Shown here one piece after another: positions 1 to 64,000 of a DNA stretch of 64,000 nucleotides. Position 1 is the first letter of the stretch. Each line of letters opens with the position of its first letter. The DNA lies in the NCBI RefSeq assembly GCF_006715145.1, contig NZ_VFMR01000001.1, positions 2,666,001 through 2,730,000 on the forward strand. Direction: 5' to 3'. Both the position numbers and the translations under genes were made by a program. Under the pieces are notes generated by a model. That model saw only the letters and a list, made by a program, of their open reading frames with translations. It made no database searches and was not told where the DNA came from. The stretch is from Microbacterium sp. SLBN-146 (GTDB taxonomy: Bacteria > Actinomycetota > Actinomycetes > Actinomycetales > Microbacteriaceae).

Positions 1-363
1 CTGCACGCTCTCCGCGACCCGCCGCGGTTCGTCGGTGTCATAGTCGGCAGGCTTCCCCGTGTCGATCTGGCAGAAGTCGCAGCGCCGGGTGCACTGGCTC
101 CCTCCGATGAGGAAGGTGGCTTCGCGGTCCTCCCAGCACTCGTAGATGTTGGGGCAGCCGGCCTCCTGGCAGACGGTGTGGAGACCTTCGTCCTTCACGA
201 GGGAGTGGAGGGCCGTGTACTCGGGCCCCATCTTGGCGCGCGTCTTGATCCACTCGGGCTTCCGCTCGATAGGCGTCTGGGCGTTGCGCACCTCCAGTCG
301 GAGGAGCTTGCGTCCTCCCGGAGCCGTCGATGGGGCGGATCCGGGCGTGCCACAGGCGCTCAT
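1..363 (-). CDS. lipA: Lipoyl synthase LipA, N-terminal part (runs off the left edge)
   Basis: Radical SAM enzyme that inserts two sulfurs into octanoyl groups on lipoyl-carrier proteins. Only the first 121 codons are here. The auxiliary-cluster cysteines (C65, C70, C76; pattern C-x4-C-x5-C in [11 protein letters not shown]) and the radical SAM triad (C91, C95, C98; CTRRCDFC) are both visible and are diagnostic of the family. The ATG at 361-363 overlaps the lipB stop codon as ATGA, so the two genes are translationally coupled in one lipoate operon read right to left. The C-terminal half lies outside the window. Confidence 0.97.
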
Positions 364-998
364 GCGGGGACCGCCGAGTACTCGGCTTCGAAAACACGCG
401 CGATCGTGTCCAGGACGTCCCGCGGCGTCACGACCTCGCCCACCACTTCGCTCACCGTCGTGACTCCCGCGTCGGTGATCCCGCACGGGACGATGTCGCG
501 GAATCCCGCGAGTGTGTTGTCGCAGTTCACAGCGAACCCGTGCATAGTGACGCCCTTCTCCACACGCACGCCGATCGCGGCGACCTTGTCCTCGGTGAGT
601 GGACGTCGCACCCACACGCCGCTGCGTCCGGCCACCTGATAGCCGTCGACGCCGTGTGCGCGGAGGGCATCGATGAGGAGCTGTTCGATGCGCCGCACAT
701 GGGCGACGACGTCGACCGGTTCTCGAAGTCGGACGATGGGATAGCCGACGAGCTGTCCGGGCCCGTGCCACGTGATCTTCCCGCCTCGATCCACATCGAT
801 GACGGGAGTCCCGTCCATCGGGCGCTCATGCGGCTCGGTGCGCTTCCCCGCTGTGTAGACGGCCTCGTGCTCGAGGAGCAGGAGAGTGTCATCGCGGATT
901 CCCGACACGACATCGGCGTGGATGCGGCGCTGCAACTCCCAGCCGTCTCGATACGGCACGAAGTCGGGGTTCAGACCCTCGACGCGGATGTCCAGCAT
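360..998 (-). CDS. lipB: Octanoyl-[acyl carrier protein]:protein octanoyltransferase LipB
   Basis: Transfers octanoate from ACP to lipoyl domains, the step before LipA. The 212-residue product has the family core [17 protein letters not shown] (about 71-87). The expected catalytic pair is present: Lys138 ([12 protein letters not shown]) and Cys172 ([11 protein letters not shown]). The ATG at 996-998 is chosen because it gives the usual N terminus (MLDIRVEGL) and has a purine-rich GAGAGGG just upstream; the frame stays open further but with no family-like sequence. It is divergent from the TetR-VOC gene and upstream of lipA. Confidence 0.96.
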
Positions 999-1013
999 GA
1001 CGACCCTCTCGGT

Positions 1014-1072
1014 GTATTGAAAGACGCAGTCCAACAATACCCGTCGTGACGAGATCGGTGCGCGCGCAATAC
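1014..1072. promoter_or_regulatory. GTATTG/CAATAC repeats between lipB and the TetR-VOC gene
   Basis: GTATTG (1014-1019) faces CAATAC (1035-1040) as an inverted repeat with 15 nt between the halves. CAATACC recurs at 1067-1073, just before the regulator's GTG. Divergent promoters must sit here, so these are candidate half-sites for the adjacent TetR-type regulator. Inference from position and symmetry only. Confidence 0.35.
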
Positions 1073-1081
1073 CGTGGAGTC

Positions 1082-2092
1082 GTGACGAACGAACCGCGCG
1101 CCGGACGACCACGAGCTTCATCGCGCGAGACGCTTGCCGACGCGGCGTGCGAACTCTTCCTCGAGCGCGGGTTCGAGAACACGTCGATCGCCGACATCGC
1201 GTCTCGCGCCGGCGTGAGCCGTTCGAGCTTCTTCAACTACTTCGCGTCGAAGTCCGATGTGCTGTGGGCGGGGCTCGACGAGCGCCTCACCGCGTTCGAG
1301 AGAGACGTCCGCGAGACGTCCGCCAGCGAGCCGGTGTCGAGCGTCGAACGCGCTGTCGCGGAGCTCGCGACCGGCTTCACGCCGGATCCACTGGCGCTCG
1401 CGATCGTCAACGCGGCCGCGATGGGGCTCGTCGATGAACTCGCGCGTGAGGGCGCCGTCCGCCGCGCGCGCGTCGCGCGGGCCGTCGTCGACCGGCTGCA
1501 GAAAGACGGCGCAGATCGGTTGGCGGCCGAAGTCGCCGGTGCCGCGTGGGGAGGAGCGGTGCTGTCGGCGATCGAGGCGTGGGCGCTGGATGGTGCGGGC
1601 CGCACCTCGCTCCGTTCCTTCCTGCAGCGCGCGTCGACCATCGCGGCGCGCACGACGCCCGTCACGCCGCCGGGTGCCGTGAGGCAGTTGCGTCTCGTCG
1701 TCCACGCGCCCGAGTTCGACCGGACCCTCGCGTTCTACCGCGACGCGGTCGGGATGCCGCAAGTCGGCGCCTACGAAGCCGACGGCGGGGCGCGCGTCGC
1801 CATCCTGGAGGCGGGACGCGCGACGCTCGAGCTGGCGAACTTCGCTCAGATCTCCTTCATCGACCGTGTCGAGACCGATGGGGGGCAGAGCGATCGGCTT
1901 CGCGTCGCGCTCGAAGTCGACGACGCGAGGTCCACGGCGGCGCGACTCTCCGAGAGGGGCGCCGAGGTCGAAGCATCCGCTCGTCCTACACCCTGGGGAT
2001 CGATCAACGCGCGGTTGCGCGGCCCGGCGGATCTGCAGCTCACGCTCTTCCAAGAGCTGGGGTCGGAGGACGGCGACGCGCCGGGCGCGTAA
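1082..2092 (+). CDS. TetR-family regulator fused to a C-terminal VOC (glyoxalase-fold) domain
   Basis: The product is 336 residues from the GTG at 1082. Residues about 15-62 form a TetR helix-turn-helix (SIADIASRAGVSRSSFFNYF), followed by a helical region to about 195. The remainder is a vicinal-oxygen-chelate module, starting VRQLRLVVHAPEFDRTLAFYRDAVG and ending with the typical GPADLQLTLFQE strand. TetR proteins are normally about 200 residues, so the VOC part is a true extension. It could be a ligand-sensing or glyoxalase/dioxygenase-like module; the ligand is unknown. The gene is divergent from lipB and 13 bp upstream of ffh. An upstream ATG at 1046 is possible but adds no recognisable sequence. 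Confidence 0.85.
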   Translation: MTNEPRAGRPRASSRETLADAACELFLERGFENTSIADIASRAGVSRSSFFNYFASKSDVLWAGLDERLTAFERDVRETSASEPVSSVERAVAELATGFTPDPLALAIVNAAAMGLVDELAREGAVRRARVARAVVDRLQKDGADRLAAEVAGAAWGGAVLSAIEAWALDGAGRTSLRSFLQRASTIAARTTPVTPPGAVRQLRLVVHAPEFDRTLAFYRDAVGMPQVGAYEADGGARVAILEAGRATLELANFAQISFIDRVETDGGQSDRLRVALEVDDARSTAARLSERGAEVEASARPTPWGSINARLRGPADLQLTLFQELGSEDGDAPGA

Positions 2093-2105
2093 ACTGATCG
2101 TCACC

Positions 2106-3662
2106 ATGGCGACTTTCGGCACACTCTCCGACCGGCTCACCGATACGTTCCGCAATCTGCGGACCAAGGGCAAGCTCACACCCGCCGACGTCGACGGCAC
2201 CGTCCGCGAGATCCGTCGGGCCCTCCTCGACGCCGACGTCGCTCTCCCCGTCGTCAAGGAGTTCACCGCCAAGGTCCGAGGGCGAGCGCTCGGCGATGAG
2301 GTCAATCGGGCGCTCAACCCCGCACAGCAGGTCGTCCAGATCGTCAACGAAGAGCTCGTCGCGATCCTCGGCGGACAGCAGCGCCGCCTCCAGTTCGCCA
2401 AGAACCCGCCGACCGTGATCATGCTCGCGGGCCTCCAGGGCTCGGGTAAGACGACCTTCGCGGGAAAGCTCGCGCGTCAGCTCGAGAAGGACGGGCACAC
2501 GCCCCTCCTCATCGCCGCCGACCTCCAGCGTCCCAACGCGGTCAACCAGCTCCAGGTCGTGGCCGAGCGCGCGGGCGCGGCGATCTACGCTCCCGAGCCC
2601 GGCAACGGTGTGGGCGATCCCGTCCGCGTCGCGCGCGAGGGTGTCGAGGTCGCTCGCCGCCAGCAGCACGACGTCGTCATCATCGATACGGCGGGCCGTC
2701 TCGGTGTCGACGCGGAGCTGATGAAGCAGGCCTCTGACATCCGCAAGGTGACAGACCCCGACGAAGTGCTCTTCGTCATCGACGCCATGATCGGACAGGA
2801 CGCCGTCAACACGGCGAAGGCGTTCCAGGACGGCGTCGACTTCACCGGTGTCGTCCTGTCGAAGCTCGACGGCGACGCGCGCGGTGGTGCCGCACTTTCG
2901 GTCGCCTCCGTCACAGGGCGCCCCATCATCTACGCGTCGACCGGTGAAGGACTCGACGACATCGAGGCCTTCCACCCCGACCGGATGGCTTCGCGCATCC
3001 TCGACCTCGGTGACATTCTCACCCTCATCGAGCAGGCGCAGGAGGCCTTCGACGAGGCCGAAGCCATGAAGATGGCCGAGAAGCTCGCCACCGAGACCTT
3101 CACCCTCGAAGACTTCCTCGAGCAGATGCAGCAGCTCAAGAAGATGGGCTCGATGAAGAAGATGCTCGGGATGCTGCCGGGCATGGGCCAGATGAAGCAG
3201 CAGCTCGACGACTTCGACGAGAGCGAGATCGGTCGCACCGAGGCGATCATCCGGTCTATGACGCCCGTCGAGCGCCGGAACCCCAAGGTTCTCAACGGAT
3301 CGCGGCGCCTGCGTATCGCACGGGGATCGGGTGTCACGGTCACCGAGGTCAATCAGCTCGTCCAGCGCTTCGATCAGGCTGCGAAGATGATGAAGACCGT
3401 CGCGCGTGGCGGCACCCCCAACATCCCGGGCATGGGGCCCATCCCGGGGTCGCGTCCCGGAGCGTCGGCGAAGCGCGGCAAGCAGCCGAAGGCGAAGGGC
3501 TCGCGTTCGGGCAATCCCGCCAAGCGTGCGGCCGAGAACGCCGGCATCGCGGCTCAGGCTTCTTCCACGCCGACAGGATCGGGCTTCGGACTCGGCGGCG
3601 CGAAGGGCGCGCCGAGCGAAGCAGATCTCGCCGAGCTGCAGAAGATGCTCGGCCGGGGCTGA
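2106..3662 (+). CDS. ffh: Signal recognition particle GTPase Ffh (SRP54)
   Basis: Binds signal sequences of nascent membrane and secreted proteins and delivers ribosomes to FtsY. The 518-residue product shows the N domain (LSDRLTDTFRNLR), the G1 loop GLQGSGKTT (109-117), the G3 motif DTAGRLG, the G4-like SKLDGDARGG, and a methionine-rich M domain from about residue 330 (MKKMLGMLPGMGQMKQQ). A basic Gly/Lys/Ala tail follows, as is common in actinobacteria. The ATG at 2106 gives the standard N terminus. It is convergent with the ligase gene to the right. Confidence 0.98.
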   Translation: MATFGTLSDRLTDTFRNLRTKGKLTPADVDGTVREIRRALLDADVALPVVKEFTAKVRGRALGDEVNRALNPAQQVVQIVNEELVAILGGQQRRLQFAKNPPTVIMLAGLQGSGKTTFAGKLARQLEKDGHTPLLIAADLQRPNAVNQLQVVAERAGAAIYAPEPGNGVGDPVRVAREGVEVARRQQHDVVIIDTAGRLGVDAELMKQASDIRKVTDPDEVLFVIDAMIGQDAVNTAKAFQDGVDFTGVVLSKLDGDARGGAALSVASVTGRPIIYASTGEGLDDIEAFHPDRMASRILDLGDILTLIEQAQEAFDEAEAMKMAEKLATETFTLEDFLEQMQQLKKMGSMKKMLGMLPGMGQMKQQLDDFDESEIGRTEAIIRSMTPVERRNPKVLNGSRRLRIARGSGVTVTEVNQLVQRFDQAAKMMKTVARGGTPNIPGMGPIPGSRPGASAKRGKQPKAKGSRSGNPAKRAAENAGIAAQASSTPTGSGFGLGGAKGAPSEADLAELQKMLGRG

Positions 3663-3670
3663 GTGCTTTC

Positions 3671-3686
3671 CGCGGCCGAGGCCGCG
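3671..3686. terminator. Short GC-rich hairpin between convergent genes
   Basis: CGCGGCC (3671-3677) and GGCCGCG (3680-3686) form a perfect stem with a minimal loop between the ffh stop and the stop of the minus-strand ligase. There is no T-tract, as is usual in high-GC actinobacteria. It could serve both strands. Confidence 0.5.
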
Positions 3687-4850
3687 TCAGGTCGCGAGGT
3701 TGGCCAAGTGCTCGCGTAGCGTGGGCCCTGCCCGGAACTCGCGGATGAGGTGCTGGACGACGTCGCGGAGGTCGCCGTCCGCGGCATCCGCCACGAGCAT
3801 CTGCCGTGTGGACGAAGATCCCTGCGTGAGGATCGCGTCGAGACCCGCGAACTCCCGAGCGCACTTCAGTTCGGCGGCGACGTCGGCCAGACGGTCGACC
3901 GTCTCCCGCAGATGGTCGGTCACGAGCCGCTGGGTTCCGTCGGCGTCGACGATGAGGCGGGCCTCGAGCCCGTACCGCGCGGCGCGCCACTTGTTCTCGC
4001 GCACGAACCAGGGTTGCAGCGTGGGGAGCGTGCGGCCTTCGTCGAGTTCGCGGGAGAAGTGCTCGACGAGCACCTGCACGAGCGCTGCCAGGGCGGCGAG
4101 TTCGGGAAGCGTCGACATGCCGTCGCAGGCCCGCACCTCGATCGTCCCCCACCTGGGCGCCGGGCGGATGTCCCAGCGCACCTCTGAGGAGTCCTCGATC
4201 ACACCGGTGCGCGCCATGTCTTCGAGATAGTCCTCGAACTCGCTCCAATCGGTGAGCGGCCAGGGGAGACCGGCTGTCGGGAGCTGCTGGAACACGAGGC
4301 TCCGGTTCGACGCGTATCCGGTCCGCTCGCCCGCCCAGAACGGGCTGGACGACGAGATCGCCTGCATATGCGGCAGATACGTCGCGAGCGCGTTGATGAT
4401 GGGGAAGACCTTGTTGACGTCTTCCACGCCTACGTGCACATGAATGCCCCAGATCATCATGTTCCGCCCCCACCACTGGGTGCGTTCGATGAGCTTGTGG
4501 TAGCGCGTCTTATCCGTGACCTCTTGGTCGTACCACTGGGCGAAGGGGTGACTTCCCGCGCACATGAGCTCGACGCCGAGCGGATCGCTCACGGAGCGCA
4601 CGGCGCTGATGGCGTCGGCGATATCGTCGATCGCGGCGGCGACCGTGTCGCCGATGCCGCTTGTCACCTCGACGGTGTTCGTCAGCAGCTCGCTCGTGAC
4701 GGTATGGCGCTCATGCTCCAAGCGGTCGGCGAGGGCGTCGATGATCTCGGGCGCTCGCCCGACGAGTTCGCCGCTCTCGGGATCCACCAGCATCAATTCC
4801 CACTCGACACCGACCGACGAGCGGGCAGAAGTGGCGAAGGCCTCCGTCAT
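3687..4850 (-). CDS. Carboxylate-amine ligase of the glutamate-cysteine ligase type 2 family (YbdK-like)
   Basis: 387 residues with the GCS2 signatures: [16 protein letters not shown] at the N terminus, AGSHPFAQW, the HVHVGVED block, [17 protein letters not shown]-type sequence in the middle, and a C-terminal EVRACDGM strand. The family joins glutamate to an amine or thiol using ATP. Actinobacteria of this group use mycothiol rather than glutathione, so the real substrate is uncertain and gshA is not assigned. The gene stands alone, facing away from rpsP; the ATG at 4848-4850 fits the family start. Confidence 0.88.
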
Positions 4851-4885
4851 CCGGCAAGTCTCGCACGCGACCCGGCGCGATTCAC

Positions 4886-4920
4886 GGTTTCGCGACAGGC
4901 CGTGTCATCTGGCAGAATAG
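4886..4920 (+). promoter_or_regulatory. Putative rpsP promoter, matching the rplS promoter
   Basis: GGTTTCGCGA (4886-4895) and TGGCAGAATAG (4910-4920) closely match GGTTTTGCGA and TGGCAGAATAG upstream of rplS (10056-10089), with starts 24 and 23 nt apart. The shared blocks suit -35-like and -10-like elements about 120 nt before rpsP. The sequence between the blocks is unrelated, so the conservation looks functional. Confidence 0.6.
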
Positions 4921-4949
4921 AGGGTCGGATGCCGGTGCTCGACCCTCTA
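4918..4949 (+). promoter_or_regulatory. Leader hairpin at the start of the rpsP 5' region
   Basis: TAGAGGGTCG (4918-4927) pairs perfectly with CGACCCTCTA (4940-4949) around a 12-nt loop. The hairpin begins at the -10-like block, so it would form the very 5' end of the rpsP transcript or act as DNA symmetry. A weaker stem with the same loop length lies at the matching place before rplS. Confidence 0.45.
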
Positions 4950-5041
4950 ATCCAGCACCTCGTCCATTCCAGAGCTTCCGCCGGGTGTGCACCCCACGCT
5001 CCAGGCGACGTTCATTCACTTCCACTCGTTTCAGGAGAATC

Positions 5042-5452
5042 GTGGCTGTAAAGATCCGTCTCAAGCGTCTCGGCAAGATCCGTGCGCCGTACTACCGCAT
5101 CGTCGTGGCCGACTCGCGTACCAAGCGCGATGGTCGTGTCATCGAAGAGATCGGAAAGTACCACCCCACCGAGGAGCCCTCGTTCATCGAGGTCGACTCC
5201 GACCGTGCGCAGTACTGGCTCGGAGTCGGCGCTCAGCCGACCGAGCAGGTGCGTGCCCTGCTCAAGCTCACGGGCGACTGGGGTCGGTTCCAGGGCGACG
5301 AGAACGCCGTCTCGACGGTGAAGACCGCTCCCGAGAAGGTCCCGTTCGAGGTCGACTCGTCGAAGAAGTCTGTCGTCCAGCCCAAGGCCGAGAAGAAGGC
5401 CGACGAGCCCGCTGAAGCCAGCGAGCCCGCCGCCGAGACCGACGCAGAGTAA
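5042..5452 (+). CDS. rpsP: 30S ribosomal protein S16
   Basis: Small-subunit assembly protein. The 136-residue product begins [22 protein letters not shown] and includes [19 protein letters not shown], diagnostic of S16. The GTG at 5042 is chosen because it gives the canonical start and is preceded by AGGAGA with correct spacing. A Lys/Glu/Ala-rich tail of about 50 residues extends beyond the usual S16 length, typical of actinobacteria. First gene of the rpsP-khpA-rimM-trmD operon. Confidence 0.98.
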
Positions 5453-5456
5453 GCCG

Positions 5457-5687
5457 TTGCTCGCCGCCGCGCTCGAACACGTCGTCAAGGGGATCGTCGA
5501 TCACCCTGCCGACGTCCGCATCCAGTCGTCCACGTCACCGCGCGGTGACGTCCTCGAGGTGCATGTGCACCCCGACGACCGGGGTCGCGTCATCGGGCGC
5601 GGCGGCCGCACGGCCAAAGCACTTCGCACGCTGATCTCAGCCCTCGCCGACGGGCGCCGCGTCCGCGTCGACGTCGCCGACGACTGA
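5457..5687 (+). CDS. khpA: KH-domain RNA-binding protein KhpA
   Basis: A 76-residue KH protein with the GRVIGRGGRTAKALRTL loop (GxxG) that contacts single-stranded RNA. KhpA-type proteins are conserved between rpsP and rimM in Gram-positive bacteria and act in RNA chaperoning and cell-size control. The start is TTG at 5457, 4 nt after the rpsP stop; it gives the conserved N terminus MLAAALEHVVKGIVDHP. The stop overlaps the rimM ATG (TGATG). Confidence 0.93.
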   Translation: MLAAALEHVVKGIVDHPADVRIQSSTSPRGDVLEVHVHPDDRGRVIGRGGRTAKALRTLISALADGRRVRVDVADD

Positions 5688-6397
5688 TGGCCGCCGTCGA
5701 ATCGGTGGGCGGCGATGGCCGTGCACCTCGTCCCTCCGCGCCCACAGGACGCGCGCAGCTGCGCGTCGGGCGCCTCGTCAAGGCGCACGGCCTCAAGGGC
5801 GCCTTCAAGCTCGAGCTCTATACCGACGATCCCGACGGCCGCTTCGTGCCGGGCGCGACGTTCACGCTGCAGGTTCCCGACTCTTCGCCGTGGCACGGCA
5901 AGTCGTTGACCGTCCGTGAATTCCGGTGGATGAACAGCCACGCCGTCGTCTTCTTCGAGGGCGTCGACGATCGCAGCGCCGCTGAGGAGCTTCTGCGCGC
6001 CATTCTCTGGATCGACGAGGACGCCGCAGCCGCCCCCGACGAAGAAGACGCGTGGTACGACCACCAGCTCGTGGGACTCGACGTCGTGCGCGATGACGTC
6101 GTCGTCGGTCGTGTCGTCCGTGTCGACCACTTGCCTTCGCAAGATCTCCTCGTCGTCCGAGCCGAGGATGAGCGCGAGACGCTCGTTCCGTTCGTGAAGG
6201 CCATCGTGCCCGAAGTCGATGTACGCGCGGGACGAGTGCTCGTCACCCCGCCCGCCGGGCTGTTCGAAGACCTGCCGGCCGAGGACGACATGCCCGATGC
6301 CGAGTCCACCGCAGACCTCGACGGGGAGTCGGAGGCCGTCGACGACGAGACCGATGCATCAGCCTCGTCGGATGTCCGCGAGCACCAGTCCCGCTAG
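5687..6397 (+). CDS. rimM: Ribosome maturation factor RimM
   Basis: Assists assembly of the 30S head around S19. The 236-residue product has the N-terminal RimM fold ([25 protein letters not shown]) and a PRC-barrel-like C domain ([11 protein letters not shown]...PSQDLLVV...[13 protein letters not shown]). An acidic Asp/Glu/Ser-rich tail of about 40 residues follows and is not part of the fold. The ATG at 5687 overlaps the khpA stop. A later start near LRVGRLVK is possible. Confidence 0.95.
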
Positions 6398-6407
6398 GAC
6401 CGACACG

Positions 6408-7094
6408 ATGCGCATCAACGTCGTCACGATCTTCCCGTCGTTCTTCGACGTCCTCGAGGTGTCTCTGCTCGGCAAGGCCCGCGGTCGGGGTCTGCTCGAC
6501 GTGCGGGTTCATGATCTTCGCGACCACGCCCACGACAGGCATCGCACGGTGGACGACACTCCGTACGGGGGCGGGGCCGGAATGGTCATGACTCCTGAGC
6601 CGTGGGGGCTCGCACTCGATGCGATCGCCGCGGATGCCGACAGCAGACCCGTCTTCGTCTTCCCGTCGCCTGCGGGGGAGCGATTCACACAGTCGACGGC
6701 GCGCGAACTGGCCGATTCTCCGCACCTCGTGTTCGGATGCGGAAGGTACGAGGGCATCGACGAGCGCGTCTTCTCCTACGCCGCGACGCTGGGGGAGGTG
6801 CGCCTCATCAGCCTCGGTGACTACGTGCTCAACGGCGGCGAGGTGGCCGCCATGGCAATGATCGAGGCGATCGGAAGGCTCGTTCCGGGCGTCGTGGGCA
6901 ACCCCGAGAGTCTCGTCGAGGAGTCTCACGAGGACGGATTGCTCGAGTATCCGTCGTATACGAAGCCCGCTTCCTGGCGCGGCTACGACGTGCCGGATGT
7001 GCTTCTCAGCGGACACCACGGCAAGGTCGCCGAGTGGCGGCACGAGCAGCAGCTCGAGCGGACGAAACAGCGTCGACCGGATCTCCTCGACTGA
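6408..7094 (+). CDS. trmD: tRNA (guanine-N1-)-methyltransferase TrmD
   Basis: Makes m1G37 in tRNA from S-adenosylmethionine. The 228-residue product shows the SPOUT trefoil-knot signatures: [14 protein letters not shown] start, [26 protein letters not shown] and [16 protein letters not shown]. The catalytic Asp region [12 protein letters not shown] is present. The ATG at 6408 is the conserved start. It ends the rpsP operon; rplS, often next in this operon in other bacteria, is about 3 kb away here. Confidence 0.98.
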
Positions 7095-7131
7095 CGATCG
7101 CGCGTCGATGGCGCGGATCCGTCACGACATC

Positions 7132-7145
7132 GTCACGTCAGTGAC
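7132..7145. promoter_or_regulatory. GTCAC-n4-GTGAC palindrome upstream of pyk
   Basis: GTCAC (7132-7136) and GTGAC (7141-7145) form a dyad with a 4-nt centre in the 106-bp gap before pyk, and the heptamer GACATCG occurs on both sides of it. A candidate operator for glycolytic control; position and symmetry are the only evidence. Confidence 0.25.
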
Positions 7146-7200
7146 ATCGGTAGCCGTCCGTCATGGGCCAGAGTGGGACCACACCCTCGAGGAGGTCCGC

Positions 7201-8631
7201 ATGCGCCGCGCCAAGATCGTCGCCACCCTGGGCCCGGCGACGCAGGACTACGACGTCGTCGAGGCTCTCGTCAGAGCGGGTCTCGACGTCGCACGGCTGA
7301 ACCGCAGCCACGGCGATGACGACGCGCACGATCTGTTGTTCTCGCACGTCCGCCGCGCAAGCGACTCGACGGGTCGGGCGGTCGGCATACTCGTGGATCT
7401 TCAGGGGCCGAAGATCCGGCTTGCCCGGTTCGCCGATGGACCGCACACGCTCGAAGCGGGAGACGAGTTCACGATCACGACCGAGGACGTCGTCGGGACC
7501 AAGGAGATCGTCGGGACGACGTATCCACATCTCGCCGCCGATGTCGCGCCGGGCGACACGATCCTGGTCAATGACGGAAAGGTGCGCCTCCGCGTGCGGG
7601 CGACCGATGGGGTGCGCGTCGTCACCGAGGTCGTCGTCGGCGGCGAAGTCTCCGACAACAAGGGGATGAATCTCCCCGGAGTCGCTGTGACGACGCCGGC
7701 GATGAGCCCGAAGGACGAGGAGGATCTCCGGTGGGCGCTCCGCCGCGGCGCGGACATGGTCGCTCTTTCCTTCGTGCGCAGTCCGCGCGACGTGCACCGG
7801 GCGCGCGTCATCATGGCCGAAGAGGGAAGAGATCTTCCACTCATCGCGAAGATCGAGAAGCCCGAGGCCGTGACGCATCTGCAGGAGATCATCGATGCGT
7901 TCGACGGCGTCATGGTCGCGCGCGGAGATCTCGGCGTCGAGCTGCCGCTCGAGAGCGTCCCCGTCGTTCAGAAGCGAGCGATCGAGTTGGCGCGCCGATG
8001 GGCGAAGCCGGTCATCGTCGCGACGCAGATGCTCGAGTCGATGATCGAGAATCCCGTGCCCACTCGGGCCGAGACGTCCGATGTCGCGAACGCGGTTCTT
8101 GACGGTGCGGATGCCGTCATGCTCTCCGGCGAGACGAGCGTCGGCGCGCACCCCGTCGCGGTCGTCGAAACGATGGCGCGGATCATCGAGTCGACCGAGC
8201 GCCAGGGGCTCGACCGCATCCCGGAGCTCGGGACGAGGCCTCGTACGCAGGGGGGTGCCCTGACCCTCGCCGCGGCGAGCATCGCGGAATTCGTCGACGC
8301 TTCTTACGTCTGCGTCTTCAGCCAGTCCGGGGATTCCGCTCGTCGGATGTCACGGCTGCGGCATCCGGTTCCCATCGTGTCTTTCACGGATCTCCCCGGT
8401 GCGCGTGCGCGCAACACCGTCATCTGGGGGGTGCAGACGTACCTCGTGCCGCGCGGAGAGTCGACCGACGAGCTGATCGAGATCATCGACGACGTCCTGT
8501 TGCGTGAAGGACTCGCGAAAGTGGGTGATCGCGTCGTGATGACGGCGGGCGCTCCTCCCGGCCGTGCGGGGACGACGAACAACGTGCGCGTCCACGTCGT
8601 CGGCTCGGGCGCCTCGGAGACGCTTCCGTAG
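7201..8631 (+). CDS. pyk: Pyruvate kinase
   Basis: Converts phosphoenolpyruvate and ADP to pyruvate and ATP. The 476-residue product carries MRRAKIVATLGPATQ, VDLQGPKIRLARF, PLIAKIEKPEAV, the MVARGDLGVELPLE metal and substrate loop, and VATQMLESMIENPVPTRAE. The C-terminal regulatory domain is present. The ATG at 7201 follows GAGGAGG by 5 nt, a strong ribosome site. It is convergent with map, with only 6 bp between the stops. Confidence 0.97.
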   Translation: MRRAKIVATLGPATQDYDVVEALVRAGLDVARLNRSHGDDDAHDLLFSHVRRASDSTGRAVGILVDLQGPKIRLARFADGPHTLEAGDEFTITTEDVVGTKEIVGTTYPHLAADVAPGDTILVNDGKVRLRVRATDGVRVVTEVVVGGEVSDNKGMNLPGVAVTTPAMSPKDEEDLRWALRRGADMVALSFVRSPRDVHRARVIMAEEGRDLPLIAKIEKPEAVTHLQEIIDAFDGVMVARGDLGVELPLESVPVVQKRAIELARRWAKPVIVATQMLESMIENPVPTRAETSDVANAVLDGADAVMLSGETSVGAHPVAVVETMARIIESTERQGLDRIPELGTRPRTQGGALTLAAASIAEFVDASYVCVFSQSGDSARRMSRLRHPVPIVSFTDLPGARARNTVIWGVQTYLVPRGESTDELIEIIDDVLLREGLAKVGDRVVMTAGAPPGRAGTTNNVRVHVVGSGASETLP

Positions 8632-8637
8632 ACCGCG

Positions 8638-9420
8638 TCAGTGGACCCCGAGGAAGGACCGATCCGTCAGGACGATCGGGCCGTCGGCCGTGATGGCGAT
8701 CGTGTGCTCCGAGTGGGCACCGCGCGAGCCGTCGACCGAGCGCAGCGTCCATCCGTCAGGATCGGTCACGAGTTCGTCGGTGGTCTGCAGAAACCACGGC
8801 TCGAGCGCGAGCACGAGCCCCGCGCGCAGCGGGTAGCCGCGGTGGGCCTTGCCGTCATTGGGGACATGGGGATCGCCGTGCATCTCGCGTCCGACACCGT
8901 GTCCGCCGAAGTCCGTGTTGATCCGGTAGCCGTCGGCGTGTGCGACGCCGGCGATCGCGTGGGAGATGTCGCCGATGCGGTTTCCGACCGTTGCTGCGGC
9001 GATCGCGGCATCGAGAGCGCGCTCCGTCGTGTCGATGAGAGCGAGGTCCTCATCCCGCGGGGTACCCACGATGAAGGACACCGCCGAATCGGCGACCCAG
9101 CCGTCGACCGAGACGGCGAAGTCGAGTGTGACGAGGTCGCCATCCCGCAGGGAGTAGTCGAAGGGGAGTCCGTGGAGAACGGCGTCGTTGATCGACGTGC
9201 AGATGACCTTGCCGAAAGGGCTGGCCCCGAACGACGGGTGGTAGTCGATGTAGCAGCTCTCTGCGCCGGCACGGCGGATGAGGTCGTGCGCGCGCCGATC
9301 GATCGCCAAGAGGTTGGTGCCGACCGTGGTCTCGTCGCGCAAGGTCGCGAGAGTCTCCGCGACGAAGCGGCCCGCGGGCCTCATGGCGTCGATCTCGGCG
9401 GGAGTGCGCAGCTCGATCAT
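8638..9420 (-). CDS. map: Type I methionine aminopeptidase
   Basis: Removes the initiator methionine. The 260-residue product has the five metal ligands of the pita-bread fold: the two Asp in VTLDFAVSVDGWVADS, His in FGGHGVGREMH, Glu in LVLALEPWF and Glu in HSEHTIAI. The ATG at 9418-9420 gives MIELRTPAEIDAMRPAG, the standard start, and the leader carries GAGAGGAACC before it. The frame upstream is open but unrelated in sequence. Confidence 0.96.
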   Translation of the reverse strand: MIELRTPAEIDAMRPAGRFVAETLATLRDETTVGTNLLAIDRRAHDLIRRAGAESCYIDYHPSFGASPFGKVICTSINDAVLHGLPFDYSLRDGDLVTLDFAVSVDGWVADSAVSFIVGTPRDEDLALIDTTERALDAAIAAATVGNRIGDISHAIAGVAHADGYRINTDFGGHGVGREMHGDPHVPNDGKAHRGYPLRAGLVLALEPWFLQTTDELVTDPDGWTLRSVDGSRGAHSEHTIAITADGPIVLTDRSFLGVH

Positions 9421-9531
9421 GGTGGTTCCTCTCTGACAGCTCTCCATTCTCTCCGACCCGGGCGGTTCCGGGCGACCTGGGAGGATGCCGCGGGTGCCCG
9501 CGCACGCCGTGCCGACCCGTTCCGGCAGGCG

Positions 9532-9537
9532 TAACAT
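9532..9537 (+). promoter_or_regulatory. -10 box TAACAT for a leaderless gene
   Basis: TAACAT lies 7 nt before the ATG at 9545, the spacing expected when transcription starts at the start codon. No Shine-Dalgarno sequence is present. Confidence 0.55.
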
Positions 9538-9544
9538 CTGACAC

Positions 9545-10039
9545 ATGGTGGTCCGGCGATTGTTCTTCTGGTGGCTGATCCCGGCCGCCTTCGTTCTCCC
9601 CCTGTGGATGCTGGTCGGCTGGATCGTCACCGGTGCCGGAGGCTGGGCGCTCCTGTGGGTCTTCTTCGCGATTCCCGGCATCTTCGTGTGGCAGGTGATT
9701 CTCACACTCCTCGTGCGCGCCCGAGGCACCGTTCGTGCCGAACGCGCCGTGTCCTGGTGGGATGTGGGAGCCTTCGCGATCTGGCACGCACTCGTCATCG
9801 CCCTGGGATTCTTCAACCCGACGTGGTGGGCCCCGTTGTTCGTCGCAGCCATGGCTGTCGGCGTCGGACTGCTGTGGCTGGAGTTCTGGCAGCTGTGGAG
9901 TGAGGCACGGCCCTCGCGATTCGTCCTCCGTACGACAGAAGGCCTCGGGTACATCCCGGCTCCGGCGCCGGAGCCAGCTCGGAGCACACCGGATGACATC
10001 ATCGTCATCACGGAAAGTCGGGAGCGGTCCGCGCCGTAG
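9545..10039 (+). CDS. Four-helix membrane protein of unknown function
   Basis: 164 residues with four predicted membrane helices (about 8-30, 36-58, 72-92, 96-116), rich in Trp and Phe. A cytoplasmic Pro/Ala/Glu tail follows from about 120. No enzymatic motif is visible. Apparently leaderless. It sits between map and rplS in its own orientation and is not obviously co-transcribed with either. I do not recognise a function. Confidence 0.8.
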   Translation: MVVRRLFFWWLIPAAFVLPLWMLVGWIVTGAGGWALLWVFFAIPGIFVWQVILTLLVRARGTVRAERAVSWWDVGAFAIWHALVIALGFFNPTWWAPLFVAAMAVGVGLLWLEFWQLWSEARPSRFVLRTTEGLGYIPAPAPEPARSTPDDIIVITESRERSAP

Positions 10040-10055
10040 CCCTCCCATCCGTTCT

Positions 10056-10089
10056 GGTTTTGCGAGCCCGCGCCGGCATGGCAGAATAG
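10056..10089 (+). promoter_or_regulatory. Putative rplS promoter, twin of the rpsP promoter
   Basis: GGTTTTGCGA (10056-10065) and TGGCAGAATAG (10079-10089) repeat the blocks seen before rpsP at nearly the same spacing. A transcript starting here would have a leader of about 130 nt before the rplS ATG. Confidence 0.6.
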
Positions 10090-10098
10090 ATCTTTGTG

Positions 10099-10122
10099 CC
10101 CTGACCCGGCTCTGCCTCAGGG
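10099..10122 (+). promoter_or_regulatory. Leader hairpin upstream of rplS
   Basis: CCCTGA (10099-10104) pairs with TCAGGG (10117-10122) around a 12-nt loop, just downstream of the promoter-like blocks. It matches the position and loop length of the longer hairpin before rpsP. A candidate leader element; no ligand-protein site is proven. Confidence 0.3.
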
Positions 10123-10221
10123 GAGTCCGCTCGCCGCGATCCGTCCGGTGACATCGGGTGCACCACTTCCATTTCACTTCTTCCCGCGGTCGACCTGTGG
10201 CGGTCGCAGAGAGAGACGATC

Positions 10222-10569
10222 ATGCAGATCCTCGACTCCGTCGACGCAGCATCGCTGCGTTCCGACATCCCCGTCTTCGCCCCCGGCGACACTGTCAAGG
10301 TGCACGTCAACATCACGGAGGGCAACCGCTCGCGTATCCAGGTCTTCCAGGGCGTCGTGATCGGTCGCTCCGGTGATGGCGTGCGCGAGACCTTCACGGT
10401 CCGCAAGATCAGCTTCCAGGTCGGCGTGGAGCGTACGTTCCCCGTCCACAGCCCCGTCATCGACCACATCGAGGTCGTGACGCGTGGTGACGTCCGCCGC
10501 GCCAAGCTCTACTACCTGCGCAACCTTCGCGGCAAGAAGGCCAAGATCAAGGAGAAGCGCGACAACTGA
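10222..10569 (+). CDS. rplS: 50S ribosomal protein L19
   Basis: 115 residues with the L19 signatures [43 protein letters not shown] and the basic tail [16 protein letters not shown]. It lies at the 30S-50S interface. The ATG at 10222 follows the purine-rich AGAGAGACGATC. It is a monocistronic unit with its own promoter-like motif and a strong terminator, unlike the rpsP-rimM-trmD-rplS operon of many bacteria. Confidence 0.98.
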
Positions 10570-10580
10570 CGCGCTTTCGA

Positions 10581-10610
10581 GAATGCCCCGGACTGAGGTC
10601 CGGGGCATTC
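10581..10610 (+). terminator. Strong intrinsic-type terminator after rplS
   Basis: GAATGCCCCGGAC (10581-10593) pairs perfectly with GTCCGGGGCATTC (10598-10610) around a TGAG loop: a 13-bp stem 12 nt after the rplS stop. It lacks a U-tract, as is usual for actinobacterial terminators. Confidence 0.85.
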
Positions 10611-10738
10611 GTGCGTGCAGGGTCGTTCCGACCCGCCGCGTGAACCACACCGTCGTGCCCGTCGTCCGAGCTTCCATGTGCGAACCTTGGGGGGTGGGAT
10701 CACCGATGGACGGTGGATCCCGTCTCCGAAGGAAACCC

Positions 10739-11512
10739 ATGACCACGCAGCAGTCGGCGGCCCCTGAGCCGGCGCCCACCTCGACCCTGATGGCAGAGAC
10801 GCCGAGCAGGAGTCGGGGATGGCTCATCTTCCTGCGCGACGTCGTCGTGATCGTGCTCATCGCGGTCTTGGTGTCGTTCCTCGTCAAGACGTTCGTGATC
10901 CGGTCGTTCTACATCCCCTCGGGGTCGATGGAGGACACGCTCATGGTGGATGATCGCATCTTCGTCGACGAGCTGACACCGCGATTCGGGGCGTACGAGC
11001 GGGGCGACATCGTCGTCTTCCGTGACCCGGGCGGGTGGCTTCCGCCATCGAACCGGCCGGAGCGAGCGCCCGTCGTCGAGGCGGTCGACTGGGTGCTCTC
11101 TCTCGTGGGCCTGACGGCTCCCGACAGTGACGACCACCTCGTCAAGCGCATCATCGGGTTGCCGGGAGACCACGTCGTGTGCTGCAACGACCTCGGCCAG
11201 ATCACGGTGAACGGCGTCGCGATCGACGAGACGTCGTACACGAAGCTCCCCGGGGGCAGCCCGGCGTCCGCCGACGCATTCGACGTGACGGTACCCGAGG
11301 GAAGCCTCTGGGTGCTCGGGGACAATCGGAATCGTTCGAAGGATTCCCGCTACAACACCGATCAGCCCGGACGTGGATTCGTCCCCGTCGACAACGTCGT
11401 CGGGCGTGCGTTCGTCGTCACTTGGCCCTTCGACCGTTGGGGACTCCTCGACTTCCACCACGAGGTCTTCGCCGGTGTGCCCGACCCCGAAGCGGAGAGC
11501 GCCGGCCCGTGA
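10739..11512 (+). CDS. lepB: Signal peptidase I
   Basis: Membrane-bound serine protease that removes signal peptides. The 257-residue product has an N-terminal cytoplasmic segment, one membrane helix (about 30-55), then the S26 motifs: catalytic Ser in FYIPSGSMEDTLMV, catalytic Lys in LVKRIIGLPGDHV, and WVLGDNRNRSKDSR. The ATG at 10739 follows AAGGA by a good distance. Its stop overlaps the rnhB GTG (GTGA), placing the two genes in one operon. Confidence 0.96.
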   Translation: MTTQQSAAPEPAPTSTLMAETPSRSRGWLIFLRDVVVIVLIAVLVSFLVKTFVIRSFYIPSGSMEDTLMVDDRIFVDELTPRFGAYERGDIVVFRDPGGWLPPSNRPERAPVVEAVDWVLSLVGLTAPDSDDHLVKRIIGLPGDHVVCCNDLGQITVNGVAIDETSYTKLPGGSPASADAFDVTVPEGSLWVLGDNRNRSKDSRYNTDQPGRGFVPVDNVVGRAFVVTWPFDRWGLLDFHHEVFAGVPDPEAESAGP

Positions 11513-12168
11513 CGGTGGCGGATCCCCGGCTCACCCTGGAGCGCCGGCTTCTGAAGGATCACTCCCTCGTCATCGCGTGCGACGAGGTCGGACGGGGCGC
11601 CTTGGCGGGCCCCGTCGCCGTCGGGGCGGCCGTCATCGATGCTCAGCGATCCCGGAAGCGGATACCGCAGGGACTCCGCGATTCGAAGCTCGTGCCCGAA
11701 GCGCGGCGTGCCGATGTCGCCGCGCGCGCGGCATCGTGGGTCTCAGCGAGCGCCGTCGGATGGGCGAGTTCAGCCGAGATCGACGAGATCGGCATCATGC
11801 GCGCGTTGGGGCTTGCGACGATCCGCGCTCTCGCGGATCTCCGTGCCCACGGCATCGTGACCGAGGACGCCATCGTGATCCTCGACGGCAACTACGACTA
11901 CATCACGGCGGCCGGAGCGGAGGGACTCCGTGTGCGCCCTGTCGTCAAGGCCGACCGCGACTGTGCGAGCGCCGCCGCGGCATCCGTCATCGCCAAGGTC
12001 GCGCGCGACGACCTCATGACGCGCCTGCATGCCGAAGAGCCCGTGTACGCGTGGGAACGGAACAAGGGATACGCGAGCGCGACGCATCGCGACGCGATCC
12101 GCTCCCATGGACTCAGCACGCACCACCGGGCGTCCTGGGCCATCGCCGACGCCCCGACCCTCTTCTGA
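11509..12168 (+). CDS. rnhB: Ribonuclease HII
   Basis: Cleaves RNA in RNA-DNA hybrids and single ribonucleotides in DNA. The 219-residue product has VIACDEVGRGALAGPVAVGAAV (the Asp-Glu pair), the ILDGN segment and VVKADRDCASAAAASVIAKVARD, which supplies the other acidic residues. The GTG at 11509 overlaps the lepB stop; a second in-frame GTG at 11515 is an equally plausible start. Confidence 0.95.
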   Translation: MTVADPRLTLERRLLKDHSLVIACDEVGRGALAGPVAVGAAVIDAQRSRKRIPQGLRDSKLVPEARRADVAARAASWVSASAVGWASSAEIDEIGIMRALGLATIRALADLRAHGIVTEDAIVILDGNYDYITAAGAEGLRVRPVVKADRDCASAAAASVIAKVARDDLMTRLHAEEPVYAWERNKGYASATHRDAIRSHGLSTHHRASWAIADAPTLF

Positions 12169-12197
12169 CGACGTGGGCGATCTAGGATGGATGAACC

Positions 12198-12521
12198 ATG
12201 GATGACGACGTCTTCGAGGACTATGACCGCGAGCTCGAGCTGGCGCTGTACAAGGAGTACCGCGATGTCGTGTCGCAGTTCCAGTATGTGATCGAGACCG
12301 AGCGGAGGTTCTATCTCGCGAACGAGGTGAACGTCGTCCGGCGCGACACGGAGCACGATTTCTACTTCGAGATCTCGATGACGGACGTCTGGGTATGGGA
12401 CATCTACCGCGCCGATCGCTTCGTGAAGAGCGTTCGCGTGCTCACGTTCAAGGACGTCAACGTCGAGGAACTGTCACGGCGCGACTTCCACCTCCCCGAG
12501 GAACTCTCACTCGACTCTTGA
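12198..12521 (+). CDS. DUF2469-family conserved actinobacterial protein
   Basis: 107 residues, strongly acidic at the N terminus (MDDDVFEDYDRELELALYKEYRDVV), with the family core RRFYLANEVNVVRRDTEHDFYFEISMTDVWVWD. This small protein is almost always found between rnhB and yraN in actinobacteria; its function is not known. A TAGGAT box lies 9 nt before the ATG, so its mRNA leader would be nearly absent. Confidence 0.9.
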   Translation: MDDDVFEDYDRELELALYKEYRDVVSQFQYVIETERRFYLANEVNVVRRDTEHDFYFEISMTDVWVWDIYRADRFVKSVRVLTFKDVNVEELSRRDFHLPEELSLDS

Positions 12522-12619
12522 TGTCGTCTTCTCCTCCCCAGCGGGGCCTCACCGCCGTGTCCTCCACGGATGTCGAGAAGCTGCCGCACCAGAAGTAGGC
12601 CGTCGCCCACGCTGGGCAC

Positions 12620-12988
12620 ATGGCAGCAAAAGACGAACTGGGCCGCGCGGGCGAAGACCGCGCCGTTCGACACCTTCAGGACCTCGGCTATACCGTTCTC
12701 GATCGCAACTGGCGGTGTCGCGCCGGCGAGATCGACATCGTGGCGAGCCTCGGGAGCGATCTCGTCGTCGTCGAGGTCAAGACCCGCCGCAGTGAGGACT
12801 TCGGCCATCCGCTCGCGGCCATCAATGCCGTCAAGCGCGCCCGCCTGTGGCGATTGGCGATGGCGTGGATCGCCGAGCATCGGACTTCTGTCAGCTATGG
12901 ACGCCTGCGCTTCGCGGCGATCGGAGTCCTCGGACCGGAGCCCGCAACAGCCCGCGTCGAGATGCTCCCGGATCTCGAACTGCGATGA
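12620..12988 (+). CDS. YraN (UPF0102) family endonuclease-like protein
   Basis: 122 residues with a PD-(D/E)xK-like core: GRAGEDRAVRHLQDLGY, CRAGEIDIVAS and LVVVEVKTRR. Members are predicted nucleases tied to DNA uptake or repair by genomic context; the activity is not established. The stop overlaps the next ATG as ATGA, so it is coupled to the ComM-type gene and to dprA. Confidence 0.93.
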   Translation: MAAKDELGRAGEDRAVRHLQDLGYTVLDRNWRCRAGEIDIVASLGSDLVVVEVKTRRSEDFGHPLAAINAVKRARLWRLAMAWIAEHRTSVSYGRLRFAAIGVLGPEPATARVEMLPDLELR

Positions 12989-14511
12989 GCCTCGCTCGTA
13001 CGTGGTCCGTCGCCTTGAGCGGCGTGGATGGACACCTCGTCGAGGTCGAGGCCGATCTCTCGAACCAGCAACCCGATTTCCGGATCATCGGACTCGCTGA
13101 CAAGGCACTCGGCGAAGCGGCGCAGCGCGTCCACAACGCGGCCGCGAACAGCGGCCTCGAGCTCCCTCGACGAAAGCTGACCGTCAATCTCTCGCCCGCG
13201 AACCTGCCGAAGCACGGATCGGGGTTCGACGTCGCGATCGCCGTGGCTGCGCTTGCGACGGAGGGCACGTGGAATGCGGCTTCGCTCATGAGCACTGCGC
13301 ATGTGGGTGAGCTGGGCCTCGACGGACGGCTCAGGCCGGTACCGGGGGTGCTCCCGGCGGTCGTCGCTGCAGCACGCGCAGGATTGCGCCGAGTCGTCGT
13401 GCCACTGGCGAACCTCGAAGAGGCGAGCCTCGTGGACACGATCGAGGTTCACGGAGCGGCGAGCCTCGCTGCCGTCGCGGCACTGCACGGCGCGGAGGTC
13501 GTGGTCGACGATGTCGATGCCGTCCAGCTGAACGCCGAGCCTGTGCCGGCGCCGCCCCGCGTCGATCTCTCCGACGTCGTGGGCCAGCCCGAAGCCGTCG
13601 AGGCGCTGGTCGTGGCAGCCGTCGGCGGCCATCACCTCTTGATGTCCGGTCCGCCCGGCGCCGGGAAGACGATGCTCGCACGCCGCCTGCCCGGCATCCT
13701 CCCCGATCTCGACGACGCTGATGCGTTGGCCTGCGCATCGATTCGTTCACTCGCGGGTCATGCCGTCACTGATCTCTCGCGGACGCCTCCCTTCGAAGCT
13801 CCGCATCACAGCGTCAGCGTCGCCGCACTCGTCGGAGGCGGGTCGCGGTCGGTGCGGCCCGGTGCGATCGCTCGAGCGAGCGGAGGCGTGCTCTTCCTCG
13901 ACGAAGCGGGCGAGTTCCAGACTTCGGCCCTCGATGCGCTGCGTCAGCCGCTCGAGAACGGCACGATCGAGATTCACCGGACCGGGTTCTCAGCGCTCTT
14001 CCCCGCTCGATTCCAGCTCATCCTCGCGACGAACCCGTGCCCCTGCGGCAACTACGGAGTACGCGGCGGCACGTGCGTGTGCACGCCGATGGCCATCCGA
14101 CGCTATCTGGGTCGGCTGTCCGGCCCCCTCCTGGATCGCATCGATATCGAACTCCATCTCGCGCGGGTCTCGGTGGCCGACCGCGTCGGCCACGCCGCGC
14201 CCACGTCGACCGCGGAGGCGCGTGCACGCGTGGCGGAAGCGCGGCGCCATTCCGCTGCACGCCTCGCCGGCACGCCGTGGAAGCTCAACGCGGAGGTGCC
14301 GGGGACGTGGTTGCGCGATGGTCCGAGCGCGCCGTCGCCGACCGTCCGACGTGCGCTCGATGTCGCGCTTCAGCGTGGATCGCTGACGCTCCGGGGATAT
14401 GACCGGGTTCTTCGACTCGCCTGGTCGCTCGCCGATCTGGCTCAGCGCCCCCAATTGTCCATCGACGACGTCGGACGCGCGCTGTTTCTCAAGAGAGGTG
14501 CAGGGGAGTGA
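12985..14511 (+). CDS. ComM/YifB-type AAA+ ATPase (Mg-chelatase-like)
   Basis: 508 residues: an N-terminal Lon-like substrate domain (VDGHLVEVEADLSNQQPDFRIIGL, NLSPANLPKHGSGFDVAIA), a Walker A GPPGAGKTML, Walker B VLFLDEAGEF, and a four-cysteine insert NPCPCGNYGVRGGTCVC. In Gram-negative transformers ComM is a helicase that widens branches during recombination of incoming DNA. It is coupled to yraN (ATGA) and to dprA (GTGA), so the three genes form a DNA-processing operon that the prophage now breaks. Confidence 0.93.
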   Translation: MSLARTWSVALSGVDGHLVEVEADLSNQQPDFRIIGLADKALGEAAQRVHNAAANSGLELPRRKLTVNLSPANLPKHGSGFDVAIAVAALATEGTWNAASLMSTAHVGELGLDGRLRPVPGVLPAVVAAARAGLRRVVVPLANLEEASLVDTIEVHGAASLAAVAALHGAEVVVDDVDAVQLNAEPVPAPPRVDLSDVVGQPEAVEALVVAAVGGHHLLMSGPPGAGKTMLARRLPGILPDLDDADALACASIRSLAGHAVTDLSRTPPFEAPHHSVSVAALVGGGSRSVRPGAIARASGGVLFLDEAGEFQTSALDALRQPLENGTIEIHRTGFSALFPARFQLILATNPCPCGNYGVRGGTCVCTPMAIRRYLGRLSGPLLDRIDIELHLARVSVADRVGHAAPTSTAEARARVAEARRHSAARLAGTPWKLNAEVPGTWLRDGPSAPSPTVRRALDVALQRGSLTLRGYDRVLRLAWSLADLAQRPQLSIDDVGRALFLKRGAGE

Positions 14512-15254
14512 TCGAGATCGACATGACACCGCGGACCGCGCGTGAGTCCCTCGGCCGTCTCGCTGTCGATGACGACGACACCACCGTCGTCGTCCGATAC
14601 GCACGCGCGATCTGGAGCGCCCTCGTGGAGCCGGGCGACGGCGTCGCGGGAAGATTCATCGGCGCTCTGGGAGCCGTCGAAGCGTTGCGCGTCGTCGTAG
14701 CAGCAGCGGCGGGAAGTGGTCCGCCGGCGATGGACTCGGACGACCTGAAGCGGGGATGTGAGCGCTGGATACCGCGGTTGAAGAAGGGCGGGGTGAGCGA
14801 CGCCCTGGCTGTCGCGGGGCGCACCCGTGTCCGACTCGTGATCCCCGAAGACGCGGATTGGCCGCGTTCGCTCGCTGACCTCGGCGACCACGAACCCGTT
14901 GCCCTGTGGGCCCGGGGCGACACGGACGCTCTCCGGAGGTCGCCGGTGGGCGTGGCGATCGTCGGTGCGCGCGCGTCGACCGCCTACGGCGATCGTGTCG
15001 CGGGCGAGTTGGCGACCGAACTCGGCTCCAGCGGCATAACTGTCGTGTCGGGCGCCGCCTACGGCATCGATGGGAGCGCGCATCGAGCAGCCCTCGCCGT
15101 CGATGCTCTCACCGTCGCATTTCTCGCGGGCGGGGTCGAGGAGGCCTACCCGCGCGGGCATACCCGCCTCATCGACACGATCGCGGAGAGGGGCCTCCTC
15201 CTCAGTGAGGCGCCCTGCGGATCGCGCCCGACCAAGTGGAGGTTCCTGCACTAG
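14508..15254 (+). pseudogene. dprA: dprA, 5' part, truncated by prophage insertion
   Basis: DprA loads RecA on incoming single-stranded DNA. The Rossmann-fold start is present (GVAIVGARASTAYGDRVA, VVSGAAYGIDGSAHRAAL, LAGGVEEAYPRGH, LLSEAPCGS), but the frame ends at RFLH-stop, with the last His codon and the TAG supplied by the prophage. 248 codons are left. The conserved RNRLIAALS segment and the rest of the fold are on the far side at 32327-32771. The truncated protein lacks half of the core fold and is very probably inactive. The GTG start overlaps the preceding stop. Confidence 0.95.
15249..15250 (+). other. attL core dinucleotide CA
   Basis: The chromosome-prophage junction. The sequences TTCCTG-CA (left) and TTCTGT-CA (right, 32325-32326) share only CA at this point. 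Joining left flank, CA and right flank makes a single Gln codon and restores dprA in frame. A 2-bp core is what a serine integrase leaves. Confidence 0.85.
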
Positions 15255-15320
15255 AAATGCAGACATGTCGACACGGACTACAGTTTTCGCACTGGCGTCA
15301 TCGCACCTTCGTCTCCCCGC

Positions 15321-15326
15321 TACTAT
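15321..15326 (+). promoter_or_regulatory. -10 box TACTAT for the leaderless TIR gene
   Basis: TACTAT ends 6 nt before the ATG at 15333, within 85 bp of attL. The cargo genes therefore have their own promoter inside the prophage and can be expressed in the lysogen, apart from the lytic genes, which run the other way. Confidence 0.6.
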
Positions 15327-15332
15327 CGCCAC

Positions 15333-16235
15333 ATGCAAGTCACGGAGTACATCGGCACCCAGCGACCAACGCCCCAGACGCTCTACCGAGTTGGCATGAC
15401 GTTGGAACCGTTGGTTCGTTGGTACGACGAGACACCAGACCCCGAGCGTCCCCACGACCACGGCGTGAGCATCGGGATGAATGACATGTACCGGCCCACC
15501 GGCATCATCGCCACGTTGCAGGCGTACGAGATAGGGTCCCGTCGCATCACGCCGAACACATCGGTCTCTTTAGTTGAAGAGAACCTACGCGATCTCATTC
15601 CGACTGAAGCAACCGCGTTCGAGATCGGGTTTACGTACGTGGGTTCGCCACAGCTGTACCCCGGACAGGCGTCCGTGATGATCTTGCACAGGGACGGAAG
15701 CCCGTCCACATATGTCCACGTTGAGATGCCTGATGAGCACGCAGTACCCACGCTGGACGCGGTCCGCGCGATTTTGAACGAGTTTCCCCTTGTCGTCAAT
15801 GAACCTCCAGTCGGGCCGCTGAAGGTGTTCATCGGCCACGGCGGGGATCGGAAGTGGGAGGTCGTGCGCGACTTGATCGCAGCCCAGGAAGGGTATGAGG
15901 TAGTCGCGTTCGAGTCCGAGCCGCGCGCCGGTTCGATCAATCTCGACGTGGTTGAGGGCTTGATCACAAGCGCAGGCGCGGCCGTCATCGTGATGACCGG
16001 GACTGACCGCGTGGAAGGGGGCCTCCGTGCCCGTCAAAACGTCATTCATGAGTTGGGATTCGCCCAGGGTCGGCTAGGCCGATTCGAGACAATTGTGATG
16101 GCTGAGGAAGGCGTTGAGCGCTTCACAAACCTTGGAGGGCTGAATGAGATTCGCTTTCCGACCGGGCAGATACACACCGCCAACGACGAAGTGCTCGCCG
16201 CTCTCGCGCTTCGGGCGCGCGCTAGAGGCGCGTAA
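15333..16235 (+). CDS. TIR-domain protein (CAP12/predicted nucleotide-binding type), candidate anti-phage effector
   Basis: 300 residues. Residues about 164-290 match the TIR-like family found in cyclic-nucleotide defence effectors: KVFIGHGGDRKWEVVRDLI (164-182), VVEGLITSAGAAVIVMTG (206-223), RARQNVIHELGFAQGRLGR (232-250) and GLNEIRFPTGQI (269-280). Glu240 in NVIHELG is the likely catalytic glutamate of a TIR NADase. The first 163 residues are a separate domain I do not recognise; by analogy they may sense a phage protein or a signal nucleotide. Leaderless start. The stop overlaps the next gene as TAATG. Role in defence is inferred from family and position. Confidence 0.85.
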   Translation: MQVTEYIGTQRPTPQTLYRVGMTLEPLVRWYDETPDPERPHDHGVSIGMNDMYRPTGIIATLQAYEIGSRRITPNTSVSLVEENLRDLIPTEATAFEIGFTYVGSPQLYPGQASVMILHRDGSPSTYVHVEMPDEHAVPTLDAVRAILNEFPLVVNEPPVGPLKVFIGHGGDRKWEVVRDLIAAQEGYEVVAFESEPRAGSINLDVVEGLITSAGAAVIVMTGTDRVEGGLRARQNVIHELGFAQGRLGRFETIVMAEEGVERFTNLGGLNEIRFPTGQIHTANDEVLAALALRARARGA

Positions 16236-16816
16236 TGCGAGGCCGACAGCTCGGGTTGAGCGGGGGAGACCTCATCACCTACCAGGCGGGTGAGGTTGCC
16301 TTGCTCGGCGCAAAGATCGACGGCTACTTCGAAACATGGATCAGGCATCGATCGGACTGGAGTCAAGGCGTGCCGAAGGTGCCGTTTAGCCTGAAGGACA
16401 AGCACAAGCTGGCGCGCAAGCTGGCGGCAGATGTGCCGAACGCGACCCCCGAAGAGGTCGAGATGATGCGGGGCGCGCTCACGGCTGCCTATGAAGCGAT
16501 GCAGCACCGGCACGCAATCGTTCATAACGAGTGGGGGGCGTTCGAGGATCGACCGGATGTCATCATGCTGATGACGCGCGAACTCCCGTCAGACCAGCCG
16601 CGCGAACAGTCCCACGAGCGTTGGGAAGAGGTACGTGTGGAGCTTCAGCGTGCGTCGGCTCGGATGCACTGGCTGGTCTTCATGGCGTGGGGCATCCGGG
16701 ACGTGCCTGGGCACAACTACGACCACGACTTCGAGATCGTCCGCGGAGAGTTCGACATTTTGCCAGGAGGCATCGCCTACCGTCCGTGGTCGTGGCGTCC
16801 GTCCGAAGACGGTTAG
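16235..16816 (+). CDS. Protein with a HEPN-type R-H-x3-H motif, partner of the TIR gene
   Basis: 193 residues, mostly helical by composition. RHAIVH (residues 92-97, within YEAMQHRHAIVHNEWG) fits the R-[N/D/H]-x3-H pattern of HEPN ribonucleases, placed at the start of a helix after a long helical stretch (EVEMMRGALTAAYEAMQ). No other motif is evident. The 1-bp overlap with the TIR stop implies coupled translation. It may be an RNase toxin, a regulator of the TIR protein or a structural HEPN; I cannot tell which. The Rx4H motif is seen directly, the HEPN fold is inferred. Confidence 0.55.
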   Translation: MRGRQLGLSGGDLITYQAGEVALLGAKIDGYFETWIRHRSDWSQGVPKVPFSLKDKHKLARKLAADVPNATPEEVEMMRGALTAAYEAMQHRHAIVHNEWGAFEDRPDVIMLMTRELPSDQPREQSHERWEEVRVELQRASARMHWLVFMAWGIRDVPGHNYDHDFEIVRGEFDILPGGIAYRPWSWRPSEDG

Positions 16817-16821
16817 CTAGC

Positions 16822-16827
16822 TACGGT
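16822..16827 (+). promoter_or_regulatory. -10 box TACGGT before the third cargo gene
   Basis: TACGGT lies 6 nt before the ATG at 16834 and just after the stop of the HEPN-motif gene. This suggests an extra leaderless promoter for the small membrane protein. Confidence 0.4.
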
Positions 16828-16833
16828 AGGCGC

Positions 16834-17178
16834 ATGGAACTGCTCGACATCCTCGGCTTGATCCCGAACTACATTGGTGCGCTGGCTGGTGTTGGCGCGC
16901 TAGTGGTGTCGATCTTTGCTTACAACCGATCGAAGACAGCGAAGTCTGAGACGGCGGAGGTCGCGAAGATTCTTTCCCAGGCGCTGCTCGAACTCGCGAA
17001 GCCTCGCGAAGTCACGAAGACGGTTGAGTCGCTACGCGATCACATCCAGGTTTCGGATGAGGTAGCGGCGCAGATCGCCCGCGCTGAGGCGATGGACCGG
17101 TCGACGTTCAATCGCCTTCGCGATGAGCTGAAGCGGGAGCTAAAACACCCGTCGTCAACTCGTCAGCTTCTAGGTTGA
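16834..17178 (+). CDS. Small one-helix membrane protein, third gene of the attL cargo
   Basis: 114 residues: an N-terminal membrane helix (about 8-29, IPNYIGALAGVGALVVSIFA) then a charged helical tail (KTAKSETAEVAKILSQALLELAK ... RLRDELKRELKHP). It starts 17 bp after the HEPN-motif gene and ends 4 bp from the converging tail fibre gene. The helix-plus-coiled-tail layout fits a membrane anchor or a superinfection-exclusion protein. It shares the ALVVSI helix and layout with the protein at 30357-30959. Function unknown. Confidence 0.75.
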   Translation: MELLDILGLIPNYIGALAGVGALVVSIFAYNRSKTAKSETAEVAKILSQALLELAKPREVTKTVESLRDHIQVSDEVAAQIARAEAMDRSTFNRLRDELKRELKHPSSTRQLLG

Positions 17179-17182
17179 CGGC

Positions 17183-17938
17183 TCACGCGGCAGCTTCCAG
17201 CGCCAGAACTCGCGCGTTGAGCTGCGCGACCTGAGCGAGAAGAAGCTGGATGAAGTCGATTGATTCGACTTCCCCGCCGATGCGCACGACGAAGCGGTCT
17301 GTGTCGGGTTCCCCTGCCAGTTCTTCTGCGATGTATCCGAGGACGGGCGTTTCGGTGTCGTCGGCCTTCAGAGTGAAGCATCGGAGCGTTGGCCAGATGT
17401 TGCCCAGCGTGGAAACGTTCGGGTCATCTAGAAGGTCCTTGTACTTTATCGAGGAGACGCCGCGCGAAACTCGTCCGTCACCGTTGATGTAGGCCACCGT
17501 GTATCCCGAGGATGCGCCAGTCGACGCGGGCAGGTAAAGGTGACCGGACATCGTATCGCCCGACTTCGAGACGCGTGCGTTGATGTCTGAGATGCGGGAT
17601 GCATTGAGGCTATCGACGTATCCGAGCGAGCAGAGTTCAGTCGGGTACGCGACGCCAGGCGCTTCCCAGAGAAGCCGTCCGAATCCGGTACTGGTGAATT
17701 TCAGCGACCCGACTCCGGTTTCGGGCGCACCGATGTTCACGGGGGTGACTCCGAGCGCTGTACGGGCTGCGGCGGCTGTGGTCGAGCCGGTCCCGCCTTT
17801 CGCTACGGGAGTCACTGAGCTGGTGCGATTCGCGGTCCAGTCGGCGAGGCGGTTTACTTCGGTGTCAATCTGATTGGCCGGTGTGGTGCCGGATACAAGC
17901 GCGAAGCCTGCGGCTAGAGCATCGTCTCCGATTGCCAT
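17183..17938 (-). CDS. Tail fibre protein with a C-terminal chaperone-like (peptidase S74-type) domain
   Basis: 251 residues. The N-terminal part has the tail-fibre motif VAKGGTGSTTAAAARTALG; the middle resembles a fibre shaft (SKSGDTMSGHLYLPAS). The end has SSIKYKDLLDD, LGYIAEELAG and a terminal coiled coil (FIQLLLAQVAQLNARVLALEAA), the layout of intramolecular chaperones that trimerise fibres and may cut themselves off with a Ser-Lys pair. It is the last late gene; nothing like a lysis cassette follows before the convergent cargo genes. Confidence 0.8.
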   Translation of the reverse strand: MAIGDDALAAGFALVSGTTPANQIDTEVNRLADWTANRTSSVTPVAKGGTGSTTAAAARTALGVTPVNIGAPETGVGSLKFTSTGFGRLLWEAPGVAYPTELCSLGYVDSLNASRISDINARVSKSGDTMSGHLYLPASTGASSGYTVAYINGDGRVSRGVSSIKYKDLLDDPNVSTLGNIWPTLRCFTLKADDTETPVLGYIAEELAGEPDTDRFVVRIGGEVESIDFIQLLLAQVAQLNARVLALEAAA

Positions 17939-17949
17939 GGTGCTGCCTC

Positions 17950-19626
17950 CTAAAGGCTGTCGATCGTGCCTGAGAGGGCGTCGATGGTTCCGGGCAGCAG
18001 GTCGATTGCGCCCGCGGGGGTGTCGGTTGTTCGGGTGGTGACCGTCATTCGGTCGGTGTCCAGATCGAACGTCAGCGACTGCGTGAGCCCGATCTGAGTG
18101 GGTGCGCCGTTGAGAGTGACCGCTATGGGTTGCTCGGCGTGCGCGGACCAGTCGGCGACCGCCGTCGCGGATACCTCTCGTCCGCGGCCCTGCGCCCGTC
18201 TAACGGCGTACTCGCTCCGACCTGGCCCCGGATAGGCCGTGCGCAGATCGAGCGTCGTAAGGCGCGTATAGGGGAGGGTGAGCGCAAAGGCGTCGGTGCG
18301 GGTCTGGGTCGTGCCTGAGCTATCTGTCCACGTGTAGTTGGTTACGCGCGCGTCAAACCACAGACCCGAGTCTCGGCTGATGGTGTCGGTGCCGTCGATC
18401 ATGTTTACCCCGTAGCGGATGCTCAGAGAGCCGCTGGCGGAGTGATTCTCATCGCGGAGTGTCCATACCCGTTGCTCGTCGCACACAAGGCGCAGACCCG
18501 CGGCTTGGACGATCGGCTGGATGAACTCGATCGCCGACTGTCCCGCTTTCCATGTCAGCCCGTCCGGTGTGGCTGCGTCCACGAGCGGCTTGCGGGTCGA
18601 GACTGATGCATGGCTGGCCTGAGTCCAGGCGTAGTCGTACTGAGCCGTGTCCATGAAGCTGCCGTCGAAGTACAGACGATCGGCTGCGATGTCTCCGGTG
18701 AACTCGCTTAAGCGGAAAGCAGTGACGTTGAAGTACTGCCCGTACGGCATGCTCGCGATGTTGAGGCGGGGTCGGACCCGCGAGGCGTTGCCGGTGGCAT
18801 AGAACGTCGTGTGGACCCGCTGATAGCTACCGTTGCCGATGATCGGTGCAGGCGTGGCGAAGGCGACGATGTTACCGGACTGGTCGTACAGGATCGCGTC
18901 AAGCGATGCCGACTGCCCGGTCGGTGGATTCGCCGTGACGCTCAGGACGTAGAGCCGCCCCTGAGTGACCGAGATGGATTGCTGGTCGAGGTACGCATAC
19001 ACCCCCGTCGACGCCGCGCCGCTCGCATAGATCTGCATGTAGCTCGGCGCGTACGACGGCCCGCCCGATGCGTAGCGGTTGAAGCTAAGCCCGCCTGAAG
19101 TCCAGGTGAGCGCCCAGTCGGTGGAGCCGGTCGCGACGCGAGGGTTGCGGATCAGGTTGTCCGACGCTGCGAGCGCGGGAACGGGCGGATCGATCGAGCC
19201 AGGAGCAAGCGCGCCGGACACCTTCGACAGCACGTAGGCCACAAGGTCTCTCAGCGATGCCTGATGATCCAGCGGCGTTGCGTCGTCTTCGAGAGGTGCG
19301 TAGTCCTCTAGGAGCGCTTCATCCGACGCCAGGGCGAGCGTCAACACCGCCCCCGCCTGGTCGCTGTCACGGTCACGCAAGCTCAAGTCGAACTCGCGGT
19401 GAAGGCTGAAGGCGGGATAGACACCGTCAACCTCAATGCGCACGCGGGCACTTTCCCGTGGATCAAGAAGTGCGAGCGTAGGCGCGTCGGGAACTGCGAT
19501 GCGGATCTCGGCTTGCACGTGCGGAGCTGCGCCCGCGTCCAAGGTGACCGAGCCGCCCGTAACTGACAGGGGCACATCCGGCGTTCCGATCAGGAACGCG
19601 CTGTAGATGTGCGTGGAGGTGGTCAC
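17950..19626 (-). CDS. Large minor tail protein with an inserted carbohydrate-binding-like domain
   Basis: 558 residues. Residues about 155-310 look like a jelly-roll carbohydrate-binding module (NLIRNPRVATGSTDWALTW, YSQQSISVTQGRLYVLSV-like and RPRLNIASMPYGQYFNVTAF segments), set between two parts of a tail-hub-like protein. It probably forms the tail tip and touches cell-wall sugars. The stop overlaps the next gene's region and the product ends with three short TIDxLxGT repeats. Placement just after the tape measure and a small minor tail protein supports the call. Confidence 0.75.
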   Translation of the reverse strand: MTTSTHIYSAFLIGTPDVPLSVTGGSVTLDAGAAPHVQAEIRIAVPDAPTLALLDPRESARVRIEVDGVYPAFSLHREFDLSLRDRDSDQAGAVLTLALASDEALLEDYAPLEDDATPLDHQASLRDLVAYVLSKVSGALAPGSIDPPVPALAASDNLIRNPRVATGSTDWALTWTSGGLSFNRYASGGPSYAPSYMQIYASGAASTGVYAYLDQQSISVTQGRLYVLSVTANPPTGQSASLDAILYDQSGNIVAFATPAPIIGNGSYQRVHTTFYATGNASRVRPRLNIASMPYGQYFNVTAFRLSEFTGDIAADRLYFDGSFMDTAQYDYAWTQASHASVSTRKPLVDAATPDGLTWKAGQSAIEFIQPIVQAAGLRLVCDEQRVWTLRDENHSASGSLSIRYGVNMIDGTDTISRDSGLWFDARVTNYTWTDSSGTTQTRTDAFALTLPYTRLTTLDLRTAYPGPGRSEYAVRRAQGRGREVSATAVADWSAHAEQPIAVTLNGAPTQIGLTQSLTFDLDTDRMTVTTRTTDTPAGAIDLLPGTIDALSGTIDSL

Positions 19627-19988
19627 GGCGCGACCTCCTGGAAGTCAACCCGGAGCACCCACGCGTCTCTGGTCTCGTCCTCCAGCTCCCTGGTGATCCT
19701 TCCCGCGGCGACGTAGGACATCTCGATCGTGCCGCGGTCGGGGGAGAGCACCGTGAAGACGCCCCCGGTAGCGTGGAGCGCTTCAGCGGACGCGGAGTCG
19801 GCCTCGCTGTTCGCACCGTGGAATCCCATGATCAGCGTGCCGGTGCGGAGCGCGGCGGGACGTAGCGTGACGTCGGGGTTCGATCGGCCCAAGATGGCGT
19901 GGATGATGTTCCGGGACTCGCGTTCCGAGGTGTACCCGAGAATTTCGGTGGGTGTGATGGTGCTGGCACCGTGCGTGATGAGGTTCAT
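19623..19988 (-). CDS. Minor tail protein (small)
   Basis: 121 residues beginning MNLITHGASTITPTEILGY, with a beta-rich composition (TGTLIMGFHG, GGVFTVLSPDRGTIEMSYV). It lies between the tape measure and the large minor tail protein and overlaps both by 4 bp. By position it is a distal-tail-like or hub accessory protein; there is no motif that proves it. Confidence 0.65.
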   Translation of the reverse strand: MNLITHGASTITPTEILGYTSERESRNIIHAILGRSNPDVTLRPAALRTGTLIMGFHGANSEADSASAEALHATGGVFTVLSPDRGTIEMSYVAAGRITRELEDETRDAWVLRVDFQEVAP

Positions 19989-21067
19989 TCCCAGTACCGG
20001 CCCACCGCTGGCTTGGCCTTGACCTCACCGTTCTTGACGGTCGGTCGCCAGTTGTCCCACTCGCTCCGGTCGACCACGACTTTCACCGGCTGCGTCTTCT
20101 GCGGGAGCTGCCGCTGTTCGAGAGCGTCAATGTCCTCGTGCGCAGTCTTGGTCTTCGCGTCGATCACAACCTGTTTGCCTCCGGGCATTGTGACGATCGC
20201 GTTGCCCAGGTCGTCTACTTCGCCGGTCGCCTCTCCCGCCGTCGTAGCGAGGTCGTAGAGGGCGTTCGCGTTCAGTCGAGCGGCATCCTTGCTGAGGGAG
20301 AATCCGAGCGCCGTTCCGTCGAGGGTGCCCTGAAGCTCCTGGAGTCGGCCCACGGTCACCGTCGTAGTGTTTGCGCCTTCGTTGAATGCCGCCGTCAGCG
20401 CTGGCATACCGTCGCCCGTCGCAAGCGCGGTCAGGACGTCCTTCTGACGCCAGCCCGAAACCGTCGCGATCTCCTGAATTTTGCGGAGTTCTTCGACAGA
20501 GCCAGTGAGTTCGCCTATTCGCGCAGCCGCGTCGGCGTACTTGCCTGATTCGGCAACCGTGATGCCGTACTCGTATGCGCTGTCGCGGGCCTCGTCCGAG
20601 GCCTCCTTCGCCTTCACAAACGTGTCAGTGATGACACCGACGGCGGCAGCGGCGGGTGCCGCTGCGAGACCGATAAGACCAAGGTTCGCGGAAACACCAC
20701 CAAGCGTCCCCTGAACTAGATCACCCACGGACTCCATCGAGCCGTCGAAAGACGACGTAACTTCGGAGAGGTTCGACAGCGCCTCGTCTTTGAACTCAGA
20801 TGACGCGTCACCGGCCTTTCGGAACCCTGAGCCCGCGTCATCGCCGACCTTCTTGCCCGACTTCGCGAGACGTTCGTTTGCCTTCTCCGCGGACTCGGCG
20901 TCCTTGGTCATCTCGCGGAAGGAGCGCTCGACGCGACCACCGGACGTGTCAGCTTCGGCGGCGAGGTCGTCGAGTGCGTCGGAAACGCCTTCGAGAGCCT
21001 TACCCAGGTCCTTGACCTGGGACTGCGCTCCGCGGGCGTTCGCGTTGATGTCGACACTGAGTGCCAT
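19985..21067 (-). CDS. Tape measure protein (very short)
   Basis: 360 residues: a long alpha-helical N-terminal half (KDLGKALEGVSDALDDLAAEAD, FREMTKDAESAEKANERLAKSG), a hydrophobic central segment (GLIGLAAAPAAAAVGVITDTF, about 135-155), and a C-terminal part ending QPVKVVVDRSEWDNW. This is the composition of siphovirus tape measures. Using the usual 0.15 nm per residue, the tail would be about 54 nm, very short for a siphovirus. The ATG follows AGGAG with correct spacing. Confidence 0.85.
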   Translation of the reverse strand: MALSVDINANARGAQSQVKDLGKALEGVSDALDDLAAEADTSGGRVERSFREMTKDAESAEKANERLAKSGKKVGDDAGSGFRKAGDASSEFKDEALSNLSEVTSSFDGSMESVGDLVQGTLGGVSANLGLIGLAAAPAAAAVGVITDTFVKAKEASDEARDSAYEYGITVAESGKYADAAARIGELTGSVEELRKIQEIATVSGWRQKDVLTALATGDGMPALTAAFNEGANTTTVTVGRLQELQGTLDGTALGFSLSKDAARLNANALYDLATTAGEATGEVDDLGNAIVTMPGGKQVVIDAKTKTAHEDIDALEQRQLPQKTQPVKVVVDRSEWDNWRPTVKNGEVKAKPAVGRYWE

Positions 21068-21069
21068 GG

Positions 21070-21585
21070 TTACTCCTGCTTGCCCTCTAGGGCGTTTGCG
21101 ATCGTGCGAACCGTGGTCTGCACGTAGTAGCTGGCGACGCGCGGGACGAACTCGCGCACGGTTGGGTAGAAGACGTAGCCGCGGCGATTCGGCACCTTGA
21201 ACTGCGTGTTCATCGCTCGCATAACCCGGTGCGTTCCGCCGTTGCGCGACTTGCGTGTGTAGCTCTTGCCCTTCGCATGCGCCCCGAACTCCACGGGCGC
21301 GTAGTCCGTCTTCGGGTTGAGACCGCCGGAGAGGCGGCGGCCCTTGCCTGCGGACTGCAGACGCACGTTTTGGTTGCTCACCGAGACGACGGCGGTGTCT
21401 ACGAGCACACGGTGTTCGAGCTTTGTGTCTGCGTGCTGCGCCATCGACTGCTTAAACTCGGGCTGCGCCCAGCGCTTGACGTGGGTACGGATCTGCTTCT
21501 GAAGGGTCTTGTCGAGCGCGCGAATCGCGTAGATGGTCGCGAGCATCTCGCGCGACTTGAATACGTCGATCTGCACGAGCGCCAA
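21070..21585 (-). CDS. HK97 gp10-like head-tail or tail assembly protein
   Basis: 171 residues, basic. DYAPVEFGAHAKGKSYTRKS resembles the conserved Y-x-VEFG region of HK97 gp10-like proteins. In most phages this gene precedes the tail terminator; here it follows the major tail gene, in the slot that usually holds the frameshifted tail chaperones. Role assigned from this motif and from position. Confidence 0.55.
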   Translation of the reverse strand: MALVQIDVFKSREMLATIYAIRALDKTLQKQIRTHVKRWAQPEFKQSMAQHADTKLEHRVLVDTAVVSVSNQNVRLQSAGKGRRLSGGLNPKTDYAPVEFGAHAKGKSYTRKSRNGGTHRVMRAMNTQFKVPNRRGYVFYPTVREFVPRVASYYVQTTVRTIANALEGKQE

Positions 21586-21589
21586 CCCC

Positions 21590-21997
21590 CTAAGCCGCGA
21601 TGGTCGGCTGTCCGTCGACCGCGAACGTCACCGTGGCTTCGGGAACCGTGTCGAGCGATCCGCCGATGGCTGCGGGTTGAATGACGATGATTGCCGTCAC
21701 ACTTGCTCCGCCTGCCACGGGATCGAATGCGAGCGTGACCTTCGTACCCACGGGGGTGTTGTGCAGGTACTTCGAGAGTGAGTTCGTGCTCGCGATGTCC
21801 TGCGCGAATGTCAGAGTGGCATCCCAGATCGGTGTGCCCGCGAAGGAGTGCGAGCTTCCCGGCGTCATGCCCTTCCATCGGACGACCGGCGTCGTCGGGT
21901 TCAGAAGTACCTGCGTGCAGGCGGCTTCATAGCTATCGGTGCCGATGGTCACGGTCACGTTGTTCAGAAGGATCGGGGCGGCGGCGATTGCGGCCAT
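21590..21997 (-). CDS. Major tail protein
   Basis: 135 residues, Ala/Thr/Val-rich and beta-strand-like (VTVTIGTDSYEAACTQVLLNP, VVRWKGMTPGSSHSF, ATLTFAQDI, ATVTFAVDGQPTIAA), matching small tail-tube proteins. It sits after the tail terminator-like gene and before the tape-measure side of the module. SD-like AGGAGG precedes its ATG. Confidence 0.75.
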   Translation of the reverse strand: MAAIAAAPILLNNVTVTIGTDSYEAACTQVLLNPTTPVVRWKGMTPGSSHSFAGTPIWDATLTFAQDIASTNSLSKYLHNTPVGTKVTLAFDPVAGGASVTAIIVIQPAAIGGSLDTVPEATVTFAVDGQPTIAA

Positions 21998-21999
21998 AG

Positions 22000-22395
22000 T
22001 TACGCCTCCTCAGGCGTCGGGGCCGTCTCAGCGACGGCGATGATTGTCAGGGGGATGTCGACTGCGAGGCGGTCGCCGTAGCCGACAACTTCCGCGCGGT
22101 CGTGCTTGTAGCGGGGACCCAGGTAGGTGAGCACCGCTTCGGTCAGCTCTTCGATGTCGTCGCCCGCGAGGTCGAGGTCTTCGCGCTCGCTGATGAGAGT
22201 CAGGAGAAGCCCGACGTTGCGGCCCGCGAGCGGTGCTTGGGGCAGGCGCTCGATGGTCCTCAGGCGCAGGAGCGCGGTCGGCTGATCGAGACGATCGATC
22301 GTGCGCTCGGTTCCAATGACGCGCACATTGGCGAGGTTGGGAATCTCTGCCCAGTCCGCGCGCAACTGGTCGGCAATCTGCTTGCGGACGCTCAC
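22000..22395 (-). CDS. Tail terminator-like protein
   Basis: 131 residues (MSVRKQIADQLRADWAEIPN ... DDIEELTEAVLTYLGPRYK ... VDIPLTIIAVAET). The length, mixed alpha/beta pattern and place just before the major tail gene fit the tail-terminator or tail-completion family. It overlaps the upstream connector gene by 4 bp. Confidence 0.6.
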   Translation of the reverse strand: MSVRKQIADQLRADWAEIPNLANVRVIGTERTIDRLDQPTALLRLRTIERLPQAPLAGRNVGLLLTLISEREDLDLAGDDIEELTEAVLTYLGPRYKHDRAEVVGYGDRLAVDIPLTIIAVAETAPTPEEA

Positions 22396-22895
22396 CAGAT
22401 CGCCCCCACTCCCTGCTCAGGTCGCAGAAGCTGCTTCACGGTCCAGTCGAGCGGGTATGTCGCGACGCCGTAACCAGAGCCGTCCCAGTCGCTGCTGGGG
22501 TTCGTGGGGGATTGGCCCGCGTTGAATAGGTTGCGAGCCTGCATCACCTCCGCGAGCTTCCACGCGGAGGGGACGTCGATCTGTGCAATCTCCGCCCCTC
22601 CGACAACGCCGCCTGCGAAGGTGAACCGGAAGAACGCTCCCTCCACGGGAACGTCAAAGGTGCCGGTGTAGTCGTCGGGAAGGTCGGCACTCAAAATCAG
22701 GTCTGTCGCGACAATCTGCCCGTCTGCCACGGTGACGCCGAATGTGACCGACTCTTCGGTGTCCGCCGAAGCGAGATCCGGGGCGTAAGCCAGGCACGAC
22801 GCATTAGCGGACTCGAGGTAGAGCCCCAAGGTTGGGTCATCGGCGGGCGCGTCACGCCAGATGGCGCGCGCGTCCGCGAGAGTGTTCCATGCCAT
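22392..22895 (-). CDS. Head-tail connector protein
   Basis: 167 residues (MAWNTLADARAIWRDAPADDP, YLESANASCLAYAPDL, WKLAEVMQARNLFNAGQSP, YPLDWTVKQLLRPEQG). Helical ends flank a beta insert. It lies just after the capsid gene, where HK97-type phages encode their connector. Assigned by position and helical pattern. Confidence 0.65.
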   Translation of the reverse strand: MAWNTLADARAIWRDAPADDPTLGLYLESANASCLAYAPDLASADTEESVTFGVTVADGQIVATDLILSADLPDDYTGTFDVPVEGAFFRFTFAGGVVGGAEIAQIDVPSAWKLAEVMQARNLFNAGQSPTNPSSDWDGSGYGVATYPLDWTVKQLLRPEQGVGAIW

Positions 22896-22913
22896 GACTT
22901 ACGCCCCGTCCAC

Positions 22914-23888
22914 TCACGCCGGGGTGGTGTGCTTGAGCACGAGACCGCGGGAGTCGTTCGTGATGTCCGCGAGGTACCCGTAGAGCGCAGGGTCGATCGC
23001 GCCGTGGTGCGGTGCGAGACCTTCGACGCGGATGGGTGCGCCGGGTAGTTCGAAGACGGTCAGAGCCTGCGAAGCACCAACAAGCACGTTGTCGGTTCCG
23101 ACGGTGCCGGGAACGATCTGGAAGCCGTCGAACGTGCCACCCGTCAGACCGAAGGAGGCAGACAGGTGCGCCAGCTTCTCCTTGTCGAGTTCGTAGAGCA
23201 CGGACCCGTATACGGAGGGGTCCACGACGGCGAACGTCGGAGTGATGTCGTTGGCGACCAACTGAAGCGCGCCCTGGATGATTCCGGCGTACACGGCGTT
23301 CACACCAGATACGGGCGTGATGTTCGTTGCGGAACCGGCAGCGGTGACAGCCTTCGCGAGGATGTCAGCGTCGGAGACCTTCGCGTAGGACTCGCTCATG
23401 AGGCGGAAGTACGACTCGATGACGCTCTGGTCATTGAAGTCCAGGTAGCGGCGATCGATGCGATGACCTCCCGCGATACGACGCGCCTGCGCGGTGACCG
23501 GCGCTGTGTCGACCGCGTTGGATGGAATCTCTGCGTTGTTGCCCGCGTATGCGGCGACAGTCGGCTTCGTGACCCAGGACCAACCACGAACCTCGTAGTT
23601 GGTGAGGTCTCGCTGGTGGAATAGCGGGATGTACTTCCGCTGATAGGCGTTTCCGCTCCACAGCTCGCCTAGGTAGCCGGTCTGCTGAACGTCGGCACCG
23701 ATTGTGACGGCTGATGGCCCGGAGTGCTGGATCGGCGAGATGGCGAATAGGGCACCTGCCTCGTCCGGTGTCTCCAGAGCTGCGAGGGCGGATGCGTCGC
23801 GGGACGTGACGGCAGCGAAGAACGCGGATGCGCTTTCGCCTGCCTGGACCGGGTTGTCTGCCCCGGTCTCGGGAACAATGGAAGTCAC
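22914..23888 (-). CDS. Nested in-frame start giving free major capsid protein
   Basis: A GTG at 23886-23888 (Val216 of the fusion) is preceded at 6 nt by AAGGAGGAG (23895-23903 on the minus strand), one of the best ribosome sites in the window. Starting here would give a 324-residue protein beginning VTSIVPETGADN, the usual size of an HK97-fold capsid subunit without protease or linker. The sequence predicts two products from one frame: much free capsid and some protease-capsid fusion. The second product is inferred. Confidence 0.7.
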   Translation of the reverse strand: MTSIVPETGADNPVQAGESASAFFAAVTSRDASALAALETPDEAGALFAISPIQHSGPSAVTIGADVQQTGYLGELWSGNAYQRKYIPLFHQRDLTNYEVRGWSWVTKPTVAAYAGNNAEIPSNAVDTAPVTAQARRIAGGHRIDRRYLDFNDQSVIESYFRLMSESYAKVSDADILAKAVTAAGSATNITPVSGVNAVYAGIIQGALQLVANDITPTFAVVDPSVYGSVLYELDKEKLAHLSASFGLTGGTFDGFQIVPGTVGTDNVLVGASQALTVFELPGAPIRVEGLAPHHGAIDPALYGYLADITNDSRGLVLKHTTPA

Positions 23889-24533
23889 TTCGGACTCCTC
23901 CTTCGTTTCTTGTGGGGTGTCCTCAGCCGGGGCGGCTTCGGGGGTCTCGGGGGTGACTGCCTGATGCGCCGCGAGTGCCGCCGTGGCCACAGATAGGCGA
24001 GCGGCGATTTCGGCCAGCTCCTCGGCGGTAATCGGGCGTTCGTCGGCCTCATCGCCGGGAGCGACGGAGAAGAGGGCGGCGGATTCGAACGAGCCCTCGG
24101 CGCAGACGGCAGCGCCTGTAAGGCGTGCGGATATTGCGTTCTCGCCTTCCCGCGTCCATCCGGGAGCGATCTCGGCAGAGAGCTTGCGGACCGGGTTTGC
24201 GAGGTAGGCGTCGCCCTCTTCGGTCTCGGCGATTGCGAAGGTTGCCTCGATACCTCGCTCGGTTTCGACCAGCGCAGTCGCCCGTCCGAGCGGGCTGAAG
24301 TGGTCGTGTTCGTCGTAGAGCGTCGCGACGGAAGGATCGGCAGGCAGCTTCACGACGCCCGCGCTGAACCTGACGGGCGCGGTCTCGCTGAGATTCGGAC
24401 GGCTCAGCTCGCCGAAGGGGAGGAGGAGTCCGCGAATCGTGCGGGTATCCGCCACCCGGGCGAACAGACCCGCTGGCTGAGAAGCAGACTCATTCTCAAT
24501 AAGAGACGAGATGTGGGTCGGTGGTTTGGTCAT
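22914..24533 (-). CDS. Fused prohead protease and major capsid protein
   Basis: 539 residues. The N-terminal 170 residues are an HK97-type (U35-like) prohead protease: IRGLLLPFGELSRPN, ATLYDEHDHFSPLGRA with the expected His, and VRKLSAEIAPGW with the expected Ser. An acidic Pro/Glu linker (about 175-215) follows, like a scaffold or delta domain. From about 216 the protein is an HK97-fold capsid subunit (RDLTNYEVRGWSWVTKP, AGGHRIDRRYLDF, FAVVDPSVYGSVLYELD). The full product starts at the ATG behind AGGAG. An internal start inside the linker is listed separately. Confidence 0.88.
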   Translation of the reverse strand: MTKPPTHISSLIENESASQPAGLFARVADTRTIRGLLLPFGELSRPNLSETAPVRFSAGVVKLPADPSVATLYDEHDHFSPLGRATALVETERGIEATFAIAETEEGDAYLANPVRKLSAEIAPGWTREGENAISARLTGAAVCAEGSFESAALFSVAPGDEADERPITAEELAEIAARLSVATAALAAHQAVTPETPEAAPAEDTPQETKEESEVTSIVPETGADNPVQAGESASAFFAAVTSRDASALAALETPDEAGALFAISPIQHSGPSAVTIGADVQQTGYLGELWSGNAYQRKYIPLFHQRDLTNYEVRGWSWVTKPTVAAYAGNNAEIPSNAVDTAPVTAQARRIAGGHRIDRRYLDFNDQSVIESYFRLMSESYAKVSDADILAKAVTAAGSATNITPVSGVNAVYAGIIQGALQLVANDITPTFAVVDPSVYGSVLYELDKEKLAHLSASFGLTGGTFDGFQIVPGTVGTDNVLVGASQALTVFELPGAPIRVEGLAPHHGAIDPALYGYLADITNDSRGLVLKHTTPA

Positions 24534-24541
24534 GGGTGCTC

Positions 24542-25627
24542 CTAGGCCGCTTCGGGTGCGGCGTCTGCGGCCAGCTCGGGACCGTGTGAGTTGTTGGGAA
24601 CGTCAGTGAGGTTCGAGCGGTCGAAGCGCACGACCTGTCCCTGCGGCGTGACGTCGGGCATGCTGAGGCGTGCCTCGATCGGCGCGAGCCAGTACTCCAG
24701 CCAGTCGATGAGCGACTGCCGTTCGCCCTCCTGCGTGACGTATGTCAGAGAGGCGGTCGCCGTCGATCCGTCGAGCAGAGATGCGGGGAGGTTTAGAAGG
24801 TTCGCGACGTCGAGACGTAGCGCGTTGAAGGCTTGGTCGTACAGCTCGGGTTTGATGTCACCGTGGACCGCGAGGGACAGCTTGGAAGGCAAGAACCCGA
24901 TCATGCCGTTCGGGTCGCGGCGTCGGTCGCCCCAGGCCTTCACGTACTGTTCGGCTTCGGCCTGCGTGACCTTGCCCGCCTCGGTCTCCTGCAAGACCAT
25001 TGCGGGGATGGGGTTCTGTGCCTTCGCAAGACGCGCAAGTCCGAGCGCCGCCCACGACTGGACAGCTTCGTTGCCGGTGGCGAGGATGCCTTCGTCCGGC
25101 CCCTGAAAGAGGATCACGTTTCGCGGGTCGGTGACCGGCGTCTTGTCGATCCGTATCCCCAGGGGTGTGCTCTGGTCGAAGCTCCAGCGGTTCTGCGGCA
25201 ACGCGTACGCGTCAAGAATGGTCCCGGCCTCGGATCGGTTCAGCGCCCAGAGTGACCAGCCGTAGAAGATGAGGTCGTCAACGGTCGTCGCCATGCGGTG
25301 CCAAGGCGTCTGTGTGCCAGAGCAACGGGTGAGCCATACGGGTTGGCGGTTTGCTGGTACCCAAGTCACGCCGTCCCACGCGCCCGCGCTCAAAGGCAGA
25401 TCTGAGATTGAGCCCACGATGATCGCTCGACCGCGCTTGATAGGAGCGACCTTCATGGCTGCGGTGCGCTGGAGTTCTCCGTACTTCGAGCCGAAGTGGT
25501 CGCGGTACACGAGCGCTTGCGCATTTGTCTCGTACCACTGCGATTCGGGTACGAGCGAACCGGAGGCGGCGGCAAGAGGAGCTGCACCGCCTCCGGTGCC
25601 GAAGAAGAGGTCAGACAGCCAGCCCAC
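24542..25627 (-). CDS. Portal protein
   Basis: 361 residues, HK97-type portal: MGWLSDLFFGTGG start, AAMKVAPIKRGRAIIVGSI, DLIFYGWSLWALNR, AEAEQYVKAWGDRRRDPNG, and LRLDVANLLNLPASLLDGS. It forms the dodecameric gate for DNA at one capsid vertex. Its start is GTG. The 91-bp gap upstream is clearly AT-rich and holds a near-palindrome, so a promoter for the structural genes may lie there. Confidence 0.88.
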   Translation of the reverse strand: MGWLSDLFFGTGGGAAPLAAASGSLVPESQWYETNAQALVYRDHFGSKYGELQRTAAMKVAPIKRGRAIIVGSISDLPLSAGAWDGVTWVPANRQPVWLTRCSGTQTPWHRMATTVDDLIFYGWSLWALNRSEAGTILDAYALPQNRWSFDQSTPLGIRIDKTPVTDPRNVILFQGPDEGILATGNEAVQSWAALGLARLAKAQNPIPAMVLQETEAGKVTQAEAEQYVKAWGDRRRDPNGMIGFLPSKLSLAVHGDIKPELYDQAFNALRLDVANLLNLPASLLDGSTATASLTYVTQEGERQSLIDWLEYWLAPIEARLSMPDVTPQGQVVRFDRSNLTDVPNNSHGPELAADAAPEAA

Positions 25628-25652
25628 GGGCGGAGACCTTTGAATAGATGCA

Positions 25653-25664
25653 TGTCATATTACA
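25653..25664. promoter_or_regulatory. Near-palindrome TGTCATATTACA in the AT-rich gap before the portal gene
   Basis: The 12-mer is symmetric except for one base pair and lies in the only long AT-rich gap of the late operon. Possible operator or transcription start region; low certainty. Confidence 0.25.
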
Positions 25665-25718
25665 TACAATTATCCCAGGGACTGTATTGTTCGTTGATCT
25701 GGCCTTTGTGCAGCTCGG

Positions 25719-27290
25719 TCAAGCGGCGAGGATCGGGCCGAAGCTCTCGACTGCCGGGTTCTCGTCGTAGTAGCGAAGCGCGAGTGCCGCGGCTTCGAGC
25801 GCACTGATATCGGCGCTGTCGTACTCCTTGGGTGGGGGCCCAAAGGCCCAGCTCGCGGGGCCTGTTTTGCGGCGCACGGCGATCTTCGCTGCGGTATCGA
25901 GGGGAGACTGTTTGTAGTGCACGACGTTGCCCTGGTTGATCTCCTTGACCAGGAGTGCGGCGGCACTTGTCACATCATCGAACCCCTGCTCGCGCAGGTC
26001 GGGAGTCGGCTCCATGCGCGCCATGACCTCTGCTTCGGCTCGCATCGTGTTGCTCTTCTTGTCGAAGATGACTGGTACGCCGTACTCGCGAGACTTCCGC
26101 GCTGCCGCGTCTGCCAGCCATGTTGTGCCGTTGCGGTGGTCGATGAGGTAGATGTGTGCGCGACCGCTCTCATCGCGCCAGACGCAGACGATCGAACCGT
26201 GCTTGCCGGGGAAGCTGGTAGCGGCGGCGAGCGTCACGTGCTCGGGGCGGTCTGGCACGGCATCGTTCCCTGCGTCGATCCACGATTGAACGTTGATCGG
26301 CCCCAGGCCCTCACCGATCGTGCCAAAGATGCCCAGATACTCGCGCCCGAAGCGCTCCGGTCCTTGCGCGACGAAGCGCCGACGTACCTTCTCCTCGGTT
26401 GTGAGGCCAGACTGAATGCCCGGGTGCATGGCCAGCGTCAGTTCGCGAGCACGTGCGAATGGTGCATCCTCGCTCGGCTCCCAAGCCTCCAGCTCGTCGG
26501 GGGTTGTGTCCTCGGGGATGGCGTACCGCACGTGTGCGTTGTCGGCGTTGCCCAGTGCTTCATACAGAAGCTGCGAGCGGCGGAAGGTGCCAGCAGTGCC
26601 GGTGAGGATGAGCTGCCCGTCTGTTGTGTCGAACGTGCTCAGGATTGCGTCCAGGAGGTCCTTTGCCTGCTCGGGCGTCGCTTCTCCGGACTCATCGATC
26701 CAGACGCACGAGTAGCTGGAGGCACGGAAGCTCGCACCCTTCGCCGTCTTCTGTGAAAACCGCGAGCCGTTCGGGAACTTGATGTGCTCGCTTCCCTTGC
26801 CCTTGTAGATGCGCACGGGGCGTGTCTCGGGGTCCGGATACAGCGTCTCTAGCTCGTCCATGACCGTCTGCGTGAAGACCTCAGAACTCTTGCTCGCAAG
26901 TGTCGTGATCGAGAACGCGGCGTTGTACTTGGGGCGGAGGAGGCAGCGCCCCAATATCAGCATCACGAGAGTCTTCGTCTTGCCGATCTGGCGGGGCGCG
27001 AGGACAGCGCCTACCTCCTGTCCGGCGTTTAGTGCGTCGGCGATCAGGAGCTGGTGAGCATGCAGGGTTGATACGTTCAGGAGGCGAGCGCCCGCGATCA
27101 GCTCAGCACGCGTCTGTTCAGTCGTGACCAGTTCGGTAGCGTCCAGCGGCTGAATCGCGGTGTCTCGCCAAGTGAGCCAGACCGCCTCATCCTGGAGATC
27201 GTCGAGCGAGGGCGCAGACAGGGGAGGGATTTCGCTCGCCGCCTCGGCTTGGTGATGACGATCCGTCAAAAGATCACCATCCCGATCCAC
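25719..27290 (-). CDS. Terminase large subunit
   Basis: 523 residues. The ATPase domain has the Walker A variant LAPRQIGKTKTLVM and Walker B CVWIDESGEA; the C-terminal part carries acidic residues of an RNase H-like nuclease (HIYLIDHRNGTTWLADAA, VIFDKKSNTMRAEAEVMARM). It packages DNA into the prohead. The start is uncertain: the ATG at 27290 overlaps the HNH gene by 17 bp, and a TTG a few codons later (LTDRHHQ) is an alternative. Confidence 0.9.
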   Translation of the reverse strand: MDRDGDLLTDRHHQAEAASEIPPLSAPSLDDLQDEAVWLTWRDTAIQPLDATELVTTEQTRAELIAGARLLNVSTLHAHQLLIADALNAGQEVGAVLAPRQIGKTKTLVMLILGRCLLRPKYNAAFSITTLASKSSEVFTQTVMDELETLYPDPETRPVRIYKGKGSEHIKFPNGSRFSQKTAKGASFRASSYSCVWIDESGEATPEQAKDLLDAILSTFDTTDGQLILTGTAGTFRRSQLLYEALGNADNAHVRYAIPEDTTPDELEAWEPSEDAPFARARELTLAMHPGIQSGLTTEEKVRRRFVAQGPERFGREYLGIFGTIGEGLGPINVQSWIDAGNDAVPDRPEHVTLAAATSFPGKHGSIVCVWRDESGRAHIYLIDHRNGTTWLADAAARKSREYGVPVIFDKKSNTMRAEAEVMARMEPTPDLREQGFDDVTSAAALLVKEINQGNVVHYKQSPLDTAAKIAVRRKTGPASWAFGPPPKEYDSADISALEAAALALRYYDENPAVESFGPILAA

Positions 27291-27603
27291 CGCGCGGCAG
27301 TCGCTTGTCGTCCGCCCCGCCTCTCCGGATGCGCTGCGCCTTCTTGCCGCCCTCGACCGAGCCGGCTCGTGTGTTGCACTTCGCGTGTGATGGACCGACC
27401 GACTGAAGAGTCAGTGGCGCAAGCGGGTCGAGGTGGTGGCTGCGGATGTGCCCGACGTGCCACACCTGATCGGGATACACCGCTCCTGTGCAGGTCGGGT
27501 GCGCTCCCGCGTTCACGCAGGGGAGTGGGAGCTGCGCCTTGATGATGGGCCGAGCCTTGCGCGTGAACGTCCCCCACTTCGATGTGCGGTGAAACTCACT
27601 CAC
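27274..27603 (-). CDS. HNH endonuclease
   Basis: 109 residues with a cysteine-containing N-terminal part and the HNH core: VWHVGHIRSHHLDP then SVGPSHAKCNTRAG. HNH proteins next to the large terminase are needed for specific cleavage at cos-type ends in HK97-like packaging. Start GTG at 27601-27603; it overlaps the small gene upstream by 8 bp and terminase downstream. Confidence 0.85.
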   Translation of the reverse strand: MSEFHRTSKWGTFTRKARPIIKAQLPLPCVNAGAHPTCTGAVYPDQVWHVGHIRSHHLDPLAPLTLQSVGPSHAKCNTRAGSVEGGKKAQRIRRGGADDKRLPRGGSGW

Positions 27604-27724
27604 GCAGTGCCGCCTCGAACACGGCTACGAAGTCGACCTCCGAAGGGGCCTCGCCCTCGTTCACATACCGTTCGTCGGCCTGCTCCTGCGTCAGCAGCCG
27701 CACGATGTGCAGACGCGCGCTCAC
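27596..27724 (-). CDS. Small 42-residue protein between zinc-motif and HNH genes
   Basis: From the GTG at 27722-27724, which overlaps the preceding stop (GTGA), the product is VSARLHIVRLLTQEQADERYVNEGEAP and so on, 42 residues and acidic. The frame is open further upstream, but only inside the neighbouring gene. The coupling on both sides supports a real gene. Function unknown; it may be a packaging accessory, since no small terminase is evident. Confidence 0.55.
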   Translation of the reverse strand: MSARLHIVRLLTQEQADERYVNEGEAPSEVDFVAVFEAALRE

Positions 27725-28026
27725 GACGCACTGCCCTGGCGACGGGCGTACCCATTGCGTGAGTACTCGCGTACGGCGGCTCTGCATGGCTCGCAGGGGC
27801 ATGCGTGGTTGTTGGCTGTGCTCACGGATCCGTGGGCTAGTGAGCGGTTCAGCTCGGGCTGGCGCGCGGCCCGTCGTTCACGAGCTTCCAGGCTGTATGT
27901 GGACCAGGCGGAGCGGCATGAGGTACACCGGCATCCGCGCCGATACTGATCGGCGGAGCCGTCGTGCGTGGTGTCCTGGCGTTGAGCCCCGCCAGGTGGG
28001 CATGGTAGCTCTGGGGTTATAGTCAT
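27721..28026 (-). CDS. Protein with two tandem H-x10-C-x-C-x2-C zinc-like motifs
   Basis: 101 residues. The first motif is His21, Cys32, Cys34, Cys37; the second is His65, Cys76, Cys78, Cys81. Spacing is identical, and each motif is followed by CR-x-A...YS, so the protein is an internal duplication of one zinc-binding unit. A DNA- or RNA-binding role is likely. It is the first gene of the late operon, with a leaderless start. Proteins with single copies of this motif are frequent in actinobacterial phages as far as I know, without an assigned job. Confidence 0.7.
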   Translation of the reverse strand: MTITPELPCPPGGAQRQDTTHDGSADQYRRGCRCTSCRSAWSTYSLEARERRAARQPELNRSLAHGSVSTANNHACPCEPCRAAVREYSRNGYARRQGSAS

Positions 28027-28032
28027 ACCTAC

Positions 28033-28038
28033 ATTATC
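28033..28038 (-). promoter_or_regulatory. -10 box GATAAT of the late operon
   Basis: On the minus strand GATAAT stands 6 nt before the ATG at 28024-28026. This is leaderless spacing and the best -10 candidate for the leftward structural genes. Confidence 0.5.
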
Positions 28039-28178
28039 TCATGAATTGTGACGCCCGACGGGCTAACTCAGGCAATAAACAATGCGACGTAGCGATCTGG
28101 CTAAAAGGGCTTCCGCGATGGTATCGCTGAGTGCGATAATGTTCATCGCCCTGACAAGTCGACAGTGCCCAGTTCTGT

Positions 28179-28316
28179 GCGTCCCAGCGTCTCACTCGGA
28201 GTACTTACGTAATACGTACGTGTTGTGGGATTGTGGGACGGGACGCACTTTGCCGCGTTTTTCCGCGGTTTCGGCGTCCCATTGTGAGGTGCGTCCCAGT
28301 GGGACGCGTGGGACGC
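28179..28316. repeat. GCGTCCCA/TGGGACGC repeat cluster
   Basis: The octamer GCGTCCCA occurs at 28179-28186, 28274-28281 and 28291-28298, and its complement TGGGACGC at 28300-28307 and 28309-28316; a 7-base version (GGGACGC) is at 28240-28246. The copies at 28291-28307 form a perfect 17-bp palindrome with a single central base. Likely binding sites for a phage repressor or for the replication protein encoded to the right. Confidence 0.65.
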
Positions 28317-28362
28317 GGGATTAGCATCGGCATGCTGGGGATAGGTGCCCGCGACGGGTTTG

Positions 28363-28411
28363 TATAATGGAAATGTCAAACATAATAGACATTCTGATTA
28401 TCCTTTATACT
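28363..28411 (+). promoter_or_regulatory. Candidate early promoters (TATAAT at 28363, TATACT at 28406)
   Basis: TATAAT (28363-28368, preceded by TG) and TATACT (28406-28411) are good -10 matches pointing at the gene at 28494. Neither has a clear -35. They lie just downstream of the repeat cluster, so a protein bound there could block or activate them. Confidence 0.45.
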
Positions 28412-28493
28412 ATTCTCAGAGCCGCCCACGGTCACAAAGCACTCGAAGTCCGCTCCATTTTCCTTACACGAATCCTTTTTATGGAGCACTTCA

Positions 28494-28970
28494 ATGAATA
28501 CTTCTGAGTACCTGCGCATCGGAGATGCGGTCAACCTGACCGTCACACCCAACGCGTATCCCTACGTCCTGACCTTCGGCGACAGCGGTGAGATCGTCAC
28601 CAATCTGACCCTCCAGGGGCGCGTGATCTACGCCGACGCGCTCGGCGTCTGCGTAGTCACGACTGGCGGGCGCATCATGCCGTCGTCCAACCCCGACCAT
28701 GACCTCTTGCCCGCGCCTTCCGCAGACGATGCCGGACAGTTCTTCCCCTGGCGATCTATCGACCGCGTTCAGATTCTGAAGCGCTCGGAGGCGTACGACG
28801 CCGCGTGGCTCGTGAAGTTCGCAGAGGAAGAGGTCTACGCCGCTGACCATGACGGCGACTATCCCGATTCCCAGCGCGAGTACACCGATTGGGCGCGCAC
28901 GCAGGGGTATGCCGACCTAAGCCGCCGCATCGGCAAGGTGCTCACGCGCGATGCGGAGCTATCTCGATGA
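28494..28970 (+). CDS. Phage early protein of unknown function
   Basis: 158 residues, acidic, beginning MNTSEYLRIGDAVNLTVTPN, with a beta-rich first half and a helical end (REYTDWARTQGYADLSRRIGKVL). GGAG precedes the ATG. The stop overlaps the next start (ATGA), so it is coupled to the ATPase gene and may assist replication. Not recognised. Confidence 0.7.
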   Translation: MNTSEYLRIGDAVNLTVTPNAYPYVLTFGDSGEIVTNLTLQGRVIYADALGVCVVTTGGRIMPSSNPDHDLLPAPSADDAGQFFPWRSIDRVQILKRSEAYDAAWLVKFAEEEVYAADHDGDYPDSQREYTDWARTQGYADLSRRIGKVLTRDAELSR

Positions 28971-30250
28971 GCGCGGACACGGAGAGCACTGCGACCGTGC
29001 CAAAGAGTCAGGCTTCACTCGTGAGTGCGGTTCTGGCAGAGGACTGGACACCCGCCATGAAGGCGCAGATGATCGGCGCGAGCAGTCTTCCGGTGGATGA
29101 GATGAAGTCCGTCATGCAGGGTGTCCTTGACCGGGCAGCGACGGGCAACACCGGGGCAACTGAGGACATGGAAGAGCAGGTCGAAGCGACCCTCTTCACG
29201 ATGAAGGTGAAGGCGGAGGCCGAGCGCCGTCTCGGCGCTGAACTCTTCACCGGCTCCGCGGAACTGAGTTGGGATGATCTGGACTCGGCGCACCGCGAGT
29301 TCATCATCCCGGGTCTGCTGACCTCTGGAGGCGTTTGCGTGATCTGCGCCCGGTCGAACCTCGGCAAGACGTACACCTACCTGGACATGGCGTGCCGGAT
29401 GGCCTGTGGCATGCCGTGGCTAGGGAAGCCGACCCGGCAGGCAAAGACGCTCATCGTTCTCGGCGAAGGTAAAGCCGGATTTATGAGCCGTCTCCAAGCT
29501 TGGATGACTGCACACGGGAAGACGCCCGGCGACCTGCGTCCGTGGCTGTTCTTCATCGACCGCGCGAACCTCAACAACGACGAGAGCCTGAGTCGCATCC
29601 GCGAGGTTGTCGAGCGCGAGGGCATCGAGGTCGTCATCTACGACACATGGGCTGCGACCTCGGGAATTCAGAAGGAGGATGACGCCGTGCTGACGGGCAT
29701 GACGATCAACCGCGTCAAGGACGCCCTGCCGGAAGCAACTCACCTGTTCATCCACCACCCTCGCAAGGCCGAGCAAGACACGGACGCGCCGGTCATGCGC
29801 GGCTCGGGAGCCTTCGAGGGGGCGGCGGATGTCGTCATGATGATGTACCGGGACCGTAAGTTCATCCCGGCGTCGGGGGAGTCGTTCGAGTTCATCGCAC
29901 TGTCGACCGAACAAGACCACAACGGGAAAGCACGCGACGGTGCAACCGAGACGATCCGCGGGCTGTACCTGGATGAGATCGAGCTTGCGGACGGTTCAAT
30001 CAATCGAGTGATGCGGCTTCTCGACTCGGAAACGATCAGCAAGGAGGCACGAGAGGTTCGCCGCGTGCTCACGCGACCGATGTCGCACGCCGAGTACGCG
30101 GAAGCATCCGGCAAGAGTCGGTCCACCGCTCACCGCTACCTGCAAGCGGCGGTCGCGGACGGCGTGGTGACGAAGGCACAAGGCCCGCTCGGTATGGATA
30201 TCTACACGCCCACGCAGGCCTGGTCAGAGCTTCTGGGGCGTGCAGCGTGA
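28967..30250 (+). CDS. RepA-like AAA/RecA-fold ATPase with C-terminal winged helix
   Basis: 427 residues. Walker A ICARSNLGKTYTYLDMA (near 130) and Walker B-like VVIYDTWAA are present with the RepA-type core (IVLGEGKAGFMSRLQAW, THLFIHHPRKAEQDTD, GAFEGAADVVMMM). The C-terminal SHAEYAEASGKSRSTAHRYLQAAVADG is a winged-helix-like DNA-binding module. Such proteins act as replicative helicases or loaders in small phages and plasmids. The HTH could bind the upstream repeats. Confidence 0.82.
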   Translation: MSADTESTATVPKSQASLVSAVLAEDWTPAMKAQMIGASSLPVDEMKSVMQGVLDRAATGNTGATEDMEEQVEATLFTMKVKAEAERRLGAELFTGSAELSWDDLDSAHREFIIPGLLTSGGVCVICARSNLGKTYTYLDMACRMACGMPWLGKPTRQAKTLIVLGEGKAGFMSRLQAWMTAHGKTPGDLRPWLFFIDRANLNNDESLSRIREVVEREGIEVVIYDTWAATSGIQKEDDAVLTGMTINRVKDALPEATHLFIHHPRKAEQDTDAPVMRGSGAFEGAADVVMMMYRDRKFIPASGESFEFIALSTEQDHNGKARDGATETIRGLYLDEIELADGSINRVMRLLDSETISKEAREVRRVLTRPMSHAEYAEASGKSRSTAHRYLQAAVADGVVTKAQGPLGMDIYTPTQAWSELLGRAA

Positions 30251-30417
30251 CTGAATCCGAACAGGTCTACGTGAACGCCCTGTTGCTCGAAATCTCGACG
30301 CTCCGCGAGATGCTGATGAATGTCGACCTCGAAGTGCTGGCGCGTATGCGTGCGCGTCAGGCTTCGAGCGACGGCTCCTTGCCCCTCCGATCGTGGGCGT
30401 CCAGCCAGGAGACATAG
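30247..30417 (+). CDS. Possible 56-residue protein coupled to the RepA-like gene
   Basis: A GTG overlaps the preceding stop as GTGA and opens a 56-codon frame, starting VTESEQVYVNALLLEISTLR and continuing as one amphipathic helix. It overlaps the converging membrane-protein gene by 61 bp. Short, acidic, coupled frames of this kind are common in small phages. Coding is plausible but not proven. Confidence 0.4.
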   Translation: MTESEQVYVNALLLEISTLREMLMNVDLEVLARMRARQASSDGSLPLRSWASSQET

Positions 30418-30959
30418 TCCTCTGTCTCGGCACGGAAGGCTGGCATCTCGCTAGAGAACCGCTCGCGGTGTGTCCTCAGCAGCTTCTCCAACCGCGATTT
30501 CAGCACGCGGTCATCCGTTGCTTGCCGCCCGTGAAGTTCTCGAACCTTGTCCGACGTGACGGTCGCCGCGATCTGTTCGTGGCGCGCAGCGGTTTCGTCA
30601 AGCTCTTCGATCTTGCTGGAGCAATTGACTACACCGGACCAAGACTCGTCCACCGCGTGTAGGTGAGTACGAATGGACTCCAGTCGGCGATTCTCCGGGA
30701 GCCGGGGCCCCAGGTCGCGCAACACGGCAATAGCGTCGGTCAGTGCTTCGGGAAGCGGGGGCGGTGTCCCGGGCTCCATCGGTGTCCTGTGCGGGTCAAT
30801 CGACTGGAGTGCTTGTACGAGTGCGCTCCGCACGAGATCTCGATTCGTCCGCGTGCGTTGCCGGTGTGGCTCGCGCTTCGCCACGATGATTGCCCAGATC
30901 GACACGACCAGAGCGACTGCCGCAACGGAAGACGCGAATGGATCGAACTGCAGTTCCAT
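30357..30959 (-). CDS. Membrane-anchored coiled-coil protein next to the integrase
   Basis: 200 residues: one N-terminal helix (about 9-29, ASSVAAVALVVSIWAIIVA) and a long charged cytoplasmic part (KIEELDETAARHEQIAATVTSDKVRELHGRQ). No catalytic motif. It lies 10 bp downstream of the integrase gene in the same direction and could be co-expressed in the lysogen, which suits a superinfection-exclusion role. That is inference. Layout and the ALVVSI helix resemble the small cargo protein at 16834-17178. Confidence 0.7.
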   Translation of the reverse strand: MELQFDPFASSVAAVALVVSIWAIIVAKREPHRQRTRTNRDLVRSALVQALQSIDPHRTPMEPGTPPPLPEALTDAIAVLRDLGPRLPENRRLESIRTHLHAVDESWSGVVNCSSKIEELDETAARHEQIAATVTSDKVRELHGRQATDDRVLKSRLEKLLRTHRERFSSEMPAFRAETEDYVSWLDAHDRRGKEPSLEA

Positions 30960-30969
30960 GCCCCGCAGA

Positions 30970-32310
30970 CTAGCGGGGCGACACTGCTACGCGGTCCAGC
31001 CCGCGACCCTTCTTGACCTGGACGCTGAGGCGTGACTCCACGAGAGCACGGCGGGCGTCCAGGTCTTGTGCGTCGAAGAACTCTTCCCACGCGTCCAGGT
31101 CCACATCCACATCGAACGAACCGTCTGGGAGCGTACGAACACCGGATTCGATACCTTCCGCAAGCACCACCCGCGCCCGACGCGTCAGCTCTTGCGTAGC
31201 CGACGCGACGCGGGAGCGGCCCAGCTCCGCCGCCACGCGCTCGGACTCCTCGTGAATGCGGGCCAGCTCGCGCTCAACCTCCGTCATGTCTGCCCACGGC
31301 AACGCGCCCATGCGTGTCCACCGCTTGCGCTCTTCCTCCAGTTCGCTGAGCCTCCGTGCGAGCGGACTGGGTGCGTCGTGGGCCTCTCGTCGTTGACCCC
31401 GGATCAACTCGACCGCCAGGTGGGCCTTCACGAACTCCTCTAGAGCGGTCTTGTAGATGGTGGCGTGCGCGGTGTCGGCGGAGCATGCGTAGTAGCGGGA
31501 GATGGCGCGCATCTTCGCGCCACACCCAGGCTCGGCGCATGTGGCGATTCCAGACAGCAAATGCTGGCGCGAGGGACCGGGGGATACTCGGCGCGCCTCA
31601 TCGGCTAGGAGGTCTTGGACAGCCAGCCAGGTGTCCCGCTCGACGATCCGAGCAACCTCGGGCGCGGCCTCGAACCGTTCGCCGCCTCGAACGACCCAGC
31701 CCGCATACGCGGGGTTGGTCAGAATCTCACGCACCCGGACCGGAGGGCGTCCCCACTCGTTCGCCACTGATCTAATACTGCGACCATTCAGGAGGTCCAC
31801 GTAGGCGCGTCGAATCTTGTCGGCCTCCTCGGGCCGCTCCAAGATGTTCCCCGGCTCGAATCCCATACGCCGCTTCCCCGGTACGGGCAGACCTTCCGAC
31901 ACTCGGGATTCGTTGGCCCTTGTCTGGCGCTCACCTTTCCGGCGAGCCTCGAACGACGCCAGCGAGGTCAGCAACTCCGCGCGGAAGCGACCCTCCGCGG
32001 TAGTCAGGTCTAGGTCTCCCTCGACGGTGGCTACCGTCTTGCCCGCTTCGATGAGTGCGAGGAGGTCGGCCTGTCCACGGAGCAAGCGATCCATGTTGAC
32101 CGCCACCACAACGTCCGCGGGTGAGGCGAGAAGCCTTGCCCATGCAGTACCAGGCCCACGAGACTTGAACGCACTCACGGCATTGTCCTCGAACTCCGCA
32201 ACGATGCTCCACCCTCGCGATGCCGCGAGAGCACGGCACCGCGCTAGCTGGCGGTCGATTCCCTCCGCCTTGTCGATGGACTGGCGCGTGTAGATGGCGA
32301 TATCTGTCAC
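30970..32310 (-). CDS. Large serine integrase
   Basis: 446 residues. The catalytic domain starts TDIAIYTRQSIDKAEGIDRQLARC with the nucleophile Ser11; VVAVNMDRLLRGQADLLALIEAG is the second signature. A recombinase domain (RIRRAYVDLLNGRSIRSVANEWG), a zinc ribbon with cysteines in CAEPGCGAKMRAISRYYAC and a coiled-coil region (LEEERKRWTRMGALP...ELARIHEESERVAAELG) follow. It inserts the prophage at dprA. The start is GTG at 32308-32310, 14 bp from the attR core, the usual integrase-attP layout. Confidence 0.95.
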   Translation of the reverse strand: MTDIAIYTRQSIDKAEGIDRQLARCRALAASRGWSIVAEFEDNAVSAFKSRGPGTAWARLLASPADVVVAVNMDRLLRGQADLLALIEAGKTVATVEGDLDLTTAEGRFRAELLTSLASFEARRKGERQTRANESRVSEGLPVPGKRRMGFEPGNILERPEEADKIRRAYVDLLNGRSIRSVANEWGRPPVRVREILTNPAYAGWVVRGGERFEAAPEVARIVERDTWLAVQDLLADEARRVSPGPSRQHLLSGIATCAEPGCGAKMRAISRYYACSADTAHATIYKTALEEFVKAHLAVELIRGQRREAHDAPSPLARRLSELEEERKRWTRMGALPWADMTEVERELARIHEESERVAAELGRSRVASATQELTRRARVVLAEGIESGVRTLPDGSFDVDVDLDAWEEFFDAQDLDARRALVESRLSVQVKKGRGLDRVAVSPR

Positions 32311-32324
32311 GTATGTGATTCTGT

Positions 32325-32326
32325 CA
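32325..32326 (+). other. attR core dinucleotide CA
   Basis: Right junction. CA is followed by GCGGAATCGACTC, which continues dprA as Gln-Arg-Asn-Arg-Leu. Reconstructed attP (right end, CA, left end) has partial two-fold symmetry around the core, as expected for a serine integrase site. Confidence 0.85.
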
Positions 32327-32771
32327 GCGGAATCGACTCATCGCCGCACTGTCCGACGCGACCGTCGTGGTTGAGGCGGGGCAGCGCAGCGGCTCGCTGA
32401 ACACCGCCGGCCACGCCGCAGCGCTCGGCAGAGAACTCGGCGCAGTGCCCGGCCCCGTCACGAGTGCGGCGTCGGCCGGCTGTCATCGACTTCTCCGCGA
32501 CTATGGTGCGCAGTGCATTACGACTGCGGACGATGTGAGAGAGATGCTCGGCTTCCGATTGATGGACACGGGCAGCGGTTCACTCGAGATCGTCGACGGC
32601 TCCCTCAGGATCTTCGATGCTCTGAGCGCGCGTTCGTGGCGAACGGCGGAGGACATCGCTCAGCGGTCCGGGATGAGCCGAGCTGACGTAGAAGCGCGCC
32701 TCGGTCTCCTGTCGATGTCGGGGCTCGTCGATCGCGGTGCACAGGGGTGGCGCGATGCGAGGATGCCATGA
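32327..32771 (+). pseudogene. dprA: dprA, 3' part, separated from its start by the prophage
   Basis: The frame reads (Q)RNRLIAALSDATVVVEAGQRSGSLNTAGHAAALGRELGAVPGPV, the second half of the DprA Rossmann fold, then a C-terminal winged-helix part (RIFDALSARSWRTAEDIAQRSGM). It has no start or ribosome site of its own that is convincing. Precise excision would join it to 14508-15248 through one CAG codon, giving 395 residues, the normal length. Confidence 0.93.
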
Positions 32772-32855
32772 CACGCCACCCACGACGATCGCGATCTCGA
32801 GACTTGCCGGGACGCATGCGGTACCGATCCGAGTCCGTCGCTGCATTCTGGAGAC

Positions 32856-33752
32856 ATGAGGATCACCGAGGCTGCCGAGCGCTACGCGCTCCACCTCGCC
32901 CAGGCGCGGCGGCTGTCCCCGGCCACCGTCCGTGCCTATCGATCGGACCTCCACGATCTCGCCTCGGTCGCGGGCGACCCCGAGCTGTCCATCGTCGATG
33001 TGGAGACGCTCAGAGAGTGGCTGTGGGCAGCAACGAAGAGGGGTGATGCCCGTTCCACGATCGCGCGTCGGACCGCGGCCGCTCGAGGATTCTTCTCCTG
33101 GGCCGTCGAGGCAGGGCTCTTGTCGCTCGATCCGAGCGTGCGCCTCGTCGCTCCCAAGCGCGGACGTAGCCTCCCTCGTGTCGCCACCGCCGACAACCTC
33201 TCGATGGTCCTCGATGCTGCCCGCGAATCCGCCTCCACGGGTGATCCGCTCGCCCTGCGCGACCACGCCATCGTGGAGTTGCTCTACGGCGCGGGGGTCC
33301 GCGTCTCCGAGCTGACGGGGCTCGACATCGATGACATCGATCGGGATCGACTCACGGCGCGCGTCACGGGAAAGGGATCCAAGGACCGCGTCGTTCCCTT
33401 CGGCATGCCCGCAGCGCGGGCGCTCGAGGCGTACCTGGTTCGTGCGCGACCAGCCCTCATCGCGGATTCCGACCCCGGCGGCGCGGTCTTCATCGGCGCG
33501 CGCGGTGGCCGGATCGGGGCGAGGGCGGTGTATGACGTCGTATCGAGGATGGTGTCACCGATCGTCGGCGGTACGGCGGGCCCCCACGCTCTCAGGCATT
33601 CCGCTGCGACCCACATGATCGACGGCGGAGCAGACCTTCGCACCGTTCAAGAGCTGCTCGGGCATGCGAGCCTCGGAACCACCCAGATCTACACTCACGT
33701 GTCGAGCGAACGCCTCGCGGCGACATACCGGCTCGCGCACCCGCGTGCATGA
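32856..33752 (+). CDS. xerC: Tyrosine recombinase XerC (chromosomal)
   Basis: 298 residues with the full catalytic set: Arg in GAGVRVSELTG, Lys in GKGSKDRVVP, HALRHSAATHMI (His, Arg), LGHASLGTTQIYTHVS (His and nucleophile Tyr). Xer proteins resolve chromosome dimers at dif. Its place right after dprA is the usual actinobacterial order, so it belongs to the host and not to the prophage. GGAGA precedes the ATG. XerD instead of XerC cannot be fully excluded. Confidence 0.88.
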   Translation: MRITEAAERYALHLAQARRLSPATVRAYRSDLHDLASVAGDPELSIVDVETLREWLWAATKRGDARSTIARRTAAARGFFSWAVEAGLLSLDPSVRLVAPKRGRSLPRVATADNLSMVLDAARESASTGDPLALRDHAIVELLYGAGVRVSELTGLDIDDIDRDRLTARVTGKGSKDRVVPFGMPAARALEAYLVRARPALIADSDPGGAVFIGARGGRIGARAVYDVVSRMVSPIVGGTAGPHALRHSAATHMIDGGADLRTVQELLGHASLGTTQIYTHVSSERLAATYRLAHPRA

Positions 33753-33761
33753 GCCCGCGCC

Positions 33762-34298
33762 TCAGCAGCACGGAAGCAGAACGGCTCGTGGTATGTCCCC
33801 CAGGAGCACGAGGGGGTTGATGTACTCGCCGTTGAGCCGCAGTCCGACGTGCAGCTGACCCTCCGCGCTGTGCCCGCCCGTGGTGATCGCGCCCACGACA
33901 TCGCCCCGCTCGACCCGGTCGCCGGGCACGAGCACGGTGTTCACCGGCTCGAGCGTCGATACATAGCCGGCGCCATGATCGATCGTGAGGACGCCACGAT
34001 CGACGACGACACCGGCGAAGGCGACGACACCGGCGGCCGGAGCGTGAACCTCAGCACCGACTGTCGCGACGAGGTCGACGCCGCGGTGTCCTGTTCCGTA
34101 GCGATGCGCCGGGGCCGTGAACGGCTCCGCGACGACAGCAGGATCGAGCGGCCAGCCCCACCCCGACGCCCCCACGACGACTCCTGAAGCGGGGGAGGCG
34201 ACACTCGAGACAACGACGAGGCAGGCGACGAGGAACGCGTCCCAGGCCCGCGCGCGGTGCCGTGCCCACCGCGCCCCAGTCTGCCGGAGATCTGCCAT
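33762..34298 (-). CDS. Secreted M23-like (LytM fold) protein lacking catalytic histidines
   Basis: 178 residues with an N-terminal signal/anchor helix (about 20-40, WDAFLVACLVVVSSVASPASG). The LytM zinc ligands remain: His and Asp in GHRGVDLVA and the second His in QLHVGLRLNGEYINPL. The first His of the H-x-H motif is Gln here, and the His expected after GYVSTLEPV is Pro. Zinc binding without cleavage is therefore possible, as in LytM regulators such as EnvC and NlpD. Similar divergent M23 proteins lie beside rpsB in other actinobacteria. Convergent with xerC. Confidence 0.85.
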   Translation of the reverse strand: MADLRQTGARWARHRARAWDAFLVACLVVVSSVASPASGVVVGASGWGWPLDPAVVAEPFTAPAHRYGTGHRGVDLVATVGAEVHAPAAGVVAFAGVVVDRGVLTIDHGAGYVSTLEPVNTVLVPGDRVERGDVVGAITTGGHSAEGQLHVGLRLNGEYINPLVLLGDIPRAVLLPCC

Positions 34299-34617
34299 CG
34301 GGCAAGGCTCGCACTCGCGAGCGCTCCGTTGGGCTTCGCCAGGGAGAACGGGGGAGGACGGTCGATGAGAACGGCCTGGGGAGGAGCCGGTGCACTGGTA
34401 TGCTGGGAGGTGCACCTCGCATATCGAGGTGACTACGCGTGCCCAGAGCGTCGCTCACGCCGGACTCGGCGACGAGACTCACGATGCGGCATCCCACTCC
34501 CGACGGTCCCTTCTCCTCCGAGAGGGGCGGGTGTGTGCCGGGCACCAGGCCACGCCGGCGATCGTCGGCGCGAAACAACCGAAAGAGACGCGCACGCGTC
34601 AGAGAAGGAGACCGGCC
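34299..34617 (+). promoter_or_regulatory. rpsB upstream and leader region
   Basis: 319 bp without a gene. TATGCT (34399-34404) is the best -10 candidate, which would give a leader of about 210 nt. CCTCG-CATAT-CGAGG (34415-34429) can form a small hairpin near the start of the transcript. AGAGAAGGAG precedes the rpsB ATG. A ribosomal-protein leader is possible but no known motif is recognised. Confidence 0.4.
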
Positions 34618-35592
34618 ATGGCCGTCGTCACAATTCGCCAGCTGCTCGACAGCGGTGTCCACTTCGGACACCAGACCCGCCGGTGGAACCCGAAAGTCAA
34701 GCGCTTCATCCTCACCGAGCGCTCGGGCATCCACATCATCGACCTCCAGCAGTCGCTGACGTACATCGACAAGGCGTACGAGTTCGTTAAGGAGACCGTC
34801 GCCCGCGGAGGAACGGTCCTCTTCGTCGGAACGAAGAAGCAGGCGCAGGAGATCATCGCCGAGCAGGCGACGCGCGTCGGCCAGCCCTACGTCAACCAGC
34901 GCTGGCTCGGTGGACTCCTCACGAACTTCTCGACGGTCTCCAAGCGGCTCGCCCGCATGAAGGAGCTCGAAGAGCTGAACTTCGACGACCCCGCTGCGAG
35001 TGGCTTCACGAAGAAGGAGCTCCTCCTCAAGAAGCGCGAGCTCGACAAGCTCCACAAGTCGCTCGGCGGTATCCGCAACCTGCAGAAGACGCCGTCGGCG
35101 ATCTGGGTGGTCGACGCCAAGCGTGAGCACCTCGCGGTCAACGAGGCAGCCAAGCTGGGTATCCCCGTCATCGGCATCCTCGACACGAACGCCGACCCCG
35201 ACGAGTTCCAGTACCCGATCCCCGGCAACGACGACGCGATCCGCTCCGTGAGCCTGCTCACGAAGGTCATCGCGGATGCTGCGGCGGAGGGACTCATCCA
35301 GCGCCACAACCCCACCGACGAGGCCGCTGCCGCCGAGCCGCTCGCCGACTGGGAGCGCGAGCTCCTCGAGCAGGGCGCGCCCGTCGAGACCGACGTCGCC
35401 GCCGTCGCGACGATCGCGACCGAGTCCGACGCCGACCGCGCGGGTGCTGCGGCACACGACGCCGTCGCCGGCGAAGCAGAGGCTGAGGCTGCCGACGACG
35501 CCAGCGAGGCGAGCGACGCGCCCGTCGAGGACGAGGTCGCCGAGAAGGTCGCTGCCGACGAGGCCGAAGCCGTCAAGGAAGCCGCGGAGTAA
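34618..35592 (+). CDS. rpsB: 30S ribosomal protein S2
   Basis: 324 residues starting [26 protein letters not shown], with [30 protein letters not shown] and [25 protein letters not shown], all S2 hallmarks. An Ala/Glu/Asp-rich tail of about 80 residues extends past the folded part, a known actinobacterial feature. A clear AAGGAG lies before the ATG. Followed by tsf after a hairpin. Confidence 0.98.
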
Positions 35593-35613
35593 ACCTCTTC
35601 GACACAGGACATC

Positions 35614-35656
35614 GTCCCGGTCGGATTGCGCCCCCGCGACGTGATCCGACCGGGAC
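35614..35656 (+). terminator. 13-bp hairpin between rpsB and tsf
   Basis: GTCCCGGTCGGAT (35614-35626) pairs perfectly with ATCCGACCGGGAC (35644-35656) around a 17-nt loop, in the 102-bp gap between the genes. It may work as an attenuator or a processing and stability element that sets the ratio of S2 to EF-Ts. Confidence 0.65.
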
Positions 35657-35694
35657 ATCCACGAGAACTCACCACAATCAAGGAGCCGCCAACC

Positions 35695-36522
35695 ATGGCA
35701 AACTTCACGATCGCCGACATCAAGGCGCTGCGCGAGCAGCTCGGCACCGGCATGGTCGACACGAAGAAGGCGCTCGAGGAGGCCGACGGCGACCTCGAGA
35801 AGGCCGTCGAGATCCTGCGCCTCAAGGGTGCGAAGGGCAACGCCAAGCGCGCTGACCGTTCCACCAGCGAGGGGCTCGTCGCCGCGAAGCAGTTCGGCGA
35901 CAAGGTCACGATCCTCGAGCTGAACACGGAGACGGACTTCGTCGCGAAGAACGAGCGCTTCATCGCGCTCTCCGAGAAGGTCCTCGAGGCGGCGGGCGCC
36001 GCTCAGGCCGATTCGGCGGAGGCGGCACTCGCCGCACCGGCGGGATCGCAGACGATCGCGGAGCTCATCTCGGACGAGGCCGCCATCATCGGCGAGAAGG
36101 TCGAACTGCGCCGTGTCCGCACGCTGTCGGGTGACCACTTCGAGATCTACCTGCACAAGACGAGCAAGGACCTGCCGCCCCAGGTCGGCGTTGTTCTCGC
36201 CTACTCGGGTGACGACGCTGAGACCGCTCGCAGCCTCGCGCAGCACATCTCGTTCGCCAACCCGACCTACCTGTCGCGCGATGAGGTCCCCGAGGCCGAC
36301 GTCGACAAGGAGCGCGAGATCGTCACCGAGATCTCCCGGAACGAGGGAAAGCCCGAAGCGGCGCTCCCGAAGATCGTCGAGGGTCGCGTCAACGCCTTCT
36401 TCAAGCAGGTCTCCCTGCTCGACCAGGACTACGCCAAGGACAACAAGCTGTCCGTGGCCCAGGTCGCGAAGGACGCCGGACTCACGCTGACGGGCTTCGC
36501 CCGCTTCAAGGTCGGCGCGTAA
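35695..36522 (+). CDS. tsf: Elongation factor Ts
   Basis: Nucleotide exchange factor for EF-Tu. The 275-residue product has the N-terminal UBA-like start MANFTIADIKALREQLGTGMVDTKKALEEADGD, the core TLELNTETDFVAKNERF-type segment, and the C-terminal KVSLLDQDY-like QVSLLDQDYAKDNKLSV. The ATG at 35695 is the conserved start behind AAGGAG. Confidence 0.98.
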   Translation: MANFTIADIKALREQLGTGMVDTKKALEEADGDLEKAVEILRLKGAKGNAKRADRSTSEGLVAAKQFGDKVTILELNTETDFVAKNERFIALSEKVLEAAGAAQADSAEAALAAPAGSQTIAELISDEAAIIGEKVELRRVRTLSGDHFEIYLHKTSKDLPPQVGVVLAYSGDDAETARSLAQHISFANPTYLSRDEVPEADVDKEREIVTEISRNEGKPEAALPKIVEGRVNAFFKQVSLLDQDYAKDNKLSVAQVAKDAGLTLTGFARFKVGA

Positions 36523-36532
36523 GAGCGTCCAG

Positions 36533-36563
36533 GGGCCCGCATCGCCAGTCGGTGCGGGCCCTT
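36533..36563 (+). terminator. Terminator hairpin after tsf
   Basis: GGGCCCGCA (36533-36541) pairs with TGCGGGCCC (36553-36561) around an 11-nt loop, followed by TTCCC. It lies 10 nt after the tsf stop and separates rpsB-tsf from pyrH. Confidence 0.75.
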
Positions 36564-36615
36564 CCCATGTCTGCGATGACGGGGGAGTAGTTTGTACATC
36601 GGCGAGAGGAATCAA

Positions 36616-37335
36616 GTGATCGATGAAGCGACCGGACGCCGACGCGTCCTCCTGAAGCTGTCGGGTGAAGCGTTCGGTGGGGGCCAGCTCGGCGTCAACC
36701 CCGACATCGTGAGCCAGATCGCACGCGAGATCGCAGAAGCGGTCGGCCGCGTCGAGATCGCGATCGTCGTGGGCGGCGGCAACTTCTTCCGGGGCGCGGA
36801 ACTGAGCCAGCGCGGCATGGACCGCGGCCGCGCCGACTATATGGGCATGCTTGGCACGGTCATGAATGCGCTGGCGCTCCAGGACTTCCTCGAGCAGGCG
36901 GGCGCGGCAACGCGCGTTCAGTCCGCCATCGCCATGACTCAGGTCGCCGAGCCCTACATTCCGCGCCGCGCAGAGCGCCACATGGAGAAGGGCCGCGTCG
37001 TCATCTTCGGCGCCGGAGCGGGTCTTCCGTACTTCTCCACCGACACCGTCGCGGCACAGCGCGCACTCGAGATCGGGGCGACCGAGGTTCTCGTTGCGAA
37101 GAACGGTGTCGACGGCGTCTACACGGCCGACCCCAAGAAGGACGCGACGGCCACCAAGATCGACTCCATCACGTATCTCGACGCTCTGCAGCGCGGGTTG
37201 AAGGTCGTCGACTCGACCGCCTTCAGCCTGTGCATGGACAACCGCATGGACATGCGCGTCTTCGGTATGGAGCCCGCCGGCAACGTCACTCGTGCGCTTC
37301 TCGGCGAGACGATCGGCACGCTCGTGACCGCATGA
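36616..37335 (+). CDS. pyrH: UMP kinase
   Basis: Makes UDP from UMP. The 239-residue product has [42 protein letters not shown] and [14 protein letters not shown], as in hexameric bacterial UMP kinases. The GTG at 36616 is chosen over an upstream TTG (36592) because GAGAGGA lies 5 nt before it and the upstream residues are not conserved. Confidence 0.96.
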
Positions 37336-37393
37336 GTGACGTCGAGTCGTCGCAAGTAGACTTTCCCTATTCCCCTCACGCGAAGGAGACACT

Positions 37394-37948
37394 GTGATCG
37401 CGGACGTCTTGGCTGAAACCGGAGCGCGTATGGATCGCGCCGTCGAGGCAGCGAAGGAGGATTTCGCGACGGTGCGCACGGGCCGTGCGAACCCCCAGCT
37501 GTTCCAGAAGATCCTCGTCGACTACTACGGTTCCCCGACTCCGCTCGCTCAGCTGGCTTCGATCAACAACCCGGAAGCACGCACGCTGATCATCACGCCG
37601 TACGACAAGTCGGCGCTGAAGGCGATCGAGCAGGCCATCCGTGACCTCCCGAACCTCGGTGTGAATCCGACGAACGACGGCAACATCGTCCGCATCACGA
37701 TGCCCGAGCTGACGCAGGAGCGTCGCAAGGAGTACGTCAAGCTCGTGCGCACGAAGGGCGAAGACCACAAAGTGCACCTCCGCGGCATCCGTCGCAAGTC
37801 CAAGGACGAGCTCGATGCCCTCAAGTCCGACGTGGGCGAAGACGAGCTGGTCCGTGCCGAGAAGGAACTCGATGCACTCACGCGTGCCCACGTCGACGCG
37901 ATCGACGACGCGCTCAAGCGCAAAGAGGCTGAACTCCTCGAGGTCTGA
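37394..37948 (+). CDS. frr: Ribosome recycling factor
   Basis: 184 residues: [58 protein letters not shown], and [31 protein letters not shown]. It splits post-termination ribosomes with EF-G. Start GTG at 37394 behind GAAGGAGA. TAGACT (37357-37362) may be a local -10. Followed closely by cdsA. Confidence 0.97.
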
Positions 37949-37957
37949 GGATCCGCG

Positions 37958-38992
37958 ATGAGCGACGCCTCCGATCCTGAAGAGTCCGATCCTGCGGACG
38001 TCCCGATCGCCCCTCGTGATCCCGCAGGCGGCCGTCGTGAAGCCGAAGCGTCCGCGGTCTTCCAGGCCCACGTGCGCGCGGCGAAGACCGAGTTCGAACA
38101 GCAGATGGCGCACGCGCGTACCGAGTTCGAGGAAGTCAACGAGCGCATCAAACAGCGCACCGGCCGTGATCTGATCGTCGCGATCCTCATCGCCGTCGGG
38201 ATCGGCGGCGTGCTCCTCGCGTCACTCGTGTTCTTTAAGGAGGGCTTCGTCGTCTTCGCGCTCGGCGCTGCGCTGCTGGCGACGTTCGAGTTCAGCAGGG
38301 CTCTGAATACCTCGGGGCGCCGCGTCGACATCGTTCCTCAGATGCTGTCCGCCGCCCTCATCGTGCTCGCGGGTTACTTCTTCGACGTGTGGTTGCTGTG
38401 GGTCTGCGTCTTCGTGGCGGTGGCGTTCGTCGTCATCTGGCGGCTGGTCGCCCAGATGGCCTCGGGAGAGCCGAGGTCGTACTCGGAGGGCCTCGCCGAT
38501 GTTCTCATCGGTGGCTTCATCCAGCTCTACGTGCCCTTCCTGACGAGCCTCGCACTCGTCCTGCTCGCGCGAGACGGAGGGCAGTGGTGGGTGCTCGCGT
38601 TCATCATCGTCGCCGTCTCGGCCGACACAGGCGCCTACACCGCCGGCGTCGCGTTCGGACGGCATCCCATGGCTCCCCGCATCAGCCCCAAGAAGACGTG
38701 GGAGGGCTTCGCCGGCGCGGCCGTCGCGGCGGCCGTCGCGGGTCTCCTGCTCGGGCTGTTCATGATCCAGATCGAGTGGTGGATGGGGATCGTCTTCGGA
38801 CTCGTCATCCTCGTCACGGCGACCGTGGGCGACCTCGGGGAATCCATGATCAAGCGCGATCTCGGCATCAAGGACATGAGTTCGTGGTTGCCGGGTCACG
38901 GCGGCGTTCTCGATCGACTGGACTCCCTGCTGCCCTCGACCGCGGCGGCCCTGGCCCTGTTCTACCTCTTCACCCCCTTGGTGGCATCATGA
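37958..38992 (+). CDS. cdsA: Phosphatidate cytidylyltransferase
   Basis: Makes CDP-diacylglycerol for phospholipid synthesis. 344 residues with a hydrophilic N-terminal extension of about 70 residues, then eight or so membrane helices. The signature is SADTGAYTAGVAFGRHPMAP-ISPKKTWEG and the C-terminal GDLGESMIKRDLGIKDMSSWLPGHGGVLDRLDS. The N-terminal charged coiled segment (AAKTEFEQQMAHARTEFEEV) is an extension beyond the core family length. The stop overlaps the next ATG. Confidence 0.95.
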   Translation: MSDASDPEESDPADVPIAPRDPAGGRREAEASAVFQAHVRAAKTEFEQQMAHARTEFEEVNERIKQRTGRDLIVAILIAVGIGGVLLASLVFFKEGFVVFALGAALLATFEFSRALNTSGRRVDIVPQMLSAALIVLAGYFFDVWLLWVCVFVAVAFVVIWRLVAQMASGEPRSYSEGLADVLIGGFIQLYVPFLTSLALVLLARDGGQWWVLAFIIVAVSADTGAYTAGVAFGRHPMAPRISPKKTWEGFAGAAVAAAVAGLLLGLFMIQIEWWMGIVFGLVILVTATVGDLGESMIKRDLGIKDMSSWLPGHGGVLDRLDSLLPSTAAALALFYLFTPLVAS

Positions 38993-39549
38993 CGACGACC
39001 GAGCCCACCGTTTCCGCTTTCCCGCGAACTCGAGGTCGCTCGAAAGGGTACGAACCCCGCGCCGTCGACGCGTTCCTCCTCCGTGCCCGCCAGGCGTTCG
39101 AGAACGGCGACGATACGGTGACGGCCGCGGAGGTGCGGCAGGTCGCTTTCCCGCTCGTCCGCAAGGGGTACTCGATTCCTCCTGTCGATGCTGCCCTCAC
39201 CCGGATCGAGGACGCCTTCGCGACTCGCGAGCGCGAGGCGGCGCTGGCGCGGGTGGGCGCACCCGCGTGGGTCGGACACGCCAGGGAGACCGCTCAAGTC
39301 GTGCTCGATCGGCTGACCAGACCCGCAGGACGCCGCTTCGATCGCGTCGGAGCCTTGAGGTACGGCTACCGGATCGACGAAGTCGACATCGTCGCCGACA
39401 AGATCGCGAGATATTTGGAGTCCGGCGATCCTGTCACGATCGAGCAGGTTCGCTCCGTTGCCTTCCGAATGCAGCGGGGCGGATATCGCGAGGTGCAAGT
39501 AGACGCCGTGCTCGACGCGGTCGTCGAGGTGATGCTGGCTGTGTCGTAG
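38989..39549 (+). CDS. DivIVA-domain repeat protein
   Basis: 186 residues with repeated DivIVA-type units: SKGYEPRAVDAFLLRARQAF, KGYSIPPVDAALTRIEDAF, YGYRIDEVDIVADKIARYL and GGYREVQVDAVLDAVVEVM. Each has the GY-x4-VD core that marks DivIVA-like polar or membrane-curvature proteins. It lacks the long coiled coil of true DivIVA. Coupled to cdsA (ATGA). Confidence 0.85.
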   Translation: MTTTEPTVSAFPRTRGRSKGYEPRAVDAFLLRARQAFENGDDTVTAAEVRQVAFPLVRKGYSIPPVDAALTRIEDAFATREREAALARVGAPAWVGHARETAQVVLDRLTRPAGRRFDRVGALRYGYRIDEVDIVADKIARYLESGDPVTIEQVRSVAFRMQRGGYREVQVDAVLDAVVEVMLAVS

Positions 39550-39605
39550 AGCGGGACGGAGACGGATAGCGAGCCTCGTGACCGCCGAGTAGACTCGTTC
39601 GCACT

Positions 39606-40328
39606 GTGACTCCCGGAAACGAGATGGCTTCGACACGGCGTTCTCATCGCCGCCATCTCGCGATCTCTGAGGACGTCGTCCCGCCGCCGCGACGTGTCGG
39701 CGCATCGGATGCGCCGCGCTGGTCTCGCAGGCGCGGCGTGCTGAGCGTCTTCGCGGGTTTCGCCGCCATCGGCTTCGTCGCAGCATATGCGGGCCCGACG
39801 GGGATGGCGATCGCCGAGGCCGCGAATGCCGAGGAGCCGACCTCGCTGTATGCGACGGCACTCGACGACGTTCAGACGTATGAGGGAGTCATGACCGCGA
39901 GTGCGGCTGAGGCGGAGGGGCTCATCGATCTCGGGCGGGGAGGCTACTCCGTGTACGTCACGCCGACCCCGACTCCCACCCCGACTCCGACGCAGACATC
40001 GCGATCCTCCGGTGGGCAGGCGGCCCAGCCGGCGCCCCCCGGCTACACCGGCGGGGGCTCTCCCGCCGAATGGATGGCAGCAGCGGGCATCGCCGAAGCG
40101 GATTGGGGATACGTCGACTTCATCGTCCGCAAGGAGAGCGGCTGGAACCCGAACGCGACGAACCGGTCCTCGGGAGCATGCGGCCTCGTCCAGGTGTATC
40201 CGTGCAGCAAGCTCGCCAACGCGTACGACCCGGTGGTGAACCTCACGTGGGCCAACGGGTATGCGACGGGGCGGTACGGCAGCTGGGGCGGTGCCTACGC
40301 ATTCTGGACCGCCAATCACTGGTGGTAG
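39606..40328 (+). CDS. Secreted lytic-transglycosylase-like protein
   Basis: 240 residues: a basic N terminus and one signal or anchor helix (about 45-70, GVLSVFAGFAAIGFVAAYAG), a Thr-Pro repeat linker (VTPTPTPTPTPTQTS) crossing the wall, and a C-terminal goose-lysozyme or SLT-like fold. The fold shows Glu in FIVRKESGWNPNATN, then GACGLVQVYPCSK and the end YGSWGGAYAFWTANHWW. Start GTG at 39606; ATG at 39624 is an alternative. TAGACT lies 10 nt before the GTG. Confidence 0.88.
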   Translation: MTPGNEMASTRRSHRRHLAISEDVVPPPRRVGASDAPRWSRRRGVLSVFAGFAAIGFVAAYAGPTGMAIAEAANAEEPTSLYATALDDVQTYEGVMTASAAEAEGLIDLGRGGYSVYVTPTPTPTPTPTQTSRSSGGQAAQPAPPGYTGGGSPAEWMAAAGIAEADWGYVDFIVRKESGWNPNATNRSSGACGLVQVYPCSKLANAYDPVVNLTWANGYATGRYGSWGGAYAFWTANHWW

Positions 40329-40338
40329 GCCGCGCGCG

Positions 40339-40623
40339 ATGCCACGATCTCACCGGCGCCGACGCGATGACGCCGCCGACGATTCGTTCGATCGGCTCCT
40401 CGCGGGCTGGAAGCGGACGGAGACGCGGCGCGGCTCGCTGTGGACGGTGCAGCCGGTATCTCGCGGGCAGGCCGTCAAGGCGTATCGCTGCCCGGGGTGC
40501 GGACGCACCATCGACCCTGGCGTGGCCCACGTCGTGACGTGGAGAGCGGACGGGGTCATGGGTGACACCGCGGATCTGGAAGCACGTCGTCATTGGCATG
40601 AACACTGTTGGAAGGTCAGCTGA
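40339..40623 (+). CDS. Small zinc-ribbon-like protein of unknown function
   Basis: 94 residues. CPGCGRTIDPGVAHVVTW and HWHEHCWKVS give a Cys/Cys...His/Cys set that could bind zinc, following a basic start (MPRSHRRRRDD) and the segment FDRLLAGWKRTETRRGS. Similar short proteins sit beside the hydrolase gene in related genomes as I recall them. Function unknown. Confidence 0.75.
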   Translation: MPRSHRRRRDDAADDSFDRLLAGWKRTETRRGSLWTVQPVSRGQAVKAYRCPGCGRTIDPGVAHVVTWRADGVMGDTADLEARRHWHEHCWKVS

Positions 40624-40624
40624 C

Positions 40625-41350
40625 ATGGAGATCCGGGGCCCGGTACTTCTTCCCGCCCACCGCGAGGACGTCGAGTTCGAGACGATCGATGGGCTCACCC
40701 TCGTCGGCGAACTCGCGACCCCGCTCGATCGTCCTCCGGTCGCGACGCTCGTGACCTTGCATCCGCTTCCCACCGCGGGAGGCTTCATGGACTCGCACAT
40801 CCTCCGCAAGGCGGCGGCGCGGCTCCCTGCGCTGGCAGATCTCGCGGTTCTCCGCTTCAACACGCGAGGCACCACGTCACCCCGCGGAACGAGCGGAGGC
40901 GTGTTCGACGGCGGCCGGGCCGAAGCGTTCGATGTCGCCGCGGCGATGGACTTCGTCGCGCGCCGTGGTCTGCCGAATCCCTGGCTCGTCGGCTGGTCGT
41001 TCGGAACCGAGCTCGCGATCAAGTACGGACGCGATCACCCGATCGAGGGCGCGATCCTCTTGTCTCCGCCCCTGCACAGGGCCACCGACGAGGATGTCGC
41101 GGCGTGGGCTCAGGAGTCTCGGCCGGTGATCGCCGTGATCCCGGAGTTCGACGACTACCTGCGGCCGGATGCCGCCGCCGAGCGGTTCGCGAGTGTGCCG
41201 CACGCGATCCTGGTTCCCATTGAGGGAGGCAAGCACCTGTGGGTGGGGGAGACGCAGACCCGTCGCGTTCTCACCGAGATCGTCGCCGCCGTGAACCCGG
41301 ACGCGCTGCCGCTCCCGACGCGGTGGGACGGGCCGGAGGAGGACGCGTGA
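40625..41350 (+). CDS. Alpha/beta hydrolase
   Basis: 241 residues: a DUF-type short alpha/beta hydrolase (LVTLHPLPTAGGFMDSHILRKAA, LRFNTRGTTSPRGTSGG, WLVGWSFGTELAIKYG with the nucleophile Ser in GWSFG, and a late His in EGGKHLWVG). The substrate is unknown. The ATG at 40625 lies right after the preceding stop. It ends exactly where the converging exporter gene ends (41350/41351). Confidence 0.9.
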   Translation: MEIRGPVLLPAHREDVEFETIDGLTLVGELATPLDRPPVATLVTLHPLPTAGGFMDSHILRKAAARLPALADLAVLRFNTRGTTSPRGTSGGVFDGGRAEAFDVAAAMDFVARRGLPNPWLVGWSFGTELAIKYGRDHPIEGAILLSPPLHRATDEDVAAWAQESRPVIAVIPEFDDYLRPDAAAERFASVPHAILVPIEGGKHLWVGETQTRRVLTEIVAAVNPDALPLPTRWDGPEEDA

Positions 41351-42421
41351 TCAGCGTTCGTTCATCCGCGGAATGAGGACTTGGCGATAGAGGATGAGGA
41401 TACTGGCGGCGACGGGGATTGCGACCAGAGCACCCAGCAGCCCGAGCAGTGAACCGCCGGCGAGCGCCGCGATCACCACGACCGCACCGGGGACCGAAAC
41501 GGCACGGCCCATGATGCGAGGCGAGATCACATAGGCCTCGATCTGCATGTAGATGAGGTAGTAGATCGCCGCGACGAGCGCCGTCTGCGGCCCGCCGACC
41601 CCGGGGATCAGACACGTGAGGACGATGATCGTCGAACCTGTGAGCGTGCCCACGAGCGGGATGAGCGAGAAGAAGAACGCGATGACGGCGAGGACCGCCG
41701 CGAACGGCGCCTGGATGATCGTGAGGAAGATCGCGCTCAGGACGCCGTTGATGACACCGAGGCTGACCTGTCCGATGACGTAGAAGCCAACGGATGCCGT
41801 GATCTGTTCGCTCAGATCGACGAAGCGTTCCCGCTTGGAAGCGGGCACGATCTGGTATACGGCGCGCTTGAGGCTCGGTGTCGAGGCGGTGAAGTAGATG
41901 GTGAGGATGAGGATGATGAAGGCGCCCGCGAGGCCCGCCAGGACAGCGCCGCCGATGACCAGCAGACTCTCACCGATGGATCCGCCGATCTGGCCGTAAT
42001 CGAGGGTGGCGAGCCACTCCTGCACGTAGAGGAAGACATCGTCGACGAGGAGCAGCGGGAACGTCGCCTTCAGCCACTGCCGCAGATCTTCGACGGGGTC
42101 CGCTGCACCCTGTTCCACCCAGACCTGGATCGTGCCGACGAGCTGAGACACCTGTCCGACGATGATCGGCACGACGGTCAGGAGAATACCTGCGAAGGCC
42201 GCCAGCACGGCGAGGATCGTCACGATGACGGCAGCCCAGCGGGGGAGACCACGCCGCTCGAGCCACGCCACGATCGGGTCGAGGCCGAGCGACAGGAATA
42301 GTGCCGTCCCGACGTACAGCAGAATCGTCGAGAGATTCTGGATGCTGCCGATGAGCAGGAGTCCGAGTCCGACGCCGAGCGTTGCGACGAGCGCAGTGCG
42401 GAACGGGCTGTGCAACTTCAT
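41351..42421 (-). CDS. AI-2E-family membrane transporter
   Basis: 356 residues with seven or eight membrane helices, an N-terminal pair, a cytoplasmic segment, and the family core GFYVIGQVSLGVINGVLSAI, FFFSLIPLVGTLTGSTIIV, YVISPRIMGRAVSVPGAVVV. The family exports signals or ions; substrate not inferable. Start ATG at 42419-42421. Confidence 0.92.
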   Translation of the reverse strand: MKLHSPFRTALVATLGVGLGLLLIGSIQNLSTILLYVGTALFLSLGLDPIVAWLERRGLPRWAAVIVTILAVLAAFAGILLTVVPIIVGQVSQLVGTIQVWVEQGAADPVEDLRQWLKATFPLLLVDDVFLYVQEWLATLDYGQIGGSIGESLLVIGGAVLAGLAGAFIILILTIYFTASTPSLKRAVYQIVPASKRERFVDLSEQITASVGFYVIGQVSLGVINGVLSAIFLTIIQAPFAAVLAVIAFFFSLIPLVGTLTGSTIIVLTCLIPGVGGPQTALVAAIYYLIYMQIEAYVISPRIMGRAVSVPGAVVVIAALAGGSLLGLLGALVAIPVAASILILYRQVLIPRMNER

Positions 42422-42592
42422 GATGGATTACCCTGACCTCTTGCCGTGGATGGCTCTCGTCAGAATACGCAGAGTTGACGGTCAGACCCGGCATTGCTCC
42501 CTCTCGGACGATGTCCAGGCGTGTTTCGCTAGGCTGAAATGTCGAATCGACGGTCCGCTGCGTGTTTCCGCGGATCGGGAAATGGGAGTTTC

Positions 42593-44458
42593 GTGCGTTT
42601 TGTGTGGGCTGTGGCGGCATTCGTCCTCGCCGCCATCATGATCGGGGCGGGCATCGCTCAGCGCACGGTCTTTCAAGGTCCCACGACAGCCACCGTCCAG
42701 ATCGAGGCAGAAGCGGAGGCGCCGTACCTCCTCGTCGACGGTGCGGTGCTCGGGTCGCTCCCGGGCACGCAGACCCTCCGCGCGCAAGGGCAGGGCGAGA
42801 TCTTCGCCGCCTACGGGCGCACGGCCGACATGACGGCCTGGCTCTCCACGACCTCGTACAATCACGCCACGCTCGACTCCGCAGGCGAAACCGTCGTCGA
42901 GCTCGTCGAAGCGGAGGCCGACTCGCCGGGAACCCCGAGCCCCGCGGCGACGGACCCCGCCTCACCGGACGATGCCGCGGCGTCGGCCGCTGCGGAAGAG
43001 GCGGCCGCACCGGAGGTGACCGAGGCTCCCAGCCCCGTCGGATCAGACCTCTGGCTCGACGAGTTCGCTCAATCCGACATCTTGATCGCGCCTCTTCAGC
43101 TCCCCGCCGACATGAGCGTCCTCGTGGCGTCCGACGGTGTTGCTGCCGCGCCGACCGATGTCGCCGTGTCCTGGCCGATCGGTAACGGCACTCCGTGGGC
43201 GGGCCCACTGATCGCGGCGGGCGCTGTTCTTATGGCCGTCGGCGTGGTCCTCTACATCCTCGGCATCCGTCATGCGCGTCGCTCTCGCGGCCCGCGCCGC
43301 AAGGGACTCCCGCTGCCGGTGACGGAGCCCATCGACCTCTCGATCGATTCCGTCGACAAGGGGGTCATCTCCTCATCGCCCTCGTCGCGGCGCGCGCTCG
43401 GCCGAGGACGACGGGGGTTCGTCGTCGTTCCGGCGATCGCGGTATCGGCCATCCTCCTGGGAGGATGCTCGGCGGACGTCTGGCCCGAGCTCGGGGAGTC
43501 CGCGACGCCGTCTCCGACCCCGACCCTCATCGTGCCGGAGGGTCAGCAGTCGCCGGCCGTGACGAAGTCTCAGGCCGAGCGGATCCTCGTTCGAGTCGCC
43601 GAGACGACGGCGGAGGCTGACGAGGCGATGGACTCCACTCTGGCCGCCACGCGCCTCGAGGATGCTGCTCTCGCCGCGCGCGAGACCAACTATCGGCTGC
43701 GCGGAGCGATCGCGGATTTCCCGGCTCCCGCCCCGATTCTCACGAAGCCGCTCGAGATCGTCCTTCCGCAGATGTACGACGAGTGGCCCCGATCGTTCAT
43801 GGCGGTCGTCGACGACGAGAGCTCGAAGACGTCGAGCATCATGGTGATGACGCAAGCCGATCCTTGGGCGCCCTACAAGCTGAGCTATCAGGCGAATCTC
43901 GAGGCGTCCACGACGATGCCCGATCTCGCTGCCCCCTACGTGGGTGCTGCACGCGTCGCACCCGACTCCGCCTTCCTCATCATGCCCCCCGACCAGCTCG
44001 CGGCGGCGTACGCGGACGTCGTGGACAAGGGTGAAGAGAGCGAGTACGCCTCGTTCTTCGAATCCGAGGACGACCAGTTCCGTGCGACGATCGCCGCAGA
44101 CCGACAGAAGCGCCTCGACGAGTTCAATCAGACTGCGACCAACACCGGTGAGATGACTTTCGAGGCTGTCGTCGGCGCATATCCGCCGTTCGCGATCCTG
44201 ACGCTCGAGAGCGGCGCGATCGTTGCCGTCAACATCAACGAGACCGATACGGTGAAGGCGATCAACAGCGATGCTGTGATCAAGTTCGAGAACAACCCGA
44301 CCGTCAAGACCCTCACCGGCGTGGACCAGTCCGCGACGGGGGTCACGACCACATACAGCGACCAGCTCTTCTTCTACGTACCTGGCCAGGGCTCGACCGA
44401 GAAGATCCGCCTCCTCGGATTCAGCACCGCCATCCTCGACGCAAAGGTGATCCCTTGA
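42593..44458 (+). CDS. Membrane protein with an internal lipobox (two-part fusion)
   Basis: 621 residues from the GTG at 42593, which follows GGGAG. The first helix (FVWAVAAFVLAAIMIGAGI) leads into an extracytoplasmic domain with an Ala/Glu/Pro linker. A second helix (PLIAAGAVLMAVGVVLYILGI) is followed by basic residues. Then comes RRGFVVVPAIAVSAILLGGCSADVW, which looks like a complete lipoprotein signal peptide inside the chain, and a second extracytoplasmic domain to the end. It could be one four-segment membrane protein or a precursor that is cleaved. A fixed function is not evident. Confidence 0.75.
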   Translation: MRFVWAVAAFVLAAIMIGAGIAQRTVFQGPTTATVQIEAEAEAPYLLVDGAVLGSLPGTQTLRAQGQGEIFAAYGRTADMTAWLSTTSYNHATLDSAGETVVELVEAEADSPGTPSPAATDPASPDDAAASAAAEEAAAPEVTEAPSPVGSDLWLDEFAQSDILIAPLQLPADMSVLVASDGVAAAPTDVAVSWPIGNGTPWAGPLIAAGAVLMAVGVVLYILGIRHARRSRGPRRKGLPLPVTEPIDLSIDSVDKGVISSSPSSRRALGRGRRGFVVVPAIAVSAILLGGCSADVWPELGESATPSPTPTLIVPEGQQSPAVTKSQAERILVRVAETTAEADEAMDSTLAATRLEDAALAARETNYRLRGAIADFPAPAPILTKPLEIVLPQMYDEWPRSFMAVVDDESSKTSSIMVMTQADPWAPYKLSYQANLEASTTMPDLAAPYVGAARVAPDSAFLIMPPDQLAAAYADVVDKGEESEYASFFESEDDQFRATIAADRQKRLDEFNQTATNTGEMTFEAVVGAYPPFAILTLESGAIVAVNINETDTVKAINSDAVIKFENNPTVKTLTGVDQSATGVTTTYSDQLFFYVPGQGSTEKIRLLGFSTAILDAKVIP

Positions 44459-45384
44459 CCGATCCGATGCCGGCGGCCGCGCTTCGCGGCGCCGTCGACC
44501 TCTCCACGTTGCGCAATCGGCCCGCGGCGCCCGCAGCCGCGGCCCCGTCGTCCGAGAACGCGCCGTCGCTCGTCTTCGATGTGACGGATGCCTCCTTCCC
44601 GCAGGTCCTCGAGCTGTCTCGCACAGTACCCGTCGTTGTCGATCTGTGGGCAGAGTGGTGCGGGCCGTGCAAGCAGCTGAGCCCGATTCTGGAGAAGGTC
44701 GTCACCGAACTCGGTGGCAGGCTCGTGCTCGCCAAGGTCGACGTCGATGCCAACCCCCAGCTGTCTCAAGCGTTCCGGGCGCAGTCGATTCCGATGGTCG
44801 TGGCGCTTCTGGGCGGTCAGCCGGTTCCGTTGTTCACGGGCGCGGTTCCCGAGCAGCAGGTCCGTGAGGTCTTCGCTCAACTCCTCCAACTCGCCGCTCA
44901 GAACGGTGTGACCGGCTCGGTCCCCGTCGAATCGGGTCAGGTCGAGGCCACGGAGCCGGAAGAAGCGCCGCTGCCGCCTCATCACGCGGAGGCGTACGAG
45001 GCGATCGAAGCGGGCGACTACTCGCGGGCAGTGAGCGCCTACGAGGCGGCACTGGCAGAGAATCCGCGTGATGCCGACGCGCGCGCGGGTCTGGCCCAGG
45101 TACGGTTGCTCGCTCGCGTGCAGGATCTCGACTCTTCCGCCGTCCGTGCCGCAGCTGCGGCCGATACCGCCGATCTCGATGCCCAGTTCGCCGTGGCTGA
45201 TCTGGACGTATCGGGTGGTCACGTCGAGGACGCCTTCGACCGGCTGCTCGACGTTTTCGCGGCTTCCTCGGCGGACGATCGGCCCGCTGTCCGAGAGCGC
45301 CTCCTCGATCTGTTCGGCATCGTCGGCGACGACGACCCGCGCGTGCTCCTCGCACGCCGGCGGTTGGCTTCGCTGCTGTTCTGA
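44455..45384 (+). CDS. CnoX-like thioredoxin-TPR co-chaperone
   Basis: 309 residues: a thioredoxin domain with VVVDLWAEWCGPCKQLSPIL (active-site Cys pair WCGPC) from about 50 to 150, then TPR-like helices (HHAEAYEAIEAGDYSRAVSAYEAALAENPRDADARAGLAQ). E. coli CnoX (YbbN) protects proteins from chlorine and passes them to GroEL and DnaK. Start TTG at 44455 overlaps the preceding stop (TTGA), so the two are coupled. Confidence 0.88.
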   Translation: MTDPMPAAALRGAVDLSTLRNRPAAPAAAAPSSENAPSLVFDVTDASFPQVLELSRTVPVVVDLWAEWCGPCKQLSPILEKVVTELGGRLVLAKVDVDANPQLSQAFRAQSIPMVVALLGGQPVPLFTGAVPEQQVREVFAQLLQLAAQNGVTGSVPVESGQVEATEPEEAPLPPHHAEAYEAIEAGDYSRAVSAYEAALAENPRDADARAGLAQVRLLARVQDLDSSAVRAAAAADTADLDAQFAVADLDVSGGHVEDAFDRLLDVFAASSADDRPAVRERLLDLFGIVGDDDPRVLLARRRLASLLF

Positions 45385-45417
45385 CCCGCGGGTCGTTCGC
45401 GCTCGGTTCGCGCCGAC

Positions 45418-45475
45418 ACCGGGCATTCCGCCGAAGCAGGGTGGTGTGCCGCTGCGTCTGGGCGGAATGCCCGGT
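45418..45475. terminator. Long bidirectional terminator between cnoX-like gene and glgB
   Basis: A 15-bp perfect stem, ACCGGGCATTCCGCC (45418-45432) and GGCGGAATGCCCGGT (45461-45475), around a 28-nt loop. It lies between two converging genes and can act on both strands. Confidence 0.8.
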
Positions 45476-45479
45476 CTCG

Positions 45480-47657
45480 TCAGCCCTGCGTCGGTGAGGG
45501 GATGTGCTTCGCCGTCTCGTGACGCAACCAGATGACGGCGAGCGGCGGCACGATGAGCGACGCGCGACCGTTCTCGTCGGCGTAGACGATGCCGTGGTTG
45601 CCGACGCCGGATCCGCCGAACTCGTGCGCGTCAGAGTTCAGCACTTCGTGCCAGACGCCGCTCGCGGGCAGATCGAGCGTGTAGTCCGTGATGGGGACAC
45701 CGGAGAAGTTGCAGATGACCGCCACCGTGTTGCCATGCCAGTCGTGCCGTGCGAAAGCGATGACGTTCGGATTCCACGAGGGCGAACCCAGCCGAGAGAA
45801 CGCGGCTCCGTCGGAATCGCGCGACCACAGCGCCGACTCGGCACGATAGGTCCGATTGAGGGCACCGACGAACGACAGCAGCTGCGCATGCGAGGGCTGA
45901 TCGAGCGTCCACCAGTCGAGGCTGCGGCCCTCCGACCACTCTGACATCTGCCCGAACTCCTGGCCCATGAACAGAAGCTGCTTGCCCGGGTGGCCCCACA
46001 TGTAGGCGAGGAACGCGCGCGTGTTGGCGAGCTTCTGCCAGTGGTCGCCGGGCATGCGGGAGAAGAGACTGCCCTTCCCGTGGACGACCTCGTCGTGGCT
46101 GATCGGGAGGACGTAGTTCTCGCTGAACGCGTAGACGAACGAGAACGACAATTCGCCCTCGTGGTGCGAGCGATACATGGGATCGCGCGAGATGTACTGG
46201 AGGGAGTCGTTCATCCACCCCATGTTCCATTTGAAGCCGAAGCCCAGCCCCGCCTGACTCGTCGGCGCGGTGACACCCGGGAAGCTCGTGGACTCCTCTG
46301 CGACCATCGCGATGCCGGGATAGCGCTTGTAGGACGTCGCATTGACCTCCTGGAGGAACGAAATGGCCTCGAGATTCTCGCGGCCCCCGTGCACGTTCGG
46401 CACCCATTCGCCTGCTTCGCGCGAGTAGTCGAGGTAGAGCATGGATGCCACGGCATCCACCCGCAGGCCGTCGACGTGGAACTCCTCGAACCAGTAGAGC
46501 GCGTTCGCGACCAGGAAGTTGCGCACTTCGCGGCGGCCGTAGTCGAAGATCAGCGTGCCCCAGTCCTTGTGTTCACCACGGCGCGGATCGGGGTGTTCGT
46601 ACAAGGCTTCGCCGTCGAACTTGGCCAGGGCGAAGGCATCCTTCGGGAAGTGGCCCGGGACCCAATCCATGATGACGCCGATGTCGGCTTGATGAAGGCG
46701 GTCGATCAGGTAGCGGAGGTCGTCCGGCGTGCCGAACCGGCTCGTCGGTGCGAAATAGCCCGTCACCTGGTATCCCCACGACCCGCCGAACGGGTGCTCC
46801 GCGAGGGGGAGGAACTCGATGTGCGTGAATCCGTGCTCGGTGACGTAGTCGATCAGAGGGTCGGCGGCGTCGCGATACGACAGTCCGGGGCGCCAGGATC
46901 CGAAGTGGACCTCGTAGACCGACATCGGCTGCGAGACCGGAGTGGAGCGTGCGCGCCGCGTCATCCACTCGTCGTCCTGCCACGCGTGCGCGGCTTTCGT
47001 GACGACGGATGCCGTGCCCGGCGAAACCTCCGCGAACCGGGCCATCGGGTCGGCCTTCATGATCCAATCGCCGTGCCGTGTCAGGAGCTCGTACTTGTAG
47101 GTCGCACCGATTCCCAGGCCCGGGATGAAGAGCTCCCAGATCCCGCTGGAACCCATCGAGCGCATCGAGTGGCCCTGCCCGTCCCAGCCGTTGAAGTCGC
47201 CGACGACCCGGACGGCCTGCGCGTTCGGCGCCCAGACGGTGAACGCGACCCCGTCGGAACCGTCGAGCGTCCGCACGTGCGATCCGAGGGCGCGCCACAG
47301 TTCCTCATGACGCCCTTCCGCGATGAGGTGGAGATCGAGCTCACCGAGAGACGGGAGGTGGCGATACGGGTCGTCGGCGACGTAGTCGGGACCCTCGTCG
47401 TACGTCGTGGCGAGCTCGTAGGCGCCGGCCGCGCCGGAACGCGTGCCCTCCCAGATTCCGTTGCGCACGTGATCCATCGGGATACGCGTCCCGTCCGCGA
47501 AGACGGCGGTGACGCTCCGGGCCAGCGGCCGCCGCGCGCGCACCACCCACTCGGAGTCGCCTCCCGCGTGCGACACCTCGTGAAGCCCGAGAACGGAGTG
47601 CGGGTCGTGGTAAGAACCGGTCGCGATCGTGTCGAGGGTGCGGTCGTCGGGCGTCAT
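45480..47657 (-). CDS. glgB: 1,4-alpha-glucan branching enzyme
   Basis: 725 residues, GH13 family: N-terminal carbohydrate-binding-like part, then VYEVHFGSWRP, the nucleophile region FHVDGLRVDAVASMLYLDY, the acid Glu in IAMVAEESTSFPG, and PISHDEVVHGKGSLF. It adds alpha-1,6 branches. The ATG at 47655-47657 overlaps the glgE stop (ATGA), so GlgE-made maltosyl chains and branching are coupled in one operon, as in the mycobacterial GlgE pathway. Confidence 0.96.
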   Translation of the reverse strand: MTPDDRTLDTIATGSYHDPHSVLGLHEVSHAGGDSEWVVRARRPLARSVTAVFADGTRIPMDHVRNGIWEGTRSGAAGAYELATTYDEGPDYVADDPYRHLPSLGELDLHLIAEGRHEELWRALGSHVRTLDGSDGVAFTVWAPNAQAVRVVGDFNGWDGQGHSMRSMGSSGIWELFIPGLGIGATYKYELLTRHGDWIMKADPMARFAEVSPGTASVVTKAAHAWQDDEWMTRRARSTPVSQPMSVYEVHFGSWRPGLSYRDAADPLIDYVTEHGFTHIEFLPLAEHPFGGSWGYQVTGYFAPTSRFGTPDDLRYLIDRLHQADIGVIMDWVPGHFPKDAFALAKFDGEALYEHPDPRRGEHKDWGTLIFDYGRREVRNFLVANALYWFEEFHVDGLRVDAVASMLYLDYSREAGEWVPNVHGGRENLEAISFLQEVNATSYKRYPGIAMVAEESTSFPGVTAPTSQAGLGFGFKWNMGWMNDSLQYISRDPMYRSHHEGELSFSFVYAFSENYVLPISHDEVVHGKGSLFSRMPGDHWQKLANTRAFLAYMWGHPGKQLLFMGQEFGQMSEWSEGRSLDWWTLDQPSHAQLLSFVGALNRTYRAESALWSRDSDGAAFSRLGSPSWNPNVIAFARHDWHGNTVAVICNFSGVPITDYTLDLPASGVWHEVLNSDAHEFGGSGVGNHGIVYADENGRASLIVPPLAVIWLRHETAKHIPSPTQG

Positions 47658-49735
47658 GATGTCTCCTTGACGTGCAGGATGTGGACAGGCTCGTCGAAGG
47701 CGTCCAAACGCACGAAGTTGTGATCGGACCAGGTCCAACGGGCCCCCGTGACGAGGTCCTCGACGTCATAGGGTTTGCCCGGTTCCACGCCCCACACGCG
47801 GGTGTCGAGGTGGACCATGGTCTGGCGGGCCGAATGGGGATCCACATTGACGATCACGATGACCGTGTCGGGGCGCCCCGTGTCGGAGAGTGCCGCATCG
47901 AGATGCTTGACGTAGACGAGGATCGCTTCGTCGTCGCTCCAGTGGATCGTCGTGTTCCGCAGCTGGCGCAGCGCCGGATGGGCGTGACGGATCTCGTTCA
48001 GGCGCGTGAGGAAGGGAGCCAGAGAGGCACCGCGAGCTTCGGCATCCGCCCAATCCCGTGTCTTGTACTCGAACTTCTCGTTGTCGATGTTCTCTTCCGA
48101 GCCCGGTCGCGCGACGTTCTCGAAGAGTTCGTAGCCCGCGTAGACCCCGTAGGTGGGCGCTGCGGTCGCCGCGATCGCGGCACGGATGCGGTACGCCGCT
48201 CGACCGCCGAACTGCAGGTACTCCGTCAGGATGTCCGGGGTGTTGACGAAGAGATTGGGGCGCATGTAGTCGGCGGTCTCCTGCGAGATCGCGGTCAGGA
48301 ACTCCTCGAGTTCCTGCTTCGTGTTTCGCCAGGTGAAGTATGTGTAGCTCTGCTGGAACCCTGCCGCCGCCAGTCCCTGCATCACGCGTGGCCGTGTGAA
48401 GGCCTCTGCGAGGAACACGACATCGGGATACTCGGCGTTGACGGTCGAGATGAGCCACTCCCAGAACTGGAGGGGCTTCGTGTGCGGATTGTCCACGCGG
48501 AAGATCGACACACCCTGCGCGATCCAGTGACGGACGATCCTCAGTACCTCTGCGCGGATGCCCGCGGGGTCATTGTCGAAGTTGACCGGATAGATGTCCT
48601 GGTACTTCTTGGGCGGGTTCTCGGCGTAGGCGATCGAGCCGTCCGGAAGGGTCGTGAACCACTCGGGATGCTCCGTCACCCAGGGGTGGTCGGGAGAGGC
48701 CTGCAGAGCGAGATCGAGGGCGATCTCGATGTTCTCCTCGCGGGCAGCGCCCACGAAGGCGCGGAAGTCGTCGAGCGTCCCCAGATCGGGGTGGATCTCG
48801 TCGTGGCCGCCCGCGTCGGCGCCGATTGCCCACGGCGAGCCCGGGTCGCCGGGCTGCGGGTCGAGGGTGTTGTTCCGGCCCTTGCGGTTGCGCACGCCGA
48901 TCGGATGGATGGGCGGGAGGTAGAGCACGTCGAATCCCATGGCCCGCACGGCAGGCAGGCGGCGCTGCGCCGTCCTGAATGTTCCGCTGCGGATCGTGCC
49001 GTCCGGCTGTCGTGATGCGCCTTCAGAGCGCGGGAAGAACTCGTACCAGGCGCCCACGCCCGCCCGCTCGCGCTCGACGAGCAGTTCGTGGTCGTCGCCG
49101 ACCGTGACGATCGACATGAGCGGACGGGCGGCGAAGAAGGCCGCGATCTCGGGACTGCGAACGATCTCGAGCGCGGCGGCATCGGTCACCGCCGAGTCCC
49201 GCAAGGACGCGGCGGCCGCAGCCAGTGTGCGTCGCTCGGCCGCCGGTCGCTTCTTCTCCGCGAGAGCGCGGTCGAAGAGGATAGCGCCCATCTCTCGCAT
49301 CAGCGCTGTGTCGACGCCCGCGGGGATCTTCAGATCAGCGGCGTGCTCCCACGTCGCGAAGTCGTCTCCGAACGCCTCGAAGCGGAAGCGCCAGACTCCC
49401 TGTTCGAGCGGCGCCACGAGCGCCCGCCACTGATCGAAGCCGTCGTGAAGCGGTGTCAGCCGGTGCAGCGACACGTCACCCGATGGCGAGACGAGTCGCA
49501 CGTGGACGCCGATCCGGTCGTGTCCCTCTCGGAACGCCGTCGTGACGAAGGGGACCGCTTCTCCGACGAACGCCTTCGGCCGGTAGCGGCCGTCGGGGGT
49601 CGTTGGATGCGCGAGAGCGAGAGGGATACGTCCCGCCGCGGTGTCCCGCGGCTTCGGCCGGTCGACCGGTCGGACGGGGAGCGAAGAGGCACTCCGCCAC
49701 GGATGAGAGCTGTCAGCGAACGAGGTAGTGACCAC
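47654..49735 (-). CDS. glgE: Alpha-1,4-glucan:maltose-1-phosphate maltosyltransferase GlgE
   Basis: 693 residues. Transfers maltose from maltose-1-phosphate to alpha-1,4-glucan. The GlgE signatures are GAWYEFFPRSEG, DVLYLPPIHPIGVRNRKGRNN, the nucleophile Asp in VSIFRVDNPHTKP, and the acid Glu in VVFLAEAFTRPRVM. The GTG at 49735 is preferred: TAGGTT lies 7 nt before it, giving a leaderless start; an ATG at 49753 is in frame but has no ribosome site. TreS, Pep2 and GlgC/GlgM, the usual partners, are not in the window. Confidence 0.94.
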   Translation of the reverse strand: MVTTSFADSSHPWRSASSLPVRPVDRPKPRDTAAGRIPLALAHPTTPDGRYRPKAFVGEAVPFVTTAFREGHDRIGVHVRLVSPSGDVSLHRLTPLHDGFDQWRALVAPLEQGVWRFRFEAFGDDFATWEHAADLKIPAGVDTALMREMGAILFDRALAEKKRPAAERRTLAAAAASLRDSAVTDAAALEIVRSPEIAAFFAARPLMSIVTVGDDHELLVERERAGVGAWYEFFPRSEGASRQPDGTIRSGTFRTAQRRLPAVRAMGFDVLYLPPIHPIGVRNRKGRNNTLDPQPGDPGSPWAIGADAGGHDEIHPDLGTLDDFRAFVGAAREENIEIALDLALQASPDHPWVTEHPEWFTTLPDGSIAYAENPPKKYQDIYPVNFDNDPAGIRAEVLRIVRHWIAQGVSIFRVDNPHTKPLQFWEWLISTVNAEYPDVVFLAEAFTRPRVMQGLAAAGFQQSYTYFTWRNTKQELEEFLTAISQETADYMRPNLFVNTPDILTEYLQFGGRAAYRIRAAIAATAAPTYGVYAGYELFENVARPGSEENIDNEKFEYKTRDWADAEARGASLAPFLTRLNEIRHAHPALRQLRNTTIHWSDDEAILVYVKHLDAALSDTGRPDTVIVIVNVDPHSARQTMVHLDTRVWGVEPGKPYDVEDLVTGARWTWSDHNFVRLDAFDEPVHILHVKETS

Positions 49736-49742
49736 GGACTCG

Positions 49743-49748
49743 AACCTA
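49743..49748 (-). promoter_or_regulatory. -10 box TAGGTT for glgE
   Basis: On the minus strand TAGGTT ends 7 nt before the GTG at 49733-49735, typical of a leaderless transcript for glgE-glgB. Confidence 0.5.
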
Positions 49749-49807
49749 CCCAACGGGTCGCGGGAGCGACAGCAGGAGCGATCGGCGCCCGGACGTGGTA
49801 AAGCGGC

Positions 49808-51895
49808 TCACTCGGCGCGGAAGAGGTGCATCGAGGTCCCGGGAAGCCGGATGACGTCACCGGGCGAGAAGACCGGGGCATCCGCTGCGGGAGTGTCGTC
49901 GACGCTCGACCAGAGCGACACGTAGCTCTCCACTCCCTCGACGGTCGGAAGGGTCACCTCGATGGGGTGCTCGTTGCCGTGGACCATGAGCAGGATCCGA
50001 TTCAGCGCTTCATTCTCGGGTGTCGACGTCGCGACGTACTGCAGCGTGCGGTGTGCCGGGTCCGTCCAGCGCTCGATCGACATGGTCTCGCCGTGCTCGT
50101 CGTACCACTCCATGACGGAAGCCGATGGTGTCACGGCGCCGAGGCGCGCGAAGCGGATGGGACGGAGGGCGGGGTTCTCCGCGCGCAGCGCGATGAGCCG
50201 CTGCACGTGCGCGTGCAGATCCTTCTGCCACGGCGCATGGTCCCACGCGAGCCACGTGAGCGGAGAGTCGTGACAGTAGGCGTTGTTGTTCCCGCGCTGC
50301 GATCTGCCGAACTCGTCCCCCGCCGTCAGCATGGGGATGCCGGCGGAGAGGAGCAGCGTGCCGAGGAGGTTGCGCATGGCCTTCCGCCTCGTGGCGAGGA
50401 TCCTCTCGTCGTCGGTAGGTCCTTCCGCTCCGTGGTTGAAAGATCGGTTGGTGTCCGCCCCGTCGCGGTTCTGCTCACCGTTCCCGAGGTTGTGCTTGAC
50501 GTCGTAGGAGACGAGGTCGCGCAGAGTGAAGCCGTCATGCGCCGTGACGAAGTTGACGCTCGCGAGTGGGCCACGCTCGGCGCTGTAGGTGTTCGACGAT
50601 CCCGCAAGACGCGTCGCGAATCCACCGATACCGACGGGCGCGGCCGAGGCGCGTCGTGCGTAGTCGACATCGCTCAGCCAGAAGTTCCGCACGCGATCCC
50701 GGTAGCGGTCGTTCCACTCGTGCCAGCCGTCGGCGAAGTTGCCGGTCTGCCAGCCCCCCATCCCGACGTCCCACGGCTCGGCGATCTTCTTGACCCCCGC
50801 CAACTGCGGGTCGTCGATGATCGCGGCGAGCAGAGGATGGTCGGGCGTGAACGAGTGAGAGGCGTTGCGCCCGAGCGTCGCGGCGAGGTCGAACCGGAAG
50901 CCGTCGATCTGCACGTCGTTGGCCCAGTACCGCAGGGAATCGAGGACGAGACGGGCGGCGGCATCCGTCGAGGTGTCGACGGAGTTGCCGCACCCCGTGA
51001 CATCGATGTACGCGCCATCCTCCTGCTGACGGTAGTAGTGGCGGTTGTCGATGCCGCGGAGGCTCGTGCGAGGACCGCCGATGCCCTCTTCCGACGTGTG
51101 GTTGTAGACGACGTCGAGGATGACCTCCAGGCCCGCCTCGTGCAGGAGCCGGACCATGCCCTTGAACTCGCGGAGGATCGCCTCCGGTCCTTCTCTCCGC
51201 GCGTCCTCCGTTGCGTAGGCGGCGTGCGGAGTGAAGAAGTTGACGGTGTTGTAGCCCCAGTAGTTCGTCAGGCCGTGCTGCAGCAAGCGCGGTTCGGTCG
51301 CGAACACGTGGATCGGCAGCAACTCGACGCTCGTGACTCCGAGATTCGTGAGGTGATCGATCATCGCGGGGTGTCCGAGCCCGGCATACGTGCCGTGCAA
51401 TTTGGGCGGAACGCCCGGATGCCGCTTCGTGAGCCCCTTCACGTGGCCCTCGTAGATCACGGTGCGGTCGAGCGGAACTCCCGGCTTGCCCACGCCTCCC
51501 CAGTCGAACCCTCCATCGACGGCGACGGAGCGCCAGTCCTCGTAGCCGCCGGAGACGAGCCCGCGCGCGTACGGATCCGTCAGGAGCGTCCGACGATTGA
51601 ATGTGTTGCCCGGACCGTGGGGGCCGTCGACGCGCAGTGCATATCGCACACCCGGGCGCAGCAGATCGGTCGTGATCGACCACACGCCCCCGGGACCGGG
51701 GGAGAGCGCGAGTTCGTCGGTGATCCAGTCCAAGTCGGTCTCATCGAAAATGACGAGGTCGACCGAATCGGCCGAGCTCGACCATACGCGGAGGGTGCCT
51801 CCCTCGGCGCCGAAGGTGATCCCGAGGTCATCGAGCTCCGGGCTCAAGAGCCCCGGCACGGGTGCTGCGGCGGTCGGCGGGTTCGGGCTGAGCAT
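49808..51895 (-). CDS. glgX: Glycogen debranching enzyme GlgX
   Basis: 695 residues, GH13 isoamylase-type: an N-terminal CBM48-like module (LDDLGITFGAEGGTLRVWS), VIYEGHVKGLTKRH, the nucleophile in VQIDGFRFDLAATLGR, the acid Glu in VKKIAEPWDVGMGGWQ, and FVTAHDGFTLRDLVSYDVKHN. It removes short alpha-1,6 branches. TACTGT 7 nt before the ATG gives a leaderless start. A 72-bp gap separates it from glgE, which has its own -10. Confidence 0.95.
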   Translation of the reverse strand: MLSPNPPTAAAPVPGLLSPELDDLGITFGAEGGTLRVWSSSADSVDLVIFDETDLDWITDELALSPGPGGVWSITTDLLRPGVRYALRVDGPHGPGNTFNRRTLLTDPYARGLVSGGYEDWRSVAVDGGFDWGGVGKPGVPLDRTVIYEGHVKGLTKRHPGVPPKLHGTYAGLGHPAMIDHLTNLGVTSVELLPIHVFATEPRLLQHGLTNYWGYNTVNFFTPHAAYATEDARREGPEAILREFKGMVRLLHEAGLEVILDVVYNHTSEEGIGGPRTSLRGIDNRHYYRQQEDGAYIDVTGCGNSVDTSTDAAARLVLDSLRYWANDVQIDGFRFDLAATLGRNASHSFTPDHPLLAAIIDDPQLAGVKKIAEPWDVGMGGWQTGNFADGWHEWNDRYRDRVRNFWLSDVDYARRASAAPVGIGGFATRLAGSSNTYSAERGPLASVNFVTAHDGFTLRDLVSYDVKHNLGNGEQNRDGADTNRSFNHGAEGPTDDERILATRRKAMRNLLGTLLLSAGIPMLTAGDEFGRSQRGNNNAYCHDSPLTWLAWDHAPWQKDLHAHVQRLIALRAENPALRPIRFARLGAVTPSASVMEWYDEHGETMSIERWTDPAHRTLQYVATSTPENEALNRILLMVHGNEHPIEVTLPTVEGVESYVSLWSSVDDTPAADAPVFSPGDVIRLPGTSMHLFRAE

Positions 51896-51902
51896 GCGAT
51901 CT

Positions 51903-51908
51903 ACAGTA
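51903..51908 (-). promoter_or_regulatory. -10 box TACTGT for glgX
   Basis: TACTGT on the minus strand, 7 nt before the glgX ATG. The divergent cysteine desulfurase gene begins 42 bp further right, so the two promoters must overlap or sit back to back. Confidence 0.55.
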
Positions 51909-51950
51909 GTAATGCCGAACGCCTTGCAGGTGACACAGACGGGGGAGCGG

Positions 51951-53114
51951 ATGGCGGTCTATCTCGACCACGCCGCGACGACCCCGTTGCGGGAGGAAGC
52001 GCGGGATGCGTGGATGCGCGCGGCGTCCCTGTTGGGCAATGCGTCGTCCATCCACACCGCGGGTCAGGCCTCGCGACGGCTCCTCGAAGAATCCCGCGAG
52101 AGGGTCGCCGCGGTTCTCGACTGCGATCCCATCGAAGTGGTCTTCACATCGGGCGGCACCGAGGCCGTCAATCTCGCGCTCAAGGGGTTGTGGTGGTCGC
52201 GGGCAGATGCTGCTGACGCGATCGTTCTGCCCGACGGTGAGCACCACGCGACGCTCGATGCCGTGGACTGGCTCGTCGGATACGAGAAGGCGGTCGTCCG
52301 ACCCGTGGGTCTGGACGACGTCGGCCGGATCCCCGTCCCCGATTTCGAGGCGGCGCTCGTCGGCGCCGCCCTCGGAACCGCACTGATCGCCAACAACGAA
52401 ACCGGAACGATCAACGATGCCGATGCGCTGTCCGCCGGCGCGGCGCGCGCGAGTGTCCCTCTGCACCTCGATGCGATCGCCGCGTTCGGACACGTCCCCG
52501 TGTCATTCCGACGTCTGCGCGGATCGGCTGACGGCGGTTCGGGCCTCGTCGCCCTGAGCGTTTCCGCGCACAAGATCGGCGGGCCGGTGGGTGTCGGTGC
52601 GCTCGTCGTCGCGCGCTCCGCGTCCCTCACACCAGTGCAGCACGGCGGAGGACAGCAGCGGCGGCTGCGCGCCGGTACGCAGGACGTGCCAGGAGCTGCC
52701 GCCTTCGCGACGGCTGCGGAGCTGGCGGCGGGCGAACTCGACGACGAGGCTCAGCGCCTCTCCCAGCTTCGTGAGCGTCTGGTTCGCGGCATCCTCGCGA
52801 CGGTTCCGGGCGCCGTGCTGCTCGGCGACCCGACCGATCGACTTCCCGGGAACGCCCACCTGCTGTTCCCTGGCGCGAGGGGAGAGACGCTGCTCTTCCT
52901 CCTCGATCAGCACGGCATCGCTGCCTCGACGGGCTCCGCCTGCCAAGCCGGCGTCCCCGAGCCCTCCCACGTCGTGCTCGCGCTCGGCAGATCCGCAGCG
53001 GATGCCAGTGACGTGCTGCGCTTCACGCTGGGTCGCACATCGAGCGAGGGTGACGTCGATGCGCTCCTCGCCGTGGTCGGCAGCGTCGTGGCGAGAGCGC
53101 GGGCTGCGCGCTGA
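51951..53114 (+). CDS. Cysteine desulfurase (NifS/IscS-like)
   Basis: Provides sulfur from cysteine, here probably for MnmA next door. 387 residues: AVYLDHAATTPLREEARDAW, VVFTSGGTEAVNLAL, PLP-lysine in LSVSAHKIGGPVGVGAL and the active Cys in AASTGSACQAGVPEPSH. The ATG at 51951 follows GGGGGAG and gives the typical start; an upstream ATG at 51912 is in frame and would add 13 unconserved residues. A short gap then mnmA. Confidence 0.92.
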   Translation: MAVYLDHAATTPLREEARDAWMRAASLLGNASSIHTAGQASRRLLEESRERVAAVLDCDPIEVVFTSGGTEAVNLALKGLWWSRADAADAIVLPDGEHHATLDAVDWLVGYEKAVVRPVGLDDVGRIPVPDFEAALVGAALGTALIANNETGTINDADALSAGAARASVPLHLDAIAAFGHVPVSFRRLRGSADGGSGLVALSVSAHKIGGPVGVGALVVARSASLTPVQHGGGQQRRLRAGTQDVPGAAAFATAAELAAGELDDEAQRLSQLRERLVRGILATVPGAVLLGDPTDRLPGNAHLLFPGARGETLLFLLDQHGIAASTGSACQAGVPEPSHVVLALGRSAADASDVLRFTLGRTSSEGDVDALLAVVGSVVARARAAR

Positions 53115-53145
53115 GTCTCCCAGGTCCCTGTCCGGAGAGCGCTCG

Positions 53146-53151
53146 TAGACT
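53146..53151 (+). promoter_or_regulatory. -10 box TAGACT for mnmA
   Basis: TAGACT ends 6 nt before the ATG at 53158; no Shine-Dalgarno sequence. Leaderless spacing. Confidence 0.5.
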
Positions 53152-53157
53152 GGGCGG

Positions 53158-54255
53158 ATGCGAATTCTTGCGGCCATGAGCGGGGGAGTGGATTCCGCTG
53201 TCGCCGCGGCACGTGCCGTCGACGCCGGACACGATGTCGTCGGCGTGCACCTTGCGCTCTCCCGTGCGGGCGGCACCCTGCGCACCGGGAGCAGGGGCTG
53301 CTGCACGATCGAGGACGCGATGGACGCACGTCGCGCGGCGGATCGTTTGGGGATTCCCTTCTATGTGTGGGACTTCTCGGAGCGCTTCCGCGACGACGTG
53401 ATCGATGACTTCGTCTCCGAGTATCGCGCGGGGCGCACCCCCAATCCCTGCATGCGCTGCAACGAGAAGATCAAGTTCGCCGCCCTCCTCGAGCGGGCCA
53501 TGGAACTCGGCTTCGACGCCGTCTGCACGGGGCACTATGCGACTCTCGTGGATGGGGCGGGAGGACTCGAGCTTCACCGCGCGTCCGACGCTGCGAAGGA
53601 TCAGTCCTACGTGCTCGGAGTTCTCACCGCCGAGCAGCTGGCCCACACCTACTTCCCGCTGGGCGACACCCCCTCCAAGGCGCTCGTCCGGGCAGAGGCG
53701 GAGCAACGGGGTCTGTCCGTCGCGCAGAAGCCCGACAGCCACGACATCTGCTTCATCCCCGACGGCGACACCCGCGGGTGGCTCGCCGACAAGGTCGGGG
53801 CCGCGCAAGGAGACGTCGTGGACCGGACGGGAGCCATCGTCGGTAGCCACGAAGGCGCGCACGCGTTCACGATCGGGCAACGTCGGGGGCTCTCACTCGG
53901 TGTCCCCGCGCCCGACGGCAAGCCGCGCTTCGTGCTCGAGATCCGTCCCGTTTCGAACACCGTCGTCGTCGGTCCGAAAGAAGCCCTCGCGACGGCGGAG
54001 ATCTCGGGCTCCCGCTTCACGTGGACCGGCCGAGCACCCGCGGTCGACGAGTTCGACTGTCACGTACAGATCCGTGCGCACGCAGACCCCGTCCCGGCGC
54101 GCGCGTCGCTGTCGGACGGGGTGCTCACCGTCCGCCCCGAGACACCCTTCGACGGAGTCGCCCCCGGGCAGACGGCAGTGCTCTACGACGGCACCCGCGT
54201 TGTGGGGCAGTTCACGATCGACGACGCCGTCTCCGCTGTTCCCCTCTCGGCCTGA
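53158..54255 (+). CDS. mnmA: tRNA-specific 2-thiouridylase MnmA
   Basis: Thiolates U34 of tRNAs for Lys, Glu and Gln. 365 residues: [20 protein letters not shown] (PP-loop), the first catalytic Cys in [13 protein letters not shown] and the second in [12 protein letters not shown]. The desulfurase gene immediately upstream is the probable sulfur donor. Leaderless start. Confidence 0.96.
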
Positions 54256-56637
<2,382 letters not shown>

Positions 56638-56652
56638 CGTCCGCGCGCGGGG

Positions 56653-58353
56653 TCAGGACCCCGAGGTGAGAGCGAGCAGTCGTTCGCGCACTTGCCGGCG
56701 AAGCACCTTCCCGATGAGCGACTTGGGCAGTTCGTCCACGACGAAGATCCGTCGTGGCACCTTGTAGGGCGTCAGGATGCCACGGACATCCTCTCGGAGC
56801 GCGTCTACATCGATGTCCTTGCCCGCGACGGGAACGATCGCCGCGACAACCTCTTCACCGGAGTGGTCGCTCGGAAGCCCGACGACCGCGGCATCCTCGA
56901 CATCGGGGTGCTGACGGAGGGCGCTCTCGACTTCGGTGGGCGAGACGTTGAAGCCCCCCGTGATGATGAGCTCCTTGATGCGGTCGACGATGCGGACGAA
57001 TCCCGCCTCGTCGATGCGCACGATGTCGCCCGTGCGGAACCACCCGTCGACGAAGACGGCATCCGTCTCCTCCGGCTTGCCGTAGTACCCGGCGAAGACC
57101 TGCGGTCCTCGCACGAGCAGTTCGCCGGGGTCGCCGGGGGCGACATCGCTCGTCGGATTGTCGGGGTCGACGACACGGCATTCGGTGCCAGGGAGCGGCA
57201 GACCGACGGTTCCCGGTCGGCGATTCGTCGCGACCGGATTGGCCATGAGGACCGGGGATGTCTCGCTGAGGCCGTATCCCTCGACGAGGTAACCGCCCGT
57301 CGCCGCCTCGAAGGGGACCACGAGCTCGTGCGGGAGAGCCATCGCGCCCGAGATCGCGACGTTCGTCCCCCTGATGGACACGCCCTTCTCCTGGGACGCT
57401 GCGAGCAGCCGCTCGGCGATCGGGGGAACGAGGGGGAGGAACGTCGCCGGGTGCTTCTTCGTCACCGCGAGCACCATCTCGGGGTCGAAGCGGGGAAACA
57501 ACACGAGACGTGCTCCCATCGACATCGCGAACGTGAGACAGAGCGTCAACCCGTATGCGTGGAACATCGGAAGCACCCCATAGACGACACATCCGGGCCC
57601 ACGCACGATCGAGGGCACCCATGCCCGAGCCTGAGCGGCGTTCGACAGGAGGTTGCGGTGCGTCAGCGAGGCGCCCTTGGGGATCCCCGTCGTTCCGCTC
57701 GTGTACTGGATGAGCGCGAGGTCGTCCGTTGCCGGCGCGGGGTGCGTGGCACGAAGTGGATCGCTTTCGACGATCTGCTCCCAGGGAACGGCGCCGGACA
57801 CGCGGTCGTGCAGCGCGCGGCGGGCCTCGCGTGCTTTCGGGATGGGCAACCTCAGCGCGAGCCGGGTCGAGATCGGCATGGCCTTCGTGACATCGACCGA
57901 GATGAGCGATGTGAGCGCGAGGTCCGCGGGGAACTCCTGCACCGTCTTGACGACTTTCGACCAGACGACGGCATGCCGGGCGCCGTGGTCCTCGAACTGC
58001 TTGCGCAGCTCGCGAGCCGTGTAGAGCGGATTGTGCTCGACGACGACGGCCCCCAGGCGCAGGATCGCATAGAACGCGACGATGTGCTGCGGGCAGTTGG
58101 GCAGAACGATCGCGACGGGGTCCCCGGCGCGCACGCCGTGCGACGCGAGACCCGCGGCGGCCCGCTGGATCTGCTCGTCGAGCTGGCGGTAGGTCGTCTC
58201 ACGTCCGAAGAACTGCAAGGCCACGGCATCCGGATAGTCTCGCGCCGACGCCGCGACGATATCGACGAGCGAACCCTCCACCGGAGCGAGATCTGCGGGG
58301 ACCCCTGCGGCATAGCTGGCGATCCAAGGGCGCGGCGGGTCGTAGGTCGTCAC
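56653..58353 (-). CDS. Long-chain fatty-acid-CoA ligase
   Basis: 566 residues, AMP-binding family: the P-loop [37 protein letters not shown], the [16 protein letters not shown] motif, and the C-terminal catalytic Lys in [16 protein letters not shown]. It activates fatty acids to acyl-CoA via acyl-AMP. Convergent with ligA (15 bp). Start GTG at 58351-58353, with a -10 box 7 nt before it. Confidence 0.9.
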
Positions 58354-58360
58354 GGGGGAC

Positions 58361-58366
58361 AGCCTA
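58361..58366 (-). promoter_or_regulatory. -10 box TAGGCT for the acyl-CoA ligase gene
   Basis: On the minus strand TAGGCT ends 7 nt before the GTG at 58351-58353. The next plus-strand gene also has its own -10 box, so two leaderless genes diverge from here. Confidence 0.5.
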
Positions 58367-58397
58367 GTGACGGTCCGCCGCGCGGAGTCGGCGCTCG

Positions 58398-58403
58398 TAG
58401 GAT
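58398..58403 (+). promoter_or_regulatory. -10 box TAGGAT for gatCAB
   Basis: TAGGAT ends 6 nt before the gatC GTG at 58410. It drives gatC-gatA-gatB as a leaderless operon. Confidence 0.55.
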
Positions 58404-58409
58404 GGGAGT

Positions 58410-58709
58410 GTGTCGGAAATCACCCCAGATCTTGTGCGCCACCTCGGTACGCTCTCCCGCATCCAGCTCAGCGAAGCGGAGGTCGAGCGTCTGACGGGCC
58501 AACTCGACGTCATCGTGGACAACATCGCGAAGGTATCGGAAGTGGCCACCCCGGATGTCGCGGCGACGAGCCACCCGATCCCCCTCGAGAACGTCTTCCG
58601 CCAAGACGAGCCGGGCGATCTGCTGAGCCTCGAGCAGGTGCTGCAGAACGCGCCGGATGCCGCGGACGGCCGATTCCGTGTCACCGCGATTCTGGGGGAG
58701 GAACAGTGA
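58410..58709 (+). CDS. gatC: Aspartyl/glutamyl-tRNA amidotransferase subunit C
   Basis: 99 residues: [39 protein letters not shown] and [29 protein letters not shown], the short belt protein that wraps GatA and GatB. Start GTG at 58410. Its stop overlaps the gatA start (GTGA). The complex corrects mis-charged Glu-tRNA(Gln) and/or Asp-tRNA(Asn). Confidence 0.95.
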
Positions 58710-60220
58710 CGGATCTCACGAGACTCACCGCCTCAGACCTCGCCTTGAAGCTCAGCGTGGGCGAGGTCTCCAGCGTCGAGGTCACCCGCGCACACCTCGA
58801 TCGCATCGCTGCCGTTGACGGCGACGTGCATGCTTTCCTGCACGTGAGCGATCACGCTCTCGACGTCGCGGCCGACATCGATCGTCGGCGGGCATCGGGC
58901 GAAGAGCTCGGCCTCGTCGCCGGCGTGCCACTCGCCATCAAAGACGTCCTCGTCACGACCGACATGCCGTCCACGAGCGGGTCTCGCATCCTCGAGGGCT
59001 ACATGTCTCCCTACGACGCGACCGTCGTCGCGCGAGCCCGTGCCGCTGGGCTCGTCCCGCTCGGCAAGACCAACATGGACGAGTTCGCGATGGGGTCGTC
59101 GACGGAGCACTCCGCGTACGGTCCCACGCACAACCCGTGGGATCTCGAGCGTGTTCCGGGCGGCTCAGGCGGCGGCTCTGCCGCTGCCGTGGCTGCGTTC
59201 GAGGCACCGCTCGCCCTCGGCTCCGACACCGGAGGGTCCATCCGTCAGCCGGCTCACCTGACCGGTACCGTCGGCGTCAAGCCGACCTACGGGGGTGTCA
59301 GCCGCTATGGCGCGATCGCCCTCGCGTCGTCGCTCGATCAAGTCGGTCCCGTCACGCGCACCGTCCTCGACGCGGGCCTGCTCCACGACGTCATCGCCGG
59401 CCACGACCCGCACGATTCGACGTCGCTCGACGAGCGTTGGCCCTCGTTTGCCGCGGCCGCTCGCGAGGGGGCGACCGGTGACATCCTGAAGGGTCTCAAG
59501 ATCGGCGTGGTCCGGGAGCTGTCTGACGGCGCCTTCCAGAGCGGCGTCGCGGAATCCTTCCGGCAGTCGCTTGCGGCGATGGAAGCGCAAGGGGCGGAGA
59601 TCATCGAGGTGAGCGCGCCGAGCTTCGAGTACGGCGTGGCCGCCTACTACCTGATCCTGCCCGCCGAGGCCTCGAGCAATCTCGCCAAGTTCGACTCCGT
59701 CCGCTTCGGGCTGCGGGTGACTCCCCACGCGTCCGCGACCGTCGAGGAGGTCATGGCGGCCACGCGCGAGGAAGGATTCGGCGACGAGGTCAAGAGGCGC
59801 ATCATCCTCGGCACGTACGCCCTCTCGGCGGGTTACTACGACGCGTACTACGGCTCGGCGCAGAAGGTGCGCACGCTCATTCAGCGCGACTTCGACGCGG
59901 CATTCGCCCAGGTGGATGTCATCGCGACCCCTTCGGCGCCGACGACAGCCTTCCGTCTCGGCGAGAAGATCGACGATCCATTGCAGATGTATCTCAACGA
60001 CGTCACGACGATTCCCGCCAACCTCGCGGGCGTGCCCGGCATCTCCGTCCCGTCGGGTCTTGCGGCCGAAGACGGCCTGCCTGTCGGCATCCAGTTCCTC
60101 GCCCCGGCGCGTGAGGACGCGCGCCTCTATCGCGTCGGTGCCGCACTCGAGACGCTGCTGATCGACGCGTGGGGAGCACCGCTCCTCGACCGTGCACCGC
60201 TTCTGGGAGGGGTCGCCTGA
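58706..60220 (+). CDS. gatA: Aspartyl/glutamyl-tRNA amidotransferase subunit A
   Basis: 504 residues of the amidase family: catalytic Lys in [15 protein letters not shown], the Gly/Ser loop [33 protein letters not shown] with the serine nucleophile and cis-Ser, then [14 protein letters not shown]. It supplies ammonia from glutamine. GTG at 58706 is chosen from the overlap with gatC. Ends TGATG with gatB. Confidence 0.97.
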
Positions 60221-61734
60221 TGGCGAAGGATATGTTGATGGACTTCGACGAGGCCCTCGAACTGTTCGAGCCGGTCATGGGTTTCGAAGTGCACGTCGAG
60301 CTCAACACTCAGACGAAGATGTTCTCTTCGGCGGCGAACCCGGCGAACTCGGTGAACCACGGTGCTGCGCCCAACACCCTCGTGGCCCCTGTCGACATGG
60401 GCCTTCCCGGCGCTCTCCCCGTGGTCAACGAAACGGCCGTGAAGTACTCGATCAGCCTCGGGCTCGCCCTCGGCTGCTCGATCGCTCCGTCGAGCCGTTT
60501 CGCACGCAAGAACTACTTCTATCCCGATCTGGGGAAGAACTACCAGATCTCGCAGTACGACGAGCCGATCGCCTTCGAAGGACAGATCGACGTCGAGCTG
60601 GCGGACGGCACGATCGTCACGGTTCCCATCGAGCGCGCGCACATGGAAGAGGACGCCGGAAAGCTGACTCACGTGGGTGGCGCCACGGGGCGCATCCAGG
60701 GTGCCGAGTACTCGCTCGTCGATTACAACCGCGCGGGTGTACCCCTCGTCGAGATCGTGACCAAGCCGATCTTCGGCGGCGAGCACCGCGCTCCCGAGAT
60801 CGCCAAGGCGTATGTCGCGACGATCCGCGACATCGTGATCGCGCTGGGCATCTCGGATGCCCGGATGGAGCGCGGGAATCTCCGCTGCGACGCGAACGTG
60901 TCGCTGCGCCCCCGCGGCGAAGAGAAGCTCGGAACGCGGACCGAGACGAAGAACGTCAACTCGATGCGGTCGGTCGAGCGGGCGGTTCGCTATGAGATCC
61001 GCCGTCAGGCCGCGATCCTGCGGGCCGGTGGCACGATCACTCAGGAGACCCGACACTGGCACGAGGACACCGGCACGACCTCACCGGGGCGGCCGAAGTC
61101 GGATGCCGACGACTACCGCTACTTCCCCGAGCCGGATCTCCTCCCCGTCGCGCCGTCGGTCGAGTTGATCGAGGAGCTGCGTGCAGCTCTTCCCGAACCT
61201 CCGGCAGCGCGCCGACGCCGTCTGAAGTCGGATTGGGGCTTCACCGACCTCGAGTTCCAGGATGTCGTCAATGGCGGGCTCCTCGCCGAAGTGGAGGCGA
61301 CGGTCGCGGCCGGTGCCACGCCCTCGGCGTCGCGCAAGTGGTGGACGGGTGAGCTCACGCGTGTCGCCAACTCGCAGGGCAAGGAGCCCGCGGAGCTCGT
61401 CGAGCCCGCCGCGGTCGCGGCCCTTCAGCGCCTCGTCGACGAGGGGACCCTCACCGACAAGCTCGCGCGGCAGGTCCTGGAGGGCATGATCGCGGGAGAG
61501 GGGACGCCGCAAGAGATCATCGACGCACGGGGCCTCGCGGTCGTCTCCGACGACGGTGCCCTGGTCGCGGCCATCGATGAGGCCCTCGCGGCTCAGCCCG
61601 ACGTCCTGGCGAAGATCCGGGACGGCAAGGTGCAAGCCGCGGGCGCCGTGATCGGCGCCGTCATGAAGGCCATGAAGGGCCAGGCGGATGCCGCGCGTGT
61701 GCGCGAGCTCGTCCTGGAGCGCGCTTCCCAGTAG
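60220..61734 (+). CDS. gatB: Aspartyl/glutamyl-tRNA amidotransferase subunit B
   Basis: 504 residues: [39 protein letters not shown], the [10 protein letters not shown]-like [19 protein letters not shown], and [18 protein letters not shown], followed by the Yqey-like tail domain. It binds the tRNA and phosphorylates the side chain. The ATG at 60220 overlaps the gatA stop. Confidence 0.97.
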
Positions 61735-61784
61735 GAAGTTCGCCCTGAGCGCGAGTGTCGGGGGTTCCTGAGAGGATCGGGCGC

Positions 61785-63044
61785 ATGGGACGAGGAGACG
61801 GTACTGGCCGGATCGTCTCGCCCCCGGGTGCAGACGACGAAGGGACAGGCATCCTGCACGTCGACATGGATGCCTTCTACGCATCCGTCGAGGCCCTCGA
61901 TGATCCCTCCTTGCGCGGAAAGCCGATCATCGTCGGGGCACCTGAGGGGCGGTCGGTCGTGTCGAGCGCGTCCTACGAGGCGCGGCGTTTCGGCGTCCGC
62001 AGCGCTATGCCGGTCTCGCAGGCGTTGCGGCTGTGTCCTCAGGCGATCGTGGTTCAGCCGCACTTCGATCGCTACCTGGAACTGTCTCGTCAGGTCATGG
62101 CCGTCTTCCGCGACTTCACGCCGCTCGTCGAGCCATTGTCGATCGATGAGGCCTTCCTCGACGTCGGCGGCGCGCGTCGCTTGTGGGGATCGCCGGGCGA
62201 GATCGCCCGGCTGATACGTCGACGCGTGCACGACGAGGCGGGAATCACGTGCTCGGTCGGCGTCGCGGCGACGAAACATGTCGCGAAGATGGCCTCCACG
62301 ATCTCCAAACCCGACGGCTTGCTCATCGTGCGTGCCGCAGATACGGCGGCCTTCCTCGCGCCACGGTCTGTGCGAGCCCTGTGGGGAATTGGACCGAAGG
62401 CTGCCGAGGCGCTCGAGTCGCGTGGCATCCGGCTCATCGGCGACGTCATCGAGACCCCCGCCGATGTGCTCGATCGAGCGGTCGGGGCTGCGATGGGCGA
62501 CCGCATCCGCAGCCTCGCACGCGGGATCGACGCTCGCGATGTTCAGACGGAGCATGTCGAGAAGAGCATCGGGCACGAGGAGACTTTCCACGACGACATC
62601 GCCGACGACGCGATCCTCCGTTCGGAACTGCGTCGGCTCGCTGATCGTGTGGGCGCGCGGCTGCGGGCCGGCGGATTCGAAGCAGCAAGGATCGCGATCA
62701 AAGTGCGCTTCGCCGACTTCACGACGATCAGCCGGTCTCAGACGCTCGCCGAGCCGACGGCCGTCGGTCAGCGGATCGGCGATGCCGCTCAGGAGCTTTT
62801 CGCTGCCGTCGAGAGGCCCATGGCCGTCCGGCTCATCGGTGTCCGCGCAGAGCGGCTCGGGCAGGCGGGTGCTGGTGCGCCGACACTGTGGGATGACGAC
62901 GAGGATTGGCGCCGCCTGGAAGGAGCCCTGGACGGCGCGGCCGTGCGGTTCGGCAAGGGCGTCGTGACGCGCGCGACGCTCCTCGGCCGCGCTCGGGGCG
63001 GAGGGACGTTGCCGTCCCACCCCCGCTCTCCGCGCGACGGGTGA
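61785..63044 (+). CDS. dinB: DNA polymerase IV (Y family)
   Basis: 419 residues: ILHVDMDAFYASVEALDDPSLRGKP with the first metal Asp, YEARRFGVRSAMPV, LSIDEAFLDVGGARRL (second acidic pair), and GVAATKHVAKMASTISKPDGL with the palm and thumb HhH. It copies damaged templates. ATG at 61785 gives a short N-terminal extension before the conserved start. Confidence 0.93.
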   Translation: MGRGDGTGRIVSPPGADDEGTGILHVDMDAFYASVEALDDPSLRGKPIIVGAPEGRSVVSSASYEARRFGVRSAMPVSQALRLCPQAIVVQPHFDRYLELSRQVMAVFRDFTPLVEPLSIDEAFLDVGGARRLWGSPGEIARLIRRRVHDEAGITCSVGVAATKHVAKMASTISKPDGLLIVRAADTAAFLAPRSVRALWGIGPKAAEALESRGIRLIGDVIETPADVLDRAVGAAMGDRIRSLARGIDARDVQTEHVEKSIGHEETFHDDIADDAILRSELRRLADRVGARLRAGGFEAARIAIKVRFADFTTISRSQTLAEPTAVGQRIGDAAQELFAAVERPMAVRLIGVRAERLGQAGAGAPTLWDDDEDWRRLEGALDGAAVRFGKGVVTRATLLGRARGGGTLPSHPRSPRDG

Positions 63045-63079
63045 AGGTGCCCGGTCTGGGCAGCGTGGACTTCGACGGG

Positions 63080-63085
63080 TAGCGT
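63080..63085 (+). promoter_or_regulatory. -10 box TAGCGT for the GerW-like gene
   Basis: TAGCGT ends 6 nt before the ATG at 63092; leaderless spacing. Confidence 0.45.
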
Positions 63086-63091
63086 TGCAGT

Positions 63092-63412
63092 ATGTCCAAC
63101 ATCGCACTTGAGCTCGGCAAGCAGTCAGCATCACTCGGCGTTCACAGCGCCTACGGCGAGCAGCAGGATGTCGACGGGGTGAGGTTGATCCCCGTGGCGA
63201 TCACCTGGTCCGGATTCGGCGGGGGCTCCGATGACTCCGGCAACGGTGGAGGCGGCGGCGGGGCATACGCGATCCCTGTGGGCGCGTACATCCGCAAAGG
63301 CGGCGATCTTCGTTTTGAGCCGAACATCGTCTCGCTCCTCGCTGTGGCGATTCCCTTCGTCTGGATCGCCGGACGCGCTCTCAGTCGTGTCATCCGCGCT
63401 CTCAAGAAGTAG
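63092..63412 (+). CDS. GerW/YtfJ-like protein with a C-terminal membrane helix
   Basis: 106 residues. VDGVRLIPVAITWSGFGGGS, a glycine stretch (GGGGGG) and AYAIPVGAYIRKGGDLRF match the GerW family known from spore formers; a hydrophobic helix (IVSLLAVAIPFVWIAGRAL) ends the protein. The host is not expected to sporulate. GerW-like genes are widespread in non-sporulating actinobacteria; the function there is unknown. Confidence 0.75.
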   Translation: MSNIALELGKQSASLGVHSAYGEQQDVDGVRLIPVAITWSGFGGGSDDSGNGGGGGGAYAIPVGAYIRKGGDLRFEPNIVSLLAVAIPFVWIAGRALSRVIRALKK

Positions 63413-63977
63413 CGATCCCGTCACTGCTGCCGTCGAAGCCGGTGTCGCGCGAGTCGTCGCCGCTCTCGCCGAGATCGGTGCGTCCAATCCGGTCGTGCTG
63501 ATCGACGGGCGCAGCGGTGCCGGCAAGTCGAGTCTTGCGCGTCGTCTCGTGCAGCATTGGCCGATGGCGGGGCGGGTTCAGCTTGTCGCACTCGACTCGC
63601 TCTATCCCGGTTGGGACGGCCTGGAGCTGGGCGTCACCGTCGCCACCGAGAATGTCCTTCGTCCCCATGCGCGCGGGATCATCGGCGTGTGGCGCCGCTG
63701 GGACTGGGATGAGGGAGCGGTGGCCGAGGCGCACGCGATCGATCCCGCACTTCCGCTCATCGTGGAAGGTTCGGGAAGCCTGAATGTGACGACGGCGCGG
63801 CTCGCCGACATCACGGTATGGGTCGAGTCGCCGGAGGCCTCACGCAAGCAGCGCGCTCTCGCGCGCGACGGCGACACCTATCGACCGCATTGGGAGCGAT
63901 GGGCGCGCCAGGAGGAGCGGCACCTCGCGAACGATTCACCAGGCGAACTCGCCAAGATCGTTGTCACGGTGCCCTGA
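63387..63977 (+). CDS. P-loop NTP-binding protein, kinase-like
   Basis: 196 residues from the GTG at 63387, the only good start in frame; it overlaps the preceding gene by 26 bp. The P-loop is VLIDGRSGAGKSSLARRLV, with a later LIVEGSGSLN (Walker B-like) and HWERWARQEERHLAN lid-like region. The size and motifs fit a uridine kinase-like or adenylate-kinase-like enzyme. Substrate unknown. Confidence 0.75.
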   Translation: MSSALSRSSDPVTAAVEAGVARVVAALAEIGASNPVVLIDGRSGAGKSSLARRLVQHWPMAGRVQLVALDSLYPGWDGLELGVTVATENVLRPHARGIIGVWRRWDWDEGAVAEAHAIDPALPLIVEGSGSLNVTTARLADITVWVESPEASRKQRALARDGDTYRPHWERWARQEERHLANDSPGELAKIVVTVP

Positions 63978-64000
63978 GGTCGACATCTCAGTGCCGGTTC

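Follow-up and report, generated by a model that had tools for sequence, protein, structure and literature searches.

In phage lambda, internal in-frame initiation in C/Nu3 separates the scaffold from the protease-scaffold protein; it is the scaffold that is nested there, and the capsid protein gpE is encoded by a separate gene. Herpesvirus UL26 shares its reading frame with the overlapping UL26.5, and the scaffold part of the long form draws it into the capsid (PMC4498786); 3'-coterminal transcripts in cytomegalovirus appear among the works in the reference list of the same paper. In HK97, approximately 60 proteases are present per 415 capsid proteins (PMC12749128). The fused gene of small siphoviruses was described as protease-scaffold-capsid and as typical of very small siphoviruses (PMC7302621, PMC5513430). 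With such fusions annotated as single proteins, the output of many capsid proteins and few proteases from one gene is left unexplained.

The window, which here means the whole stretch of DNA that was analysed, covers 64 kb out of a 3.6-Mb single-contig genome and contains a small prophage with its head genes on the minus strand. Terminase, portal and fusion are followed by connectors and the major tail protein, which is the gene order of the small actinophages with a fused gene. The features referred to below are, in the direction of transcription:

25719..27290, minus strand, large terminase gene (phrog_9, E=9.3e-14)
24542..25627, minus strand, portal protein gene, adjoining the fusion upstream (phrog_12, E=1.1e-8)
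24539..24543, minus strand, AGGAG, Shine-Dalgarno (SD) of the fusion's own ATG, spacing 5 nt, -6.5 kcal/mol
22914..24533, minus strand, protease-capsid fusion gene, 539 aa, ATG start (open reading frame; phrog_2263 match)
24069..24455, minus strand, protease domain, residues 27-155 (AlphaFold pLDDT 91; assemblin fold)
23838..23957, minus strand, disordered acidic linker, residues 193-232 (pLDDT mostly <50)
23895..23903, minus strand, internal SD AAGGAGGAG, -12.2 kcal/mol, conserved in relatives
23886..23888, minus strand, internal in-frame GTG, codon 216 (ATG, GTG or TTG at the equivalent site in relatives)
22914..23888, minus strand, predicted nested product, free major capsid protein, 324 aa (from SD, start codon and conservation)
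23688..23888, minus strand, N-terminal extension of the nested product, ~67 residues, predicted helices (235-243, 247-254 and 275-281 in the model)
22920..23687, minus strand, HK97-fold capsid domain, residues 283-538 (fold; Pfam PF25209, E=5.1e-8)

The fusion was matched to phrog_2263, ‘major head protein’, with residues 25-532 on profile positions 33-539 of 551 (E=5.5e-56). Because this family match runs end to end, the fusion itself counts as known, and it is already annotated in small-genome actinophages. Protease and capsid lie in one uninterrupted reading frame and not in two separate genes as HK97 gp4 and gp5 do. A search of PDB sequences with the family profile gave no match, so a fold search was needed. 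An AlphaFold model of the fusion was built with 48 relatives. The protease domain alone was best aligned to the varicella-zoster virus (VZV) protease (Z 11.1) and to T4 gp21 (Z 10.6), and H76, S119 and E121, the candidate catalytic residues, were invariant across the aligned relatives; predicted fold and invariant residues together identify an N-terminal prohead-protease domain. A helix (170-190) stands between this domain and the linker. The modelled capsid domain was aligned to residues 118-383 of HK97 gp5 (1ohg) with Z 18.9 and rmsd 3.3 over 238 residues, and has the HK97 fold. By analogy with HK97, the extension of approximately 67 residues in front of it is read as a short scaffold, likely a delta-like scaffold or N-arm.

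Some further observations were made on the prophage. It carries a serine integrase (30970-32310) and interrupts the host dprA, the N-terminal (14508-15254) and C-terminal (32367-32771) pieces of which both match DNA_processg_A; the lysogen is therefore probably without an intact DprA. The gene for a CAP12/Pycsar-type TIR-domain protein (15333-16235; PF10137, E=1.2e-19), possibly a carried defence gene, lies just within the prophage at its left end and is read in the opposite direction to the structural genes. An identical fusion protein is encoded on the 16,076-bp IMG/VR contig L001 (IMGVR_UViG_2808606306_000001), and for this reason the prophage has probably been catalogued in IMG/VR already.

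Read along the minus strand, AAGGAGGAG (23903-23895) is followed by 6 nt, TCCGAA, and then by the in-frame GTG (23888-23886). A previous sequence-only reading of the window had placed an SD 6 nt before a GTG at 23886-23888, within the acidic linker between protease and capsid, and had predicted a frame of 324 residues nested in the 539-residue fusion. Spacing, codon and both lengths were confirmed, on the minus strand, which that reading had left unstated, and the linker corresponds to the disordered residues 193-232 between the two folded domains. SD strength was computed as pairing to the 16S 3' end and was -12.2 kcal/mol for the internal site vs -6.5 for the ATG of the fusion and -5.3 for the next best in-frame start; it was also the strongest among 12 prophage starts measured, with the major tail protein at -11.5. 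Twenty 20-kb stretches of the host genome (400 kb) were used as chance background. In their 71,480 codons, 4 internal start codons in frame were preceded by an SD match of 7 nt or more, from which ~0.008 such starts would be expected by chance in a linker of equal length. No clear signal emerged from RNA structure prediction; the internal SD is partly buried, with ~31% unpaired, much as in the major tail gene (34%). A variant of AAGGAGGAG with synonymous changes in the SD is AAAGAAGAA. A single site would be only suggestive, because the linker residues KEE partly force SD-like letters, and read from the sequences the internal start becomes convincing through its conservation and not through the window case alone.

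Relatives were collected from phages, from the family, order and genus of the host, from GTDB contigs and from IMG/VR, and were made non-redundant. A site was defined as an in-frame start codon with a match to AAAGGAGGTG 4-12 nt upstream, of either at least 6 nt (6-mer) or at least 5 nt. A linker SD (at least 5 nt) with an in-frame start was found in 119/145 non-redundant relatives, which are ~25-50% identical, and the start codons at these sites were 64 ATG, 51 GTG and 4 TTG. The earlier reading had made its proposal depend on the conservation of SD and GTG; the SD and a start codon are kept in these 119 relatives, the GTG itself is not. In a set of 87 relatives, the frequency of 6-mer SDs with an in-frame start per 1000 codons was 4.16 for the linker, 0.10 for the protease and 0.23 for the capsid domain, and the two other frames of the linker gave 0.23 and 0. 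The pattern was repeated in an independent set of 58 further IMG/VR sequences (linker 3.09 vs capsid 0.28 per 1000 codons), and this comparative evidence supports the interpretation offered earlier, i.e. a fusion plus a nested capsid start. Pairwise identity near the site was 0.10-0.18 with two exceptions, the SD codons, which reached 0.29-0.32, and the start, which reached 0.45. The fused gene therefore holds, downstream of the protease domain, a nested 3'-coterminal in-frame reading frame with start signals of its own. A few of the best-scoring sites among the 119 lie away from the boundary (e.g. L103, L116) and may be due to chance.

The protease domain of the second set held ten in-frame SD-like matches in nine sequences (1.54 per 1000 codons). 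These were dismissed as starts, since they were traced to the codons of the active-site motif SAEV/SVEV. The SAEV codons (GCGGAGGT) yield an SD-like string and then an in-frame start in L139, L140, L147, L155, L157 and L175. Coding constraint can thus mimic an SD and is a source of false positives in searches for internal starts.

Selection on the site was assessed by synonymous shuffling within genes, with the protein held fixed. Sites of 6 nt were present in 53/87 relatives vs 29.4 +/- 3.4 after shuffling (maximum 38 in 500 shuffles), and sites of 5 nt in 74/87 vs a mean of 50.7, again above all 500 shuffles. When linker SD 6-mers were picked blind to the codons downstream, 81/135 were followed by an in-frame start (14.4 expected) and only 5 by a start in another frame, vs 9/120 followed by an in-frame start (13.3 expected) in the capsid domain. 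Valine just after the SD was coded GTG in 32/44 cases vs 446/1592 elsewhere in the linkers (p=1.8e-9), and leucine TTG in 3/13 vs 20/1343. The residue after the start, which played no role in the selection of sites, was A, S, T, G, P or N in 106/119 vs 711/1488 after other linker M or V (p=5e-20). Methionine aminopeptidase favours small second residues, and judged from the sequences the small residue at this position fits the pattern of real protein N-termini. Both the codons of the site and the residue that follows it are under selection. The p-values are overstated because the sequences share ancestry; inheritance alone, however, would not be expected to preserve a start signal in linkers that have diverged so far.

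We consider it very probable that this one gene gives two 3'-coterminal proteins by dual initiation, a fusion that carries the protease into the procapsid and a free capsid protein. The production of both proteins, their ratio, their co-assembly and their cleavage are inferred as follows. Ribosomes starting at ATG 24533 would make the 539-aa protease-capsid fusion, and ribosomes recruited by AAGGAGGAG to GTG 23888 would make the free 324-aa major capsid protein with its scaffold-like N-terminal extension. By means of its capsid domain the fusion would be built into the shell as this grows and would place a limited set of proteases inside the procapsid, and the short form would be the source of most capsid subunits. 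Linker and N-terminal extensions would afterwards be cleaved by these proteases. The internal start would in this way answer the stoichiometry of protease and capsid.

Translation of the fusion only, with a 1:1 yield and post-assembly cleavage of each copy in the linker by the protease, is an unlikely alternative for which the conserved acidic-hydrophobic motif would be the cleavage site. It agrees with the intact assemblin-like protease in the same chain, with the recurrence of the motif E/D-E..M/V at the boundary and with the members in which the internal site is missing. Cleavage, however, requires neither a start codon, nor synonymous selection, nor a small next residue, and the cleavage-site reading is disfavoured because all three were observed: the residue varies between M, V and L yet its codon stays a start, including GTG and the rare TTG, the synonymous codons are under selection, and the next residue suits removal of the N-terminal methionine. 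A programmed pause without initiation, in which the SD-like stretch delays synthesis of the capsid domain until the protease has folded, would explain why the stretch sits at the domain boundary. It requires no in-frame start 4-12 nt downstream, yet such starts were found in 81/135 cases vs 14.4 expected, and we regard it as extremely unlikely.

The site could also be a fossil, left without function when two genes, one for the protease and one for the capsid protein, were joined by loss of the stop codon between them. It is built like the normal start of a gene that follows a protease gene, and HK97 has separate adjacent genes (PMC12749128). A functionless site, however, would not persist in members 25-50% identical with near-randomised linkers, nor would it show synonymous selection, which makes this explanation very unlikely as a whole; its loss-of-function part is unsupported and its origin part may be right. 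The most reasonable origin is a stop codon lost between the protease and capsid genes, with the ribosome site of the capsid gene retained under selection. Unfused relatives were searched for among 396 genomes of the phylum and the phage collection, and none was found. As for chance, the residues KEE of an acidic linker spell an SD-like string in a high-GC genome, GTG is a common valine codon, and about half of the genes have a site, in weaker form, after codon shuffling with the amino acids fixed. The counts, however, lie above all 500 shuffles, were replicated in the second set and, within the linker, are confined to frame 0. By these three tests chance is refuted at the level of the family, and its probability is negligible.

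The boundary site was seen in the Gordonia phages Rahul, McGonagall, GRU3, GMA5 and Schiebs, in Rhodococcus phage RRH1, in the Arthrobacter phages Decurro, Kels, MooKitty, BlueFeather, Berka and Noely, and in the Curtobacterium phages Root and Penoan. EricDab and Yavru have a weak version of it, and no recognisable internal site was found in Emperor, SallySpecial and a few metagenome contigs. An automated ranking by SD energy had listed Gordonia, Rhodococcus and AN phages as lacking the site; this was an artefact of the linker cut and of overweighted energy, and a wider search recovered the site in these phages. In the lytic phages RRH1, McGonagall, Kels and Decurro, the internal SD was computed to be weaker or no stronger than that of the fusion itself, and the ratio of the two products can therefore not be read from SD strength alone. 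Pseudomonas phage Hadban (OR067381.1) and Arthrobacter phage Adaia (MH834594.1) gave capsid matches at the same positions, 3990-4751, with 26.1% identity; the Pseudomonas host of Hadban looks doubtful.

Boundary starts were also seen in the fusions of Burgy (cluster EE; GAGAGGAC, ATG166) and ScienceWizSam (AU1; AGAAGGGGG, ATG241), which were not retrieved as homologues by the protein searches (L202, L203). These two cases in unrelated fusions are a lead, read from sequence. Whether phage protease-capsid fusions in general, clusters EE and AU included, follow dual initiation as a rule, either independently re-evolved or retained, with the capsid domain of the long form as a packaging tag that meters the proteases, is in our judgement evenly balanced.

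A conserved internal start would be a simple answer to the output of many capsid proteins and few proteases, and can be checked by standard proteomics on phages held in collections (Decurro, BlueFeather, GRU3, RRH1, Burgy). If true, the annotation of the major capsid protein would be corrected in these genomes. Neither a description of an internal start nor protein, ribosome-profiling or mutant data on a second product were found in the searchable literature on small-actinophage fusions, and a family-wide conserved nested capsid start appears to be undescribed there.

Among known systems, lambda C/Nu3 shares with this gene the nested in-frame start, and differs in that its nested product is the scaffold. 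The fusions of the small actinophages (clusters AN, AX, FE, EE, CW and DM; RRH1; phrog_2263) are the same gene, with the same position after the portal and the same domains, and the window gene is one of them; they were described or annotated as one fused product, with no internal start mentioned (PMC7302621, PMC5513430). HK97 gp4 and gp5 likewise combine a protease with an HK97-fold capsid protein that has an N-terminal scaffold (PMC12749128), but as two separate genes, the protease entering as its own protein, whereas here there is one fused gene. Herpesvirus UL26/UL26.5 has the same protease fold and, as here, a 3'-coterminal in-frame nested reading frame that encodes the assembly partner (PMC4498786). 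The nested herpesvirus genes have transcripts of their own, whereas an internal ribosome site is proposed here, and the UL26.5 product is a dedicated scaffold, whereas here it would be an HK97-fold capsid protein with a short extension. If true, the fused gene would be a capsid-nested counterpart to UL26/UL26.5 on the same protease fold, and would differ from the known nested in-frame assembly genes by nesting the capsid protein itself.
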